Both the position numbers and the translations under genes were made by a program. Of a stretch of 64,000 nt of DNA, positions 1 to 64,000 are shown piece after piece (position 1 is the stretch's first letter; each line of letters opens with the position of its first letter). The notes under the pieces were generated by a model. That model was not told the DNA's origin and ran no database searches. It was given only the letters and a program-made list of their open reading frames with translations. This DNA comes from an uncultured Pseudomonadota bacterium (GTDB lineage: Bacteria; Pseudomonadota; Gammaproteobacteria; CAJXQU01): NCBI GenBank assembly GCA_913058255.1, contig CAJXQU010000001.1, positions 310,001-374,000 of the forward strand, read 5' to 3'.

Positions 1-2
1 TT

Positions 3-1277
3 TTAGTCGAGGATAAACCTATCGTCGTCCAGACAGAGCAAAGACAGATTTTATTAGATGATAGTGGAGATATTCAAGAAACCGCTACAGTTATTGACGA
101 TCTTGATGCCAGTAGTGTTGTTTACTCAAATGAAGCTGGCGAAATGGTTCAGGACAATATACTTGCTGCTGATGTATCGGGAGCAGACGAGACAGTCTCG
201 GAGGTTGAGCAGTTGTTTAGCCTTGCGAGATATCAGATTAGCGTCTCACAACTAACTTCGCCTCGGAATAATAGTGCGCTTAGCAGCTATCAAAAGATCC
301 TTGAACTTGATCCTGAAAATTTACAAGCGAAGGAGGGAATTGAAGCGCTTAAAGAGATGTTTCTGAGCTGGGCTGAAAATAATAAGCAGATTAACAAGTT
401 TGAAAATGCTAAAAGATATTATCGAAAAGCACTGATCATCGAGCCAGAAAATGCGCAAGCATTGGAAGAACTTGCCAATCTTGAGGGAGAGTTTCCAGCG
501 GCAGAAGAAAGCCCTGAAATAGAATCTGGCTTATTGGAACTCGCGGTTGGAGGTAACTCTTCGGCAATAAAAACCTTATTGGATAAGGGCGTATATCCTG
601 ATATTCAAGATCAAAGAGGCAATACACCATTAATGTTAGCGACAGATGTTGGCTCTCTTCGGGTTGTGAATGTGTTACTTGAAAGTGGTGCAAATCCAAA
701 TTTGAAAAATAAAATTGGTGAAACGGCATTAATTAATGCTGTTTGGAAGAACCAAATAGAAATTGCTGATCAATTGATTAGAAAAAATGCCAATGTAAAT
801 GCAAACAACAATCGGGGCTGGACGGCTTTGATGTATGCTGCGATCCATGGACATGCTGAATTATTTAACAAGCTGTTAGATCACAATGCGAATCAAGAAG
901 CTAAAACCGAAGATAAAAAGACTGCTCTAACGATAGCAGCTCACAACGGTCAGTATGGTATTGTAAATATTTTGATACACAATGGCGCGCGGGTGAATGG
1001 TCGAGATAAAGATGGCTGGACGCCTTTAATGCATGCCGTTTGGAATAGCCATGCCGAAATTGTTCAGGTTTTGTTGGTGAGTGAAAGCAACATAAATCAA
1101 AAGAATAACGAAGGCTGGACTCCTTTGATGATGGCCGCTTCGAATGGCGACAGGCTGATAGCTCAAATGTTGTTGCGCGAGGGAGCTGATAAGTCGATTA
1201 AAAATCCCGCAGGTAATACAGCACAAGATCTTGCGATGGATCAGCAGCACAATGCAGTGAGCTCACTTTTGAGATAG
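3..1277 (+). CDS. TPR and ankyrin-repeat protein, 5' end cut by window edge
   Basis: The reading frame is open from the first bases of the window, so the ATG at 144 is not the true start; the gene begins upstream. About 424 residues are visible. An acidic, low-complexity stretch is followed by a TPR-like pair (about nt 280-500, with LELDPEN and IIEPENAQA turns). About eight ankyrin repeats then run from nt 530 to the stop, several carrying the GWTPLMxAA signature. Such proteins act as protein-binding scaffolds; no enzymatic domain is visible here. A 5' portion could hold a signal peptide or another domain. The next gene lies 59 bp downstream. Specific function unknown. Confidence 0.85.
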   Translation, partial: LVEDKPIVVQTEQRQILLDDSGDIQETATVIDDLDASSVVYSNEAGEMVQDNILAADVSGADETVSEVEQLFSLARYQISVSQLTSPRNNSALSSYQKILELDPENLQAKEGIEALKEMFLSWAENNKQINKFENAKRYYRKALIIEPENAQALEELANLEGEFPAAEESPEIESGLLELAVGGNSSAIKTLLDKGVYPDIQDQRGNTPLMLATDVGSLRVVNVLLESGANPNLKNKIGETALINAVWKNQIEIADQLIRKNANVNANNNRGWTALMYAAIHGHAELFNKLLDHNANQEAKTEDKKTALTIAAHNGQYGIVNILIHNGARVNGRDKDGWTPLMHAVWNSHAEIVQVLLVSESNINQKNNEGWTPLMMAASNGDRLIAQMLLREGADKSIKNPAGNTAQDLAMDQQHNAVSSLLR

Positions 1278-1336
1278 ACTCAAAAATAGTTTTAATAATT
1301 ATAATATATGTATAAATTTAATATGAGGAGACATTT

Positions 1337-2251
1337 ATGGAAGCAATAATTGCGCTAGTGGTTTTTGTGATTTTCATCATCTTTCAAGGGGTTCAAAAAG
1401 TTGAGCAGGGTTATGAATATACGATAGAGCGATTCGGGAGATACACCAAAACGTTCCGGCCTGGCTTGCATTTCATGGTTCCTTTTATGGATCGAATTGG
1501 TTCGAAACTGAATATGATGGAAACGGTGTTGGACGTTCCCTCACAAGAAGTTATTACTAAAGATAACGCCATGATTAAGGTTGATGGTGTGGTTTTCTTC
1601 CAGATTTTGGATGCGCCAAAAGCGGCTTATGAAGTGAATAACTTGTCTCATGCCATTTTGAATTTGACTATGACCAATGTTCGTACGGTGATGGGTTCTA
1701 TGGATTTAGATGAGCTGCTATCTAAACGTGACGAAATCAACGCTAGGCTGCTGCATGTAGTGGATGCTGCGACAGAACCATGGGGTGTAAAAGTCACTCG
1801 GATTGAGATCAAGGACATTAATCCACCCCAAGACCTGGTTGATTCTATGGGTCGACAAATGAAAGCTGAGCGTGAAAAACGTGCGAATATTTTAGAAGCC
1901 GAAGGACATAAAGCATCGGCAATACTAAAAGCGGATGGTGAAAAACAGGCTGCCATTATGGAGGCAGAAGGTCGAAAAGAATCTGCGAATAGAGATGCAG
2001 AGGCTCGTGAGCGATTAGCACAAGCAGAAGCTCGTGCCACCCAAATGGTATCAAAAGCGATAGGCGAAGGTGATGTTCAAGCAATTAACTACTTTGTTGC
2101 CACAAAATATGTTGAGGCCTTGAAAGATATTGCTTCTGCACCGAATCAGAAAATTGTTCTCATGCCACTAGAGGCTTCAAGTGTCATTGGAGCGATTGGT
2201 GGAATTTCTGAAATTGCTAAAGAAGCTTTTGGTAAAGGTGGGGAAGCTTAA
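1337..2251 (+). CDS. qmcA: SPFH/band 7 membrane protein (QmcA/paraslipin type)
   Basis: 304 residues, the usual length for QmcA. An N-terminal membrane segment (residues 1-19) is followed by the band 7/SPFH domain (about 20-180) and an Ala/Glu/Lys-rich coiled coil (about 170-235) with repeated AEGRKE-like units. The family forms large membrane-bound oligomers linked to lipid microdomains and membrane-protein quality control. The start is supported by GAGGAG just upstream. The following nfeD gene starts on the base after this stop codon; SPFH and NfeD proteins are a classic operon pair, which strengthens both calls. Confidence 0.92.
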
Positions 2252-2698
2252 ATGATGGCTACAACCCTAGAACTACTCTCGTGGCACTGGTTTGTCGCCG
2301 GGGTTTTGTTAATCATTCTTGAGATGCTCGCACCGATGGGACATACATTATGGCTAGGAATTTCAGCCTTAATTGTCGGAGCCATATTATGGTTGTTTCC
2401 AGAAATGGGGTGGAAGTTTCAGATGTTGATCTTCGCAGTCTTATCGATTGCATCGGTCATACTGTATAAGCACTTCGCTAGTAAAAACGTTACGGAAACA
2501 GATTCACCGGATCTCAATCGTGGAGGAGAACGTTATGTTGGTCGTGTTTTCACCATTGATGAGCCCATCGTTAACGGTATTGGCAAAATTAAGGTTGAGG
2601 ATTCTACATGGCGCGTTAATGGGAGTGATCTACCTGCTGGTGCAACGGTGAAAGTTGTCGCTGTTGACGGCTCAACATTACAAGTGGAAGCAAACTAG
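2252..2698 (+). CDS. NfeD family membrane protein
   Basis: 148 residues. Three or four hydrophobic segments occupy about residues 8-80 and a soluble beta-rich OB-fold (NfeD C-terminal domain) about 95-148. This is the short form without the ClpP-like serine protease domain. The ATG directly abuts the qmcA stop codon, with GGGGA at the end of qmcA as ribosome binding site, so the two are co-translated. NfeD proteins partner SPFH proteins in the membrane; the exact cellular role is not settled. Confidence 0.9.
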   Translation: MMATTLELLSWHWFVAGVLLIILEMLAPMGHTLWLGISALIVGAILWLFPEMGWKFQMLIFAVLSIASVILYKHFASKNVTETDSPDLNRGGERYVGRVFTIDEPIVNGIGKIKVEDSTWRVNGSDLPAGATVKVVAVDGSTLQVEAN

Positions 2699-3661
2699 GT
2701 GCGTGCAATCCGAGTTACAGAGCTAGGTGATCCGGATGTTCTAAAAATTGAGCAGGTTCCTAAACTGGAACCTGCTTCTGATCAACTTCTAGTTAAGATC
2801 AAAGCGATTGGTGTTAACCCGGTAGATACCTATATCCGTTCAGGTAAACGGGGCTACAATCCTGAGGTTCCTTATACACCGGGTTATGACGCCGCAGGTG
2901 TTATTGAAACGATCGGCACCGATATAACAAGTTTTAATGTAGGTTCTCGCGTTTATTTATCTGGTGCGGTTTCGGGGACCTATGCCGAATATGCACTTTG
3001 TACCCCAAACCAGGTTCACCCTATTCCAGATCATACTTCTTTTACAGAGGGCGCTAGCCTATTTGTGGCTTATGTCACGGCTTATCGAGGCCTTATCCAA
3101 CGAGCAGAAGCGCGACCTGGAGAGACAGTATTAATTCACGGAGCCAGTGGCGCGGTAGGTATAGCGGCTATTCAGTTCGCAAAAAATTTAGGTTTGAGAA
3201 TTATCGCTACTGCAAGTAGTGAGGAAGGCCAGCGATTGGCTGCAGAACAAGGTGCAGACTTGGTCTTGGATCATTCTGATCCTCAACATTTTGCTACGAT
3301 CATGGACTATACGGAGAAAGCTGGTGTCAATATCATTTTAGAAATGATGGCGCACGTTAATCTTGCTAATGATCTACAAATACTGGCCAGCAAAGGACGG
3401 GTCATTATTATCGGAAATAGTGACACGATAGAGATCAACCCCCGTGATACGATGGCATGTGACGGTGCTATTTTGGGCATGTCGTTGATGAACATTAGCG
3501 AACAAGACGGGAAAGAGATCCACTCGGCAATTATTGCGGGTCTAAATAACAAAACTATTAAGCCTGTGATTCGGTGTGAGCTTCCTTTGGAAGAGGCTGC
3601 TAAAGCCCATGTTCGAGTTATGGAATCTGGTTCTCTAGGGAAAATAGTACTCGTCCCATGA
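2699..3661 (+). CDS. NADPH:quinone oxidoreductase, zeta-crystallin-like MDR family
   Basis: 320 residues beginning with GTG immediately after the nfeD stop. The N-terminal GroES-like half contains the VNPVDTYIRSG and PGYDAAGVIE motifs of quinone reductases. The Rossmann half carries GASGAVGIAAIQ as the NADPH-binding glycine motif (around residues 148-159). No structural-zinc cysteine cluster is visible, as expected for the zinc-free quinone reductase branch. It would reduce quinones or enones in the cytosol using NADPH; the true substrate cannot be told from sequence. It overlaps the next gene by 4 bp (ATGA), so it probably lies in one operon from 1337 to 4041. Confidence 0.88.
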   Translation: MRAIRVTELGDPDVLKIEQVPKLEPASDQLLVKIKAIGVNPVDTYIRSGKRGYNPEVPYTPGYDAAGVIETIGTDITSFNVGSRVYLSGAVSGTYAEYALCTPNQVHPIPDHTSFTEGASLFVAYVTAYRGLIQRAEARPGETVLIHGASGAVGIAAIQFAKNLGLRIIATASSEEGQRLAAEQGADLVLDHSDPQHFATIMDYTEKAGVNIILEMMAHVNLANDLQILASKGRVIIIGNSDTIEINPRDTMACDGAILGMSLMNISEQDGKEIHSAIIAGLNNKTIKPVIRCELPLEEAAKAHVRVMESGSLGKIVLVP

Positions 3662-4041
3662 AGTCAAAAAAGATTTTGATCTTAATTTTATTTTTAATTT
3701 TCTCGAGTTTTGTTATCTTTTTCTATGTGAAGAAAGAAAATGTATTGCAAGCTGATAGCACCGGCTGGCCTAGCGTCGAAGCGGTTGTCACCTTAAGTAA
3801 GGTAAGCCGCGAGTGGGATAAGAGTAGCGGCGCCCCATTAACACACTACAAGGTTGAACTTAAATATAGTTTTGACGTCGAAGGCAGCACATACTTTGGA
3901 GAGCGTTATGCTTTTCATAAGAGTTTAATTTTCAGTACCTCGAGTGATGCAGAAAAAATTCTTGAGGATTACCCTTTAGGTAAAAAAATAAGTGTTTACT
4001 ACATGCCCAGTAATCCGCAAGAATCTGTTATAATTCGCTAG
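3658..4041 (+). CDS. DUF3592 family membrane-anchored protein
   Basis: 127 residues, overlapping the preceding oxidoreductase by ATGA. A single N-terminal hydrophobic segment (residues 5-24) acts as anchor or uncleaved signal. The rest is a beta-rich domain starting with WPSVEAVVT, continuing with a YKVELKYSF strand and ending in VYYMPSNPQESV, the pattern of DUF3592 proteins. Family function is unknown. Last gene of the 1337-4041 run; a non-coding gap with inverted repeats follows. Confidence 0.75.
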   Translation: MKSKKILILILFLIFSSFVIFFYVKKENVLQADSTGWPSVEAVVTLSKVSREWDKSSGAPLTHYKVELKYSFDVEGSTYFGERYAFHKSLIFSTSSDAEKILEDYPLGKKISVYYMPSNPQESVIIR

Positions 4042-4054
4042 TTACTACTCCAAA

Positions 4055-4135
4055 CATAATAGAGGTCATTTTCTGGCCCGTATTATGCTTTATTTTTCAA
4101 TATTTCAAATAACACCTATGACCTCTGTCCGGACA
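4055..4135. promoter_or_regulatory. Inverted-repeat-rich leader upstream of acetolactate synthase gene
   Basis: Three dyads sit in this 81-bp stretch. CATAATA (4055-4061) pairs with TATTATG (4081-4087). AGAGGTCAT (4061-4069) pairs with ATGACCTCT (4118-4126). TGTCCGGACA (4126-4135) is a perfect 10-bp palindrome. The first two share base 4061, so they could be mutually exclusive RNA folds or operator half-sites. No leader peptide rich in branched-chain residues is apparent. Regulatory role is inferred only from position and symmetry. Confidence 0.35.
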
Positions 4136-4187
4136 AATGGAGGCTCAAGGTCTTCTAAAATCCACTTGTCCAAAACTGGAGAGATTC

Positions 4188-5828
4188 ATGAAAGCGAGCG
4201 ATCTGTTTGTTAAATGCCTTGAGAACGAAGGTGTTGAATATATTTTTGGTGTACCCGGTGAAGAAAACCTCGATTTTCTGGAGTCTCTACATAATTCCAG
4301 CATTAAACTTATCTTGACTCGTCATGAGCAACCTGCAGGTTTTATGGCAGCGACAATCGGACGTTTAACAGGAAAGCCTGGGGTTTGCCTCTCGACATTG
4401 GGGCCTGGAGCAACTAACTTTTTTACTTCCGCTGCTTATGCGCAGTTAGGTGCAATGCCGATGATGATGATCACCGGTCAAAAACCTATTCACTCGAGTA
4501 AGCAAGGTCACTTCCAGATTATTGATACGGTCGATATGATGCGTCCGATCACTAAATATACAAAACAAGTTGTGCATGGCAATAGAATTCCAACGATTGT
4601 TCGAGAAGCTATTCGACAATCAGAGGCAGAACGTCCCGGGGCTGTTCATATTGAGTTACCGGAAGATGTTGCTGCTGAAGAGACACATACAGCACCAATT
4701 TCAATTCATAAAGTACGTCGATCAGATGCAAATGAAAAAGCGGTAAATGAAGCGATTACTCGTATTGAAAATGCTAAATCACCATTGTTTTTGATTGGTG
4801 CAGGTGCGAATCGAAAACTAATTTCGAAAATGCTGACTAAGCTAATCGATAAAACGGGCATTCCATTTTTTAATACACAAATGGGTAAAGGCGTAATTCC
4901 AGAAGATCATTCTTTATTCCTTGGTACGGCGGCGCTTTCTGATAATGATTACCTGCATTGTGCAATTGATAAAGCTGATCTGATTATCAATGTCGGCCAT
5001 GATGTCGTTGAAAAACCACCTTTCTTTATGAAAGCTGGCGGAACAAAGGTTATTCATATTAACTTCGTTCCGGCTGAAATCGATGAAGTTTACTTTCCTC
5101 AACTAGAAGTAGTTGGTGATATCGCTAATGCTTTGTGGCAAATAAGAGATCGTATCAAACCAAATTCTGAGTGGGATTTTGACTACTTCATGAAAGTGAA
5201 GAGGGCGGTCGATGAGAAAGTTAGTGAAAATGCTGATTCAAACCACTTCCCTACCATTCCACAACGATTCGTTGCAGATGTACGGGCTGCGTTGGGAGCT
5301 GAAGATATAATCGCTTTAGATAATGGTGTCTACAAAGTTTGGTACGCGCGGAATTATCCTGCGCTAGCTCCAAACACAGTCTTACTCGATAATGCATTAG
5401 CAACAATGGGGGCTGGTCTTCCTTCTGCGATGGCTGCGAAAATGGTCAACCCAGATCGAAAAGTTGTTGCAATCTGTGGTGATGGCGGTTTTATGATGAA
5501 CAGCCAAGAGATCGAAACGTGTGTTCGAATGGAAATGGATATTGTCGTTTTGATTCTAAACGATAATGCTTTTGGTATGATCAAATGGAAACAGGATGCC
5601 ATGGGTTTTAAAGACTGGGGACTGGATTTTGGCAACCCTGATTTTGTTAAATATGCAGAAAGCTATGGTGCAAAAGGCTATCGGGTTGAATCGACAGAAG
5701 CTTTCTTACCACTTTTAAAAGAGTGTACTGAAACGCCAGGGGTTCATATCATAGAGTTGCCAGTTGATTATACGGAAAATGCAAAAGTGTTGACCGAAGA
5801 ACTGCAAGGTAAAGCCTGCATTATCTAA
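4188..5828 (+). CDS. Acetolactate synthase large subunit (TPP-dependent)
   Basis: 546 residues from the ATG at 4188, which has GGAGAG upstream; an upstream in-frame ATG at 4137 would add 17 residues without homology-like character. N-terminal TPP-binding domain with the catalytic glutamate in RHEQPAGFMA, a central FAD/DHAP-synthase-like domain, and a C-terminal TPP pyrophosphate domain with GDGGFMMNSQE followed by LNDNAFGM. The enzyme condenses two pyruvates to acetolactate. No ilvN-type regulatory subunit lies next to it, so it may be a stand-alone catabolic-type (AlsS-like) enzyme or an extra paralogue. A related TPP carboligase activity cannot be excluded. Confidence 0.85.
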   Translation: MKASDLFVKCLENEGVEYIFGVPGEENLDFLESLHNSSIKLILTRHEQPAGFMAATIGRLTGKPGVCLSTLGPGATNFFTSAAYAQLGAMPMMMITGQKPIHSSKQGHFQIIDTVDMMRPITKYTKQVVHGNRIPTIVREAIRQSEAERPGAVHIELPEDVAAEETHTAPISIHKVRRSDANEKAVNEAITRIENAKSPLFLIGAGANRKLISKMLTKLIDKTGIPFFNTQMGKGVIPEDHSLFLGTAALSDNDYLHCAIDKADLIINVGHDVVEKPPFFMKAGGTKVIHINFVPAEIDEVYFPQLEVVGDIANALWQIRDRIKPNSEWDFDYFMKVKRAVDEKVSENADSNHFPTIPQRFVADVRAALGAEDIIALDNGVYKVWYARNYPALAPNTVLLDNALATMGAGLPSAMAAKMVNPDRKVVAICGDGGFMMNSQEIETCVRMEMDIVVLILNDNAFGMIKWKQDAMGFKDWGLDFGNPDFVKYAESYGAKGYRVESTEAFLPLLKECTETPGVHIIELPVDYTENAKVLTEELQGKACII

Positions 5829-5848
5829 CATCAGTTTTTAAGCGAAAG

Positions 5849-5870
5849 AGGCACATGGAAGTGCCTTTTA
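5849..5870 (+). terminator. Rho-independent terminator after acetolactate synthase
   Basis: AGGCAC (5849-5854) pairs with GTGCCT (5861-5866) around a 6-nt loop and is followed by a short T run. It lies 20 bp past the stop codon. Confidence 0.6.
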
Positions 5871-5948
5871 AATTTCTCGATATAACCTTACATCATAAAG
5901 AACTATAGGTTTTATACCTTTTAAATAGAATTTCTATAAAATACGGCC

Positions 5949-7718
5949 ATGTTATATGAAGCATGGTTAACCCTCACCGTCATCGGGCTTTGTTTTTCTA
6001 GCCTGATATTCACTCGATTTTCCCCAGATATTATTATGATGGGCGCGGTCACGATCCTGTTCCTTAGCGGTGTACTGACGACTGAAGAAGCACTTAGAGG
6101 CTTCTCGAACGAAGGTATGATCACTGTTGCGGTGTTATATGTGGTTGCCAGCGGTTTGCAAGAAACAGGTACAATAAGCTGGCTTTGCGGCTCACTTCTT
6201 GGTCGCCCACCATCGGTTTCTAATGCGCAGTTTAGATTGATGTCACCCGTTGCTGTATTGAGCGCATTTCTCAATAATACTCCTGTTGTAGCTATGTTTA
6301 TTCCATTGGTTTCTAGCTGGGCAAGAAATAACGGCCTTCACGTCTCACAATTAATGATCCCATTAAGTTACGCAGCAATTATTGGTGGTGCTTGCACATT
6401 GATCGGCTCTAGTACCAACCTGATCATTAACAGCATGTTGGTCAAAAATAATCCAGAGTTAGGTTTGGCCATGTTTGATCTGGCATGGGTCGGCGTACCT
6501 TGTGTATTCGCGGTTATCGGTTTTATGGTGTTATTCGGCCAAAAGCTTCTTCCTAAACATGGATCAGTTGGACAGGATCTAAAAGATGTAAGGCAATACA
6601 GTGTCGAAATGATGGTCACTGCAGAGTCTACGATCTGTGGCAGAACCATTGATCAAGCCGGACTACGCAATCTTCCCGGAATGTATCTTGTTAGTATCGA
6701 AAGGGATGGCGAAACATCCTCTAGTGTTGGTCCGCATCATCAATTAAAAGGTAATGATCGGTTGATGTTTGTTGGTGATGTTGAATCTGTTATCGACTTG
6801 AAAAAGATCCGTGGGATTGAGCTGATTGCTGAAGAAGATCGACACTTTATGAATCAAACTGTGCAACGATCAATGGTCGAAGTTGTCGTATCTGAAAATT
6901 GCCCTCTGATTGGAAAAACGATTAGAGACAGCCGATTCAGGACGCACTACAATGCCGCGATCATTGCTGTCGCCAGGCATGGCAGCCATCTAAAGCAAAA
7001 GATCGGCGATATCGTGTTGAATCCAGGCGATACCTTACTACTCGATGCTAGAGAAAACTTCTTAGAGCAACAACGTTTCTCAAAGGATTTCCTGCTGACT
7101 AGTCAGATCAAAGACTCAAGAGTTGTACGTCATAATCTGAGTATTGTTTCACTCATGATCCTAGCTGGAGTCGTGTTAACCGTAAGTTTTCAGTGGCTAA
7201 GCATGTTGCAAGCATCCATGCTAGGAGCTGGCTTAATGTTGATTACTCGATGCACTACCAGTGTTGTTGCAAGAAAGAGCATTGATTATCAGGTCTTAAT
7301 CGTCATTGCAGCATCAATAGCCTTAGGCACAGCAGTTGAAAAGACGGGGCTGGCTACTTTGATAGCTGAAAAGTTGATTGGTTTCAGCGGCAGTCAACCT
7401 ATGCTCGCGTTGGCTATGGTATTTATCGCTACAGCAATCTTTACATCGATTCTTTCAAATACAGCTGCTGCCGTCGTGTTATTTCCTATCGCCATGGCGA
7501 GCGCAGAAACGCTAGGAGTCAATCCAATGCCATTCGTTATAACATTGATGATCGCGGCAACTGCCAGTTTTGCTACACCTATAGGTTATCAAACGAACCT
7601 AATGGTCTATGGTCCAGGTGGTTATCGATTCAGTGACTACCTAAAAACAGGTGTACCTTTAACGATACTGGTTTTCATCATAACACTGAGTATTGTGCCT
7701 ATTGTGTGGCCTTTGTAA
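5949..7718 (+). CDS. SLC13/DASS-type permease with two RCK-C (TrkA-C) domains
   Basis: 589 residues. Hydrophobic blocks at about 1-195 and 395-589 flank a soluble middle (about 205-370) that holds two TrkA-C/RCK-C domains, recognisable by GRTIDQAGLRN with LKGNDRLMFVGD and IGKTIRDSRFR with LNPGDTLLLDA. Each membrane half contains an SNT-type hairpin motif: GSSTNLIINS in the first and SNTAAAVV in the second. The family moves dicarboxylates, sulfate or other anions with sodium; the soluble domains suggest ligand gating. The substrate is not predictable from the sequence. The gene stands alone behind the terminator of the previous gene. Confidence 0.85.
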   Translation: MLYEAWLTLTVIGLCFSSLIFTRFSPDIIMMGAVTILFLSGVLTTEEALRGFSNEGMITVAVLYVVASGLQETGTISWLCGSLLGRPPSVSNAQFRLMSPVAVLSAFLNNTPVVAMFIPLVSSWARNNGLHVSQLMIPLSYAAIIGGACTLIGSSTNLIINSMLVKNNPELGLAMFDLAWVGVPCVFAVIGFMVLFGQKLLPKHGSVGQDLKDVRQYSVEMMVTAESTICGRTIDQAGLRNLPGMYLVSIERDGETSSSVGPHHQLKGNDRLMFVGDVESVIDLKKIRGIELIAEEDRHFMNQTVQRSMVEVVVSENCPLIGKTIRDSRFRTHYNAAIIAVARHGSHLKQKIGDIVLNPGDTLLLDARENFLEQQRFSKDFLLTSQIKDSRVVRHNLSIVSLMILAGVVLTVSFQWLSMLQASMLGAGLMLITRCTTSVVARKSIDYQVLIVIAASIALGTAVEKTGLATLIAEKLIGFSGSQPMLALAMVFIATAIFTSILSNTAAAVVLFPIAMASAETLGVNPMPFVITLMIAATASFATPIGYQTNLMVYGPGGYRFSDYLKTGVPLTILVFIITLSIVPIVWPL

Positions 7719-7743
7719 TTTCTGGTTTTGAATTATAAAGAAA

Positions 7744-7766
7744 CAATCAGCTTTTTCAGTTGATTG
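7744..7766 (+). terminator. Weak hairpin after SLC13 permease gene
   Basis: A 9-bp stem with one wobble (7744-7752 with 7758-7766, 5-nt loop) lies 26 bp past the permease stop. There is no clear T run, so termination is only suggested. Confidence 0.3.
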
Positions 7767-7812
7767 ATCTGGAGTTTGGCTTAAACGGATCGGAGCGAGC
7801 GAAGAAAAGCAT

Positions 7813-7852
7813 CATATTGTTATGATGGAACGGTGAAAGTCTTAACAATATG
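7813..7852 (-). repeat. 10-bp inverted repeat downstream of tRNA-Met
   Basis: CATATTGTTA (7813-7822) and TAACAATATG (7843-7852) are perfect inverted arms around a 20-nt loop, 30 bp past the tRNA 3' end on the minus strand. It may be the tRNA transcript's 3' hairpin or terminator; the T-run on the minus strand (GCTTTTCTTC) is modest. Confidence 0.4.
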
Positions 7853-7882
7853 AAGCAGGCGAAATGCCCTACTTCAATGGAA

Positions 7883-7959
7883 TGGTGGCTATGCCTAGAT
7901 TCGAACTAGGGACCCCATCATTATGAGTGATGTGCTCTAACCAGCTGAGCTACATAGCC
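7883..7959 (-). tRNA. metT: tRNA-Met (CAT), elongator type
   Basis: 77 nt including an encoded CCA. The 7-bp acceptor pairs GGCTATG with CATAGCC; the anticodon loop reads CTCATAA and the T-arm contains GTTCGAATC. The body closely resembles E. coli elongator tRNA-Met, including the ACATCACTCATAATGATG anticodon arm. Acceptor pair 1-72 is G-C, unlike initiator tRNA, supporting the elongator assignment. Confidence 0.95.
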
Positions 7960-8056
7960 AATATTTGTTACATTCAGGACGCGGGATTTTGGGCTGCTGA
8001 GGAGAAATTGTCAAGTGTTGTTTTACGTACTTGGCCAATCGCAGCAATCTATAAAT

Positions 8057-8698
8057 TTAGCGGGCGCCTAGAACGACTATCGTCTTACCTGCGGCAGTGA
8101 TCAAGAGTTGTTCTTCTAGGCCTTTTAATACTCGGCCAACCATTTCCCTAGAGCAACCGACAATTCGTCCAAGTTCTTGTCGTGTAACACGAATTTGCAT
8201 GCCATCTGGATGTGTCATTGCATCTGGTTCATTACACAGGTCAAGTAGTGTTCTGGCTACGCGACCAGAAACATCCATGAAAGCAAGATCACCGACTTTC
8301 CGATTCGTTTTTTTAAGACGTTTTGCTATCTGCTGAGAAATTTGAAAAAGTAGGTCGGGGTACTCTCCGGATATCTTTCTCACCTTATCGTAGCTGATAT
8401 AGGCAATTTCGCAGGCCGTACGCCCACGTACGAATGCAACACGAGTGAGTTCTTCTTCAAATAACCCCAGTTCGCCGAAAAACTCGCCTTCATTTAGATA
8501 AGCTAGGATAATTTCATGCCCCTTTTCATCTTCGAGTAAAACGGTGACCGACCCTTCAACCACATAGAGTAATTCATTAGCAGGATCACCTTGACGCAAG
8601 ATCATATTTTTTGCGGGAAAAGATTTTCGGTGAGATTGTTCTAGCAGTTTTTCAATGTACTCTGGCGTTTTTGGCACGTTCAAAACGGGTATAGCCAC
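8057..8698 (-). CDS. crp: CRP/Vfr-type cyclic-nucleotide transcription regulator
   Basis: I place the start at the GTG at 8696-8698: a perfect AAGGAG lies 6 nt upstream, and this gives 213 residues, near CRP's 209. A further GTG at 8755 would add 19 residues with no supporting site. The N-terminal cyclic-nucleotide fold contains GELGLFEE and the C-terminal helix-turn-helix reads RQELGRIVGCSREMVGRVLK, almost identical to Vfr. Glu and Arg of the cAMP pocket are kept (E76, R86), but the position equal to E. coli Ser83 is Val87, and that equal to Ser128 is Asn132. It is divergent from an OsmC/YhfA gene, as crp is in enterics. Role as a global activator is inferred. Confidence 0.9.
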   Translation of the reverse strand: MAIPVLNVPKTPEYIEKLLEQSHRKSFPAKNMILRQGDPANELLYVVEGSVTVLLEDEKGHEIILAYLNEGEFFGELGLFEEELTRVAFVRGRTACEIAYISYDKVRKISGEYPDLLFQISQQIAKRLKKTNRKVGDLAFMDVSGRVARTLLDLCNEPDAMTHPDGMQIRVTRQELGRIVGCSREMVGRVLKGLEEQLLITAAGKTIVVLGAR

Positions 8699-8812
8699 GT
8701 AGTTCTCCTTCGTAAGAATGCTTGTTTTGTTTGAGCTGTCCCTTTCTCCAGCCACTGATTATTTTATGATACGCTTGCCATCATAAAAACGGTAGGAATT
8801 AGGAGTAAATAA

Positions 8813-9229
8813 ATGCAAGCACGTGTTAAATGGGTCGACCATATGTCATTTTTAGGTGAATCAGGCAGTGGTCATTCAGTTGTTATGGATGGAGCGCCAG
8901 AATCCGGTGGTCGAGATCTTGGAATACGTCCAATGGAGATGTTATTAATCGGCATGGGCGGCTGTGCATCTTTTGATGTTGTTGCGATGTTAAAAAAAGC
9001 TCGACAAGATATTTTTGATGTTGAAGTTGAGTTAAATAGTGAGCGTGCGGAAGATATCCCGAAAGTTTTTACCAAGATCCATGCGCATTTTATTGTCCGT
9101 GGCCGAAATATAAAGGAATCTCAGGTTAAGCGTGCGATCGAGCTATCGGCGGAAAAATACTGCTCAGCATCGATTATGCTTGGTGAGACTGCTGAGATCA
9201 CGCATGATTATGTGATCGAGGAAATATAA
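8813..9229 (+). CDS. yhfA: OsmC/Ohr family protein, YhfA-like
   Basis: 138 residues with the two family cysteines, in GMGGCASFDVV and EKYCSASIM. These match the peroxidatic and resolving cysteines of OsmC/Ohr proteins, though YhfA-type members have no proven peroxidase substrate. TAGGAG lies upstream of the ATG. It is divergent from the crp-like gene, a conserved arrangement. Its 3' end meets the ABC ATPase gene tail to tail with a 22-bp overlap. Confidence 0.88.
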   Translation: MQARVKWVDHMSFLGESGSGHSVVMDGAPESGGRDLGIRPMEMLLIGMGGCASFDVVAMLKKARQDIFDVEVELNSERAEDIPKVFTKIHAHFIVRGRNIKESQVKRAIELSAEKYCSASIMLGETAEITHDYVIEEI

Positions 9230-9921
9230 GCTTCTTCTAACGTTTTTACACCAAACTGCTCGCAACAGGACTGTGGACTACCGATAAATTGTGGCTGGCC
9301 TTCGTGCAAGATAATTATTTCGTCACAGAGCATTTCTACATCGGCTAATAAGTGAGTGCTGAAAAACAAGGTTTTTCCTTTGCTTTTTTGATCGAGTAAA
9401 TAGCGTTTGAATAAGCTCCGCGCTTTTGGATCGAGTCCGCTCATAGGCTCATCCAAAACAAGCAGATCTTTATTGCTCATTAGAACAGCAGCTAACCCGA
9501 GTTTTTGAGCCATACCTTTTGATAGTGCATGGACGGGCTTTTTCAGAGCGGCAAAGTCAAGATCCAAAGCCGCGATGACTTCATCACGAACTGTGGCATC
9601 AAACGGTTCGTGATACATGCGAACCATATGTTGTAAAAAGTCATTACCGGTGACGAAGTAGGGAGGGATAAATCGTTCAGGCAAAAAAGCCAATGGCGAT
9701 CGAGCTTCAGTATTTTGATGCGGCATACCAAAAATTTCTATTTCACCGGACTGAATATCACAAAAATCCAATAGACATTGGATTAAGGTGGTTTTACCCG
9801 CGCCATTTTCACCGATCAACCCTACAAACGATCCCCGTTCAATGACCAGAGATAAACTTTTCAAGACATGTTGTTTTGCGTAATATTTATTGATGTTGGT
9901 GAATTTTAGTGCAGGTGTCAT
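9208..9921 (-). CDS. ABC transporter ATP-binding protein, ABC-2 exporter type
   Basis: 237 residues from the ATG at 9919-9921, the start that best matches typical family N-termini; ATG 9939 and TTG 9981 are in-frame alternatives and none has a strong ribosome binding site. Walker A GENGAGKTT, a variant signature LSKGMAQKLGLA (Lys in place of the usual second Gly), Walker B LLVLDEP and the H-loop FFSTHL are all present. The CcmA/NatA-like architecture suggests it powers an ABC-2 export permease, but no permease gene is adjacent. An ABC-2 permease without an ATPase lies at 43405-44172; pairing them is speculation. Confidence 0.85.
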   Translation of the reverse strand: MTPALKFTNINKYYAKQHVLKSLSLVIERGSFVGLIGENGAGKTTLIQCLLDFCDIQSGEIEIFGMPHQNTEARSPLAFLPERFIPPYFVTGNDFLQHMVRMYHEPFDATVRDEVIAALDLDFAALKKPVHALSKGMAQKLGLAAVLMSNKDLLVLDEPMSGLDPKARSLFKRYLLDQKSKGKTLFFSTHLLADVEMLCDEIIILHEGQPQFIGSPQSCCEQFGVKTLEEAYISSIT

Positions 9922-10057
9922 GTCTAAATTATCAAGCATCCACGGCGTTGAGTACAGAGCAAGCGATGAAGTTATGTCCAAATATAAATATTAAGCTCTT
10001 ATTACAAAGCAGTGCTATGATTTGATCGTACTATTTTTCGAGAACTTGGAGGAACTT

Positions 10058-10486
10058 ATGAAAAAATTATCTTATCTACTACTCACCATTAGCCTTAGTG
10101 TTAATGCAGGCATCACTCAAGCGATTGATTCCGTTGTTTCAACATCACCAGAGGGTGCGAGTGTTTACATTATTTCGCCGGTTGATGGCGAAACTATTTC
10201 CGGGCCAGTACATATTCTATTTGGTTTAAGTGGCATGGGTGTCGCACCTGCTGGAACCGTTAGAGAGAACACAGGACATCACCACTTGTTGATCGATGGA
10301 GAAGCGTTACCTACGGCGGGGCAAGCTATGGGGAAAGATCTGAAACACTTTGGCGGAGGCCAAACGGAAACGAAAGTGGAGCTACCTAAAGGTAAACACA
10401 CACTACAGTTGATTTTAGGAAACCATTTACATATTCCGCATAACCCACCAGTAGTGTCTGAAGAAATCACCATTATTGTTGAATAA
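10058..10486 (+). CDS. DUF4399 secreted protein
   Basis: 142 residues from the ATG at 10058, chosen because GGAGG lies just upstream and the residues that follow (MKKLSYLLLTISLSVNA) form a good signal peptide; an upstream in-frame ATG at 10022 would bury it. The mature part is one beta domain with the DUF4399 hallmarks ISPVDGETISGPV, a TGHHHLLID histidine run and GNHLHIPHNPP. The conserved histidines suggest metal binding, but family function is unknown. Probably periplasmic. Confidence 0.82.
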   Translation: MKKLSYLLLTISLSVNAGITQAIDSVVSTSPEGASVYIISPVDGETISGPVHILFGLSGMGVAPAGTVRENTGHHHLLIDGEALPTAGQAMGKDLKHFGGGQTETKVELPKGKHTLQLILGNHLHIPHNPPVVSEEITIIVE

Positions 10487-10572
10487 CAGAGAGAGAATAT
10501 ATTTACTGAAAATCGCAACTATCATCATGTGATCAGGTACACTTAATTGGTACAGATTGAGCTTTTATTTCG

Positions 10573-10638
10573 ATAGTTATTTTCTATCGATATCATTAAC
10601 TCAATCAATTTTACAAATAGAAAAGGGGGCGTTATTCT
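10573..10638 (+). promoter_or_regulatory. OxyR-type operator and sigma70 promoter of peroxiredoxin gene
   Basis: ATAG (10573), CTAT (10584), ATTA (10595) and CAAT (10606) are each separated by exactly 7 nt, matching the OxyR tetramer pattern ATAG-N7-CTAT-N7-ATAG-N7-CTAT. The first dyad is perfect and the second degenerate. It directly abuts a -35 TTTACA (10610-10615), a 17-nt spacer and a -10 TATTCT (10633-10638), the placement of OxyR-activated promoters. A peroxide-scavenging gene follows 52 bp downstream. An oxyR gene is not in the window. Confidence 0.65.
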
Positions 10639-10689
10639 GCAATCCCGAACGAACTTTAGATTAAACGACATAATCCAAGAGGAGAAGTC

Positions 10690-11289
10690 ATGAGCGTACT
10701 CGTTACAAAAAAAGCACCTAATTTCACAGCAGCAGCTGTTATGCCTGACGGCAGCATTAAAGAAGATTTCAGCTTGTCTGATTACCGTGGACAATACGTT
10801 GTCCTATTTTTCTACCCATTAGATTTCACTTTCGTATGTCCTTCAGAGTTAATCGCACATGATCACCGTGTTAAAAAATTCGAAGAGCTTGGTGTTCAAG
10901 TTATCGGTGTTTCTATCGATTCACAATTCACTCACCACGCATGGCGTGAAACGCCAATCGACAAAGGTGGTATTGGCCAAGTGGGCTATCCATTGGTAGC
11001 TGATACAACTCAAAAAATCATGAAGAAATATGATATGAAACATCCTGCAGGTGTTGCATTGCGTGGCTCTTTCTTGATCGACAAAGAAGGAATTGTTCAA
11101 TCTCAAAGTGTGAACAATCTACCGCTAGGCCGTAACGTTGATGAAATGGTACGTTTGGTTGAAGCGCTTCAGTTTACTGAAGAGCATGGTGAAGTTTGTC
11201 CAGCAGGTTGGAACAAAGGTGACAAAGGTATGGTTCCTGATGCTGATGGCGTTGCTAACTACCTGTCTGATAACGCAGATAAGCTATAA
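10690..11289 (+). CDS. Typical 2-Cys peroxiredoxin (AhpC/Prx1 type)
   Basis: 199 residues. The peroxidatic cysteine C50 sits in DFTFVCPSE and the resolving cysteine C170 in GEVCPAGW. GGVG-like and YF-like sensitivity motifs of eukaryotic enzymes are not obvious. It reduces hydrogen peroxide and organic peroxides, probably with electrons from a thioredoxin system; trxB lies 0.5 kb downstream. AGAGGAG is the ribosome binding site. The promoter region carries an OxyR-type operator and a strong terminator follows, so it is a single-gene transcript. Confidence 0.95.
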   Translation: MSVLVTKKAPNFTAAAVMPDGSIKEDFSLSDYRGQYVVLFFYPLDFTFVCPSELIAHDHRVKKFEELGVQVIGVSIDSQFTHHAWRETPIDKGGIGQVGYPLVADTTQKIMKKYDMKHPAGVALRGSFLIDKEGIVQSQSVNNLPLGRNVDEMVRLVEALQFTEEHGEVCPAGWNKGDKGMVPDADGVANYLSDNADKL

Positions 11290-11316
11290 GAAGCATTGCA
11301 TTGAAGCAGTAGTTCC

Positions 11317-11348
11317 AAAAAAGGGTGGTTTTAACCGCCCTTTTTTTT
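11317..11348 (+). terminator. Strong Rho-independent terminator after peroxiredoxin gene
   Basis: An A-rich stretch with GGGTGG (11323-11328) pairs with CCGCCC (11335-11340) and is followed by eight T. The A/T flanks make it usable in both directions. Confidence 0.85.
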
Positions 11349-11375
11349 CCAGAAATTTAATGAGAGGTAATTCCC

Positions 11376-11663
11376 ATGTCAAACGAAGGCTACCACGAAC
11401 CCGTTAATGAACTTTCGGATCAAACACGTGACATGCACCGCGCTATAACATCGTTGATGGAAGAGCTAGAAGCGGTCGACTGGTATAATCAACGAGTCGA
11501 TGCTTGTAAGGATGAAGAGCTTAAAGCCATACTCGAGCATAATCGCGATGAAGAAAAAGAACATGCAGCGATGGTTTTGGAATGGATTCGGCGACAAGAT
11601 CCTTCTATGGATAAAGAGTTAAAAGACTATCTGTTCACCGACAAGCCGATTGCCCACACATAA
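11376..11663 (+). CDS. Encapsulated-ferritin-like (EncFtn) protein without targeting tail
   Basis: 95 residues, closely resembling the Rhodospirillum rubrum encapsulated ferritin over its whole core (HEPVNELSD, MEELEAVDWYNQRVDA, LEHNRDEEKEHAAM). The ferroxidase ligands of that protein, two glutamates and a histidine, are present as E30, E60 and H63. EncFtn proteins form decameric rings that oxidise Fe(II) and normally reside inside an encapsulin shell, directed by a C-terminal Leu/Thr/Val/Gly/Ser-Leu type peptide. This one ends shortly after YLFTDKPIAHT with no such tail, and no encapsulin gene is nearby. It follows the peroxiredoxin gene behind a terminator, so it likely has its own promoter. 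Iron detoxification or ferroxidase role is inferred. Confidence 0.88.
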   Translation: MSNEGYHEPVNELSDQTRDMHRAITSLMEELEAVDWYNQRVDACKDEELKAILEHNRDEEKEHAAMVLEWIRRQDPSMDKELKDYLFTDKPIAHT

Positions 11664-11706
11664 ATAAAAGACGATATGATTAGTTTTCCGGCCATTGTGC
11701 ACATGA

Positions 11707-12720
<1,014 letters not shown>

Positions 12721-12726
12721 AATAAT

Positions 12727-15639
12727 ATGTTCGAACTGATCAGAAAACAAAAAATAGACTCTCTGAATATTGAAGCACAGGAATATGTTCATACGAAAAC
12801 GGGTGCGCGTCATTTTCATATGGCTGCTGATGACAACAACAATGTGTTTTCCATCGGCTTTGCTACCGTACCGGAAGACTCAAGAGGCGTAGCGCATATC
12901 CTTGAGCATACTTCGCTTTGCGGCAGTCAAAAATATCCAGTGCGTGATCCATTTTTTATGATGATCAGACGTTCATTGAATACCTTCATGAACGCGATGA
13001 CGAGTAGTGACTGGACGGCGTATCCTTTCGCTTCTCAGTCACGTAAAGATTTTGATAACCTGCTAGAAGTCTATTTAGATGCCGTATTTTTCCCACGCCT
13101 AGATCCGCTGGATTTTGCACAAGAAGGTCATCGTGTTGAGTTTGAAGCAGCTGACGATCCTGAATCTGATCTGGTTTACAAAGGTGTCGTTTTTAATGAA
13201 ATGAAAGGTGCGATGAGTTCGCCTGTTTCACAGCTTTGGCAGGCATCGAATAGTGCACTATTTCCGACCACCACTTATCATCATAATAGTGGTGGTGAAC
13301 CTGCTGAAATTCCTGATCTCACCTATGAGCAATTAAAAGAATTTCATGCTGAACATTATCACCCGTCGAATGCGGTGATTATCACTTATGGGAATTTTCC
13401 GGTTGAAGAGCATCAGAAAAAATTTAATGACTGGGCTTTAGATAAATTTGAAAAGAAAGCGTTAGATTTCTCAGTTCCAGATGAACAACGCTTTACTGAA
13501 CCACAACAGATCACCGTTCCTTACGCACTGGATGCGGAGGAAGATGAAATTGACCCAAGCAAGGGTAAAACGCATGTAGTTATGCACTGGTTATTAGGTC
13601 GAATCACTGATCTGGAAAGCATGATGGACATGCACCTTTTGAATGGTGTGCTGTTAGATAATAGTGCTTCACCTTTGCGACTTGCGTTAGAAAAAACCGA
13701 GTTAGCAAACTCGCCTTCAGACCTTTGTGGGCTCGATAACTCATCGCATGAGGCGAGCTTTATTTGTGGTGTGGAAGGTACTGATCCTGAAAAAGCCGAT
13801 GCGATCGAACAATTGATTCTTGATGTGATCAAAGATGTTGCTGAAAATGGTGTTCCACAAGCAACCATCGAGGCTGTATTGCATCAGTTTGAGCTTGACC
13901 AACGGGAAGTTTCTTCTGGTAGTTACCCTTATGGCTTACGTCTAGCGGGAACAATTTTACCGATGGCATTACACGGCGGAGACCCTATTGCTGCTTTGGA
14001 TCTTGATCCATTACTGAATAAGCTCGGTGAAAAGAGCCAAGATCCTGAGTTTTTGAAAGGCTTAGCCAGAGAACTCCTATTAGAAAACCAACACCGTATT
14101 CGAGTCGTCATGACACCGGATACAGAGCTAAGTGCACAAAAAACAGCAGAGGAAAAGCTGCGTCTAAGAGAGATGAAGGTAGGACTTTCTGATCAAGAAA
14201 AACAAAAAATTATTGAGCTAACAAAACAGCTAGAAGACCGTCAGAATGCTGAAGATGATCCTGAAGTGTTACCTAAAGTTGGTCTTGAAGATGTGCCTGC
14301 AGAGATTCAAATTCCGATCGGTAAAATTAGTCAGATCAATCATCGGAATACTCATTGGTATTCTGAAGCAACCAATGGCCTCACCTATGAAAGTGTGATT
14401 GTGCCTTTGCCTGCCATGACTGAGCAAGAAACTGCATTATTGAGTTTATACACGGATTGTTTGACAGAGCTAGGTGCTGGTGAGAAAGATTATTTAAAGA
14501 TTCAAACCCAACAATCTGCTGTAAGTGGTGGGGTACATGCCTCTTTGAGTATTCGGGGTAAGGTTGATAATACTCAACAGATCAACGCCTTTTTCAGAAT
14601 GGGCGTGTCGGGTTTAAACCGTAAACATACTGATTTTGCAGAATTAATGTATGAACATTTTACTGCTCCAAGGTTTGATGAACTGGAGCGTATTAAAGAG
14701 TTGATCGCCCAAAGTCGTGCCAGTCGGGAAGCTTCTATTACCAGCCATGGTCAATCGTTGGCAATGGCTGCAGCGACATCGGGTTTAAGCCCCTCAGCAA
14801 AACTAGGGCACGAGTGGAATGGATTACTCGGCATTAAGAATCTGATCACATTAGATGAAGGCTTTGAAACGGAAGCAAACCTACGGTTATTTTCTGACAC
14901 ACTGAATTCTATTCATCAGAAGATATTGGCTGCTTCAAACGAATTATTGATCGTCGCGGAAGAGGATAATCATACGAAAATAGCATCGGATTTGAATGCG
15001 CTCTGGAAAACAAACTCAAGCCAGTCAAACGATTTATTCTCGCCAGAATTTTCGCGAGAGAAAGTTCGGCAAGGTTGGATCACAAGCACGCAAGTCAATT
15101 TCTGTGCGAAAGGTTACGAGGCAGTACCGAGCAGTCATCCTGACGCGGTAGCCTTAACGGTACTTGGCCGCTTTCTGCACAATGGCTATTTACATACTGC
15201 GATACGAGAAAAAGGTGGCGCCTACGGCTCTGGTGCATCTTATGATAGCGGCACAGGAACCTTCAAGTTCTTTTCTTATCGTGATCCACGTATGGCAGAA
15301 ACCTTGAACGATTTTGATCGCTCGGTTGCTTGGTTGTTAGAAGGAAAGCATGAATATCGTCAACTAGAAGAATCTATTTTGGGTGTGATCAGCGCCATTG
15401 ATAGACCAAACTCCCCTGCTGGGGAAGCGGTTCAAACACATATGTTGAATCTTCATGGACGACCAGCAGAATATCGACGTGCTAATCGTCAAGCCGTACT
15501 TGGTGTCACAATCGATGATCTTAAACGTGTAGCGGAAAAATACCTGCAACCAAAAATGGCTAATATCGCCGTTGTCAGTAATCCTGCAGAACGTGCCGAG
15601 CTTGAAAAACTCGAACTGGAAATCCTCTCCCTACAATAA
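12727..15639 (+). CDS. M16C zinc metallopeptidase, presequence-protease/insulinase type
   Basis: 970 residues, the size of PreP-type peptidasomes. The inverted zinc motif HILEH is at residues 57-61, with the distal glutamate in VVFNEMKGAM about 75 residues later. The family's middle M16C-associated region and an inactive second half follow, with the GGAYGSGASYD substrate-binding element near residue 830. No signal peptide, so cytoplasmic. It would degrade short peptides inside a closed chamber. It follows trxB by 6 bp and is followed by an unknown gene 5 bp later. Confidence 0.92.
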   Translation: MFELIRKQKIDSLNIEAQEYVHTKTGARHFHMAADDNNNVFSIGFATVPEDSRGVAHILEHTSLCGSQKYPVRDPFFMMIRRSLNTFMNAMTSSDWTAYPFASQSRKDFDNLLEVYLDAVFFPRLDPLDFAQEGHRVEFEAADDPESDLVYKGVVFNEMKGAMSSPVSQLWQASNSALFPTTTYHHNSGGEPAEIPDLTYEQLKEFHAEHYHPSNAVIITYGNFPVEEHQKKFNDWALDKFEKKALDFSVPDEQRFTEPQQITVPYALDAEEDEIDPSKGKTHVVMHWLLGRITDLESMMDMHLLNGVLLDNSASPLRLALEKTELANSPSDLCGLDNSSHEASFICGVEGTDPEKADAIEQLILDVIKDVAENGVPQATIEAVLHQFELDQREVSSGSYPYGLRLAGTILPMALHGGDPIAALDLDPLLNKLGEKSQDPEFLKGLARELLLENQHRIRVVMTPDTELSAQKTAEEKLRLREMKVGLSDQEKQKIIELTKQLEDRQNAEDDPEVLPKVGLEDVPAEIQIPIGKISQINHRNTHWYSEATNGLTYESVIVPLPAMTEQETALLSLYTDCLTELGAGEKDYLKIQTQQSAVSGGVHASLSIRGKVDNTQQINAFFRMGVSGLNRKHTDFAELMYEHFTAPRFDELERIKELIAQSRASREASITSHGQSLAMAAATSGLSPSAKLGHEWNGLLGIKNLITLDEGFETEANLRLFSDTLNSIHQKILAASNELLIVAEEDNHTKIASDLNALWKTNSSQSNDLFSPEFSREKVRQGWITSTQVNFCAKGYEAVPSSHPDAVALTVLGRFLHNGYLHTAIREKGGAYGSGASYDSGTGTFKFFSYRDPRMAETLNDFDRSVAWLLEGKHEYRQLEESILGVISAIDRPNSPAGEAVQTHMLNLHGRPAEYRRANRQAVLGVTIDDLKRVAEKYLQPKMANIAVVSNPAERAELEKLELEILSLQ

Positions 15640-15644
15640 AATAA

Positions 15645-16202
15645 ATGGAAACAGTAAGTTTCTTAGATGATGGCGTACATTTTAAAAACTACGCCATCAT
15701 CCCTGCCTCTGTCTTTCCACATGGCTCAGTGTCATGGACAGATTTAAAAGAAGCAGATCCAGATTGTTGGCCTCCTGAGTTACGTTTGAAATCGGGCGAA
15801 ATTTTGTTTATCTCGGCGGAGAAAAAAGAAGCCCTAGCGATTGCTTGTCTACGGCACAAAATTCCATTGGCCCCGCGTGAAGATATTTGGGGGTTGTTAC
15901 TCGAACCCTTCCTTGATACAGAATTTACAAAAGATGAGCAGCTTCAGACTAACCAAAGATTAATTCAATGTGGTTTCAGTAAGAGTGAAATTGAAGCCAT
16001 TCGGACAAAGCTAGAAAAGAAAATGCTTTTTTATAATAGTTTTGCTTGGGAATGGATTCATCTTGGTTTATACGACTTATTTGCTGCGCAGGGTCTCATA
16101 TCACGCGCTCGACTCGCTTCAATTTCGTCGCATTGGCGAGTCGCTCATAAACAAAAAATCTATTGGTGGGCTATGGAGATTGCTAATCGCAAGTTACTAT
16201 GA
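15645..16202 (+). CDS. Conserved-looking hypothetical protein
   Basis: 185 residues, not recognised. No signal peptide or membrane segment. The N-terminal half is rich in short beta-like stretches; the C-terminal half is helical and tryptophan-rich (FAWEWIHLGLYDL, HWRVAHKQKIYWW). It starts 5 bp after the peptidase stop, with no clear independent ribosome binding site, which suggests translational coupling and a possible accessory role to the peptidase. Codon use looks like its neighbours. It is convergent with hemY. Confidence 0.7.
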   Translation: METVSFLDDGVHFKNYAIIPASVFPHGSVSWTDLKEADPDCWPPELRLKSGEILFISAEKKEALAIACLRHKIPLAPREDIWGLLLEPFLDTEFTKDEQLQTNQRLIQCGFSKSEIEAIRTKLEKKMLFYNSFAWEWIHLGLYDLFAAQGLISRARLASISSHWRVAHKQKIYWWAMEIANRKLL

Positions 16203-16297
16203 GCTTTTGATTGAGTGGAATGACTCAAAGGAAGTAGAAGCATTGCGCAGGTTTTGATCAAGGCAGTGAAACAAAACCTGCGGTTGTCGTTATAACA

Positions 16298-17503
16298 TTA
16301 TTTTATGACAGCAATGGCTTGGGAAGGGTCTGTCGCTAGGAATAGGCCTTTTTTACAACAAGCTGAGGCTTCTTCACTTTTACCCATGTTTTCTAACGTT
16401 TCAGCTAGCTGACGGTAGACTTCTGGACCAGCTCCAAATTCTACCGCTGTTTCCAAGTAGTGTTTGGCCTTTCCCCACAGCTCATTCTTATTACACAAGA
16501 TGCCTAGCACCGTGAGTAGCTTGTGATCTTCCTCGCGAGCAGGTAGCCATTTTTCAGCACGCTCTAGTTGTTTAACAGAATCATTGCCACTAGCAAGACC
16601 GTATAAAGAAATAAGTCGATCGTCCCAACTTTTATTCAAGGATTTTTCGATCAAAGGAATGGTTGCAGCACTCTCAGAGGAGTGAGCTAGTTTTTCCAAG
16701 TAAGTGAAAAGTAGCTCAGGATCTTCTTTTAGTTTTTTCGGCACAGTCGACCAGATCTGTTTGATGTCTGTAATATCAGCATCTGAAGAGCTGAGTAAGC
16801 CTAACCATGTTTTACTTTCCAGTGCTTCAATATTTTCAAGAGGGAGAGCACGGTTTTTCTTCAAACGTTTGATCAGCGGTTGGATAGATTCCCAGTCTTC
16901 ATTCGCAAGGTGAAGGTCTGATAATAAGCTCAAAACGCGTGGGTGGTTTTGGTTATTGGCTAGTAGCTCTTCTAATGTAATTCGAGCCATTTCAGTTTGG
17001 CCTTCTTGCATTTGTAGCTCAGCACGAGTGATGCCAACAGCAACATCTGCCTGAGGTGCTGAGGAGTGAGCAAGCTGTAGATAGTTATCTCGCTTCTCAA
17101 CTTTCCCCATACTTTGGGCTGCTTGTGCGGCACCGAGGTAGTGGATGTAGGATAGACGGTCACTTATCTTTGCATCATGCGAGAGTGAACGTTCTGCAGC
17201 CTCCCAGTTGCCTTCTGTCAGTGCGGCATAACCCTTTGAAAGCGATTTTTGTGCTTTCTTTTCTTTACGATCAGCATTCCAACCACCGACTTTTTTCGGT
17301 GTTGACCAGATATTAGCTAAAATGCGCACCGTATAATAAAGCAGGATACCTGCGAGAATAGTGACTAAAGCAAAAAAGATGAAACTGGTTCGCAAAACCT
17401 GACCATGATAGCCGATGATGATATAGCCGGGATCGTCCATCGCAATAGAGCCGACATAGATTGCCGCCAGCAAAAGTATGAGTGTGGTAAAAAGTAGTTT
17501 CAT
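16298..17503 (-). CDS. hemY: HemY-like TPR membrane protein
   Basis: 401 residues. Two N-terminal membrane segments (about 3-18 and 39-60), a short linker, then TPR-like helical pairs to the C-terminus (for example AALTEGNWEAAERSL and AKHYLETAVEFGAGPEVYRQLAETLENMG, split by a loop). This is the gammaproteobacterial HemY of the hemCDXY operon, a different protein from Gram-positive HemY oxidase. Its precise function in haem metabolism is uncertain. The start overlaps the hemX stop by ATGA. Confidence 0.9.
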   Translation of the reverse strand: MKLLFTTLILLLAAIYVGSIAMDDPGYIIIGYHGQVLRTSFIFFALVTILAGILLYYTVRILANIWSTPKKVGGWNADRKEKKAQKSLSKGYAALTEGNWEAAERSLSHDAKISDRLSYIHYLGAAQAAQSMGKVEKRDNYLQLAHSSAPQADVAVGITRAELQMQEGQTEMARITLEELLANNQNHPRVLSLLSDLHLANEDWESIQPLIKRLKKNRALPLENIEALESKTWLGLLSSSDADITDIKQIWSTVPKKLKEDPELLFTYLEKLAHSSESAATIPLIEKSLNKSWDDRLISLYGLASGNDSVKQLERAEKWLPAREEDHKLLTVLGILCNKNELWGKAKHYLETAVEFGAGPEVYRQLAETLENMGKSEEASACCKKGLFLATDPSQAIAVIK

Positions 17504-18618
17504 GAGGACTGATCCTCTTGGCTAGCTATTTTTTTGTATGCTTTAAGCAGGTTCAATGCTTGAGTTACTTCTGGCATTGAAGGTTTCAGATCGGTACCTT
17601 CCATCTTACCAAGTTCTTCAAGAACGGTTTTTACCGGCGCTGCTTCAACATTAAAATAACGTTGAAGGATGTCAGAAACACGCGTTAATGAAGCCTTCAT
17701 GCTACCGTTATCACGGCGGAGAACTGAGAGCTTTGCACTTGTGAGTTCGAGCTGTAAGTTTTGGTGCAAAAAGTATCTGAGTTCTGGATCAAATAAAATC
17801 TCATCAGGGACTTCTTGATCTTTAATCTCGACCATTTTGATCAAGTCACCCCACATAGAGAGTCCCACATCTTTCCAATCGCCAGCTAATGCTTCTTCTT
17901 TTGACGGGATTTTCATGTCGTTCAGTGTCGGAACGTCAAAATCTTTCAGAGGTAAGGATTCAACACGTGATGTTACATCGGCAATGTACAGAACCATTCC
18001 ACTGATATCGGCATCTTCGACCTCGCGCAGCGCATTCATTTCTTTGATCAGTTGTTCACGAATACTATTCAGATTTGGGTTGCCCAAATCACGTAACTTA
18101 GTATCAGCACCCTGCATAGCTGCGAGCGCTGTTGGTACATCGCGTTCCAGGCTGAGACGCTGTTGTGCAACAGTCAGAAGGTATTCAACTTCCGCAATCA
18201 CCCAATCGGACTCTTGCTTAGGCTTTTTATTTTGAATCGTTTCTAATGTTTCACTGAAAACAGTTTGTTTGCTAGCCAGAGCATCAAGTGTGCTTTTGAA
18301 ATCATTGGTGCTCGACTGTTGCTCTGTAGCGATCGTTGAGACTTTTGATGAGCTTGCTTTAACCTCAGTAGATAAATCACTCATTTTGCCGTCGTACTGT
18401 TGTAACTGCTCATCTGCATGTAGTTGAGATGATTGAAGTTTATCGTATAACCAATAAACAGCACCGCCTCCTAGCAGGAGCACCAATAATACAATTAGTA
18501 AAACAAGACCAGTACTACCACCTTTTGAAGTTTGTACATGTTCTAGTGGTTCAGCGTCTTCATATTGCTCAAACTCAATATCTTCTTCAATGATTTCATG
18601 GGTGTTTTTATCATTCAT
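17500..18618 (-). CDS. hemX: HemX-like protein
   Basis: 372 residues. An acidic N-terminal tail, a single membrane helix (about 34-58, LVLLIVLLVLLLGG), a coiled coil (about 65-130) and a helical periplasmic domain. Often annotated as uroporphyrinogen-III C-methyltransferase, but no SAM-binding methyltransferase motif is visible, so I do not assign that activity. It overlaps hemD by 8 bp and hemY by 4 bp, giving one translationally coupled operon. Confidence 0.9.
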   Translation of the reverse strand: MNDKNTHEIIEEDIEFEQYEDAEPLEHVQTSKGGSTGLVLLIVLLVLLLGGGAVYWLYDKLQSSQLHADEQLQQYDGKMSDLSTEVKASSSKVSTIATEQQSSTNDFKSTLDALASKQTVFSETLETIQNKKPKQESDWVIAEVEYLLTVAQQRLSLERDVPTALAAMQGADTKLRDLGNPNLNSIREQLIKEMNALREVEDADISGMVLYIADVTSRVESLPLKDFDVPTLNDMKIPSKEEALAGDWKDVGLSMWGDLIKMVEIKDQEVPDEILFDPELRYFLHQNLQLELTSAKLSVLRRDNGSMKASLTRVSDILQRYFNVEAAPVKTVLEELGKMEGTDLKPSMPEVTQALNLLKAYKKIASQEDQSS

Positions 18619-19405
18619 TTTGTTCCCTCACTTGATGCCAGGATTGTAGTGTAGTGATTAGATCTTTATCAATAGCACTGCTTGCTACGAGTACTTGATG
18701 AGTAAATCCCTTTTGTTTTGCATATTTTGCAACACGATCACTAACCGTCAGTAATGGTGTTGATAAAAGCTGCTGTTGGTTATTTTCGCCCAGTATAGCA
18801 AACAAATTATCCAATCCTGCAATACTGGTCACAATGATGATATCGAGTTTTTTTTGATGCCAATGAGCTTCAATTATAGCGGGATCGGAGTTTGCGGCTT
18901 GGCGCTGATAAACTTCAGCATAATCTACGGTTTTAGCCCCCCGTAGATTTAAACCTTTGGCTAATGTATCGCTGCCGCCTTGGCCTCTGAAAATAAGGAC
19001 TTTTTTGTTTTGTAGTGATGCCTCAGTAAAGTCAGGCATGGTTAGCAGTCCTTCGCTTGACGCTATTTCAGGAACGTGGACATTGGTTACCCTAGCTTGC
19101 GTAAGAGCGCTAGCGGTCGACTTCCCCACCGCGTAAACATTTAATCCTCTAAGGGTTTTATGGTTCTCAGAAAGCGCGGCCAAGCCATAACTTACGGCAT
19201 TAATGCTGATGAAAATGATGAGATCATAAGTATTGATCTTGGTAAGAAACTGTTGGGTTTTTGCGGATGGTTCAATCGGTTGAATATGTAATGCAGGCCA
19301 AGCAATCGCATGACCACCGCTATTTTCGATTGCCGTAGAAAGTCCACTGGCTTGATCGGCGGGACGAGTGACGACAACCCAAAGATCTTGAAGAGAAGTA
19401 TCCAA
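18611..19405 (-). CDS. hemD: Uroporphyrinogen-III synthase
   Basis: 264 residues starting with TTG one base after the hemC stop. The two-lobed HemD fold is suggested by VVTRPADQASGL at the N-terminus, LNVYAVGKSTASAL in the middle and VSDRVAKYAKQKGF late; HemD sequences diverge widely, so the operon context (hemC upstream, hemX downstream) is important. It cyclises hydroxymethylbilane to uroporphyrinogen III. Confidence 0.92.
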   Translation of the reverse strand: MDTSLQDLWVVVTRPADQASGLSTAIENSGGHAIAWPALHIQPIEPSAKTQQFLTKINTYDLIIFISINAVSYGLAALSENHKTLRGLNVYAVGKSTASALTQARVTNVHVPEIASSEGLLTMPDFTEASLQNKKVLIFRGQGGSDTLAKGLNLRGAKTVDYAEVYQRQAANSDPAIIEAHWHQKKLDIIIVTSIAGLDNLFAILGENNQQQLLSTPLLTVSDRVAKYAKQKGFTHQVLVASSAIDKDLITTLQSWHQVREQNE

Positions 19406-19406
19406 A

Positions 19407-20330
19407 TTAGTGACTCAATTCATCCAAAATCCGGTCAGCACCACGTGCAAGCAGATCTTCAGCAAGGGAAATCCCCAGTTTTTCAGCATCATCTCGGTGG
19501 CCTGTGACTTCACCACGGATAATGCGGCTACCATCAACCTCGCCAACTAAGGCTCTGATCAGAATTTGATCACCCGTTAGCTCAGAGAAGCCTGCGATAG
19601 GAACCTGGCAGCCTCCGAATAAACGGCGGTTGACTGCGCGTTCTGCCAGTAGCCGTGTATGGGTATCTTTGTGATCAAGTGGCGAGATCAGCGATAGCGT
19701 TTTTTCATCCCCAGCGCGACATTGGATGCCTATTGCTCCTTGACCGATGGCGGGAAGTAAAGTGTCACTATCAATGAAGTGGCTGATCTTGTGTTCTAGT
19801 CCTAGCCTGATCACGCCGGCTGCAGCAAGAATAATAGCATCGTACTCATCATTCTCGAGTTTTCTTAGGCGAGTTCCAACATTGCCGCGTAGATCTAAGA
19901 TATTAAGATCAGGCCGTAGGTTTTTTATTTGACACTGGCGACGTAAGCTGGAGGTTCCTACTCGAGCACCTTCAGAAAGATCGGTTATTGATGCGGTTGG
20001 TTGGTTAGCGAGCAAAACATCGCGAGGATCTTCCCTTTGCAAAATTATCGGCAGATCCAAACCCTCCGGCATCTCGACAGTGACGTCTTTCATGGAATGT
20101 ACTGCGATATCTGCTCTTTCTTCTAGCAGAGCAACTTCCAACTCTTTGACAAACAAGCCTTTCCCACCAATTTTCGCGAGGGGGGAATCCAGAATTTTAT
20201 CGCCTTGAGTTTGTATGCCGATCAATTCGACAGTCAGATTGTCATGCCTGTTCAACAAGAGATCACGAACATGTTCAGCTTGCCACATGGCTAAAGGACT
20301 TTTTCGGGTGACTATCTTTAGTGTTTTCAT
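19407..20330 (-). CDS. hemC: Porphobilinogen deaminase (hydroxymethylbilane synthase)
   Basis: 307 residues. [17 protein letters not shown] opens the protein, the substrate-binding RREDPRD-like motif appears as [11 protein letters not shown], with [10 protein letters not shown] and the cofactor-attaching cysteine in FGGCQVPIA. It polymerises four porphobilinogen units to hydroxymethylbilane. First gene of hemCDXY; the promoter should lie upstream of 20330 within a long intergenic region. Confidence 0.97.
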
Positions 20331-20569
20331 ACCGACATGCTACGAATTGATGGACTCGGTCGCAACTGAAATTTACAATATATTTTGTAAGGGAGTTATT
20401 ATAAAGCAGGCGGCGTTAAGTTTAGCAGCTTTCGTAAGGCCCAGACCCGGAAGGTAAATCTATGATTTTTTATGGTTTTACATTACAATAGGACACAATT
20501 TCTAGGGAAGAAATTCTAGGATGGAAAAGGCATTACTTTGAGACATAAGTAAGCGTTAGCAGGATAGGC

Positions 20570-20908
20570 ATGATGCCAAGATACAATAAGGAATTAAGTC
20601 AGATCAGTTTTTCTGTTGATCAAGCTCATCTCCATATCTAAGGTTTAACCTATCTCTTGGGAAACGACTCAATATTAATGATGCATTCTCTTGAGCGCGA
20701 GGGAGTACTTCATAATGATAGCTTTCTGTGAACCTTGTCACACAAGGCAGCGGAACCTCTGCTTTGGGCATCAGTCATAATAAGTAATGCAGCGTTAGAG
20801 TCTTTTATCGATGATGAGAGGCTTAGAGGACAAGTGAAGCGTTGTTTTTGTATATTGATTCCTTGTACAAGGAAAACGCGAACAATAAAGAGTCCTTTAA
20901 TTATCTAA
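20570..20908 (+). pseudogene. Possible decayed small ORF in hemC/PEP-CTERM intergenic region
   Basis: The gap 20331-20975 holds no intact gene. One plus-strand frame from ATG 20570 to TAA 20908 is protein-like over 112 codons, with only two internal stops (20639-20641 and 20729-20731). The last segment reads KAAEPLLWASVIISNAALE and ESFIDDERLRGQVKR. By chance about six stops would be expected in this base composition. I do not recognise a family, and it may be coincidence. The rest of the gap shows only short TCTAGGATG repeats (near 20515 and 20912). Confidence 0.22.
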
Positions 20909-20975
20909 AAATCTAGGATGAAAAAATTTTAGAGTATTCATACAAAACCATCCCAATATGGAGGGGAAGTAAAAT

Positions 20976-22427
20976 ATGAAAAATGTAGTGTACATATCAA
21001 TACCACTTCTTATGCTGGCGTCATTAAATCTTCAGGCAGTGGCTGTCATTGAAGTAGTCGATCCGCTTTCTCCGAATAACACGGTTTATCGGCAGCAGAA
21101 CATTACATTACCAGCGGTAGGAACAACAATTTCTGAAGCCTCGTCCGGGCTTGATTTAACTCGACGAACGAACGCCGGTGTTGTTGGTTCAAGACACGAG
21201 TATTCTCGGTTTGATCCGTACAACACTAATCAATCGATGATCTTACTGAATGGCGATGGTGGTCGATCCGGTGTCTACGGTACACAGACATCCGGCGCTT
21301 ATAATGATGCGAGTAATCTGATTACGACTCTTTCTGTTACCGAAGCTCGTTGGGACAGAAATAATTCGAACAAGCTTTGGGGTTTTTCTGAGTCTTCCAT
21401 AAAAACGGTAGACTTCAGTTCTGGTGCTCCAATTGAAACGGTCGTTAAGAACTTTTCACAAGATAGTAACCTGACGGCAAAGTTAGGCTACAGCAACTTT
21501 ATTATCACGATGAATGATGAAGGAGAGGCATCTTACAATAATAAAACTTGGGCTTTCTTAGCTAAAGAACAGGACGGTGCTGGGCGTGAGCATATCGTTA
21601 CGTGGGATAGCCAAAGCCAGCAGGTTCTTGGAACTTATGAACTCACCGCCAGAGAAAAGGATAATATCGACTGGGTTGGAATGTCAGCTAAGGGAAATTA
21701 TGTATTAGTGGGTGGTTTGGATTATGCGGCAAATGAAGCGACGCAAAATATCACAGGCCTGACAATGGCGAGCACCGACTTATCAAGATTCCATCGCTTG
21801 GATTACACCACAGCACATGCTGACGTGACCTTGGATAGTAATGGTAATGAAGTTGTCGTTATGCAAAACACACGTACTGATAATATTGACATCATTCCTG
21901 TTGATTGGGATACAAAGGCCATTACCGAGATCCCACTCTCTGGCGAAGATGCTTATGCAGGCACAAATCGTACAGCGATAGTTGATCTGAATTATGACGA
22001 TAACTCCGATATTGGCTTTAACGGTGGCGTGCATATTTCGGGTAACTTTGATGGCTACGCGCTAATTAGTACAACCATTGATGCGGGCATTGCAGAAGAA
22101 AATTGGCTGGATCGTTCAATCATTCTAGTAGAGCTAAATGCAGACGATCCTACAACAGTTTTTTTATCGAAAATTTATAATACGACAGAAGAATATTGGC
22201 AAGAAACACACGGCACGATCTCGAACGATGGTACGAAAGTTCTTTGGGCAGCCAACTGGGATAATGTCGGTGATGGTGGTGACTTTGATAACTTCTTACT
22301 TGAGTTGGATATCACTAGTCTTGATCTTGCTAATGTCGGAAGTGTTCCTTTACCTGGAGCTGTCTATTTGATGGGAAGTGCCTTGGTTGGCTTATTTGGC
22401 TTCAGTCGAAAAAGAAAAAAACAATAA
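20976..22427 (+). CDS. PEP-CTERM (VPLPG-type) secreted protein
   Basis: 483 residues. A signal peptide (MKNVVYISIPLLMLASLNLQ, ends near residue 22) and a long beta-rich Asn/Asp/Thr-rich body that looks propeller-like. The C-terminus is a sorting tag: VPLPGA, a hydrophobic helix YLMGSALVGLFGF and the basic end SRKRKKQ. This VPLPG variant of PEP-CTERM is processed by exosortases in exopolysaccharide-producing Gram-negatives. No exosortase is in the window. GGAGGGGAAG gives a strong ribosome binding site. Exact function unknown; it is probably cell-surface or matrix associated. Confidence 0.82.
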   Translation: MKNVVYISIPLLMLASLNLQAVAVIEVVDPLSPNNTVYRQQNITLPAVGTTISEASSGLDLTRRTNAGVVGSRHEYSRFDPYNTNQSMILLNGDGGRSGVYGTQTSGAYNDASNLITTLSVTEARWDRNNSNKLWGFSESSIKTVDFSSGAPIETVVKNFSQDSNLTAKLGYSNFIITMNDEGEASYNNKTWAFLAKEQDGAGREHIVTWDSQSQQVLGTYELTAREKDNIDWVGMSAKGNYVLVGGLDYAANEATQNITGLTMASTDLSRFHRLDYTTAHADVTLDSNGNEVVVMQNTRTDNIDIIPVDWDTKAITEIPLSGEDAYAGTNRTAIVDLNYDDNSDIGFNGGVHISGNFDGYALISTTIDAGIAEENWLDRSIILVELNADDPTTVFLSKIYNTTEEYWQETHGTISNDGTKVLWAANWDNVGDGGDFDNFLLELDITSLDLANVGSVPLPGAVYLMGSALVGLFGFSRKRKKQ

Positions 22428-22468
22428 GACTCTCTAAATGCTTTGATGAGATAGGTTTGTATCCACAG

Positions 22469-22550
22469 GATGTGAGTTTAATCATATATTTTAACCTGTC
22501 TTGTCAAAGTGTTGATAATAAGAAGAAGTATTATCTTGATGTGAGTTTAA
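22469..22550 (+). repeat. 13-bp direct repeat in intergenic gap
   Basis: GATGTGAGTTTAA occurs at 22469-22481 and exactly again at 22538-22550, 69 bp apart, between the PEP-CTERM gene and the membrane-protein gene. The gap 22428-22802 holds no other supported feature. The copies could be regulator sites or chance. Confidence 0.35.
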
Positions 22551-22802
22551 GAGCTGCTTATGGATGAGCGGGATGTTTAAATGTAATGAATTACGGAAGC
22601 TTCCACGAGCAGTTCAATGCTCGCGATCTCGTCATTTTAATTTCCTTCGATTAAACCAAACTGAAACCTCAGAGTTTTGAGTTAAAATTTTTCTGATCTT
22701 GCTGAATTTTACTCTTCACAAAATCAAAAATAGAATAAAGACATGCTAGACTCCGTTGGCAATGGAAAAAATAGCGTATTAACGGTTAGTGGAATAATTA
22801 TA

Positions 22803-24044
22803 ATGAAAACAGAAACCACCCCCAGGTTTTGGGTGCAGCCTTTGTTCGTTCTGTATTTTTTGCTATTTACAGTTTTTTTGTTCATGCAAGCTATGAATAA
22901 CCCAGCGAATAATTGGGATATGCTCGGCTACGCTGGATCGGTTAAAAGTTTCGAGACAGATGATAAACAGGAAATCCATGACTATGCTTTCTCTGAGCTT
23001 GAGAAATATGTTGACGCCGAGAAATTTCAAGAATTAACCTCGGAAAGTGATTATCGCAAAACGGTTTATGCTGATCCTGAATCTTTCAGGCAGGTTCTTC
23101 CTTGGTATCAAATTCGTCCTATTTATACAGGAGCGATGTACGTTCTCACCAAGCTTGGAGTGAATGTTTATAAGGCCAGTTATATTGTTTCAGCTACTGG
23201 AGTCGTTCTTGGTTTATGGGTTTTTTATTTCGCTTTCCGTCCTTATATAGCGCCGGTGTTTTGGTTTGCGCTGCCTTTTTTCATCGTTTTAAATGATGCT
23301 GTCAGAATCGCACGGTTCAGCAGTCCTGATTCATTGGCATTTCTATGGGTTGCTATACTGAGTTATTTTTTCATACGACGTCAGCGATTGTTCCTCTGGT
23401 TATTACCCTTATCGATCATTGTACGAACCGATCTTATTTTTATGGTGGGGTTATTTTTAGTTTACTTATTTTGGTTTTATTCGGTAGAGAAGCGTAAGAC
23501 ATTGAAGATGAAAAAGGGATTTCGTCTAGTTAGGAGTCAAAGAGGAAAAGTTGTTATAGCATCTGTAGCTTCCCTTGGCATTTATCTCGTTGTGAATTTA
23601 ATTTTTGGAAATTATGGATGGGCCACAGTTTTCCACCTAATGTTTGTTTCTCGACTAAACTACCCGGCAGATATGGTGGTTCATGTAGAGCTTATTCAAT
23701 ATGTTAGCGCGTTGAAACATGGTCTGCCGAGTATGTTACAGAATAATGCTTTTGATCTTTTTGTTGGGATTTTTATTGTGATGCTTGGGTTGTTGTTGAA
23801 ATTAAAACAGCTGCGAGGAGGTTTTAAAAATCTTATGGCGGAACGTATTAACGCCTTAATGCTCATATCATTCTTATTTATAATTGCTCACTACCTTGTG
23901 TTTCCTGAAGATGACTCGCGCTTTTTTGTCGCGCAATACATGATAGGTTTGCTTAGCTTTTTAGCATTATTAACACGAGTTAGTGATATAGATCCAACGG
24001 AAGAACAAAAGCTGAGAAGAAATTACCCTGAACGCATGAAGTGA
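22803..24044 (+). CDS. GT-C-like polytopic membrane protein
   Basis: 413 residues from ATG 22803; an in-frame ATG at 22743 would add 20 polar residues ahead of the first helix and is less likely. About ten hydrophobic segments. The first extracytoplasmic loop carries NNWDMLGYAG, resembling the acidic loop-1 motif of GT-C glycosyltransferases that use polyprenyl-linked sugars, and a conserved-looking RFSSPDSLAFLW occurs between later helices. The family is not recognised with certainty. Surface glycosylation beside a PEP-CTERM protein would be plausible, but is inference. Confidence 0.65.
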   Translation: MKTETTPRFWVQPLFVLYFLLFTVFLFMQAMNNPANNWDMLGYAGSVKSFETDDKQEIHDYAFSELEKYVDAEKFQELTSESDYRKTVYADPESFRQVLPWYQIRPIYTGAMYVLTKLGVNVYKASYIVSATGVVLGLWVFYFAFRPYIAPVFWFALPFFIVLNDAVRIARFSSPDSLAFLWVAILSYFFIRRQRLFLWLLPLSIIVRTDLIFMVGLFLVYLFWFYSVEKRKTLKMKKGFRLVRSQRGKVVIASVASLGIYLVVNLIFGNYGWATVFHLMFVSRLNYPADMVVHVELIQYVSALKHGLPSMLQNNAFDLFVGIFIVMLGLLLKLKQLRGGFKNLMAERINALMLISFLFIIAHYLVFPEDDSRFFVAQYMIGLLSFLALLTRVSDIDPTEEQKLRRNYPERMK

Positions 24045-24051
24045 TCTGAAG

Positions 24052-24098
24052 TACAAAAATGCAGACCGAAAACCAGTCTGTGTTTTTATTTTTGTACA
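24052..24098. terminator. Bidirectional terminator between membrane protein gene and ruvA
   Basis: CAGAC (24062-24066) pairs with GTCTG (24076-24080); flanking A and T tracts extend the stem and provide T runs on both strands. It overlaps the ruvA 3' end and serves two convergent genes. Confidence 0.65.
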
Positions 24099-24685
24099 GA
24101 GTTTTTTAAAGCTAAACGAATAATTTCTTCGCTGCTTAAGCCTTCTATATTTAGTTGGCTGATAGACTTACTTGCTTCCTGTGGCTTAAACCCTAATGAA
24201 ACCAAAGCACTGATCGCATCACTTTCCGCGGATGAAGCCATCGGTGTGCTAAATGCCCCCGAGACTGTTAATTTAACTTCCCAATCATCAAGCTTATCAC
24301 GCATTTCAACGATCAATCGTTCCGCAGTTTTCTTACCAATACCAGGTAGTTTGATCAGCCGGGCAGTGTCATTATCATGAATGCAGTTTGCAAAATCTTG
24401 TGCTTCAATTCCTGAGAGAATAGTTAACGCCATTTTTGCTCCAACACCGTTGACCTTGATCAGAGTGCGAAATAGGCGACGCTCTTCTTCAGTATAAAAG
24501 CCATATAACAACTGAGCATCTTCACGTACAACTAAATGTGTAAAAAGCCGTAGTTTTTGATCAACCTCAGGAAGTTTATAAAAGGTTGTCATCGGTGCTT
24601 CGACTTCATAACCAACGCCGTTGACATCGAGCAGTAATTGCGGCGGTTGTTTTTCTAGCAAGATCCCTGTGAGTCGTCCGATCAT
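24086..24685 (-). CDS. ruvA: Holliday junction DNA helicase subunit RuvA
   Basis: 199 residues. An N-terminal OB domain ([15 protein letters not shown]), two helix-hairpin-helix units ([18 protein letters not shown] and [20 protein letters not shown], each under 20 residues) and a C-terminal RuvB-contacting domain. It binds Holliday junctions as a tetramer and loads RuvB. It lies 13 bp after ruvC. Unusually, ruvB does not follow; the next gene is convergent. Confidence 0.97.
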
Positions 24686-24698
24686 AAGTATTTTCCGC

Positions 24699-25214
24699 TT
24701 AGGCCAGTTGTTTTGTTAGTAAGATAGTTTGACGAGAGTGAGCATGGCAAAGTGCAGCAGCTAACGCATCGGCCTGATCTTCTTGTGGAGGTTCACTCAG
24801 CAGCAACAGCATTCTAATCATATGTTGAACCTGAGTTTTGTCGGCATGACCACGCCCGACAGTCGCTTGCTTGATCCGGTTAGGGGTGTACTCAAAGACA
24901 TCAACATCACCCTGCATCGCCGCGACCATTGCGGCTCCCCTCGCCTGGCCGAGCTTAAGTGCAGAGTCAGCATTTTTGTTCATAAAGACCTTTTCAATGG
25001 CCAGCTCGTCAGGGTGGTATTGATGGACGATATCGGTGATACCTTCAAAGATCTCTCTTAGACGTATTGGAAAATCAGCATTTTTGGTGGTTTTTATACA
25101 GCCGCTATGAACGTGTGTGTTTTTTTGTCCGAGGACATCGATGATCCCAAACCCGGTAAACCGTGAACCGGGGTCAATACCCAGAATTCTGACTGGTGAA
25201 GTATCAGGCTTCAA
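24699..25214 (-). CDS. ruvC: Holliday junction resolvase RuvC
   Basis: 171 residues starting with TTG overlapping the yebC stop (TTGA). [14 protein letters not shown] gives the first catalytic aspartate, LAIEKVF the glutamate, and [10 protein letters not shown] with [13 protein letters not shown] the remaining acidic residues. It cleaves Holliday junctions with RuvAB. Confidence 0.97.
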
Positions 25215-25957
25215 CCCAGTTGTTCCAGTATCTCATCGCTGATTTCGGCATTAGAATAAACTTCCTGCACGTCGTCCAGATCTTCCAACATATCGGTGAG
25301 TTTTATCATGGTTTCTGCTTGGCTGGCAGTTAGCTCTACAGAGGTTGATGCTCGTTGTGTGACTTCAGCCATATCTGCTATTAGTTCGGCTTGATCTAAT
25401 GCATCTTTTACAGCACCGAACGCTTCAGGAGAAGTGACGACTTCGATAGAACCACCATCTTCAACCACAACATCATCTGCACCGCCTTCTAATGCAGCTT
25501 CCATCACCGCATCTTCATCAGCACCGGGAGCAAAGCTGATTACGCCGATTTTGCTGAATAAGTATGAAACTGATCCGTCAGTGCCCATATTGCCACCCAT
25601 TTTAGAAAAGGCATGACGTACTTCAGCGACCGTTCGGTTCTTGTTATCCGTCATGCAATCAACCATAACAGCTACGCCACCAGGGCCATATCCTTCGTAG
25701 CGGGTCTCTTCCATGTTATCGGCTTCATCATTACCAGCACCACGTTTAACAGCACGTTCGATGGTGTCCTTCGTCATGTTTTGAGACAGAGCAGCATCGA
25801 TGGCTGCACGTAGGCGTGGGTTACTGTTTGAATCTTCTCCGCCCATTCTTGCAGCGACGGTGATTTCGCGGATCAGTTTTGTGAAAATTTTCCCGCGTTT
25901 CGCATCTTGACGACCTTTGCGGTGTTTGATATTTGCCCATTTACTATGACCAGCCAT
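25211..25957 (-). CDS. yebC: YebC/PmpR family transcription/translation factor
   Basis: 248 residues, the standard length, starting [19 protein letters not shown]. The three-domain YebC fold is indicated by [16 protein letters not shown] and the acidic C-terminal half. The order yebC-ruvC-ruvA is widely conserved. YebC proteins act in translation of difficult motifs and as DNA-binding regulators in some species. Probable first gene of this operon. Confidence 0.96.
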
Positions 25958-26006
25958 GTGTTCCTCTGCTTACCGTGTTAATTGTGGGCGAATTGTAACA
26001 CTGTAA

Positions 26007-26033
26007 CCCGATCTCACTAAAGATGAGATCGGG
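26007..26033 (-). terminator. Perfect 10-bp hairpin after PPi-phosphofructokinase gene
   Basis: CCCGATCTCA (26007-26016) and TGAGATCGGG (26024-26033) form a perfect stem with a 7-nt loop between the phosphofructokinase stop and the yebC start. There is no T run on the minus strand, so it may act as a terminator or a processing/attenuation hairpin. Confidence 0.5.
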
Positions 26034-26067
26034 ATTTTGTATTGTTTGAATGTGATTTACTAGTCGA

Positions 26068-27333
26068 TCAAGCTATGTCGAAAGTAGTCTTTAGCTTTTT
26101 AGCAACCGACTCATTCTTAAGTTCAACATAGTTGGGCAGACCATTTTTGAATGGAGGATAATCCTCACCTTCGATCAAAGGCTGTAGATAGCGACGACAT
26201 TCCTCAGTGATACCGAAACCATCTTCTGTGATGTATTCAGGAGGCATCATTTTCTCAACATTGGCGACATCAGCTAAAAGAGCCTCACCAATTTCCCATT
26301 GATAAGGCTCATCAGAGGTTCTGACGATGGCTGGCATAACGGCATTTTTGCCAGCCAAAGCGAACTCAACGGCTGCACGGCCGACAGCGTAAGCTTGGTC
26401 AACATCGGTTTTTGACGCAATGTGGCGGGCCGCACGTTGCAGGTAGTCGGCGACCGCCCAGTGATATTTATAACCTAGAGCACCTTTTACGATTTCAGCA
26501 ATAACAGGTGCAACACCACCTAATTGAGCATGACCAAAGGCATCTTTACCGCCGGCTTCGGCAAGGAATACACCATCAGTATTGCTGAGGCCTTCAGATA
26601 CGACGATGGCGCAGTAACCGAATTTTTTCACGCATTCATCAACACGTGCTAGAAATTTCTCCTGATCGAAAACGACTTCAGGGAAAAGAATGATATGCGG
26701 TGAATCACCTTCTTTTTCAGCCGCTAATGCACCAGCTGCTGCGATCCAGCCGGCATGACGACCCATGACTTCCATGACGAAAACTTTGGTTGAGGTTTTA
26801 GCCATTGAGGCGACGTCAAAACCTGCTTCACGGATAGAGACCGCGACATATTTCGCCACAGAACCAAAGCCTGGGCAGTTATCAGTAATAGGTAGATCGT
26901 TATCAACAGTCTTGGGAACACCGATACAAGTGATCGGATAACCCAACTTTTTGCTCATAAGAGCCATTTTATGTGATGTATCTTGCGAGTCACCACCACC
27001 GTTATAGAAAAAGTAACCAATATTATGTGCTTTGAAGACTTCAATGATACGCTCGTACTCAGCTGTGCTCTGTTCAATCGGTTTGAGTTTGTAACGGCAT
27101 GATCCAAATGCGCCAGAAGGCGTGTGACGTAAGGCTGCAATATCTTCGTCAGATTCTAAAGAGGTATCGATCAGATCTTCTGTCAACGCACCGATGATGC
27201 CATTTCGGCCGGCATAAACGGTACCGATTTTGTCGCTATTTTCGCGTGCAGCTTGGATAACACCGCAAGCCGAAGCGTTAATGACAGCAGTTACACCACC
27301 TGATTGTGCATAAAATGCGTTTTTCTTGGTCAT
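26068..27333 (-). CDS. pfp: Pyrophosphate-dependent 6-phosphofructokinase
   Basis: 421 residues. GGGDS (112-116) places Asp115 where ATP enzymes have Gly104, and PKTVDND (140-146) places Lys141 where they have Gly124; this Asp/Lys pair marks pyrophosphate-using enzymes. GRHAGWIAAA and the fructose-6-phosphate-binding region are present. It interconverts fructose 6-phosphate and fructose 1,6-bisphosphate with pyrophosphate, so it can run in both glycolytic and gluconeogenic directions. PPi-PFKs are typical of methylotrophs. Single-gene unit with a hairpin at its end. Confidence 0.92.
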   Translation of the reverse strand: MTKKNAFYAQSGGVTAVINASACGVIQAARENSDKIGTVYAGRNGIIGALTEDLIDTSLESDEDIAALRHTPSGAFGSCRYKLKPIEQSTAEYERIIEVFKAHNIGYFFYNGGGDSQDTSHKMALMSKKLGYPITCIGVPKTVDNDLPITDNCPGFGSVAKYVAVSIREAGFDVASMAKTSTKVFVMEVMGRHAGWIAAAGALAAEKEGDSPHIILFPEVVFDQEKFLARVDECVKKFGYCAIVVSEGLSNTDGVFLAEAGGKDAFGHAQLGGVAPVIAEIVKGALGYKYHWAVADYLQRAARHIASKTDVDQAYAVGRAAVEFALAGKNAVMPAIVRTSDEPYQWEIGEALLADVANVEKMMPPEYITEDGFGITEECRRYLQPLIEGEDYPPFKNGLPNYVELKNESVAKKLKTTFDIA

Positions 27334-27468
27334 GCTATGAGAAACTCCTTAGGGTTTGATTTGTTGGTAAATAAATGACTGAATTATGTAATAATTTTAC
27401 CTTGCATTGCTAATGAGTGAAAATGTCCGAGTGTAAACAATTGAACCCTGAACATTGTTAGTGTTTCG

Positions 27469-28950
27469 GTGTCATATACCACACATTATTATCGAGATTG
27501 TAATTTGAACAACCGACGATCATTTTTTTCTTTTATTACGGGCTGCCTGCTGACCGTTTTCACGCTAGCGGCGGCATCGATCGAGTTACCCGATATCGGT
27601 GACTCATCTGGGGCGACCATTTCTCCGGAGAAAGAACATCGGCTAGGTGCTGCATTTTATCGCAGCCTGCAAGGCCAAGGGGCTATTCTGGATGATTTGG
27701 AGACGCAAGAGTACCTACAAAATATCGGCCGAAAATTAGTATTATACAGTGATGGTGCTGGGCAAGAGTTCACATTTTTCCCCATTGCTGCAAGAAGTAT
27801 TAACGCTTTTGCTGCACCCGGAGGTTTCATCGGTGTTAATGCGGGCTTGATTTTAAATACCCAGTCCGAAAGTGAGCTAGCGGGCGTCTTGGCTCATGAA
27901 GTTTCACATATTACGCAGCGTCATATGGCACGCTCATTTGAGCGGGCGGAGAACATGAGTGTGCCTATGGCGGTTGCTATGATTGGCTCATTACTTTTAG
28001 GCGTGCTTGATAAGGATGCTGGATTAGCAGCTTTAACGGCGGTATCGGCAGGTAGTGCACAAGGTCAGATCAACTTTACACGAACAAATGAAAAGGAGGC
28101 GGATCGTGTCGGTATGGCTCTATTATCACGTGCGGAATTTGATCCAAAAGGCATGCCTGATTTCTTTCTAAGGTTGCAAGTTGCTAATCGGTTAACCGAT
28201 CCAGCTTTTTTACCTGAGTTTTTAAGAACACATCCCGTCACGACTTCACGGATATCAGACTCAACTAATCGATTGGCAGAATATCCAGCACGAGCACATA
28301 AAAATAGTGAGGCTTATTTATTGACCAAGGCTCGTATTGAAGTTGTCGCGGCGAAAAGTGAGCGGCACGCTGAGAAAATTTTTAAAATCGCGGTGAGAGA
28401 AGATGGTTCGAATGCTAATCACTACGGTTATGCATTGGCACTGACGGGTGTGGGTAAATATGAAAAAGCTCGAAAAGAGCTAATGCCATTGATCGAAAAA
28501 GATAATAACAATAGTAGCTATCTGCTCGCGCTTGCAGAAATTGAAGTTGCTGCGAGGAGTTATAAGGAAAGTTTCAAAGTGTATGAGGGCTTAAATAGTC
28601 TGTATCCAAATTACAAACCGGTAGTGATGAGCTATGCAAAGGCGTTATTGCAGGTTAATCGAACCAAAGAGGCCAAAGCTTTATTACTTGATTATGGAAT
28701 TAAATACGGAACCGACCGTAACTATTATGAGTTATTAGCTGAAGCAGAAGGACGTGATGGCGCTATCGTAGAGGCACATCTAGCGCTATCTGAATTTCAC
28801 TACCTTAGCGGTGAGACTGAGCGTGCGCTTGAGCAGTTAAGGATAGCTGAAAAGGCTGGGCACCTCGATTATTATCATCGAGAACGTTTGGAATATCGGC
28901 GCGAACAGATCGAGAAAGAGCTAGAAATTGAGAAAGAATTCAGAAAATAA
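27469..28950 (+). CDS. bepA: Periplasmic M48 metalloprotease with TPR domain, BepA-like
   Basis: 493 residues. An N-terminal signal peptide (about residues 17-37), M48 protease domain with zinc motif HEVSH (143-147) and downstream glutamate in EKEADRVG, then TPR-like helices to the C-terminus. BepA degrades misassembled outer-membrane LptD and works with the BAM complex. The start is uncertain: GTG 27469 is the first possible codon after an in-frame stop, while TTG 27505 would give a cleaner signal peptide (LNNRRSFFSFITGCL). Confidence 0.9.
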   Translation: MSYTTHYYRDCNLNNRRSFFSFITGCLLTVFTLAAASIELPDIGDSSGATISPEKEHRLGAAFYRSLQGQGAILDDLETQEYLQNIGRKLVLYSDGAGQEFTFFPIAARSINAFAAPGGFIGVNAGLILNTQSESELAGVLAHEVSHITQRHMARSFERAENMSVPMAVAMIGSLLLGVLDKDAGLAALTAVSAGSAQGQINFTRTNEKEADRVGMALLSRAEFDPKGMPDFFLRLQVANRLTDPAFLPEFLRTHPVTTSRISDSTNRLAEYPARAHKNSEAYLLTKARIEVVAAKSERHAEKIFKIAVREDGSNANHYGYALALTGVGKYEKARKELMPLIEKDNNNSSYLLALAEIEVAARSYKESFKVYEGLNSLYPNYKPVVMSYAKALLQVNRTKEAKALLLDYGIKYGTDRNYYELLAEAEGRDGAIVEAHLALSEFHYLSGETERALEQLRIAEKAGHLDYYHRERLEYRREQIEKELEIEKEFRK

Positions 28951-28964
28951 GTTTAATATAACCA

Positions 28965-29423
28965 ATGATTAACAGACGAAGCCTCATTAAGTCAGCTTTA
29001 GCAAGTTTAACGCTTGTTAAAGTAGGATTATTTTTCCCAATTCAAGCTTTCGCAGCTTGGCCGAAGAAGGTCTTTTCACTTGAAAGTCCGAATGAAGCGT
29101 TGATCGAGTTATTTGGTGTGCGAAGGATCACAGCTTCAAATAGAATTAGCATAGAAATGCCACCTGGAGCCGAAAATGGAGCCATCATTCCGATCACGGT
29201 TAAAACAGGTTTAGAAAACGTAAAGTCGATCAGCCTCATTGCTGAGAAGAACCCTATCGCATTATTAGGCCAGTTTACTTTCAGAGGAAAGGGTAACGGT
29301 GAGTATTTGCGTAGCCGGATTAAGCTCGCAAAATCATCACATGTTATTGTCGTCGTTGAGAGTGATTGCGAGCTGTATACTGCGAAGCAATATATCGAAG
29401 TGTTGAAAGGCGGGTGTGATTGA
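28965..29423 (+). CDS. soxY: SoxY sulfur-carrier subunit, atypical C-terminus
   Basis: 152 residues. A Tat-like signal (NRRSLIKSALA) is followed by the SoxY beta-sandwich. The protein ends VLKGGCD, whereas canonical SoxY ends GGCGG with the sulfur-carrying cysteine on a flexible glycine arm. The cysteine is kept (C151) but is followed by Asp rather than Gly-Gly. SoxYZ carries sulfur intermediates in periplasmic thiosulfate oxidation, but no soxA, B, C, D or X is here. It starts 14 bp after bepA and overlaps soxZ by one base. Confidence 0.88.
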   Translation: MINRRSLIKSALASLTLVKVGLFFPIQAFAAWPKKVFSLESPNEALIELFGVRRITASNRISIEMPPGAENGAIIPITVKTGLENVKSISLIAEKNPIALLGQFTFRGKGNGEYLRSRIKLAKSSHVIVVVESDCELYTAKQYIEVLKGGCD

Positions 29424-29731
29424 TGAGTATAAAAATCCGCACGAAAACCAAGGCTGGAATCACTATCGTTAGCGCCATGTTGCGACACCCTATGGAGACA
29501 GGTCGTCGAAAAGATCCTGACACGGAGGAGTTAATTCCCGTTCACCATATCACCGAAATCAGCTGTGAATTAAATGGTGAAAATGTTATGACTGCAGTGA
29601 TCGGGGCGGGTATCTCTACCAATCCGTTCTTTTCTTTTTACCTGAATGACACCAAAGCGGATGATATTCTTATGTTGAGTTGGCTCGATAACCTTGGCAA
29701 TACTGACACGATCAAAACAGCTTTAAAATAA
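29423..29731 (+). CDS. soxZ: SoxZ sulfur-carrier partner subunit
   Basis: 102 residues from ATG 29423, which shares a base with the soxY TGA (TGATG); a TTG one codon earlier is also possible. The Ig-like SoxZ fold is recognisable from IRTKTKAGITIVSAMLRHP with METGRRKD and the typical C-terminal SWLDNLGNTDT. No signal peptide; SoxZ is exported bound to SoxY. Function together with soxY as above. Confidence 0.92.
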   Translation: MSIKIRTKTKAGITIVSAMLRHPMETGRRKDPDTEELIPVHHITEISCELNGENVMTAVIGAGISTNPFFSFYLNDTKADDILMLSWLDNLGNTDTIKTALK

Positions 29732-29799
29732 TCCGGCTTGCCCATTCCGTTAAATTCCCTTAGCCTCACGGGATATTCGAAATAGATAGAGTTTAAATT

Positions 29800-30777
29800 A
29801 TGCAAAAAAACATAGGCATCGGTGTTGGCGTATTTATATTAATCATGTTGGCAGTGATGCTGTATTGGGATAGCGAACCTGATGTGTTTAATGTCCCTGA
29901 AGCTGCTGCAACACGAGCAGGATCTGCTGAGGAAAAGTTGGTCACGGGTTATGTCACCACTGCTACATTAATCGAAGTTGCAGAAACCTTATTCAAAAAA
30001 AAGGGTGGTTACTTAAGTAATGACATCATGTTACCCAGCGTGATTATGGACAATGTTCCTAATTGGGAGTTTGGTGTATTAGTTCAAGTTCGAGATATGT
30101 CTCGAGTGCTCCGTAATGATCTGAGTCGTTCACAAACAACATCAACTGAAGATAAAGATTTGATGGTGGCAGAACCTCAAATGCACTTTGATAGTGAATC
30201 ATGGATGCTTCCAGCGACTGAGACAGAGTACAAAAAAGGTATTAAATCTTTCAAGAAATACCTATCGCGATTACAAAGTACGGAAGATAGAGACGCACAA
30301 TTTTATGCTCGCTCTGACAATCTAAGAGAGTGGTTATCTGTGGTAGAAAAACGTTTGGGAAGTCTTTCTCAGCGTTTAAGTGCCAGTGTCGGCCAAGTTA
30401 GAATAAATACTGATCTTCAAGGTGATACTAACGCTGCTCAGGCAACGACGACAGATGATTCCCAAGAAATAAAAACCCCTTGGACAGAAATTGATGATGT
30501 TTTTTATGAAGCGCGTGGTACAGCTTGGGCACTGATCCACCTGATGCATGCGATGGAAATTGATTTCTCCGGCGTACTAGAAAAGAAAAATGCGACTGTT
30601 AGCATGCGACAAATTATTCGTGAGTTAGAAGCAACACAAGAAAATGTCTGGAGCCCTACCATTTTAAATGGGTCTGGTTTTGGTTTTTTTGCTAACCATT
30701 CTTTAGTTATGGCTTCGTATATTTCACGTGCTAATTCTGCCGTGATCGATTTACGTAACTTGTTAGAGCAAGGTTAA
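29800..30777 (+). CDS. DUF2333 family membrane-anchored protein
   Basis: 325 residues. One N-terminal membrane helix (about 5-22), then a largely helical periplasmic domain with the family motif KKGGYLSNDIMLPS and a conserved PNWEFGVL. It matches the DUF2333 family of gammaproteobacteria, whose function is unknown. It follows soxZ by 68 bp and precedes yajQ by 25 bp. Confidence 0.85.
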   Translation: MQKNIGIGVGVFILIMLAVMLYWDSEPDVFNVPEAAATRAGSAEEKLVTGYVTTATLIEVAETLFKKKGGYLSNDIMLPSVIMDNVPNWEFGVLVQVRDMSRVLRNDLSRSQTTSTEDKDLMVAEPQMHFDSESWMLPATETEYKKGIKSFKKYLSRLQSTEDRDAQFYARSDNLREWLSVVEKRLGSLSQRLSASVGQVRINTDLQGDTNAAQATTTDDSQEIKTPWTEIDDVFYEARGTAWALIHLMHAMEIDFSGVLEKKNATVSMRQIIRELEATQENVWSPTILNGSGFGFFANHSLVMASYISRANSAVIDLRNLLEQG

Positions 30778-30802
30778 GCGGGTTTAAGTCGAGGAAACAG
30801 AG

Positions 30803-31285
30803 ATGCCATCATTTGATATCGTTTCAGAAGTTGATCAGCACGAGCTAACCAATGCTGTCGATCAAACTAATCGAGAAATTACCAATCGTTTTGATTTTAA
30901 AGGAACGGACACGAAAGTAGAACAAAAAGATCGCGAGTTAACCTTATCAGCTGAAGCTGATTTTCAGATCAAGCAAGTGATTGATATTTTGCAAGCAAAG
31001 ATGATCAGTCGAGGTCTTGAAAGTCGCTGTTTAGATTTGGGTGAGATCACGAAGCTGGGTAAAGGGGTAAGAATGACGGCTACGGCCAAGCATGGTATCG
31101 ACAAAGACATGTCGCGAAAAGTGGTTAAGTTAATAAAAGAAAAAAAGTTGAAAGTCCAAGTTGCAATTCAAGGTGAGCAAGTTCGAGTCACCGGAAAAAA
31201 ACGTGATGATCTTCAAGCTGTGATGACTATGCTACGTGCTGAAGAACTAGAACAGCCTGTTCAATTTAATAATTTTCGAGACTAA
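30803..31285 (+). CDS. yajQ: YajQ family nucleotide-binding protein
   Basis: 160 residues, the family's usual size, starting MPSFDIVSEVDQHELTNAVD and ending EQPVQFNNFRD. Two ferredoxin-like lobes. YajQ proteins bind c-di-GMP in Xanthomonas and Pseudomonas and other small molecules or tRNA elsewhere; the ligand here is unknown. Confidence 0.96.
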   Translation: MPSFDIVSEVDQHELTNAVDQTNREITNRFDFKGTDTKVEQKDRELTLSAEADFQIKQVIDILQAKMISRGLESRCLDLGEITKLGKGVRMTATAKHGIDKDMSRKVVKLIKEKKLKVQVAIQGEQVRVTGKKRDDLQAVMTMLRAEELEQPVQFNNFRD

Positions 31286-31290
31286 AATAA

Positions 31291-31989
31291 TTGACTATAG
31301 GAACGGAAGCAAGAGCTCTATTACTTAAAAATTCGCAAGCAATTTTATCGACAAACTCTGTTGAAATGGAAGGCTACCCGTTTGGTTCGGTTGTTCCATA
31401 CTGCCTAGATCGAACGGGAAATCCTATCGTTCTTATCAGTCAAATTGCTCAACATACTAAGAATATTTTAGCTGATCCTAAAGTATCAATGATCACTATT
31501 GAGCAGAATATCGATGATGTTCAAGTTGGAGGTAGGCTGACGTGGGTTGCTGACGTTATCAGTTTACAAGGCGCTAAGTCTGAAGCTGCTGCAGAGCGTT
31601 ATTCTCGATACTTCCCTCAGTCGAAAGACTTTCATACCGTACATGACTTTGATTTCTACCGCCTTGAGTTAGTAAGAGCCAGATATATTGGTGGCTTTGG
31701 TAAAATCCACTGGATTTCTCCGGATAAAATAATTTTACCCAATGCTTTTTCTGCTGAGGTAGAGAAGAATATGATTGATCATATGAATGATGATCATGTT
31801 GAGGCGATGCAAAAATATTGTCGGAATGCTGAGATCAAAATAACCTCTGATCAAATAAAAATGGTCGGTATCGACGAAGAAGGTTTTCATCTGCGCTTGG
31901 AAGAAAAGATTATTCGTTTTAATTTTGAACGACCGGCAAAAACAGCAGAAGATATTCGTGCTCGGCTAGTCGAAATGGCGCGAGCTTGA
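31291..31989 (+). CDS. HugZ-like haem utilization / PNPOx-fold protein with DUF2470
   Basis: 232 residues with a TTG start 5 bp after yajQ and no strong ribosome binding site, so probably coupled. An N-terminal split-barrel flavin-reductase/PNPOx fold (LSTNSVEMEGYPFGSVV) and a C-terminal DUF2470 domain with MIDHMNDDHVEAMQKYC, whose histidines resemble the HugZ/HutZ haem-contacting region. HugZ proteins degrade haem to release iron; that role is inferred. Confidence 0.82.
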   Translation: MTIGTEARALLLKNSQAILSTNSVEMEGYPFGSVVPYCLDRTGNPIVLISQIAQHTKNILADPKVSMITIEQNIDDVQVGGRLTWVADVISLQGAKSEAAAERYSRYFPQSKDFHTVHDFDFYRLELVRARYIGGFGKIHWISPDKIILPNAFSAEVEKNMIDHMNDDHVEAMQKYCRNAEIKITSDQIKMVGIDEEGFHLRLEEKIIRFNFERPAKTAEDIRARLVEMARA

Positions 31990-31995
31990 TCAACG

Positions 31996-32985
31996 ATGAG
32001 TCATGATGCCGGCGAAGCGTTTAAAAATTTAAATCCAGATGAAATTTTGGATGCGATAGAATCTATAGGCTTACTAACGGATGGTCGTCAACTTGCACTC
32101 AATAGTTATGAAAATCGTGTTTATCAGATCGGTATTGAAGATGAACAACCTATTATCGCAAAATTTTATCGGCCAAACCGTTGGTCTGATGAAACCATAT
32201 TGGAAGAACACGAATATACATTAGAACTGAACGCTGCTGAAATTCCGGTTGTTCCCCCTATTCTACATGATGGAAAAACCTTACATCAGCATGGGCCTTT
32301 TCGATTCTCAATTTATGAGCGTAGAGGTGGCCGTGCTCCCGAGTTAGATAACCCCAATCATCTTGAGCAAATGGGACGTTTTATTGGCCGAATTCATGCG
32401 CTTGGAGCCAACAAAAAATTTCAGCATCGCCCTTCTATCGATATTGAAAGTTATGCGATTAAACCAAAAAAATATTTGATCGAAAATAGATTTATTCCTA
32501 CTCATCTTGAAGAGGCGTATTCAAGCTTGGCCGAAGATGTGATCATAAGAATCCAAAACTGTTTTGAGCGTGCAGGTGACATAGATAGTTTACGTCTACA
32601 CTGTGACTTCCATCCAGGCAATATCCTTTGGACAGATCATGGTCCACATATCGTTGATTTTGATGATGCGCGGATGGGCCCAGCGATCCAGGATCTATGG
32701 ATGTTTTTGTCCGGCGATCGAGAATATATGACTGCTCGTTTGGGTGATGTATTGATCGGTTATGAAGATTTTTATGAATTTAATCCTAGAGAGTTAAACT
32801 TGATCGAAGCATTACGATCAATGCGAATTATGCACCACGCTTATTGGATTGCGAGTCGTTGGGATGATCCTGCTTTTCCACAAGCCTTTCCTTGGTTTAA
32901 TTCAGATAACTATTGGGAAGAACATATCCTTTCATTACGCGAGCAGGCCGCGATGATGGATGAACCACCACTAGTTTGGGATTAA
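31996..32985 (+). CDS. srkA: Stress response kinase SrkA (YihE)
   Basis: 329 residues, a protein-kinase-like/aminoglycoside phosphotransferase fold. Catalytic HCDFHPGN and the metal-binding VDFDDA are present, with N-terminal SYENRVYQIG typical of SrkA. In E. coli it phosphorylates Ser/Thr and protects against stress-induced death. It starts 6 bp after the previous stop and ends the 29800-32985 run. Confidence 0.95.
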   Translation: MSHDAGEAFKNLNPDEILDAIESIGLLTDGRQLALNSYENRVYQIGIEDEQPIIAKFYRPNRWSDETILEEHEYTLELNAAEIPVVPPILHDGKTLHQHGPFRFSIYERRGGRAPELDNPNHLEQMGRFIGRIHALGANKKFQHRPSIDIESYAIKPKKYLIENRFIPTHLEEAYSSLAEDVIIRIQNCFERAGDIDSLRLHCDFHPGNILWTDHGPHIVDFDDARMGPAIQDLWMFLSGDREYMTARLGDVLIGYEDFYEFNPRELNLIEALRSMRIMHHAYWIASRWDDPAFPQAFPWFNSDNYWEEHILSLREQAAMMDEPPLVWD

Positions 32986-33223
32986 TACAATTCACCTTCT
33001 GAAAGCGAATAATTTTTCCCAAATGTTAGCTTAAAGAGATACCTTTTCAATTCACTCGTCACCGTATTTGATTTATCGGTTCTTCTTATTTGTTACAGAT
33101 TGTGTCTAATCGTATTATTAAGCTGATCAGTAGCATCGTTTTCCTCATTTTCTTCGTATTGATATATGAATACTTTTTATTCAAGATTTTTTTAAAAAAT
33201 GATTAATATAGAGGAAGACATAT

Positions 33224-34000
33224 ATGTCTATCATAAACAAAGCAGCAATTCTGACTGTAGTCGCAGGCGCAATGCTTCAAACAGCGCAGGCAGCTCAAAT
33301 TGAAATAACATTTACCAACAATGCACCGACAGGTGGAACCTATTTAACACCGCTTTGGGTAGGGGTACACGATGGAAGTTTTGATGCTTTCAATGTGGGT
33401 GACTCTGCGAGCTTAGGTATCGAAACCATCGCGGAAGTTGGAAACCCAATGTCGCTTGCAGCAGAATTTTCTGGCTCAGGTGTGGATGGTGTTGTTAGCG
33501 CGGCACCGGTTGCTCCTGGAGGATCATTTTCGTTAGTGCTGGATTTAGCTAATGACGGTAGCAATAACTACCTTTCATTTGCATCAATGTTACTGCCGAG
33601 CTCTGATTTTTTTATCGGAAATGATGATGCATTTTCAATAGCGAGCGTTTTAAACGGTGGTGGACCATTAACATTTGACATCGCAACAGCGTATGACGCT
33701 GGCACAGAAGTGAATGATTTCACAACCTCTGCAGGTAATGGACTATTCACGGGTGCTGGTTTACCGGCAACGAATGCGGGAGCCGGTGTTGATGAAAATG
33801 GTGTGATTAGACAAATTAGCGGATCAGAATTTAGTAATTTTTTAAATATAGGTTCTGCAGATGTTAGCGGCTTCAACTTCGATAATTACAGTAGCATAGC
33901 TAGTATCGAGGTCTCGTCTGTACCGGAGCCTACGACATTGTCTATGCTTTTGCTTGGAATGGTTGGTCTAGGTTTTTCTCGACGGAAAAAAATCAACTAA
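33224..34000 (+). CDS. Spondin-domain PEP-CTERM secreted protein
   Basis: 258 residues. Signal peptide (about 1-23, ending AQA), a spondin_N-like domain (IEITFTNNAPTGGTYLTPLW, WVGVHDGSFDAFNVG) and a classic PEP-CTERM tail: VPEPTTLS, a hydrophobic helix and SRRKKIN. The tail directs exosortase processing and cell-envelope sorting. GAGGAAG is the ribosome binding site. It sits immediately before an ECF sigma/anti-sigma pair and is bounded by a hairpin. Possible control by that sigma factor is inference. Confidence 0.85.
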   Translation: MSIINKAAILTVVAGAMLQTAQAAQIEITFTNNAPTGGTYLTPLWVGVHDGSFDAFNVGDSASLGIETIAEVGNPMSLAAEFSGSGVDGVVSAAPVAPGGSFSLVLDLANDGSNNYLSFASMLLPSSDFFIGNDDAFSIASVLNGGGPLTFDIATAYDAGTEVNDFTTSAGNGLFTGAGLPATNAGAGVDENGVIRQISGSEFSNFLNIGSADVSGFNFDNYSSIASIEVSSVPEPTTLSMLLLGMVGLGFSRRKKIN

Positions 34001-34023
34001 AAATCAGACTAGACAGATAGTTG

Positions 34024-34046
34024 TAACGGTTAATGATTAGCCGTTA
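34024..34046. terminator. 11-bp palindromic hairpin after spondin/PEP-CTERM gene
   Basis: TAACGGTTAAT, a central G and ATTAGCCGTTA form an 11-bp arm dyad with one wobble, 23 bp past the stop. No T run follows. It may be a terminator hairpin or an operator for the sigma gene downstream. Confidence 0.4.
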
Positions 34047-34183
34047 TGACACTTTACCTTATGGTTGTATGTTTAATTAAATTTTGTAAAAGGGAAAACT
34101 AATTTCAAAAACAAAGGTCATAGAAAACAAAGAAACAAAAAGTCTGATTGTGAGAGTTTAAGTTTAAGGAAATACTTAGTTTC

Positions 34184-34735
34184 ATGTCGAGTGATAAATA
34201 TCAACAAGACGAGCAACGTTGGCGCCAGTTAATGATTGAATCTTTGCGAGGGGAGCAGCCCCCCTATGAGCAATTGTTAGATGAAATAGGTAATGTCCTC
34301 GACGGATATTTAAGATTACGTTTTGGTCAATTAGATGTTATTGAAGATTGTGTTCAAGAATGCTTGATCGCGATTCATCAGGCCAAACATACTTACAATC
34401 CAAAACGAGCCTTCAGACCGTGGATGTTTACCATCGCAAAACATCGAACGATCGATATTTTACGGCAGCGAAGTAGTCGGATTAAGCTTGTGGAATTGGC
34501 TGAAAATAAATATCCTTCACAATCTGATCTAGAAAACATTAATGGTGTTATTGATGGGCTAAGGATCCTACAATCTTTAAAAACAAATCATCGAGAAGCT
34601 GTAGTTTTAACAAAGTATGCTGGCATGACAACATTGGAAGCTGCAAGCTGGTTAGGCGTTTCAGAAAGCGCGATCAAATCTCGTTTACGTAAGGGGCTAC
34701 ACATTTTACGCAAGCAGTTGGAGAGCGAGGCATAA
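34184..34735 (+). CDS. ECF-type RNA polymerase sigma factor
   Basis: 183 residues. Region 2 contains VIEDCVQECLIAIHQAKHTY and RAFRPWMFTIAKHRTIDILR (each within a longer helical block); region 4 carries AGMTTLEAASWLGVSESAIK for -35 recognition. It resembles the SigF/EcfG-like ECF group paired with DUF1109 anti-sigma factors. It overlaps the anti-sigma gene by one base (TAATG), so they are co-translated. Confidence 0.92.
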   Translation: MSSDKYQQDEQRWRQLMIESLRGEQPPYEQLLDEIGNVLDGYLRLRFGQLDVIEDCVQECLIAIHQAKHTYNPKRAFRPWMFTIAKHRTIDILRQRSSRIKLVELAENKYPSQSDLENINGVIDGLRILQSLKTNHREAVVLTKYAGMTTLEAASWLGVSESAIKSRLRKGLHILRKQLESEA

Positions 34736-35385
34736 TGGTTATGGATAAGCAGCGTGCACAATTAATTAAAAATTTAAGTCAAGATCTTGAAGTCATTTCA
34801 AGTCCCGGGCAAACCTTAAATATAACTATTCTATGGTTAATGATTAACTTTAGTTTAACGGTGTTATTAACACTCGCGACAGGCCCTTTTCGAACGGGTA
34901 GTTTCGATCAACTCCAAACCCATCCTCAGTTCTTCATTGAAAGTCTGGTTGGTATGGCTGCCATTATTTTACTTGCGACCTTCTCTTTTAAGTCTGGGCT
35001 ACCTACAGGACGAACAGTCCTTAAAATAGGTTTGACGCCATGTGTTTTATTGTTGATTTGGATATCGTTTTACTTTTATGGATTTTTGGAGCCTGCATTA
35101 CCCGCCTCGATGGAGGGTAAACGAGAAATTCATTGTAACCTAACAACTTTGCTTATTGGGTTGCCAAGTTTACTGCTTGGGCTTTTTATGCTTCGTAGAT
35201 TATGGCCATTAGATCCGGCATGGTCCGGTTTATTGTTGGGACTCGCTGCTGGTGCAACACCAGCATTGATCATGCAGTTTGCTTGTATGTATAGTATCGA
35301 ACATATTTTTCAACACCATTTATTGCCGGGGTTATTACTCGGTCCTATCGGAATGATTATTGGGAAGTATTCTTTAAAAAAATAG
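34735..35385 (+). CDS. NrsF-type (DUF1109) transmembrane anti-sigma factor
   Basis: 216 residues with six predicted membrane helices across nearly the whole length, a short N-terminal cytoplasmic arm and conserved cysteines (in GLTPCVLLLIW, REIHCNLTT and QFACMYSIEH). NrsF proteins hold SigF-type sigma factors at the membrane and release them on redox or metal stress, with cysteines implicated. Gene coupling to the sigma factor supports the call. Confidence 0.88.
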   Translation: MVMDKQRAQLIKNLSQDLEVISSPGQTLNITILWLMINFSLTVLLTLATGPFRTGSFDQLQTHPQFFIESLVGMAAIILLATFSFKSGLPTGRTVLKIGLTPCVLLLIWISFYFYGFLEPALPASMEGKREIHCNLTTLLIGLPSLLLGLFMLRRLWPLDPAWSGLLLGLAAGATPALIMQFACMYSIEHIFQHHLLPGLLLGPIGMIIGKYSLKK

Positions 35386-35609
35386 ATTCTCAGAAAAAAT
35401 ATTTTGATACTCTATTTCATTTTCTTCAGTATGAATTTCAATATGGGAAACAAAATTTGCACTAAACTTTTTCTCTAAACCAAGCTAATAGTGTCATTCG
35501 ATTATTTACATAAAATGTCATCGATATTTAAAGAGAGCAAAAAGTATACTTTCGTTTAAAATAAATAATACGATTTAGCTTAAATTATTAATTTTAGGTG
35601 GAGAAAGTA

Positions 35610-35666
35610 ATGGCAATGAAGTCAGTAGTAATAGCCGTATTGTTGACAAGTACGCTGAGTTGTTAA
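35610..35666 (+). pseudogene. Truncated secretory ORF, 18 codons
   Basis: A strong ribosome binding site (GGTGGAG) precedes ATG 35610 (or 35616). The ORF encodes 18 residues, MAMKSVVIAVLLTSTLSC, then TAA. This is a signal peptide that ends at what would be a lipobox-like or cleavage-site cysteine. It abuts the holA 3' end by 3 bp, as if the body of a former sigma-regulated gene was lost when the junction with holA formed. Too short for a known family. The rest of 35386-35609 is AT-rich with no gene. Confidence 0.4.
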
Positions 35667-35669
35667 ACC

Positions 35670-36713
35670 TTACAGGGTCTTTAACAATCCTTGCTCAAGC
35701 CTCACCCCTGACATTCGCATACAAAGCCAAGTCGTTTCTGTCCATGCATCAGCGGTTTTTATCTGGCTAGCGCCTTTTAAGGTACGTTCTAGTTTAGCTG
35801 CTGATTTGATCAACATTTGTAGGCCGCGAGGCTTGTGTCTTTGTAGGGCATTTTTGATTAGGTTAGATCGATTGGCCCAGACTCGATGTTTTTTTAGGAC
35901 GTTATCGATACGATCACCGCCAGCAAGATCCTTGGCCATTTTATAGAGACTGTGTAGTTCGCGATTTAGTGCCCAGTGGATAATGATCGGCTCAAGCCCT
36001 TCATGGCGGAGACCATCTAAAATTCTAATAGCACGTTCAGCTTGGCCTTCTAAAATAGCATCTGTTAGTTTGAAAACATCATATCGGCTACTGTCGCCGA
36101 CACTCAAAACATCATCTAGTGCGAGCTGACTTTTATCGGTGACGAGTAAAATAATTTCAATTTCTTGGCTGGCAGCGAGCATGTTGCCTTCAACATTTTC
36201 AGCAATGTAAGTCGCGGCATCCATCGAGATCTGCCGTCCCTGATCGGCAAAGCGGCGAACTATCCATTGTGGTAATGATTTCGCATCAACAGGCCAGATC
36301 TGCACAACGGCACCACAACCGTCTAGCGCCTTAAACCACTTTGTTTTCTGGCTTGCGGCTTCTATCTTGTTGGCGGTAATTAGTAAAATCGTCTCTGGAG
36401 GCAAGTTTTCACTATACTCGATCAGGGTCTTCCCACCTTTAGTGCCGGGTTTGAAAGAACTTAAACGCAGCTCGAGCAGTTTCTGTGAAGCGAATAACGA
36501 CATGGTGTCGGCTTCTTGAAAGAGTGAATTCCACTCAAACTTTTGTGAGACTTCCAGAATGGTGCGCTCTTCGTAGCCTTGAGTTTTTGCAGCTTTACGG
36601 ATCGCGTCGGCGGCTTCCATCGCTTGTAGAGGCTCATCGCCCGTTACAAGATAAATGGGCGATAGGTTACCAGACTGTAATGATGAAGAAAGTTGTTCAG
36701 GTCGTATGCGCAT
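35670..36713 (-). CDS. holA: DNA polymerase III delta subunit
   Basis: 347 residues, the standard length. The clamp-loader delta fold is recognisable from IYLVTGDEPLQAMEAADAIR at the N-terminus, LLEKRLSS-like LELRLSS, and the C-terminal KLERTLKGASQIKTADAWTE block (shown in part). It opens the beta clamp during loading. It lies 35 bp after lptE, in the conserved leuS-lptE-holA order. Confidence 0.96.
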   Translation of the reverse strand: MRIRPEQLSSSLQSGNLSPIYLVTGDEPLQAMEAADAIRKAAKTQGYEERTILEVSQKFEWNSLFQEADTMSLFASQKLLELRLSSFKPGTKGGKTLIEYSENLPPETILLITANKIEAASQKTKWFKALDGCGAVVQIWPVDAKSLPQWIVRRFADQGRQISMDAATYIAENVEGNMLAASQEIEIILLVTDKSQLALDDVLSVGDSSRYDVFKLTDAILEGQAERAIRILDGLRHEGLEPIIIHWALNRELHSLYKMAKDLAGGDRIDNVLKKHRVWANRSNLIKNALQRHKPRGLQMLIKSAAKLERTLKGASQIKTADAWTETTWLCMRMSGVRLEQGLLKTL

Positions 36714-36748
36714 GGGTGTGATGTGGCAGCCTGTTGGAACCGATTAGA

Positions 36749-39873
<3,125 letters not shown>

Positions 39874-40009
39874 TTACAATCAATACTGGATCGAAGAAAT
39901 ATCAACCAATATCAATATTTTGCACCGGCCAATTCAAATATAGAATATGATCACTATCATGAGCGTTTTGATCCATAAAATTAATGAAAAAAAATCCAAG
40001 TAAGAAGAC

Positions 40010-40918
40010 ATGATATTAGCAGCGATTTTTGCAATTTTCGTGGGCCTTTTGATGGGGCTTTTAGGCGGTGGTGGCTCGATCATGACAGTGCCTGTTTTGG
40101 TTTACCTGCTGGACTTTGATACAAAAAATGCCATTATTACATCGTTGATCATCGTCGCGATAACTAGCGGAATAGCAATGGTTGCCCACGCTAAAAGAGG
40201 CTGTGTTTGCTGGAAAACGGGATTGGTTTTTAGCGCGACAGGGATTATCGGTGCTTTCCTAGGCGGACGAATTTCTGCCTACATTCCAGATGAAATTCTA
40301 CTTTTATTGTTTTCAATGGTCATGTTAATTGCCTCCAGCTATATGCTCAGGAAGGATGTTGTCGTGACTCGAAACATTTTATTACGTGATGGACTTTGTC
40401 CCGAAAAACTCCCCTATATTGCCATATTATTTGATGGCTTCATGGTGGGTGGTATCACCGGCTTAGTGGGTGTCGGTGGAGGTTTTCTTTTAGTTCCGGC
40501 ATTAAGTTTTCTTGTCGGGATCCCCATGCATGCAGCTATTGGGACATCCTTGTTAATTGTCACCCTACAATCATTAGCAGCCTTGCTAGGTCATGCCGAG
40601 CATATCGATGTTGATCTGACGTTGGTATTGATTTTCTCAGGTCTTACAGTATTCGGCAGCCTGATAGGTAGTAGCTTGTCCCGAAAGTTAAGCGGACAAA
40701 TTTTGAAAAAATCATTCGGGATATTTGTCTTGTTGATTGCGTGTTTTATGATCTTTAAGGATCTAGACAAAGAGGCAATAGAGACCATTCAAGCTCTTTA
40801 TTCAGAGCATAAAGAATTTGTTCTTGGTGCGATAACCATGATTATTTTTTATATCGTTTATCAAGTCAGAGTTTGGATCCACAGTAGAACACTTATGGAT
40901 AACACCAGCGGATCATAA
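40010..40918 (+). CDS. TauE/SafE family sulfite/anion exporter
   Basis: 302 residues with about eight hydrophobic segments. The glycine-rich repeats GLLGGGGSIMTVPVLVYL and GLVGVGGGFLLVPALSFL mark the two TauE/SafE halves. Family members export sulfite, sulfoacetate or other organosulfur anions; substrate not assignable. It may connect with the SoxYZ pair elsewhere in the window, but they are 10 kb apart. The next gene starts directly after its stop codon. Confidence 0.9.
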   Translation: MILAAIFAIFVGLLMGLLGGGGSIMTVPVLVYLLDFDTKNAIITSLIIVAITSGIAMVAHAKRGCVCWKTGLVFSATGIIGAFLGGRISAYIPDEILLLLFSMVMLIASSYMLRKDVVVTRNILLRDGLCPEKLPYIAILFDGFMVGGITGLVGVGGGFLLVPALSFLVGIPMHAAIGTSLLIVTLQSLAALLGHAEHIDVDLTLVLIFSGLTVFGSLIGSSLSRKLSGQILKKSFGIFVLLIACFMIFKDLDKEAIETIQALYSEHKEFVLGAITMIIFYIVYQVRVWIHSRTLMDNTSGS

Positions 40919-41536
40919 ATGACAGATTTCAACATTCCTGCTGAAACAGCTCGGTATGATCAGGAAATAAAAAAGAGTCGTTTTATTGCTTACGCGGCTC
41001 ATGCTGCTAGTCCTGATATGGCAAATATTTTTATAAAAAAGATCAGAACAGAATATCCTGATGCACGTCATGTTTGCTGGGCTTTTGTCGCCGGTCAGCC
41101 GGGTCACTCGACAGAGGTAGGTTTCAGTGATGACGGTGAGCCTAATGGAACCGCAGGTATGCCGATGTTGAATGTTTTACAGCATGGGGAAACGGGTGAA
41201 ATTGTCGTTGTCGTGGTGCGTTATTTTGGTGGAATTAAACTCGGTACAGGAGGGTTGGCCAGAGCCTACTCAAGTTCTGTTTCTGGCGTTCTGAAATTAT
41301 TGCCACTACAGCTAAAGGTCATAAAAACCACTGTTTTTTTTAAGGCTGAGTTCTCACAGGAAGATGCTGTCCGTCGGAGTTTGCAGATGATCGGTGCTGA
41401 TAATATAAAGATCCAATATAATGAGTCTCTCAGTATAGAATGTGATGTTCCAGAAGATAATTATTCTGTTCTAAAAAAAAATCTTAATGATCTTAGCCGA
41501 GGTAAGATTAATGTAAAAACGAATAATGTTTTCTAA
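40919..41536 (+). CDS. yigZ: YigZ/IMPACT family protein
   Basis: 205 residues. The N-terminal UPF0029 fold carries KKSRFIAYA, DARHVCWAFV, DDGEPNGTAGMPML and VRYFGGIKLGTGGLARAY, the IMPACT signature; a C-terminal DUF1949 ferredoxin-like domain follows. Role is thought to be in translation or proline metabolism, but is not settled. It abuts the TauE gene with no spacing. Confidence 0.95.
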   Translation: MTDFNIPAETARYDQEIKKSRFIAYAAHAASPDMANIFIKKIRTEYPDARHVCWAFVAGQPGHSTEVGFSDDGEPNGTAGMPMLNVLQHGETGEIVVVVVRYFGGIKLGTGGLARAYSSSVSGVLKLLPLQLKVIKTTVFFKAEFSQEDAVRRSLQMIGADNIKIQYNESLSIECDVPEDNYSVLKKNLNDLSRGKINVKTNNVF

Positions 41537-41626
41537 AATGTACATTTCTTGGAATAGAAAAATGTGTGTTTTCAAATTATGGGCTACCTACGGGACACAG
41601 TAGAAAGTATAGAAAGCTATGGGCAG

Positions 41627-43360
41627 TTAATCGCCACTGAACAAACTATATTGCCCCGGTTTTAAACTTTCATCATTATTTTTTTCATTGGATAATTGGA
41701 AGCAAACTCGTCCCTGTTCGTTATGAATTAACTTTAATCTAAATCCATTTAATTGAGCTTGTTTTGCCGCTTGATACAAGCCTATACCTAAACCTGATTT
41801 AGAATCCATAGGTTGATTAAAAAGTTTTTCTACAATGTGGTCAGATATTTTTTTACCAGAGTCACAAACCGAAAGTTTAACGTTAGTATCTGTTGTCATC
41901 AGGGAAATCATCACATTCAAGTGGTTATCGAGTTGGCCCTTGAAATTCGTATTTTCCAATAGATTTTCAATGGTACTATCAAATAAATCAAAAGGAATGA
42001 TTGGATTAGACGTAATGTGTTCTTGAAAAGAAATATTTTTAGCATTAATACGAGATTGTAACTTTCCCCACCAGCCTTCTAGCGACATGTGTTCAATGGT
42101 TACATCCTCAGGATCGCGCAGTTTATCTAAGGCGAGTTGTAAGCGTTGTGTAATGTAAGGCAATTGTTTTTTTAAGAGTAACTGGCCTTGGGATGCATTT
42201 TCTTTATTGAGAGATTCATCACTTTCTATGACGGCAGTAATTGTTTGTAGAGATTGCAAAAGGTTCTTTATATCGTGTGTAACGCGTGCACCTGTTTCAT
42301 AGATAGCTTGTAAATGTGTTCGTTGCATCAGCTCAATTTCACGCGACTTAGCGGTGTGAAAATGATAAACCAGTTGCACTAATAATTTACAGTGCATCAA
42401 TAACGTTGGGCCAATAGGACGGCGAGTATAGAGACTGACAATAAAGGTGCCCGTCGAAAGGTCCATTCGATAACGGGTTTTTTTACCATAAAGCTCTTCA
42501 TCTTTATCAAGGTTCCAAAGGACGCCTTCAATCCAAGGAATTTCTACCATTTTTTGCATGGCAGCGCTAACAAAAGAATCGGGCATTTTTTCTTGATCAG
42601 CTAATTCGGCAAGTTCACCTAGCCAAGTTTCAAACGGGGTGCCTATGTTCATTAACGAACGTTCCCAAAGCTGGGCAAGGCCGCTAAAGCCAATCACGGG
42701 TGAAGATAACCAGCTTAAGGTGAATAGAAAAATGGAAAGTACGAGTAAGGATTCTAATAGTGCTTCTGGATATTGTGAGCCTGAGTGATACATATTTAAC
42801 AAGCTACCAACGGCCAACATCGCCGCGATTAGCGAGACGGTGAGTGCTCGAAAAAAATCAATGGGTCGAATGTGACTGTCACGTTTGTACTGCCAAGTAA
42901 AAGCAATAATGATGAAGGGTAAAATAATTAAGCCGTACTTGAAGAGCTGATAAACGCTACTGCTAAGATTTGAAACTTGAAAAAGCTCGGTGGTGCCACG
43001 AATTAAAAGCTCGGAAACTAGGAACACTAACGTGATTAAGTAGGCTCGGCGCTCAGTCGCATTTTCTAGAACCTGCCCTGCTACTAAACCGATCAGCAGA
43101 ACAATCCAGCTACAGAGAATGGCCCAGCTCATCCAATAAATAAATCCACTGGTGAATAATACGAACAGTATTCCAGCTTGAAGTGCTATCCTTTGGTCAC
43201 GTCGCCACAAAGGCTGCCAAATAAAAAACAAACCTAAATGTGCAAGCATCAATGATCGGGATAAGGCGCTACCGAAATCTTTCCAGATCGCAAAGTGGAG
43301 CAACAATAGCATTGCTGCCAGCACCCAAAGGCCGTTTAATTGAAGTCGTTGTTGTGGCAT
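41627..43360 (-). CDS. Membrane sensor histidine kinase
   Basis: 577 residues from ATG 43360; a longer frame from 43429 would overlap the divergent permease gene and adds a non-homologous-looking leader. About nine membrane helices fill residues 8-225, then a linker, and an H-box GARVTHDIKNLLQSL, N-box ENLLENTNF and G-box DSKSGLGIGLY. No response regulator gene is adjacent. Divergent from an ABC-2 permease and TPR protein; it may sense the state of that system. No GAF or PAS domain is evident. Confidence 0.87.
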   Translation of the reverse strand: MPQQRLQLNGLWVLAAMLLLLHFAIWKDFGSALSRSLMLAHLGLFFIWQPLWRRDQRIALQAGILFVLFTSGFIYWMSWAILCSWIVLLIGLVAGQVLENATERRAYLITLVFLVSELLIRGTTELFQVSNLSSSVYQLFKYGLIILPFIIIAFTWQYKRDSHIRPIDFFRALTVSLIAAMLAVGSLLNMYHSGSQYPEALLESLLVLSIFLFTLSWLSSPVIGFSGLAQLWERSLMNIGTPFETWLGELAELADQEKMPDSFVSAAMQKMVEIPWIEGVLWNLDKDEELYGKKTRYRMDLSTGTFIVSLYTRRPIGPTLLMHCKLLVQLVYHFHTAKSREIELMQRTHLQAIYETGARVTHDIKNLLQSLQTITAVIESDESLNKENASQGQLLLKKQLPYITQRLQLALDKLRDPEDVTIEHMSLEGWWGKLQSRINAKNISFQEHITSNPIIPFDLFDSTIENLLENTNFKGQLDNHLNVMISLMTTDTNVKLSVCDSGKKISDHIVEKLFNQPMDSKSGLGIGLYQAAKQAQLNGFRLKLIHNEQGRVCFQLSNEKNNDESLKPGQYSLFSGD

Positions 43361-43404
43361 AAGAGAGTGATAAAATAAATCAAATTTAAAAAGGAACACC
43401 AATA

Positions 43405-44172
43405 TTGTACGCCATCTTTGCCATAACACGGTTCACTTTGCTTGAAGCCTTGCATAATCGTCTCGTCTGGTTGTTTCTGCTGTTGTTATTGATAGGTATT
43501 ATGCTTGCGGAATTTATGGGGGGGATTTCTATTACAGAAAGCCTTGTTGTTAAGACCAGCCTGCTCAGCGCCAGCCTAAGGATTTTTGCTGTATTTGTGA
43601 TCAGTTTATTTGTCATCACCAGTATGGTGCGTGAGATTAATGACAAAGGTTTAGCGTTGACACTCTCATTCCCTGTTTCCCGTGCCAGCTATTATTTTGG
43701 AAAGTTTCTGGGCTATAGTTTCATCGCTTTTATGATGGTTCTTCTGATCGGGTTTTGTTTGATTTTTTACGCCCCTGCCCTACAAGTTTTTATTTGGATA
43801 AGCTCATTATTTTGTGAACTCCTGATCATGACAGCCTTGTGTTTGTTATGTGTATTTACTTTTACTCAAGTAACAACAGCGATCACAGCTGTCGCAGCTT
43901 TTTATGTGTTAGCGAGGAGTCTTCATGCGATTCAGCTTATGAGCCAAGGCCCGCTGATTGATCCTAATTCATTAGTGCAAACCTACAGTATTAAAGTGCT
44001 AAATATCATTGCTCACTTTTTGCCGGATCTACATCGTTTTAGTCCCTCAAGCTGGTTAGTCTATGCAGAGACCAGTGTTGATCAAATTATTCCCATAATA
44101 TTGCAAACAGTGATCTATGTTTCTGTCTTGACCATGGCTGGGTTGTTTGATTTATATCGAAAAAACTTATGA
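43405..44172 (+). CDS. ABC-2 type transporter permease
   Basis: 255 residues from a TTG start with AAGGA upstream. Six hydrophobic segments in the NosY/ABC-2 layout; VREINDKGLALTLSFPVSRASYYFGKF (positions about 72-98) is typical of the coupling-helix region. No ATPase is encoded next to it. It overlaps the following TPR gene by 4 bp (ATGA) and is divergent from the histidine kinase by only 44 bp, so the three may be co-regulated. Substrate unknown. Confidence 0.82.
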   Translation: MYAIFAITRFTLLEALHNRLVWLFLLLLLIGIMLAEFMGGISITESLVVKTSLLSASLRIFAVFVISLFVITSMVREINDKGLALTLSFPVSRASYYFGKFLGYSFIAFMMVLLIGFCLIFYAPALQVFIWISSLFCELLIMTALCLLCVFTFTQVTTAITAVAAFYVLARSLHAIQLMSQGPLIDPNSLVQTYSIKVLNIIAHFLPDLHRFSPSSWLVYAETSVDQIIPIILQTVIYVSVLTMAGLFDLYRKNL

Positions 44173-44909
44173 AGTTAAACGCTTTCTTTCAGTCGTCTAA
44201 AGAACGCTCAATGGCGAGTATTCCTATTTGGATATTGCTTGCTTTATTAATCTCGCTCGCTGTACAAATAATTTGGCATAAATATCAACCTGTCCCAGTT
44301 GCTAAAGTCACGCAACTGTCCAGCCCTCCATCAGAAGCCATATTGAACGCGATCAGCTTTGGAGATCCTGTCGCATTTTCAAAGTTAAGCATGCTCTGGC
44401 TACAAGCCCACGATAACCAACCTGGTGTAAGCATTCCATTCCGACAGCTTGATTATGAGGTATTGACGCAATGGTTGTCGGTGATTCTCGCACTCGATCC
44501 TAAAGCACACTACCCGCTACTGTCTGCGGCAAGGGTATTCGCCCAAGTGCCTGATGCAGAGAAGCAACGAAAAATGTTGACATTTGTAGAACACGAATTT
44601 TATAAAGCTCCCAATAAACGTTGGCAATGGCTAGCGCACGCAGCATTTGTCGCAAAGCATCGATTGAAAGATCAAAAGCTGGCACTTAAATTCGCAAAAG
44701 CACTTGCTGATCACGCAACGGGAGAGCAAGTACCTAATTGGGCAAAGCAAATGCAGATCTTCTTGCTTGAAGACATGGGCGAGCTTGATGCTGCAAAAAT
44801 TTTATTAGGCGGATTGTTAGAAAGTGGTCAAATAAAAGATCCGCATGAGCAACAGTTTTTACATCAACGTTTACAAGAACTAGAAGATAAATCTGCTTCA
44901 TCTTTCTAA
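44169..44909 (+). CDS. Membrane-anchored TPR-like protein of unknown function
   Basis: 246 residues, translationally coupled to the ABC-2 permease (ATGA). One N-terminal membrane helix (about 17-36) and then helical-repeat (TPR-like) pairs facing the periplasm, with WLSVILALDPKAHYPLLSAARVFA and a late DEDMGELDAAKILLGG-like stretch (LLEDMGELDAAKILL). No named family recognised. The coupling suggests it is a partner of the permease. Confidence 0.75.
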   Translation: MKLNAFFQSSKERSMASIPIWILLALLISLAVQIIWHKYQPVPVAKVTQLSSPPSEAILNAISFGDPVAFSKLSMLWLQAHDNQPGVSIPFRQLDYEVLTQWLSVILALDPKAHYPLLSAARVFAQVPDAEKQRKMLTFVEHEFYKAPNKRWQWLAHAAFVAKHRLKDQKLALKFAKALADHATGEQVPNWAKQMQIFLLEDMGELDAAKILLGGLLESGQIKDPHEQQFLHQRLQELEDKSASSF

Positions 44910-44921
44910 ATGTTGAATCGT

Positions 44922-44953
44922 AATGTTGGTATATCAACATTAGTGTTGATATA
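44922..44953 (+). promoter_or_regulatory. Overlapping inverted repeats before orphan prepilin gene
   Basis: AATGTTG (44922-44928) pairs with CAACATT (44935-44941). TATATCAACA (44930-44939) pairs perfectly with TGTTGATATA (44944-44953). The middle CAACA can join either partner, giving alternative hairpins or three operator half-sites. It lies 13 bp past the TPR gene stop and 122 bp before the prepilin start. Confidence 0.4.
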
Positions 44954-45075
44954 TCGTCACTTTTCATTGAAAACACAATGAAAAATACTGTTAATTAATA
45001 ATTAAATCAATGATTTGTGTCGATGGCATAGAATCTGCTCTGATTGGGGATAGATGAAGATAAACTAGGAAGCAA

Positions 45076-45783
45076 ATGAAAATGAAAGCTCTGAAACATT
45101 CAAAACAGAAAGGTTTTACGTTAGTTGAGATCGCGATCGTTATGGTCATTATTGGTTTGTTATTGGGCGCGGTTTTGAAAGGCCAAAACCTAATTAACAG
45201 TGCACGAGTACGCAACATGGCTGATCAGAACTCTAGCATCCAAGCAGCTTATTATGGATTTATTGATCGGTATCGAGCTGTGCCTGGTGATATGAAGGCT
45301 GTTGATGCTACGGCTGCGATTGGAACTAATAATCTACTAAATTCTGTCGGTGGTGACGGGAATGGTTCTCTAAAGGTTAATGATTATGGAGAGGCTGCAG
45401 CTCTTTGGGCGCACTTAAGCGCAGCGAATTTCATCGTTGGTAATTACGATGGGGCTTCTGCTTATACCGCAAAAACATCTGCTCCAGTAAATGCGTTCGA
45501 AGGAAGAGTTATATTGTGGAAAACTGCAAAATATATAAAGACAGGAGAATCCACGGCAACGAATCGTTTGGGATTTATTGTGGGGCGAAATACACCTGCT
45601 TCGGTTTTAGCGGAGTTAGATGTAAAAGTTGATGATGGAAAGCCTGGAACAGGTGTTTTGCGAGGCTCTAATGGAGCTGTAACGGTTACTAATGCTGATG
45701 GGCAGGAAGCTGCTTGTGTAAATGCATCTATCTGGGATGTTTCATCTGACAGCCAAGATTGTAATGCTATCTACCTATATTAA
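45076..45783 (+). CDS. Orphan type IV pilin-like prepilin
   Basis: 235 residues. The class III signal KGFTLVEIAIVMVIIGLLLG gives the prepilin-peptidase site after Gly13 and the Phe+1/Glu+5 pattern. The globular part is Gly/Asn/Thr-rich and has a C-terminal cysteine pair (AACVNAS and SQDCNAI), suggesting a disulfide loop. No pilus or type II secretion genes are nearby. AGGAAG is upstream. It may be a minor or surface pseudopilin; function unknown. Confidence 0.85.
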   Translation: MKMKALKHSKQKGFTLVEIAIVMVIIGLLLGAVLKGQNLINSARVRNMADQNSSIQAAYYGFIDRYRAVPGDMKAVDATAAIGTNNLLNSVGGDGNGSLKVNDYGEAAALWAHLSAANFIVGNYDGASAYTAKTSAPVNAFEGRVILWKTAKYIKTGESTATNRLGFIVGRNTPASVLAELDVKVDDGKPGTGVLRGSNGAVTVTNADGQEAACVNASIWDVSSDSQDCNAIYLY

Positions 45784-45810
45784 AGTTAATAGTTGAATTT
45801 AGATAGAAAT

Positions 45811-45839
45811 AAAAAAGCCCGCTTTATGCGGGCTTTTTT
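45811..45839. terminator. Strong bidirectional terminator between prepilin and murU
   Basis: Six A and GCCCGC (45817-45822), a TTTAT loop and GCGGGC (45828-45833) followed by six T. Works on both strands for convergent genes. Confidence 0.9.
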
Positions 45840-45856
45840 ATAGGTGATAGTTCAAA

Positions 45857-46531
45857 TTAACTTTCCAGAACCTCAGCCAATTGTTCTAGACGTTCAGGTG
45901 TTCCAATATCCATCCATTCGCCTTTATAAACTGTACCAGCGACCAGATCTTGCGAGATAGCATGACGTAGGATGGGTGCCAGTGAGAAGCTGCCTTCACT
46001 ACACTCATCGAATAATTCGGGTCGATAAACGGCTAATCCGCTGAAGGTGTATTTCTCTGAACCTTCTAGACGAATGCGCTCAGCTTCAACGGCGAAATCG
46101 CCTTTAGGATTATGTTCAGGATTAGGGACAAGGATAAGTTGCGCTAATCCCTGAGGATCTGCGAGTAAGTTTTCTAATGGGTAATCACACCAGATATCAC
46201 CATTGATGATCATAAAGCTGGAGTCATTGAGCAAGGGCAGAGCTTTGTAGATGCCACCACCTGTTTCTAGAGGTTGATCGCCTTCATCCGAATAGGTAAT
46301 TTTTGCACCGTATTTTTTTCCATCACCAAGCACTTCTGTGAATTGATCTGCATTTTGCGCACGGTTGATCACAATCTCAGTAATACCAGCAGTGACTAAG
46401 CGTTCAATATGATGTTCTATCAGGGTTTTACTGTTCGGTTGAGTGCCGATTTTGAGTAACGGTTTTGGCGTATTTTTAGTCAGATCGCCCATGCGGTTGC
46501 CATGGCCCGCTGCAAGTATCATTGCTTTCAC
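45857..46531 (-). CDS. murU: N-acetylmuramate-1-phosphate uridylyltransferase MurU
   Basis: 224 residues. Nucleotidyltransferase signature MILAAGHGNRMGDLTKNTPKPL at residues 3-24 (glycine-rich loop and Lys), with INGDIWCDY and a short helical end. It makes UDP-MurNAc from MurNAc-1-phosphate in the fosfomycin-insensitive peptidoglycan recycling route. It overlaps amgK by 4 bp, and the two form the known AmgK-MurU pair. Confidence 0.92.
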   Translation of the reverse strand: MKAMILAAGHGNRMGDLTKNTPKPLLKIGTQPNSKTLIEHHIERLVTAGITEIVINRAQNADQFTEVLGDGKKYGAKITYSDEGDQPLETGGGIYKALPLLNDSSFMIINGDIWCDYPLENLLADPQGLAQLILVPNPEHNPKGDFAVEAERIRLEGSEKYTFSGLAVYRPELFDECSEGSFSLAPILRHAISQDLVAGTVYKGEWMDIGTPERLEQLAEVLES

Positions 46532-47532
46532 GTTTTTATGTCCTTTAATGCAGGTTGTAGTGATTGATTAATAAATCGGTTTAGCTCATTTAGTTCGGAA
46601 TATTTTTGGCTTACCTCTTCAATATAACTTAGGGTCCGAGGAATATCTTTTAAGTAACCTTTTTTATCATCACGGTGGTAAAGCCGCGCAAAAATACCGC
46701 TGGCTTTAAGGTGACGTTGGATACCCATCAGATCAAACCAGCGAGTAAACTCAGCTTGTGAAAAGTTCGGTAGTAAGTCATTTTGTCGAACGGTATCACA
46801 ATAATATGTCACCCAATTTACAAGATGGTCGCTTGGCCATTTGATATAACAATCACGCAAGATTGATACCAGATCGTAACTAATGGGGCCGAGTACGGCA
46901 TCTTGAAAGTCAAGAACTCCCGGTGATTGATCGTGCTGCCATGTTAGGTTTCTGGAATGATAATCGCGATGAACAAAAACCTGCGGTTGCTCTAGTGCAG
47001 ATTGACTGAGAAAAGAAAAAGTATTCTGTAGCCAGCTGTCCTGCGTAGGTAATCCGAGGTGTTTATTGAGAAGCCAATCTGAAAAAAGGCTCATTTCTTG
47101 GTGTAATAAGGCTTCGTTATATTGGGGCAATTCAGCTGTGCTAGTGTGGCTCTGCATCGTAATGAGTGAATTAATCGCGGCATGGTATAGTTCGTCGGCA
47201 TTCTCTTCGTTGAGCTTGTCGAGATACATTGTATTGCCGAGATCGGATAATAGAAGAAAGCCATTTTCAGCAGAGAAAGCTTTTATTTCAGGTGCATTAA
47301 TGCCAGATTTCAGCAGTCGATTGGTAATGTCTATGAAGGGCGCGCAGTCTTCTTTACTTGGCGGCGCATCCATAATGATCAATGATTTACCCTGATCATT
47401 ATCTAATATAATTCTAAAATAGCGTCGAAAGCTCGCATCGGCGGAAGCGGGTTCTATAGAATAGTTGCTGATGTTTAGATCGGTTTGTAACCATGTGTTT
47501 ATTTCTTCAAGTCGGATATCCATAGAAACCAT
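46528..47532 (-). CDS. amgK: N-acetylmuramate/N-acetylglucosamine anomeric kinase AmgK
   Basis: 334 residues; ATG 47523 three codons in is an alternative start. Aminoglycoside-phosphotransferase fold with VHRDYHSRNL as catalytic loop and VLDFQDAVLG as metal-binding motif. It phosphorylates MurNAc at the anomeric position for MurU. Together they return cell-wall sugars to UDP-MurNAc, bypassing MurA. Confidence 0.92.
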   Translation of the reverse strand: MVSMDIRLEEINTWLQTDLNISNYSIEPASADASFRRYFRIILDNDQGKSLIIMDAPPSKEDCAPFIDITNRLLKSGINAPEIKAFSAENGFLLLSDLGNTMYLDKLNEENADELYHAAINSLITMQSHTSTAELPQYNEALLHQEMSLFSDWLLNKHLGLPTQDSWLQNTFSFLSQSALEQPQVFVHRDYHSRNLTWQHDQSPGVLDFQDAVLGPISYDLVSILRDCYIKWPSDHLVNWVTYYCDTVRQNDLLPNFSQAEFTRWFDLMGIQRHLKASGIFARLYHRDDKKGYLKDIPRTLSYIEEVSQKYSELNELNRFINQSLQPALKDIKT

Positions 47533-47645
47533 TTTACGCGACTATAAAGATTCTGGCATCATGCCGCGTGTTTTGTCTAGCGCGGATAAAGTTAAGAATA
47601 AAAAATGATACAAAAAGTCTGTTAAAAATCTGAGATAATGAGTTT

Positions 47646-48608
47646 ATGTTAATAAGTATTCTTGCGGTATTGCTAGGGCTTGTCCTGCTAACCTATGGTG
47701 CAGATCGTTTTGTCGATGGCGCGGCTGCGGTTGGACGAAACCTTGGTATGTCGCCGATGATCATAGGTTTGACCATTGTTGCATTTGCAACGTCGGCTCC
47801 AGAAATGTTGGTGGCTGGTGTGGCTGCCTTGGATGGGGCAACGGGGATTGCGATCGGGAATGCCGTGGGTTCGAATATCACCAATATTGGTTTAGTGCTT
47901 GGTATAACAGCGGTTATCTCGCCTTTGATGGTCAATTCCAGCACGATCAAACGTGAATTCCCTCTAATGTTTCTTGCTGTTTTTCTCGCCTATGGCTTGA
48001 TGCTCGATGGCAATTTAAGTCGTCTCGACGGTATTATCCTACTGATTGGGATGATAGTAACAATCTGTGTAACCGTATACTTGGGTAGGCATTCGCCCGT
48101 TGATGATCCGGTAAAACAAGATTTTGAAGAAGAATTAGAAGAGACATTACCACCGAAAAGCGCATATTTTTGGCTAGTCATGGGGGCAATCTTATTATTG
48201 GCCGGCTCTAAACTACTGGTTAAAGGTGCAGTTGATATAGCACATTTTTATGAGATTAGTGATCTCGTCATTGGTTTGACAATTGTTGCTATTGGAACGA
48301 GCTTACCTGAGCTAGCCGCCTCATTAGTGAGTGCGGTCAAAGGGGAGCAGGACATGGCTCTCGGTAATGTGATCGGCTCCAACATGTTTAATATGCTGGC
48401 GGTTTTATTCGTTCCAGGACTAATCCACCCCGGCGTGGTGAGTGAGGATGTGCTTACTCGAGACTTTCCATTTATGCTGTTACTGAGCGCACTCATGTTC
48501 TTTATGTCTTATGGGTTTCGTAAAGCCGGCAAAATAACCAAGCTAAATGGAGTCGTCCTGCTAGTTGGGTTTATCTTCTATCAACTTATGCTATTTCGTT
48601 TAGGTTAA
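47646..48608 (+). CDS. yrbG: Calcium/sodium antiporter, YrbG-like CaCA family
   Basis: 320 residues in two homologous membrane halves. The alpha repeats GLTIVAFATSAPEMLV with GNAVGSNITNIGL, and GLTIVAIGTSLPELAA with GNVIGSNMFNML, supply the ion-binding Glu and Asn residues. An acidic cytosolic loop (EEELEETLPP) separates them. First gene of the conserved yrbG-kdsD-kdsC-lptCAB cluster. Confidence 0.95.
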   Translation: MLISILAVLLGLVLLTYGADRFVDGAAAVGRNLGMSPMIIGLTIVAFATSAPEMLVAGVAALDGATGIAIGNAVGSNITNIGLVLGITAVISPLMVNSSTIKREFPLMFLAVFLAYGLMLDGNLSRLDGIILLIGMIVTICVTVYLGRHSPVDDPVKQDFEEELEETLPPKSAYFWLVMGAILLLAGSKLLVKGAVDIAHFYEISDLVIGLTIVAIGTSLPELAASLVSAVKGEQDMALGNVIGSNMFNMLAVLFVPGLIHPGVVSEDVLTRDFPFMLLLSALMFFMSYGFRKAGKITKLNGVVLLVGFIFYQLMLFRLG

Positions 48609-48626
48609 AAGAGTTCTATTTATTCA

Positions 48627-49610
48627 ATGAGCCAACAAGAAAAAGAAAAACGCCTGATTGCATTGGGTTTAGCGGTGATCGATACAGAGGCAAACTCGCT
48701 TCGTGACCTAGCGACACGACTGAATACAGACTTTGCTCAAGCTTGTCAGTTTTGTTTGGGCTGTGAAGGCCGCATTGTTGTGACAGGTATGGGTAAATCA
48801 GGGCATATTGGTGGAAAGATCGCAGCGACACTGGCGAGCACAGGAACCCCAGCATTTTTTGTACATCCGGGCGAAGCTAGTCATGGTGATATGGGGATGA
48901 TCACTTCCAAAGATGTGGTTGTTGCGATTTCAAACTCTGGGGAAACTCAGGAAATTTCAATCCTATTACCCTTGATTAAACGGCTGGGCGTACCGTTGAT
49001 CTCGCTAACCGGTAATGCAAACTCGACTTTGGCTCAAGCTGCCGAAATTAATTTAGATGTTAGCGTTGAAAATGAAGCCTGTCCGCTTGGCTTGGCTCCA
49101 ACCTCAAGTACAACCACTGCGCTAGCGATGGGTGATGCATTAGCGATAGCCTTGTTAGAAGAGCGTGGTTTCAGTGAAGATGATTTCGCTTTATCGCACC
49201 CCGGCGGTTCGTTGGGGAAAAAGTTATTATTACGAGTTGGTGATGTGATCCATCGCGATCAAGAAATGCCGATGGTCAGTGAGAACTCACTTCTTAAAGA
49301 TGCCTTGGTAGAAATGTCTGCTAAAGGTTTTGGTATGACAACGGTTGTTGATGAAAAACAAAAAGTTCTGGGTATTTTTACCGATGGCGATCTACGTCGC
49401 GCAATGGATGATGATGTTGATGTTTATACCGCCACCATGAGTGAAGTTATGACCAGTGGTGGTACGAATATCACAGAAAAAATGCTTGCTGCGGAGGCTT
49501 TGAGCTTGATGCAGGAGCAGCGAATAAATGCTCTGTTGGTATTGGCGGAAGATCAGAGTTTGAAAGGTGTTTTAAACATGCATGACCTATTAAGGGCAGG
49601 AGTCATTTAG
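48627..49610 (+). CDS. kdsD: Arabinose-5-phosphate isomerase
   Basis: 327 residues. An N-terminal SIS domain (GMGKSGHIGGKIAATLASTG, SNSGETQEI) and two C-terminal CBS domains (with GIFTDGDLRRAM). It converts ribulose 5-phosphate to arabinose 5-phosphate, the first step of Kdo synthesis. Overlaps or abuts kdsC. Confidence 0.97.
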   Translation: MSQQEKEKRLIALGLAVIDTEANSLRDLATRLNTDFAQACQFCLGCEGRIVVTGMGKSGHIGGKIAATLASTGTPAFFVHPGEASHGDMGMITSKDVVVAISNSGETQEISILLPLIKRLGVPLISLTGNANSTLAQAAEINLDVSVENEACPLGLAPTSSTTTALAMGDALAIALLEERGFSEDDFALSHPGGSLGKKLLLRVGDVIHRDQEMPMVSENSLLKDALVEMSAKGFGMTTVVDEKQKVLGIFTDGDLRRAMDDDVDVYTATMSEVMTSGGTNITEKMLAAEALSLMQEQRINALLVLAEDQSLKGVLNMHDLLRAGVI

Positions 49611-49627
49611 TGGAAGCAGGAGCAATA

Positions 49628-50167
49628 ATGTCAACGGAAGTTTCAGCAGATATAAAACAACGCGCGAGTAAGGTAAAGCTGATCGCTTTCGATGTTGATG
49701 GGATTTTAAGTGACGGGCGACTGATCTTAGGCAATAAAGGCGAAGAGTTTAAAGCTTTTTACACTCAGGATGGTCAAGGCTTAGTGATGATGCTTAAGGC
49801 CGGTTTTGAGCTGGCGATTATTACGGGACGCTCTTCGAATATTGTCGAGCAACGAATGAAAGAGCTGGGTATTAAGCATGTCTATCAAGGTATTGGCGAT
49901 AAGCTTGCGGTGCTTGAAATAATTTTAGAGGAGACAGGGTTTACCGCTGATCAGGCTGCATATATGGGCGATGATCTACCCGATTTACCTGTGATCAAGC
50001 GTGTTGGTTTGGGCATAACAGTTGCCGATGCTCACGAATTTGTACAACAACATGCAGATCTGCGTACTCAACGTAACGGTGGCCGTGGTGCTGTAAGAGA
50101 AGTTTGTGATTTGATCTTAGATGCTCAAGGTTTGCTAGAAGGCATCCACAAAACGTATTTGGATTGA
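49628..50167 (+). CDS. kdsC: 3-deoxy-D-manno-octulosonate 8-phosphate phosphatase
   Basis: 179 residues from ATG 49628, supported by AGGAG upstream; a GTG at 49610 adds six residues. HAD motif I FDVDGILSDG, IITGRSS and the motif IV MGDDLPDLPV, without a large cap domain as expected for KdsC. It releases phosphate from Kdo-8-phosphate. Confidence 0.96.
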   Translation: MSTEVSADIKQRASKVKLIAFDVDGILSDGRLILGNKGEEFKAFYTQDGQGLVMMLKAGFELAIITGRSSNIVEQRMKELGIKHVYQGIGDKLAVLEIILEETGFTADQAAYMGDDLPDLPVIKRVGLGITVADAHEFVQQHADLRTQRNGGRGAVREVCDLILDAQGLLEGIHKTYLD

Positions 50168-50170
50168 TCA

Positions 50171-50761
50171 ATGATCCGTTGGGCAACTATCCTAGTACTG
50201 CTATTGATCTTGGTTTTAACCAGCTGGATTCACAGCTCGTTACAAGAAGAAGATAGGGTTCTTGTTAAAGATCGTGGTGAGCCAGATTCTGTGATGTGGG
50301 ATTTCAAACGCACTGATATGGACGAAAATGGTTTACCTAAGGCAAAACTGCAAGCAGAATTGATGAAACATTATCCACTTGATGATAGTGTTGAACTAGA
50401 AGTGCCAGTCATGCAAATTTACAACGAGAAGCATGTTATGCCTTGGCATGTCACTGGAGAGCGAGGCTGGTTAAGCGGTGATGGCGAAAAGCTACTCCTG
50501 TATGGAAAGGTGTATATTTGGCGTAATGAAACGCCAAAGAGTGAAGGGGACGGTGGAGAACTTGTCAAAGAAATTGAAATGATCACGACGGATCTGAAAA
50601 TTTTGTTGAAAGAAGAGTATGCAGAAACTCCCAATTTTGTGATGATACTCCGCGGTCAGTCAAAAGTAACGGCCATTGGCATGCAGGTTAACTTCAAAAA
50701 CCGGAATTTGAAACTATTGAAAGACGTAAGAGGACATTATGATAATACGCCGAAGCATTAA
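50171..50761 (+). CDS. lptC: LPS export ABC transporter periplasmic protein LptC
   Basis: 196 residues. Single N-terminal membrane helix (about 4-21) then the LptC beta-jellyroll; MWDFKRTDMDENGLPKAKL and the central MPWHVTGERGWLS are family-typical. It hands LPS from LptB2FG to LptA. It overlaps lptA by 23 bp. Confidence 0.94.
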   Translation: MIRWATILVLLLILVLTSWIHSSLQEEDRVLVKDRGEPDSVMWDFKRTDMDENGLPKAKLQAELMKHYPLDDSVELEVPVMQIYNEKHVMPWHVTGERGWLSGDGEKLLLYGKVYIWRNETPKSEGDGGELVKEIEMITTDLKILLKEEYAETPNFVMILRGQSKVTAIGMQVNFKNRNLKLLKDVRGHYDNTPKH

Positions 50762-51284
50762 ATGGTTTGTACTATTGGCTGGAGCTTTATTCACGGCGCA
50801 ACTTACGGCTTTACAGTCGGATCAAGAACAGCCGATCGAAATCGAAGCTGATGCTGCAGAGTTAGATGATCGAACGGGAATTACTGTGTATTCAGGAAAC
50901 GTGATCGTTATTCAGGGCAGTATGCATCTTTATGGCAATAAACTAACCATTACTTATAACGATGATAATTCTTTAAAAACAGCAAATATGCTGGGAAAAC
51001 CGGCTAAGTTCAGACAAATGCCTGACAATAAAGCCCAAGGCGAGATCAAAGGCAAAGGGATCAAAATTGAGTATCTTGCGTCAGAAAATATCTTGAGACT
51101 TACAGAAGAAGCGGAATTAGTTCAAAAAGGGAAAATGTTTCGTGCTTATAAGATTGATTACGATACTGAAAAGAGCAAAATGATCGCTCGTAAAGCTGTT
51201 GCCGGAGAAGTAACGCCATCAGGAAAAACGGCGGCGAAAAACGCTGGTCGCATTAAAGTTATACTTCCCCCTAAGCAAAAATAA
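50739..51284 (+). CDS. lptA: LPS transport periplasmic protein LptA
   Basis: 181 residues. Signal peptide (about 1-25) and the OstA-like jellyroll with [30 protein letters not shown] and a basic C-terminus. It forms the periplasmic LPS bridge. Translation is coupled to lptC. Confidence 0.95.
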
Positions 51285-51295
51285 TAAATCCTTAT

Positions 51296-52021
51296 ATGAG
51301 TCTGCTTTCTGTCAAACAACTGACCAAAACTTATCGTGCACGACAGGTTGTCAAAGATGTGAGCCTTGAGGTTGCTGGCGGAGAAGTCATCGGCTTGCTC
51401 GGCCCAAATGGCGCAGGAAAAACCACCAGTTTTCGAATGATCGTTGGGCTCGTTGCCGTAGATAATGGCTCGATCATGATGAATGGTGAAAATATTACTG
51501 CCTTAGCAACGGAAGAAAGAGCACAGCTAGGCTTAGGTTACTTACCACAGGATGCTTCTGTTTTTCGAAAGTTATCAGTTGAAGATAATATTCTTGCCGT
51601 GCTTGAAGTACGGAAAGCTCTCTCCGAAATGGAACGAAAACGTATGGCCGAAGGTTTGATGCGTGAGTTTCATATTACACATGTAAGAGAATCGTTGGGC
51701 GGTAGCTTATCGGGTGGTGAGCGGCGGCGAACTGAAATAGCACGAGCATTGGCTTCAGAACCCGAGTTTATCTTATTAGATGAACCTTTTGCTGGAGTTG
51801 ATCCTATTTCTGTGACCGATATAAAACAGATCATTAATCATCTTAAGGAACGTGGGATTGGTGTTTTGATCACGGATCATAATGTTAAAGAAACCTTAGG
51901 CATTTGTGACCGTGCTTATATTGTGAGTGATGGCAATATTATTGCTGAAGGCAGCACTGAGGAGATCCTCGCAAATGAACAGGTGCGAAAGGTGTATCTT
52001 GGAGAAGACTTCCAAATATGA
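51296..52021 (+). CDS. lptB: LPS export ABC ATPase LptB
   Basis: 241 residues. Walker [13 protein letters not shown]-loop LPQDASVF, signature LSGGERRR, Walker [13 protein letters not shown] and the LptB-typical [10 protein letters not shown]. Powers LPS extraction with LptFG, not in this window. Confidence 0.97.
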
Positions 52022-52208
52022 CAACAAATGATATTTTTTGTCTATTTGTCAAATAATTACCAGCTATATCATCGAACTTAGTTTAGAATGAATAAATACT
52101 TAATAGTAGAAATTATGTTCTAAAATTTATAGTCATAGCTCTTACCGTTTACAATAAGAAGACTGAATTGTAAGTTATTCAGCATTCGAATAACTTTAAA
52201 AGAAAAAT

Positions 52209-53714
52209 ATGAAACAAGCTATTCAACTCCGACTCGGGCAAAGCCTGACGATGACACCACAATTGCAGCAAGCGATTCGTTTACTGCAACTCTCAACAAT
52301 GGAATTGAGCATGGAAGTTCAGCAGGTATTGGAATCCAATATGATGCTGGAAGTTGATGAAGAGGATGGTTCTTCATCAAGCAGCAATACTGAGACTGAG
52401 CAACAAACAAGTACTGAACCCAGCCAACAAGATGAATTCTCAGCCTCAGAGGTAGAGCCTCAAACACCTGACCAAGTTGTTGGTACGACGGATGAAATTC
52501 CAGATGAATTACCTGTCGATAGTGACTGGGAAGATACTTACGATGCCCCAAGCTCTCTTTCTAGCCCTGCTAGTGGTGAGTTTTCCGGCCAAGATTATGA
52601 AAATTTGCGCAATGCTGGAACAGAGACATTAGCCGATCATCTAGACTGGCAAGTTGAAATGTCAATTCTTAGTGAGACAGATAAAGCCATTGCATTAGCC
52701 ATTGTTGATGCTATCGATAAAGATGGTTATCTGACTGCAACTTTAGAAGAGATTCATCAAACGCTTGTGAGTGATACTGAACTTGAAGTGGAAGCTGATG
52801 AAATCGAAGCCGTACTCGTTCATGTTCAGTCAATGGATCCTTCAGGGGTCGGTGCTCGAGATCTTCGCGAGTGTTTGTTATTGCAATTAAAAGAATTTGA
52901 TCCTGAAACTCCTTGGCTTGAAGAGGCGACAAAGTTAGTTTCAGAGTACCTCGATTTATTGGCCGCTCATGACTATACTCAGTTATTGAAGAGTATGAAA
53001 TTGGATAAGGAGAGTTTATTGCAAGTCGAAATGCTGATCCAATCTATGAACCCGCGACCAGGTTCACATTTGGCAGAATCTGATACCGAATATGTTGTTC
53101 CAGATGTCTATGTCAGAAAAATAAAAGGCGTTTGGCAGGTTGAACTCAACCCCGATGCAGTTCCAAGTTTACGTGTAAATTCTCTTTACTCCGGTATGAT
53201 CAAGCGAGCAGATAATAGTCCTGATAACGCCTCACTAAAAGCCCATCTACAGGAAGCTCGTTGGTTTATTAAGAGTTTACAAAGCCGAAGCGAAACTCTC
53301 CTCAAAGTATCTACCAATATTGTTGAACGGCAAAGAGCCTTCTTGGAATATGGCGAAGAGGCGATGAAACCTTTAGTTTTGCATGATATTGCCGAAGCAT
53401 TAGATATGCATGAATCAACTATATCTCGTGTCACTACTCGAAAATACATGCACACACCTCGAGGTATTTTTGAGCTTAAATATTTTTTCTCTAGCCATGT
53501 GAGTACAACCATGGGTGGGGAATGTTCATCAACTGCAATCAGGGCGGTGATCAAAAAATTAATTGCTGATGAGAATGTGACCAAACCATTAAGTGATAGT
53601 AAAATTGCTAATCTATTGGTTGAAAAGGGCATCAAGGTTGCTCGTCGGACAGTAGCAAAATATCGGGAATCTATGACGATTCCTCCATCGAATGAACGTA
53701 AACGTCTGGCTTAA
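52209..53714 (+). CDS. rpoN: RNA polymerase sigma-54 factor
   Basis: 501 residues. The glutamine/leucine-rich region I ([20 protein letters not shown]), an acidic Ser/Glu-rich linker (about 52-130), core-binding region and the C-terminal RpoN box [10 protein letters not shown]. It directs transcription from -24/-12 promoters with enhancer-binding activators. Followed by hpf and ptsN in the usual order. The 187-bp gap after lptB shows no extra gene and may contain the rpoN promoter. Confidence 0.97.
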
Positions 53715-53788
53715 ATTTATAGAAAAATCAGATGTTTTATTTTTTTCGCCCGCAATGGGTGAAGGTGTAACTGGAAAAGGAGTTATCT

Positions 53789-54121
53789 ATGCAAGTCAAT
53801 CTTAGTGGTCATCATCTTGATATTACTGATTCACTTAGAAGTTATGTCGAATCAAAATGTGAAAAAATGGAAAGACACTTCGATCATGTTACAAAAATCG
53901 AGGTTGTATTAGAGGTTGTTAAGCAGAGGCAGAAAGCTGAAGCAAATATACATCTAGCGGGTGCTGACTTACATGCTGAAGCGGAAAATGATGATATGTA
54001 TGTAGCGATTGATGCACTGGTTGATAAGCTCGATCGACAAATAATTAAACATAAAGAGAAGCTTAAAGATCACCATCGTGGACATCGTGAAAATTGGGAA
54101 GAAAGCGAAAGTGAAGGTTAA
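53789..54121 (+). CDS. hpf: Ribosome hibernation promoting factor, short form
   Basis: 110 residues, the short HPF/YfiA type: QVNLSGHHLDITDSLRSYVE at the N-terminus and YVAIDALVDKLDRQIIKHKEK near the end, both within the family's ribosome-binding fold. No long-form dimerisation domain. AAAGGAG is the ribosome binding site. Confidence 0.96.
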   Translation: MQVNLSGHHLDITDSLRSYVESKCEKMERHFDHVTKIEVVLEVVKQRQKAEANIHLAGADLHAEAENDDMYVAIDALVDKLDRQIIKHKEKLKDHHRGHRENWEESESEG

Positions 54122-54245
54122 ACTTTAACTTAGAGACTTGGAACCTCAGGTGGCGTCTTTGTGTAATTAGAAAAGCACGAAGACTAAACCGTGGTTCCTG
54201 AAGATTTTAAGTCAAGAAAAGAAGGAATTATTCTGAGTTTTTAAC

Positions 54246-54701
54246 ATGTTAATTAGAGAAATATTGTCAGTTTCCCGAATCAAAACTGGGATAGAACTGC
54301 GTAGTAAGAAAGCTGTATTAGAATACTTATCTGAGAGGTTAGGAGAAGATTGCCCCGAGCTTTCTAATATGGATGTATTTGAAGGTTTGTTAGCAAGAGA
54401 GCGACTTGGAAGTACCGGGCTAGGTCATGGTGTTGGTATACCTCATGGGCGTATGGCTGGGATCACTGAAACGAAAGCAGCTTTTTTGAAAACGAAAGAA
54501 GCGATAGATTTTGATGCGGTTGATGGTCAACCTGTCGATATGTTTTTCGCATTAATGGTGCCAGAAGAATCTACTGATGAGCATCTGAAAGTTCTTTCTC
54601 AACTAGCAGAGAAGTTTAGTGAAACGTCATTTCTTGAACGTTTACGAAGCAATAGTGAACCCGAGAGTTTATTAAAGTTACTGACAGCTGAGTCATCCTG
54701 A
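54246..54701 (+). CDS. ptsN: Nitrogen PTS EIIA component
   Basis: 151 residues. The phosphorylated histidine H67 lies in GLGHGVGIPHGRM. EIIA-Ntr proteins are phosphorylated through HPr and enzyme I and regulate potassium transport, nitrogen and envelope responses. Here the whole phosphoryl chain is encoded next door (ptsH, ptsI). Confidence 0.96.
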   Translation: MLIREILSVSRIKTGIELRSKKAVLEYLSERLGEDCPELSNMDVFEGLLARERLGSTGLGHGVGIPHGRMAGITETKAAFLKTKEAIDFDAVDGQPVDMFFALMVPEESTDEHLKVLSQLAEKFSETSFLERLRSNSEPESLLKLLTAESS

Positions 54702-54719
54702 TAATACGGTAAAGTTCTC

Positions 54720-55751
54720 ATGGCTCATATTACAGTTAATCAACTATTTGAGAGTCATGTTAAAGATCTTGAGCTTGCTTGGGTGGCAGGGCAGGCTGGC
54801 GGTGATCGCAAAATAACTCTGGATGAGACTGGGAATGACTCCGTTGTTGAAGTTAGCGGCATGGTAGACGATCTTGAAGCGACACAAACGACAGATGATG
54901 CTTTGGTTGAGTTTTCAAATACTTCGTTGATAGCCCATCTGAGTCTTATACATCCAAATAAAATTCAAGTCCTTGGTAAAATTGAGGTTCAATATTTAAA
55001 TGAACTTCGGTCAATTTCTAAAAATGATGCTGTCAGCAACTTACTTCGACTTGAGCCGTATCTTATTGTTCTGACTGAGAATCAAGAACCACCTTCCTCT
55101 TTAGCCGAGCTGTGCGAAGAGTCTGAAACCCCATTGATATCATCTAAGCGCTCGAGTAATAAGTTGATCGGTGATCTTCACTATTATCTTTCCAACCAAC
55201 TGACTCAAGTGATAACGCTCCATGGTGTGTATATGGAAATTGATACCATCGGTGTTTTACTGGTTGGGAAAAGCGGGGTAGGTAAAAGTGAGCTTGCTGT
55301 TGAGTTGATCACGCGTGGGCATCGAATGATCGCGGATGATGCCCCAGAATTTAGGCGTATTGCCCCCGACACCATTAACGGAACATGCCCAAAAGCCTTA
55401 ACAAACTTTTTGGAAGTAAGAGGTTTAGGTATCATTAATGTTCGTGAACTGTTTGGAGCTGGGGCAGTAAAGCAGCATAAGTTCTTGCGATTGATAGTGC
55501 GTTTAGAGCATTATGATAGTGAACGAATGAAAAGTATTGATCGATTAGAAGGAAGCTATAACTCGGTCAATATTTTGGGATTAGAAATACCTGAGATCAC
55601 TTTACCCGTTGCTCCGGGCCGAAACCTTGCGGTGATGGTCGAGTGTGCAACACGTAATCATATTTTACGATTGAGTGGATATAACTCCACTGATGATTTT
55701 ATGAAGCGTCAACACCTGATGATGGAGAAGAATATCAGTGATAGACCATAG
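54720..55751 (+). CDS. hprK: HPr kinase/phosphorylase
   Basis: 343 residues. An N-terminal variable domain, Walker A GKSGVGKSE (183-191), and the HprK signature EVRGLGIINVRELFG. It phosphorylates or dephosphorylates the regulatory serine of HPr. Its location between ptsN and rapZ is normal in many proteobacteria with an incomplete PTS. It overlaps rapZ by 14 bp. Confidence 0.96.
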   Translation: MAHITVNQLFESHVKDLELAWVAGQAGGDRKITLDETGNDSVVEVSGMVDDLEATQTTDDALVEFSNTSLIAHLSLIHPNKIQVLGKIEVQYLNELRSISKNDAVSNLLRLEPYLIVLTENQEPPSSLAELCEESETPLISSKRSSNKLIGDLHYYLSNQLTQVITLHGVYMEIDTIGVLLVGKSGVGKSELAVELITRGHRMIADDAPEFRRIAPDTINGTCPKALTNFLEVRGLGIINVRELFGAGAVKQHKFLRLIVRLEHYDSERMKSIDRLEGSYNSVNILGLEIPEITLPVAPGRNLAVMVECATRNHILRLSGYNSTDDFMKRQHLMMEKNISDRP

Positions 55752-56616
55752 AACTAAGCGACTTATTATACTGACGGGAATGTCAGGAGCTGGGAAGTCC
55801 GTTGTTTTGAATGCCCTTGAAGACTTGGGGTTTTATTGTATCGATAATTTACCTGTTGATTTATTAACGGAATTTGCAAAACAGATTCGTAGCGATGGTG
55901 GTAAAACATATTCACGTGTGGCTGTCAGTATTGACGCACGTAACCCGATTGAAGCCTTATCTCATTTTCCAGAAGTCATGGATGAGTTAAAGAAAACAGG
56001 TTTCGAAACGGAACATCTTTTTGTCGGTGCTAATGATGATATCTTGATCAAACGCTTTAGTGAGACTCGCCGCCGTCACCCACTTTCTAGCGAAAAAGTT
56101 TCTCTGGCTGAAGCAATTCAAATGGAGCGAAAATTACTCGAACCATTACAGGACTACTCCAGCTTAAAAATTGATACGAGTCATACCAACATTCACCAAC
56201 TTCGTGACTTGGTGCGTGAACGGGTGGCGCGCAGGAAAGCAGGGACTTTATCCGTACACATTCTGTCGTTTGGCTTCAAGTACGGAACCCCACCTGATGC
56301 CGACTTTATCTTTGATGTTCGTTGTCTACCGAATCCTTATTGGGATGCAAACTTGCGCGACTTTACTGGCCGTGATCCACAGGTTATTAAGTTCTTAGAA
56401 AGTTATCCCGTTGTGGCAGAAATGCGAGATGAACTTATCGACTTTTTATCTAAGTGGATCCCTCGGTATGAAGAGGTTGATCGAAGTTATCTAACGATAG
56501 CGGTGGGCTGTACTGGTGGGCATCATCGATCCGTTTATATGGTTGAAAATATTGCAGGATATTTTATCGGCAATGATAAGGATGTCCTCGCGACACATCG
56601 TGATATGGCTCTTTAA
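55738..56616 (+). CDS. rapZ: RNase adapter protein RapZ
   Basis: 292 residues with a GTG start inside hprK. Walker A GMSGAGKS, then the C-terminal domain with VGCTGGHHRSVY, the GlmZ-binding region. In E. coli it controls the glmS mRNA through small RNAs and RNase E. No glmY/glmZ-like RNA was recognised here. Confidence 0.96.
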   Translation: MIDHRTKRLIILTGMSGAGKSVVLNALEDLGFYCIDNLPVDLLTEFAKQIRSDGGKTYSRVAVSIDARNPIEALSHFPEVMDELKKTGFETEHLFVGANDDILIKRFSETRRRHPLSSEKVSLAEAIQMERKLLEPLQDYSSLKIDTSHTNIHQLRDLVRERVARRKAGTLSVHILSFGFKYGTPPDADFIFDVRCLPNPYWDANLRDFTGRDPQVIKFLESYPVVAEMRDELIDFLSKWIPRYEEVDRSYLTIAVGCTGGHHRSVYMVENIAGYFIGNDKDVLATHRDMAL

Positions 56617-56636
56617 AATATCAGCAGTGGACGAAG

Positions 56637-56921
56637 ATGGTTAAAAAAAAAATAGAAGTAATTAATAAGTTAGGTTTACATGCCCGAGCTGCCGCAAAAC
56701 TTGTAAAGCTCGCATCGAGCTTTACAAGCGAGATCCAGATCAGCTGCGAAGATGAAAATTTTGATAAAAAAATAGTCAATGCGAAAAGCATTATGGGTGT
56801 GATGATGCTGGCAGCAAGCAAAGGGACTATTGTCACATTGCAGGCTGAGGGTAGTGATATGCAGGTGGCCGCCGAGCAGATAGAGGCATTATTTAATAAT
56901 TACTTTGAGGAAGGAGAGTGA
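56637..56921 (+). CDS. ptsH: Phosphocarrier protein HPr
   Basis: 94 residues. The phosphorylated histidine H15 is in LGLHARAAAK and the regulatory serine S51 in AKSIMGVMMLAAS, shifted from the usual 46 by a small insertion. Both sites match HPr regulated by PtsI and HprK. It overlaps ptsI by 4 bp. Confidence 0.95.
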   Translation: MVKKKIEVINKLGLHARAAAKLVKLASSFTSEIQISCEDENFDKKIVNAKSIMGVMMLAASKGTIVTLQAEGSDMQVAAEQIEALFNNYFEEGE

Positions 56922-58666
56922 CAACGCTTTCACTACATGGAGTCGGAGTATCTAAAGGCGTAGCCATCGGTAAAGTTCATCTTATTGAACGTAACCAGCA
57001 AGAAACTAGGGAGTATCAGATCGAAGAGCATCTTCTGCAACAGGAGATTGCTCGCTTCAAAATAGCAATATCACTGGCTAGGCAACAGCTTCGCTCTGTT
57101 CGATTACATATTCCTCACGGCACTCCAGGAAACATTGCTTCTTTTATCGAAACCCATCTGTTGATGTTAGAAGACTCAGCATTAGTTGAGGAGCCCGTTA
57201 ACATTATTCGTGAACGGCAGTGTAACGCGGAGTGGGCTGTTAAAATTCAACGTGATATTTTGGTTTCTGTCTTTGATCAAATGGACGATGCCTATTTGCG
57301 AACACGCAAAGATGATGTTGATCATGTCGTGAATAGAATTCAGCGAATTTTGTTGGATCATGGCCTAGAGGCGCATGAAGTTCCTGATACACACCTTGAA
57401 GGTTGCATTATTCTTGCTGAGGATTTGAGCCCAGCTGATACCGTTATGATGCAGCATCATGGCATTGCTGCCTTTGTGATAGAACATGGTGGACCAACGT
57501 CACATACAGCAATCCTTGCTCGTAGTCTCGGAATACCAAGTATTGTTGGTGTTAAAAGAGCACTTCGATATGTCGATGAAGGTGATATGTTGATCGTCGA
57601 TGCGGATGCTGGAGTTGTACTAGTGAATCCTGATCCTGTAATACTTGAACACTATAAGCAACGACAGCTAGATATTATTCGTTACCAAACAGAATTGATC
57701 CACCTAAAGGAAGCGGCTGCGATAACCTTGGATGGCATTGAAATCGAATTACAGGCGAACATCGAGCTTGAAAAAGATTATTCAATCGTTAAGAAAGTTT
57801 GTGCGAAAGGTGTCGGGCTGTATCGCACTGAATACTTGTACATGAATAGAGTAGCACCTCCGAGTGAAGAAGAGCATTACCAGACATATATAAAAACTAT
57901 GGAAATGTTAGATAATATTCCTCTAACCTTGAGAACAATGGATCTTGGTAGTGATAAAAATAGTGGAACAGGGTACGAGTCGACATCGATATCAACCTCA
58001 GTCAACCCAGCACTAGGACTCAGAGCTATTCGTTTGTGTTTAAAGGAACCTACTTTATTTGAACCGCAGTTAAGAGCGGTGTTGAGAGCTTCGGCCAAAG
58101 GGCCATTGCGTATGATGCTGCCAATGTTGTCGACTCTCCAAGAAGTACGAGATATTTTTTCTATTATTAAGGGTATTAAACAGGAGTTTTCTGAAAAGGG
58201 TATTCCTTTTAATACTGATCTGAAAATTGGTGGAATGATTGAAGTTCCTGCTGCGGCAGTTTGTGCAGATATGTTTGCCCAGTACCTAGACTTCCTTTCT
58301 ATAGGGACCAATGATCTCATACAATATTCAATGGCGATTGATCGGGTAAATGACGAGGTAAATTACCTTTATGATCCACTAAACCCCGCGATATTGAGAC
58401 TGATCCATATGACCATTAACGCGGGACGACAGCATAATATTCCGGTAGCAATGTGTGGTGAAATGGCAGGTGAACCTAAGTATGTGCGACTATTGCTTGG
58501 TCTCGGATTGAGAGAGTTCAGTGTGCACCCAGCATCTTTGCTCGAGATTAAGAGAATAATTAACGATAGCAAAGTTGTTGATTTAGAAGCTAAAGCACTG
58601 CAAATTCTAAATGCGAAAGATAGTTCATTTGCAAATGAAATGTTAGATAGCTTGAATATTTTGTGA
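56918..58666 (+). CDS. ptsI: Phosphoenolpyruvate-protein phosphotransferase (enzyme I)
   Basis: 582 residues from GTG overlapping the ptsH stop. Active-site histidine H196 in GGPTSHTAIL, GVGLYRTEYLYM and the PEP-binding cysteine in VAMCGEMAGE. It transfers phosphate from PEP to HPr. No sugar-specific EIIBC is in the window, so regulatory use is likely. Confidence 0.97.
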   Translation: MTTLSLHGVGVSKGVAIGKVHLIERNQQETREYQIEEHLLQQEIARFKIAISLARQQLRSVRLHIPHGTPGNIASFIETHLLMLEDSALVEEPVNIIRERQCNAEWAVKIQRDILVSVFDQMDDAYLRTRKDDVDHVVNRIQRILLDHGLEAHEVPDTHLEGCIILAEDLSPADTVMMQHHGIAAFVIEHGGPTSHTAILARSLGIPSIVGVKRALRYVDEGDMLIVDADAGVVLVNPDPVILEHYKQRQLDIIRYQTELIHLKEAAAITLDGIEIELQANIELEKDYSIVKKVCAKGVGLYRTEYLYMNRVAPPSEEEHYQTYIKTMEMLDNIPLTLRTMDLGSDKNSGTGYESTSISTSVNPALGLRAIRLCLKEPTLFEPQLRAVLRASAKGPLRMMLPMLSTLQEVRDIFSIIKGIKQEFSEKGIPFNTDLKIGGMIEVPAAAVCADMFAQYLDFLSIGTNDLIQYSMAIDRVNDEVNYLYDPLNPAILRLIHMTINAGRQHNIPVAMCGEMAGEPKYVRLLLGLGLREFSVHPASLLEIKRIINDSKVVDLEAKALQILNAKDSSFANEMLDSLNIL

Positions 58667-58735
58667 TCTGAACTCGAATTAAGCCCCCGACATTATTCAT
58701 CTCATATTTTCGTGAAGATAAGCAGGATCCCCTCT

Positions 58736-58809
58736 AAATAGTGGCAGTCTTTTTTATCTATAGCGGTTCTTTAACCCATAAAAGCCCTATAAATGGCTAA
58801 CCACTATTT
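58736..58809. repeat. 9-bp inverted repeat downstream of ptsI
   Basis: AAATAGTGG (58736-58744) and CCACTATTT (58801-58809) are perfect arms around 56 nt. CTAAATAG also repeats at 58734 and 58811. May fold in the ptsI 3' region; no T-run terminator is obvious. No gene in 58667-58845. Confidence 0.3.
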
Positions 58810-58845
58810 TCTAAATAGCCGAGTAGAAATAGATTATTTCGGAAG

Positions 58846-59292
58846 TTAACTGTTTTCTAGAAGTTGAACCGTAATAGCCTCACAGTTTTCCAGCGTTTCT
58901 TGTAGAGTTGATTTAGCTAAGCCAATTTGACACTTAACCAGTGTTGGTATTTTGGCTGCTTCATCTCGAGTAACCCAGCCTTTTTCAGTCAATGATAAGA
59001 CACGTAAACGCTCATCCTCTTTGTTTCGTGTCCGGATAAGAAAGTCTTTCTTCTCCAAGCGTTTAACAACCGGTGTTAAAGTTCCTGAATCAAGGCGTGT
59101 GAGCTGGCCCAGTTTTTTAAGACTAATATTATTTGATTCCCATAAAGCCATCATAACAATGAACTGTGAATAGGTGAGGTCAACTTTATCTAAAAAAGGC
59201 CGATATGCTCTGATGACTGCATTATTCGCAGAGTAGAGAGAAAAGCATAACTGGTTTGATAGTTTTATTGGCTCGTAATCTGGTGTACTCAA
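58846..59292 (-). CDS. ohrR: OhrR-type MarR family redox regulator
   Basis: 148 residues from TTG 59292, supported by GAGGGA eight bases upstream; the longer frame to 59577 overlaps the divergent gene and looks non-coding. The sensor cysteine C16 is in LSNQLCFSLYSA, the OhrR hallmark, and further cysteines near 117 and 134 could give a 2-Cys disulfide switch. Winged-helix core LGQLTRLDSGTLTPVVKRLE. Represses peroxide-response genes and dissociates on organic hydroperoxide oxidation; here it likely controls itself and the divergent cytochrome gene. No ohr gene is adjacent. Confidence 0.85.
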   Translation of the reverse strand: MSTPDYEPIKLSNQLCFSLYSANNAVIRAYRPFLDKVDLTYSQFIVMMALWESNNISLKKLGQLTRLDSGTLTPVVKRLEKKDFLIRTRNKEDERLRVLSLTEKGWVTRDEAAKIPTLVKCQIGLAKSTLQETLENCEAITVQLLENS

Positions 59293-59383
59293 ATTGTTTC
59301 TCCCTCGAGATAAGTGATCTACTGATGAAATAGTACACGATTTTCGCGGTTTATATTGACCATGGAAAACCAAACGACTATAG

Positions 59384-59408
59384 TTGTGTGCAAATATATT
59401 GCGCGCAA
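59384..59408. promoter_or_regulatory. Tandem candidate OhrR operators in divergent promoter
   Basis: TTGTGTGCAA (59384-59393) and TTGCGCGCAA (59399-59408) are near-identical 10-mers with 5 nt between them; the second is a perfect palindrome. They lie between the ohrR and P460 starts. OhrR/MarR dimers bind such dyads. The assignment is inferred from position and symmetry. Confidence 0.5.
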
Positions 59409-59462
59409 GTAAAAATTCCATATTAGATAGAAGTTTCGATTTATAACAAGAGGAACGGTACG

Positions 59463-59981
59463 ATGAAAAAAATAGCGAGTTTGATGATATTTTGTTGTTT
59501 AGTGATGACAGCTGCATTTGCTGGAGGGGATCCTGAGTTTGTAGTGTTCCCAGAAGGCTATAAAAACACCGACACACAGTATACGACGCTTAACAGAGCA
59601 AACGGGAAGCAGGTTGGTGTGTTGTATGCGAATGAAGCTGCCATGGGTAGCATTCAGTATGGCGATCAGCTAATTCCAGGTTCGCGGATTATCATGGAGA
59701 TTTATAAGCTGAAAAAAGATACTGAAGGAAATCCCATTAAGGGGGCTGATGGGGTTTACGAAAAAGATGCACTTGCTGCCATTGCAGTGATGGAAAAGAG
59801 TATTAATTGGTCGAATAAATTTTCCGCTGAACACCGTTCTGAAGAGTGGGGTTTTGCACTGTATGATCCCAAAGGTAATGTTAAGGATAATCCGTTGGAA
59901 TGTGCCTCGTGTCATATGTCTTTAGAAGGTAGTGAGGATAATCTCTTTACTCACTCTCAACTAAAAGCGATTGAAAAGTAG
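59463..59981 (+). CDS. Cytochrome P460-family c-type haem protein
   Basis: 172 residues. Signal peptide (about 1-20), a beta-rich domain with LYANEAAMGSIQYGDQL and the haem motif CASCH (147-151) in ECASCHMS. Fold and layout match cytochrome P460/c'-beta. In Nitrosomonas P460 a lysine in the segment before the PGT/DGT turn cross-links the haem; the corresponding stretch here (about 61-72) has no lysine. It may thus be c'-beta-like, binding NO or similar, rather than a hydroxylamine oxidase. Periplasmic. AAGAGGAA precedes the ATG. Confidence 0.82.
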   Translation: MKKIASLMIFCCLVMTAAFAGGDPEFVVFPEGYKNTDTQYTTLNRANGKQVGVLYANEAAMGSIQYGDQLIPGSRIIMEIYKLKKDTEGNPIKGADGVYEKDALAAIAVMEKSINWSNKFSAEHRSEEWGFALYDPKGNVKDNPLECASCHMSLEGSEDNLFTHSQLKAIEK

Positions 59982-59998
59982 AAGATGAGGTAATCTTG

Positions 59999-60040
59999 CG
60001 GGGGAATGGAGTGTATCGCATTCCCCCGTGATTTCTTTTT
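59999..60040. terminator. Terminator between P460 gene and purD
   Basis: CGGGGGAATG (59999-60008) and CATTCCCCCG (60019-60028) form a perfect 10-bp stem with a 10-nt loop, followed by TGATTTCTTTTT on the plus strand. Serves the P460 gene; purD converges on it. Confidence 0.85.
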
Positions 60041-61322
60041 AACCTTCTTCTCGTTCGATTGCACGATGGCCGATATCTTTGCGATAAAACATGCCATCCC
60101 ACTTGATTTTTTCGATGCCTTCATGCGCTTTCTGTTGCGCATCCTTGACGCTGTTACCCAGCGCGCTTACACAAAGTACGCGACCTCCTGCTGTTAAGAC
60201 ATCTCCATTATTTTCAGAAGTCCCTGCATGGAAAATTTTTAGATCAGGCTGCTCATTCTCTAAACCAGAAATCACATCACCTTTTTTATAACCTGCAGGA
60301 TAACCGCCCGAAGCCAGTACAACGCCTAAAGCGGGTCGTGGATCCCACTCAACTTGCACTCCACGTAACTGAGCTGTAGAACCCGCTAAACATAATTCAA
60401 CTAGATCAGATTTTAGTCGCATCATGATAGGTTGAGTTTCTGGGTCACCAAACCGACAGTTGAATTCCAGCACATTTGGTGTGCCATCCGCAGCGACCAT
60501 CACACCAGCATAGAGGAAGCCTTTGTAAGGTCGGCCTTCCGATGCCATACCTTTAATCACAGGCTCAATAACTTCTTTCATAATGCGATCATGCATTAGC
60601 GAGGTAACTACCGGAGCGGGAGAATAAGCACCCATACCGCCAGTATTAGGCCCTGTGTCGCCTTCATCGCGCGCTTTGTGATCTTGTGATGTTGCGAGTG
60701 GCAAAATCGTACTGCCATCCGTCATAACGATAAAGCTAGCTTCTTCGCCAGTTAAAAATTCTTCGATCACAACAATGTGCCCAGCTTCACCAAATGCATT
60801 ACCAGCCAACATATCTTCGACGGCTTGGATGGCTTCACCTTCCGTTTGTGCAATCACCACACCTTTGCCCGCAGCAAGGCCATCGGCCTTTACGACGATT
60901 GGAGCACCTTTGTCTTTGATCCACGCAATAGCAGGTTCCATCTGTGTGAATGCTTCGCTCGCAGCGGTTGGAATGTCATGGCGAAACATAAAATCTTTTG
61001 CGAATGATTTTGAGCCTTCTAGAATTGCTGCAGACTGTCTTGGACCAAAACAACTCAGTTCAACATCTTCAAAAGCATCTACAACACCTAAACAAAGAGG
61101 TACTTCTGGGCCAACGATGGTCAGGTCTATTGAATTTTCTAAAGCGAAATTTTTCAGTCCAGGGATATCTTCGACATTGATATCAACATTGCTCACCTTG
61201 TCCTCATGGGTTGTGCCTGCATTGCCTGGTGCAACAAAAACGTGACTCACTTTGTCAGATTGAGCAGACTTCCATGCGAAGGCATGTTCTCTACCACCAC
61301 CACCGATGATCAGAATTTTCAT
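60039..61322 (-). CDS. purD: Phosphoribosylamine-glycine ligase
   Basis: 427 residues. N-terminal MKILIIGGGGREHAFAWK, ATP-grasp core with VVKADGLAAGKGVVIA and the late LEFNCRFGDPETQ motif. Second step of purine synthesis. 42 bp after purH, in the conserved dusB-fis-purH-purD order. Confidence 0.98.
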   Translation of the reverse strand: MKILIIGGGGREHAFAWKSAQSDKVSHVFVAPGNAGTTHEDKVSNVDINVEDIPGLKNFALENSIDLTIVGPEVPLCLGVVDAFEDVELSCFGPRQSAAILEGSKSFAKDFMFRHDIPTAASEAFTQMEPAIAWIKDKGAPIVVKADGLAAGKGVVIAQTEGEAIQAVEDMLAGNAFGEAGHIVVIEEFLTGEEASFIVMTDGSTILPLATSQDHKARDEGDTGPNTGGMGAYSPAPVVTSLMHDRIMKEVIEPVIKGMASEGRPYKGFLYAGVMVAADGTPNVLEFNCRFGDPETQPIMMRLKSDLVELCLAGSTAQLRGVQVEWDPRPALGVVLASGGYPAGYKKGDVISGLENEQPDLKIFHAGTSENNGDVLTAGGRVLCVSALGNSVKDAQQKAHEGIEKIKWDGMFYRKDIGHRAIEREEG

Positions 61323-61364
61323 AGTATTTTTCTATTAATTTAATTAAGTATAGTGTCGTAAAGC

Positions 61365-62924
61365 TTAGTGTCTGAAATGGCGCATGCCAGTGAAGATCAT
61401 CGCCATACCAGCTTCATTTGCAGCTTCGATAACCTCTTCATCACGCATCGAACCACCCGGTTGGATTACTGCTGCAATGCCAGCTTTCGCTGCCGCATCA
61501 ATACCATCACGGAATGGAAAGAATGCATCAGATGCCATTACGGAACCTTTTACTTCTAAGCTTGCATGCTCAGCTTTAATACCTGCAATTCGTGCCGAGT
61601 TTATGCGGCTCATTTGACCTGCTCCGACACCGATAGTCATACTATTTTTTGCATAAACAATCGCATTTGATTTGACGAACTTAGCCGTTTTCCAAGCAAA
61701 AAGCAGATCCGACATTTCTTCTTCACTAGGTTGACGGGTCGTGACGACTTCAAGTTTATCGTGCAAAGCAAGATCAGCATCTTGCACAAGCAAACCACCA
61801 TTGACCCGTTTGTAATCTAATCGAGCAGCAGGCTCACTGAACTCACCACACGTGAGCAAGCGGACATTTTTCTTAGCAGTAACAACTTCAACAGCCGCGG
61901 CAGATGCGGAAGGTGCGATGATCACTTCAACAAACTGGCGCTCAACAATAGCGGTTGCCGTTTCTGCATCCAGCTCGCGGTTGAAGGCGATGATGCCTCC
62001 GAATGCTGACTCAGGATCCGTTTGATACGCACGGTCATAGGCAGACAACAAACTATTATCGACAGCCACTCCACATGGATTTGCATGTTTGACGATGACG
62101 CAGGCTGGTTTTTCATCAAATTGTTTAACACATTCAAGCGCAGCATCGGTATCAGCAATATTGTTATAAGAAAGTTCTTTGCCTTGCAGCTGAGTTGCCG
62201 TAGAAATATTGGCTTCAGTTTGTTGAGTAGAAACGTAAAAAGCCGCTTGCTGATGTGGGTTTTCACCATAGCGCATCGTTTGGGCTTTTTTGAATTGGGT
62301 ATTGAATGTTGTCGGGAAACCTTCAGGTTTTCCATTTTCAACAATCGCCCCTAAATAATTGGCAATCATGCCATCGTAACCAGCTGTGTGTTCAAACGCT
62401 TTGGTTGCTAGTTTAAAGCAGCTCTCTTTGCTTATTCCACCTTGAGACTTTAATTCTTCGATAACAGTTTCATAGTCCGAAGGGTTGACAACGATCGCGA
62501 CATTGGCGTGATTTTTCGCTGCGGCACGAACCATAGTAGGACCACCGATATCAATATTTTCGATAGCATCCTCTAGTGAGCAATTTGGTTTTGCAACGGT
62601 CTCAGCAAATGGATAGAGGTTTACAACGATCAGATCAATAGGGTCGATTCCATGCTCAGCCATTACTTCATCATCTTGTCCACGACGGCCAAGAATGCCA
62701 CCATGAATTTTTGGATGCAGTGTTTTCACTCGACCGTCCATCATTTCAGGGAAACCAGTATGTTCCGAAACTTCTTTTACAGCTAAACCTTGATCGGCGA
62801 TTAGTTTTGCGGTGCCACCGGTTGATAGTAGTTCAACACCCAACTCGGAAAGTGCTTTTGCTAGCTCTGCTATACCCGTCTTATCAGATACACTGATCAG
62901 TGCACGTCGTACATTTATTGTCAT
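61365..62924 (-). CDS. purH: Bifunctional AICAR transformylase/IMP cyclohydrolase
   Basis: 519 residues. IMP cyclohydrolase domain (1-200; [28 protein letters not shown]) and AICAR formyltransferase domain (200-519; [14 protein letters not shown] with catalytic Lys-His). Carries out the last two steps to IMP. Length is standard. Confidence 0.98.
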
Positions 62925-62966
62925 GTAATTTAGTCCTGTAAATTATGCTGAAACCAAGGGCTGGTT

Positions 62967-63263
62967 TCATTTTTCAATATTATACTTCTGTAGTTTTTTT
63001 CGAAGCGTGCCACGGTTTAGTCCGAGCAACTCAGCCGCTTTGGTGACGTTATTATCTGTTTGGGATAAAACAATTTCAAGCAAAGGTCTTTCTATTTCAC
63101 TTAGGACAATATCGTATAAATTGCCTGGAACATGACCTTCAAGATCTTTAAAGTAGGCCTCTAATGATGATTGGATTTGACTGCTAAGCGCGACGTCTCG
63201 ACGATTATCTTTACGTCGCTCACCTTGTCTACGTTCGACAAAACTTTTCTGTGTCTCAATCAT
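62967..63263 (-). CDS. fis: DNA-binding protein Fis
   Basis: 98 residues. An Arg/Glu-rich N-terminus (ERRQGERRKDNRRD) and the C-terminal helix-turn-helix AAELLGLNRGTLRKKLQKYN. Nucleoid protein and regulator of stable RNA synthesis. Starts 6 bp after dusB; a dusB-fis operon is conserved. Confidence 0.96.
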   Translation of the reverse strand: MIETQKSFVERRQGERRKDNRRDVALSSQIQSSLEAYFKDLEGHVPGNLYDIVLSEIERPLLEIVLSQTDNNVTKAAELLGLNRGTLRKKLQKYNIEK

Positions 63264-63269
63264 ATTTGT

Positions 63270-64000
63270 TTATGCGGCCTTGGCGTTGATGGCTTGTCTC
63301 TCAAAAAAATCAATGATGAGTTTTAACTGCGTCTCTATGTTATCAACCCGTGATATTTGCCGCCAGACATTTTTGCTTTCTGATGCGATTTCGGATGGAA
63401 GTTTATCCAAATACCAACGAATATGTTTTCTCGCGATACGAATTCCTTGAAATTCACCGTAAAAAACATAAAGGTTATTCATATGCTCAAGCATTATTTT
63501 TTCTATATCAGAAGAAGACGGAGGTTTGATCAGTTCTTCGGTGTTAAGAAAATGTTTGATCTGATCAAAAATCCAAGGGCTACCTTGAGCGGCACGACCA
63601 ATCATAATTCCATCAGCCCCAGTTAGCTCTAAAACACGTTTTGCTTTTTGTGGGCTAGTGATATCACCATTGGCATAAAGTGGAATATTGATCGCTTGTT
63701 TTATCGAGCGGATGGTTTCATATTCAGCATCACCACGATAAGCGCAGGCACGAGTTCGGCCATGAACCACGATTGATCGAATACCTGATTGTTCTGCAAT
63801 TTTAGCAATGGTGACTCCATTACGATGCTTGGGATCGGTACCCGTACGAATCTTCACCGAGACAGGAACATCGACCGCGTTGACGACAGCTTCAAGAATT
63901 TGCCCGACCAAAATTTCATTTTTTAGTAATGCGGAACCAGCCATAACATTACAGACTTTTTTTGCTGGGCAGCCCATATTAATGTCGATCACTTCGGCTC
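63270..64000 (-). CDS. dusB: tRNA-dihydrouridine synthase B, 5' end cut by window edge
   Basis: The frame is open to the last base (codons for Ala-Glu precede the GTG at 63990-63992), so the true start lies beyond the window. 243 residues visible. DINMGCPAKKV holds the catalytic cysteine region; SVKIRTG and IMIGRAAQGSPWI are FMN-binding. Reduces uridines in tRNA using FMN and NADPH. Identified as DusB by its pairing with fis. Confidence 0.95.
   Translation of the reverse strand, partial: AEVIDINMGCPAKKVCNVMAGSALLKNEILVGQILEAVVNAVDVPVSVKIRTGTDPKHRNGVTIAKIAEQSGIRSIVVHGRTRACAYRGDAEYETIRSIKQAINIPLYANGDITSPQKAKRVLELTGADGIMIGRAAQGSPWIFDQIKHFLNTEELIKPPSSSDIEKIMLEHMNNLYVFYGEFQGIRIARKHIRWYLDKLPSEIASESKNVWRQISRVDNIETQLKLIIDFFERQAINAKAA

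Follow-up and report, generated by a model that had tools for sequence, protein, structure and literature searches.

The gene studied here lies in a window of 64 kb, by which is meant the whole stretch of DNA that was analysed, and encodes a protein of the encapsulated-ferritin (EncFtn) type. Upstream of it lie a peroxiredoxin gene and then a hairpin with a U-run, and thioredoxin reductase follows downstream:

10690..11289, + strand: typical 2-Cys peroxiredoxin (Prx), from AhpC/TSA and 1-cysPrx_C profile matches; linked to EncFtn in 3/3 genomes of the genus
11317..11346, + strand: 13-bp hairpin with a U-run (intrinsic-terminator type) between the Prx and EncFtn genes
11362..11367, + strand: putative ribosome binding site GAGAGG, read from the sequence, 8 nt upstream of the ATG
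11376..11663, + strand: tail-less EncFtn (s-FLP class), 95 residues, start ATG, stop TAA; supported by PF22277, TIGR04535, the ligands E30/E60/H63/Y37, an AlphaFold (AF2) model and Foldseek
11640..11660, + strand: short end DKPIAHT after the YLFT element, without a targeting peptide, from a comparison of homologue ends
11764..12720, + strand: thioredoxin reductase TrxB, directly 3' of EncFtn in 3/3 genomes of the genus

The Prx-EncFtn-TrxB arrangement is common to all three genomes of the genus. The peroxiredoxin had been described as ‘OxyR-type’ in the first-pass annotation, but it is a typical AhpC/2-Cys enzyme and nothing links it to OxyR. The hairpin, absent from the list produced by the consensus scan, keeps its position in three congeners, that of the window included; its sequence differs among them, the long U-run is found in the window copy only, and it is possibly an attenuator or a processing site.

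Profile searches place the 95-residue product firmly among the EncFtn-like proteins, with 153.3 bits against PF22277 (cut-off 27, E 1.5e-45) and 139.3 bits against TIGR04535 (cut-off 125). It falls outside the rubrerythrin family PF02915, at 18.5 bits against a cut-off of 22.8. The reference for its functional residues is the EncFtn of R. rubrum (Rru_A0973, of the FLP-TP type; 5DA5), whose ferroxidase, iron entry and iron exit residues have been named (PMC5012862). The R. rubrum ferroxidase residues E32, Y39, E62 and H65 correspond to E30, Y37, E60 and H63, which are carried on two helices; entry residues E31 and E34 correspond to E29 and E32; and exit residues H57, E61 and E64 correspond to H55, E59 and E62. 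All of these positions are invariant in 97 relatives (77 short and 20 tailed or fused), and the EncFtn core and the E30/E60/H63 ligands recognized at first pass are thus confirmed. The two proteins share the core fold, all ligands and about 62-65% identity over the core, whereas Rru_A0973 is 140 residues long, carries a long tail with a targeting peptide, has an encapsulin partner and lacks a cysteine at position 44. Archaeal fusion-FLP encapsulins (5N5E / 2E0Z) likewise contain a decamer-forming EncFtn domain, but one joined to the shell protein; the open reading frame in the window carries no shell domain.

The closest solved relative by sequence is 3K6C (NE0167 of Nitrosomonas europaea), which aligns end to end and is followed, among solved structures, by the encapsulated ferritins of R. 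rubrum and Haliangium. Like the window protein, NE0167 has 95 residues, the same ferroxidase residues and a short KPIAH end devoid of a targeting peptide; the two are about 83% identical and show no sequence differences that matter. A functional test of NE0167 was not found in the literature searched. The AF2 monomer (pLDDT 82.8) consists of helices 15-43, 47-74 and 77-86, and its top Foldseek match is again 3K6C (82-83% identity), with a TM of about 0.72. This moderate superposition perhaps reflects a native fold completed by neighbouring subunits. By homology to 3K6C and the R. rubrum EncFtn, the window protein is predicted to form a D5 decamer with ferroxidase activity. It belongs, by its EncFtn core, its short end and the lack of a targeting peptide, to the same group as 3K6C, a group that already bears two published names, ‘Non-EncFtn’ (PMC5012862) and ‘s-FLP’ (PMC11202242), and has had a solved member since 3K6C was released in 2009. 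The novelty implied at first pass was therefore overstated: the window protein is an unremarkable member of a class already known, though poorly understood, of small iron-oxidizing proteins that resemble encapsulin cargo without carrying its targeting signal.

The chain stops seven residues past YLFT, and a targeting peptide was sought in all three frames downstream of the stop, none of which holds anything resembling one; both observations had been made in outline before and hold in full. The distance from the EncFtn stop to the start of trxB, 100 nt in the window, is only about 18 nt in two congeners, which leaves no room for a tail in those two. That tailed relatives exist is the sole point in favour of a tail removed by a false stop, a frameshift, a sequencing artefact or gene decay. 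Orthologues share this end point: the 61 short homologues in a sample of the window's bacterial class all finish 5-14 residues past a fixed point of the core, and of the 80 nearest loci (GTDB genomes) nearly every one has the ending YLFTDKPIAH-x. Between congeners, 48-60 of the 95 codons differ, and just 8 of these are amino-acid changes (dN 0.045-0.05, with synonymous sites saturated), so that the gene is under strong purifying selection and is maintained. Because homologue ends are alike, no tail follows the stop and dN is low, the stop is real; a homologue of 95 residues with a solved structure points the same way, and an artefactual or decaying gene can be dismissed for practical purposes.

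The assembly that contains the window (2.78 Mb in 33 contigs, 96% complete) extends the absence of an encapsulin gene, first noted for the 64 kb, to the whole genome. Neither a PF04454 encapsulin, for which control genomes gave matches in the same profile search, nor an SrpI-like family-2 shell (PF19307), whose model matched in five genomes of the class, was detected in it. Nor is there a second EncFtn copy anywhere in the genome. With neither a targeting peptide nor an encapsulin gene, the window protein is not of the FLP-TP type, and as a 95-residue frame bearing no shell protein it is not a fusion-FLP encapsulin. Both other genomes of the genus likewise have a short EncFtn and lack an encapsulin. 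For iron storage the genome encodes a non-heme ferritin, FtnA, and two bacterioferritins (Bfr); on contig C18, FtnA and a bacterioferritin gene pair are less than 6 kb apart (L233:4021-9565).

Whether a shell encloses short EncFtns was left open by a 2024 review (PMC11202242). The question was addressed here with 276 genomes of the window's class (Gammaproteobacteria, as inferred from its closest matches), in which all strong EncFtn loci were classed by their C-terminal end; targeting-tail motifs in this sample include LGIGSL, LGVGSL and LNIGSL. A short EncFtn occurs in 61 genomes and a tailed or fused one in 17, making the short form the commoner in the class; one further genome has a motif-less basic tail of 33 residues. 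A PF04454 encapsulin occurs in 17 genomes, and these coincide without exception with the 17 that carry a tailed or fused EncFtn (Fisher p 2e-27, 276 genomes). Encapsulin is absent from 57 of the 61 short-EncFtn genomes, and in the remaining four a second EncFtn, tailed or fused, adjoins the shell gene; across the 276 genomes an encapsulin is never accompanied by a short EncFtn only, and the presence of the two is statistically independent (p = 1). Another 50 short-EncFtn genomes, whose completeness is not given, contain no encapsulin. In a phylum sample of 397 genomes, two tailed EncFtns adjoin shell genes. Tail-less forms occur in 23 genomes of that sample; two of these encode an encapsulin, which lies away from the EncFtn and next to a DyP peroxidase that bears a targeting tail. 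Short EncFtns thus nearly always occur without any shell.

These counts bear on the idea that the protein is carried by a shell, either one encoded far away, as proposed at first pass, or one of a kind not yet described, which would hold it through its conserved DKPIAH end in place of a classical targeting peptide. The conservation of that end, with H94 present in 51 of 77 short sequences, would suit such a role, as would two genomes in which a family-2 (SrpI-like) shell coincides with a tail-less or motif-less EncFtn. The window's own genome, however, has neither shell family, and each encapsulin of the class sample is matched by a tailed or fused EncFtn of its own; SrpI-like shells occur in just 5 of 276 genomes, so that their overlap with tail-less or motif-less copies is about what chance would give. 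A family-2 shell was accordingly rejected as host, and cargo of any remote shell is very improbable.

A few loci depart from the common pattern. One genome (G065, locus L148) encodes an EncFtn with the 33-residue tail, rich in Lys, Ala and Pro and without a targeting motif, and has an SrpI-like shell and no PF04454 match. One genus (L208-L211) encodes a tail-less EncFtn-like protein that has diverged from the others (PF22277, 83-86 bits); in two of its genomes an encapsulin lies at another site, next to a DyP peroxidase bearing a targeting peptide. In genome G176, an EncFtn core runs into encapsulin profile positions 116-252, the first 115 being missing (L182:5483-6958, minus strand); this bacterial frame encodes a partial and probably broken EncFtn-encapsulin fusion, a type of protein reported in archaea only (PMC8346489).

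A tree of the EncFtn core, poorly resolved with its 85 columns, contains several changes between tailed and tail-less labels, at least two of which are forced by well-supported branches. A second tail-less lineage (L203-L207), found mainly outside the window's class, is nested in the tailed clade; its genomes lack an encapsulin. As far as these sequences indicate, the tail-less forms do not stem from one late loss.

The wider gene neighbourhood offers a functional setting. In one congener (locus L232) the cluster reads rubrerythrin, RFO (an Fe-S oxidoreductase), DUF3501, Prx, EncFtn and TrxB, its genes named by sequence likeness to profile-confirmed L153 proteins and by a DUF3501 match; the window retains the Prx-EncFtn-TrxB part. 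Several genomes of the class have the order rubrerythrin, RFO, EncFtn and DUF3501, with the short EncFtn usually placed between RFO and DUF3501; the gaps, taken from one profile match to the next, are 42-115 nt. A same-strand DUF3501 gene no more than 1 kb from EncFtn was found at 17 of 61 short loci, which span 15 families of the sample, and at none of the 18 tailed loci (p 0.009). Of the genomes with the short form, 44 of 61 have DUF3501, vs 82 of 215 others (p 4e-6, uncorrected for kinship). Three genomes (G014, G176 and G218) combine a short copy in the rubrerythrin cluster with a second copy, tailed or fused, that accompanies the shell. The cluster had been described without EncFtn, as the ‘aerobic-type’ rubrerythrin cluster (PMC5114695), a peroxide-defence operon into which, by the present comparison, a short EncFtn is often inserted and which in the congener stands upstream of Prx-EncFtn-TrxB; that paper makes no mention of EncFtn, and no report linking short EncFtns to rubrerythrin or DUF3501 was found in the open-access literature searched. 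The window's own genome has no DUF3501, either lost or never present, and the link therefore rests on descent and on relatives. For the majority of loci the neighbourhood shows no conservation, and other neighbours are mostly scattered. A peroxiredoxin beside EncFtn was rejected as a general rule, being confined to this genus and one distant Prx.

Ring formation and ferroxidase activity are known from relatives. The R. rubrum ring of ten subunits assembles in an iron-driven manner, and a tail-truncated form makes decamers and oxidizes iron in vitro without a shell, although the iron is not stored (PMC5012862). The earlier statement, which placed the active ring of known EncFtn within encapsulin, was consequently too strong. 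The shell-free protein precipitates iron and shows no peroxidase activity with o-phenylenediamine (PMC5012862), which makes the free ring a poor store and perhaps no peroxidase.

The main rival to a ferroxidase role is a rubrerythrin-like one, in which the di-iron site would stay loaded with iron, reduce peroxide (or oxygen) and be re-reduced by a partner donor, for instance RFO or, in this genus, thioredoxin/TrxB. Linkage to rubrerythrin, RFO and DUF3501, and within the genus to TrxB and Prx, would fit this scheme, and so would Cys44, which is near-invariant in short EncFtns (73/77) and not in tailed or fused ones (6/20) and may have a redox or metal role specific to the class. The retained iron entry and exit residues argue against it, as does the failure of the R. 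rubrum homologue with o-phenylenediamine, although that protein lacks the cysteine and the donor was artificial. On this evidence a rubrerythrin-like reductase is rather unlikely, albeit worth keeping in view.

The window protein is instead likely to be a shell-free, decameric di-iron ferroxidase of the s-FLP/Non-EncFtn class, serving in peroxide and iron defence. By homology to 3K6C and the R. rubrum EncFtn, ten subunits would form a ring with ferroxidase sites at the subunit interfaces, and the ring would act as a free cytosolic protein within a peroxide-defence gene set. Fe2+ released under oxidative stress would be bound and then oxidized, presumably with O2 or H2O2, and its removal would limit Fenton chemistry in the cell; the Fe3+ might be turned over in small amounts or passed to the ferritin and bacterioferritins that the genome encodes. 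That the protein is free in the cytosol and acts against iron and peroxide had been one of the options at first pass, and it is the one favoured by a genome with no shell gene and a survey that pairs shells with tailed or fused forms. The lack of DUF3501 in the window's genome, the poorly conserved neighbourhood of most loci and the restriction of the Prx-TrxB link to the genus count against it, as do the iron precipitation and missing peroxidase activity of the shell-free R. rubrum protein.

Since short EncFtns are nearly always shell-less and often sit beside peroxide-defence genes, the tail-less proteins as a class are probably free anti-oxidant iron enzymes. A bolder proposal, which we advance tentatively and think may well be wrong, is that tail-less rings are a dedicated shell-free part of the aerobic-type rubrerythrin module (Rbr, RFO, DUF3501, sometimes Prx and TrxB), trading electrons or iron with their partners via traits of the class such as Cys44 and the PIAH end, and that tail and shell were jointly gained or lost more than once.

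Two results are new as far as the literature searched shows: the tabulation of shells against tails, and the association of short EncFtns with the rubrerythrin/DUF3501 cluster. Genome content answers the question posed in the 2024 review, in that shells accompany tailed or fused EncFtns and not short ones, and the ‘encapsulin-associated’ annotation (TIGR04535) of short EncFtn genes is misleading. The rubrerythrin/DUF3501 operon link gives the short EncFtn a testable functional setting.
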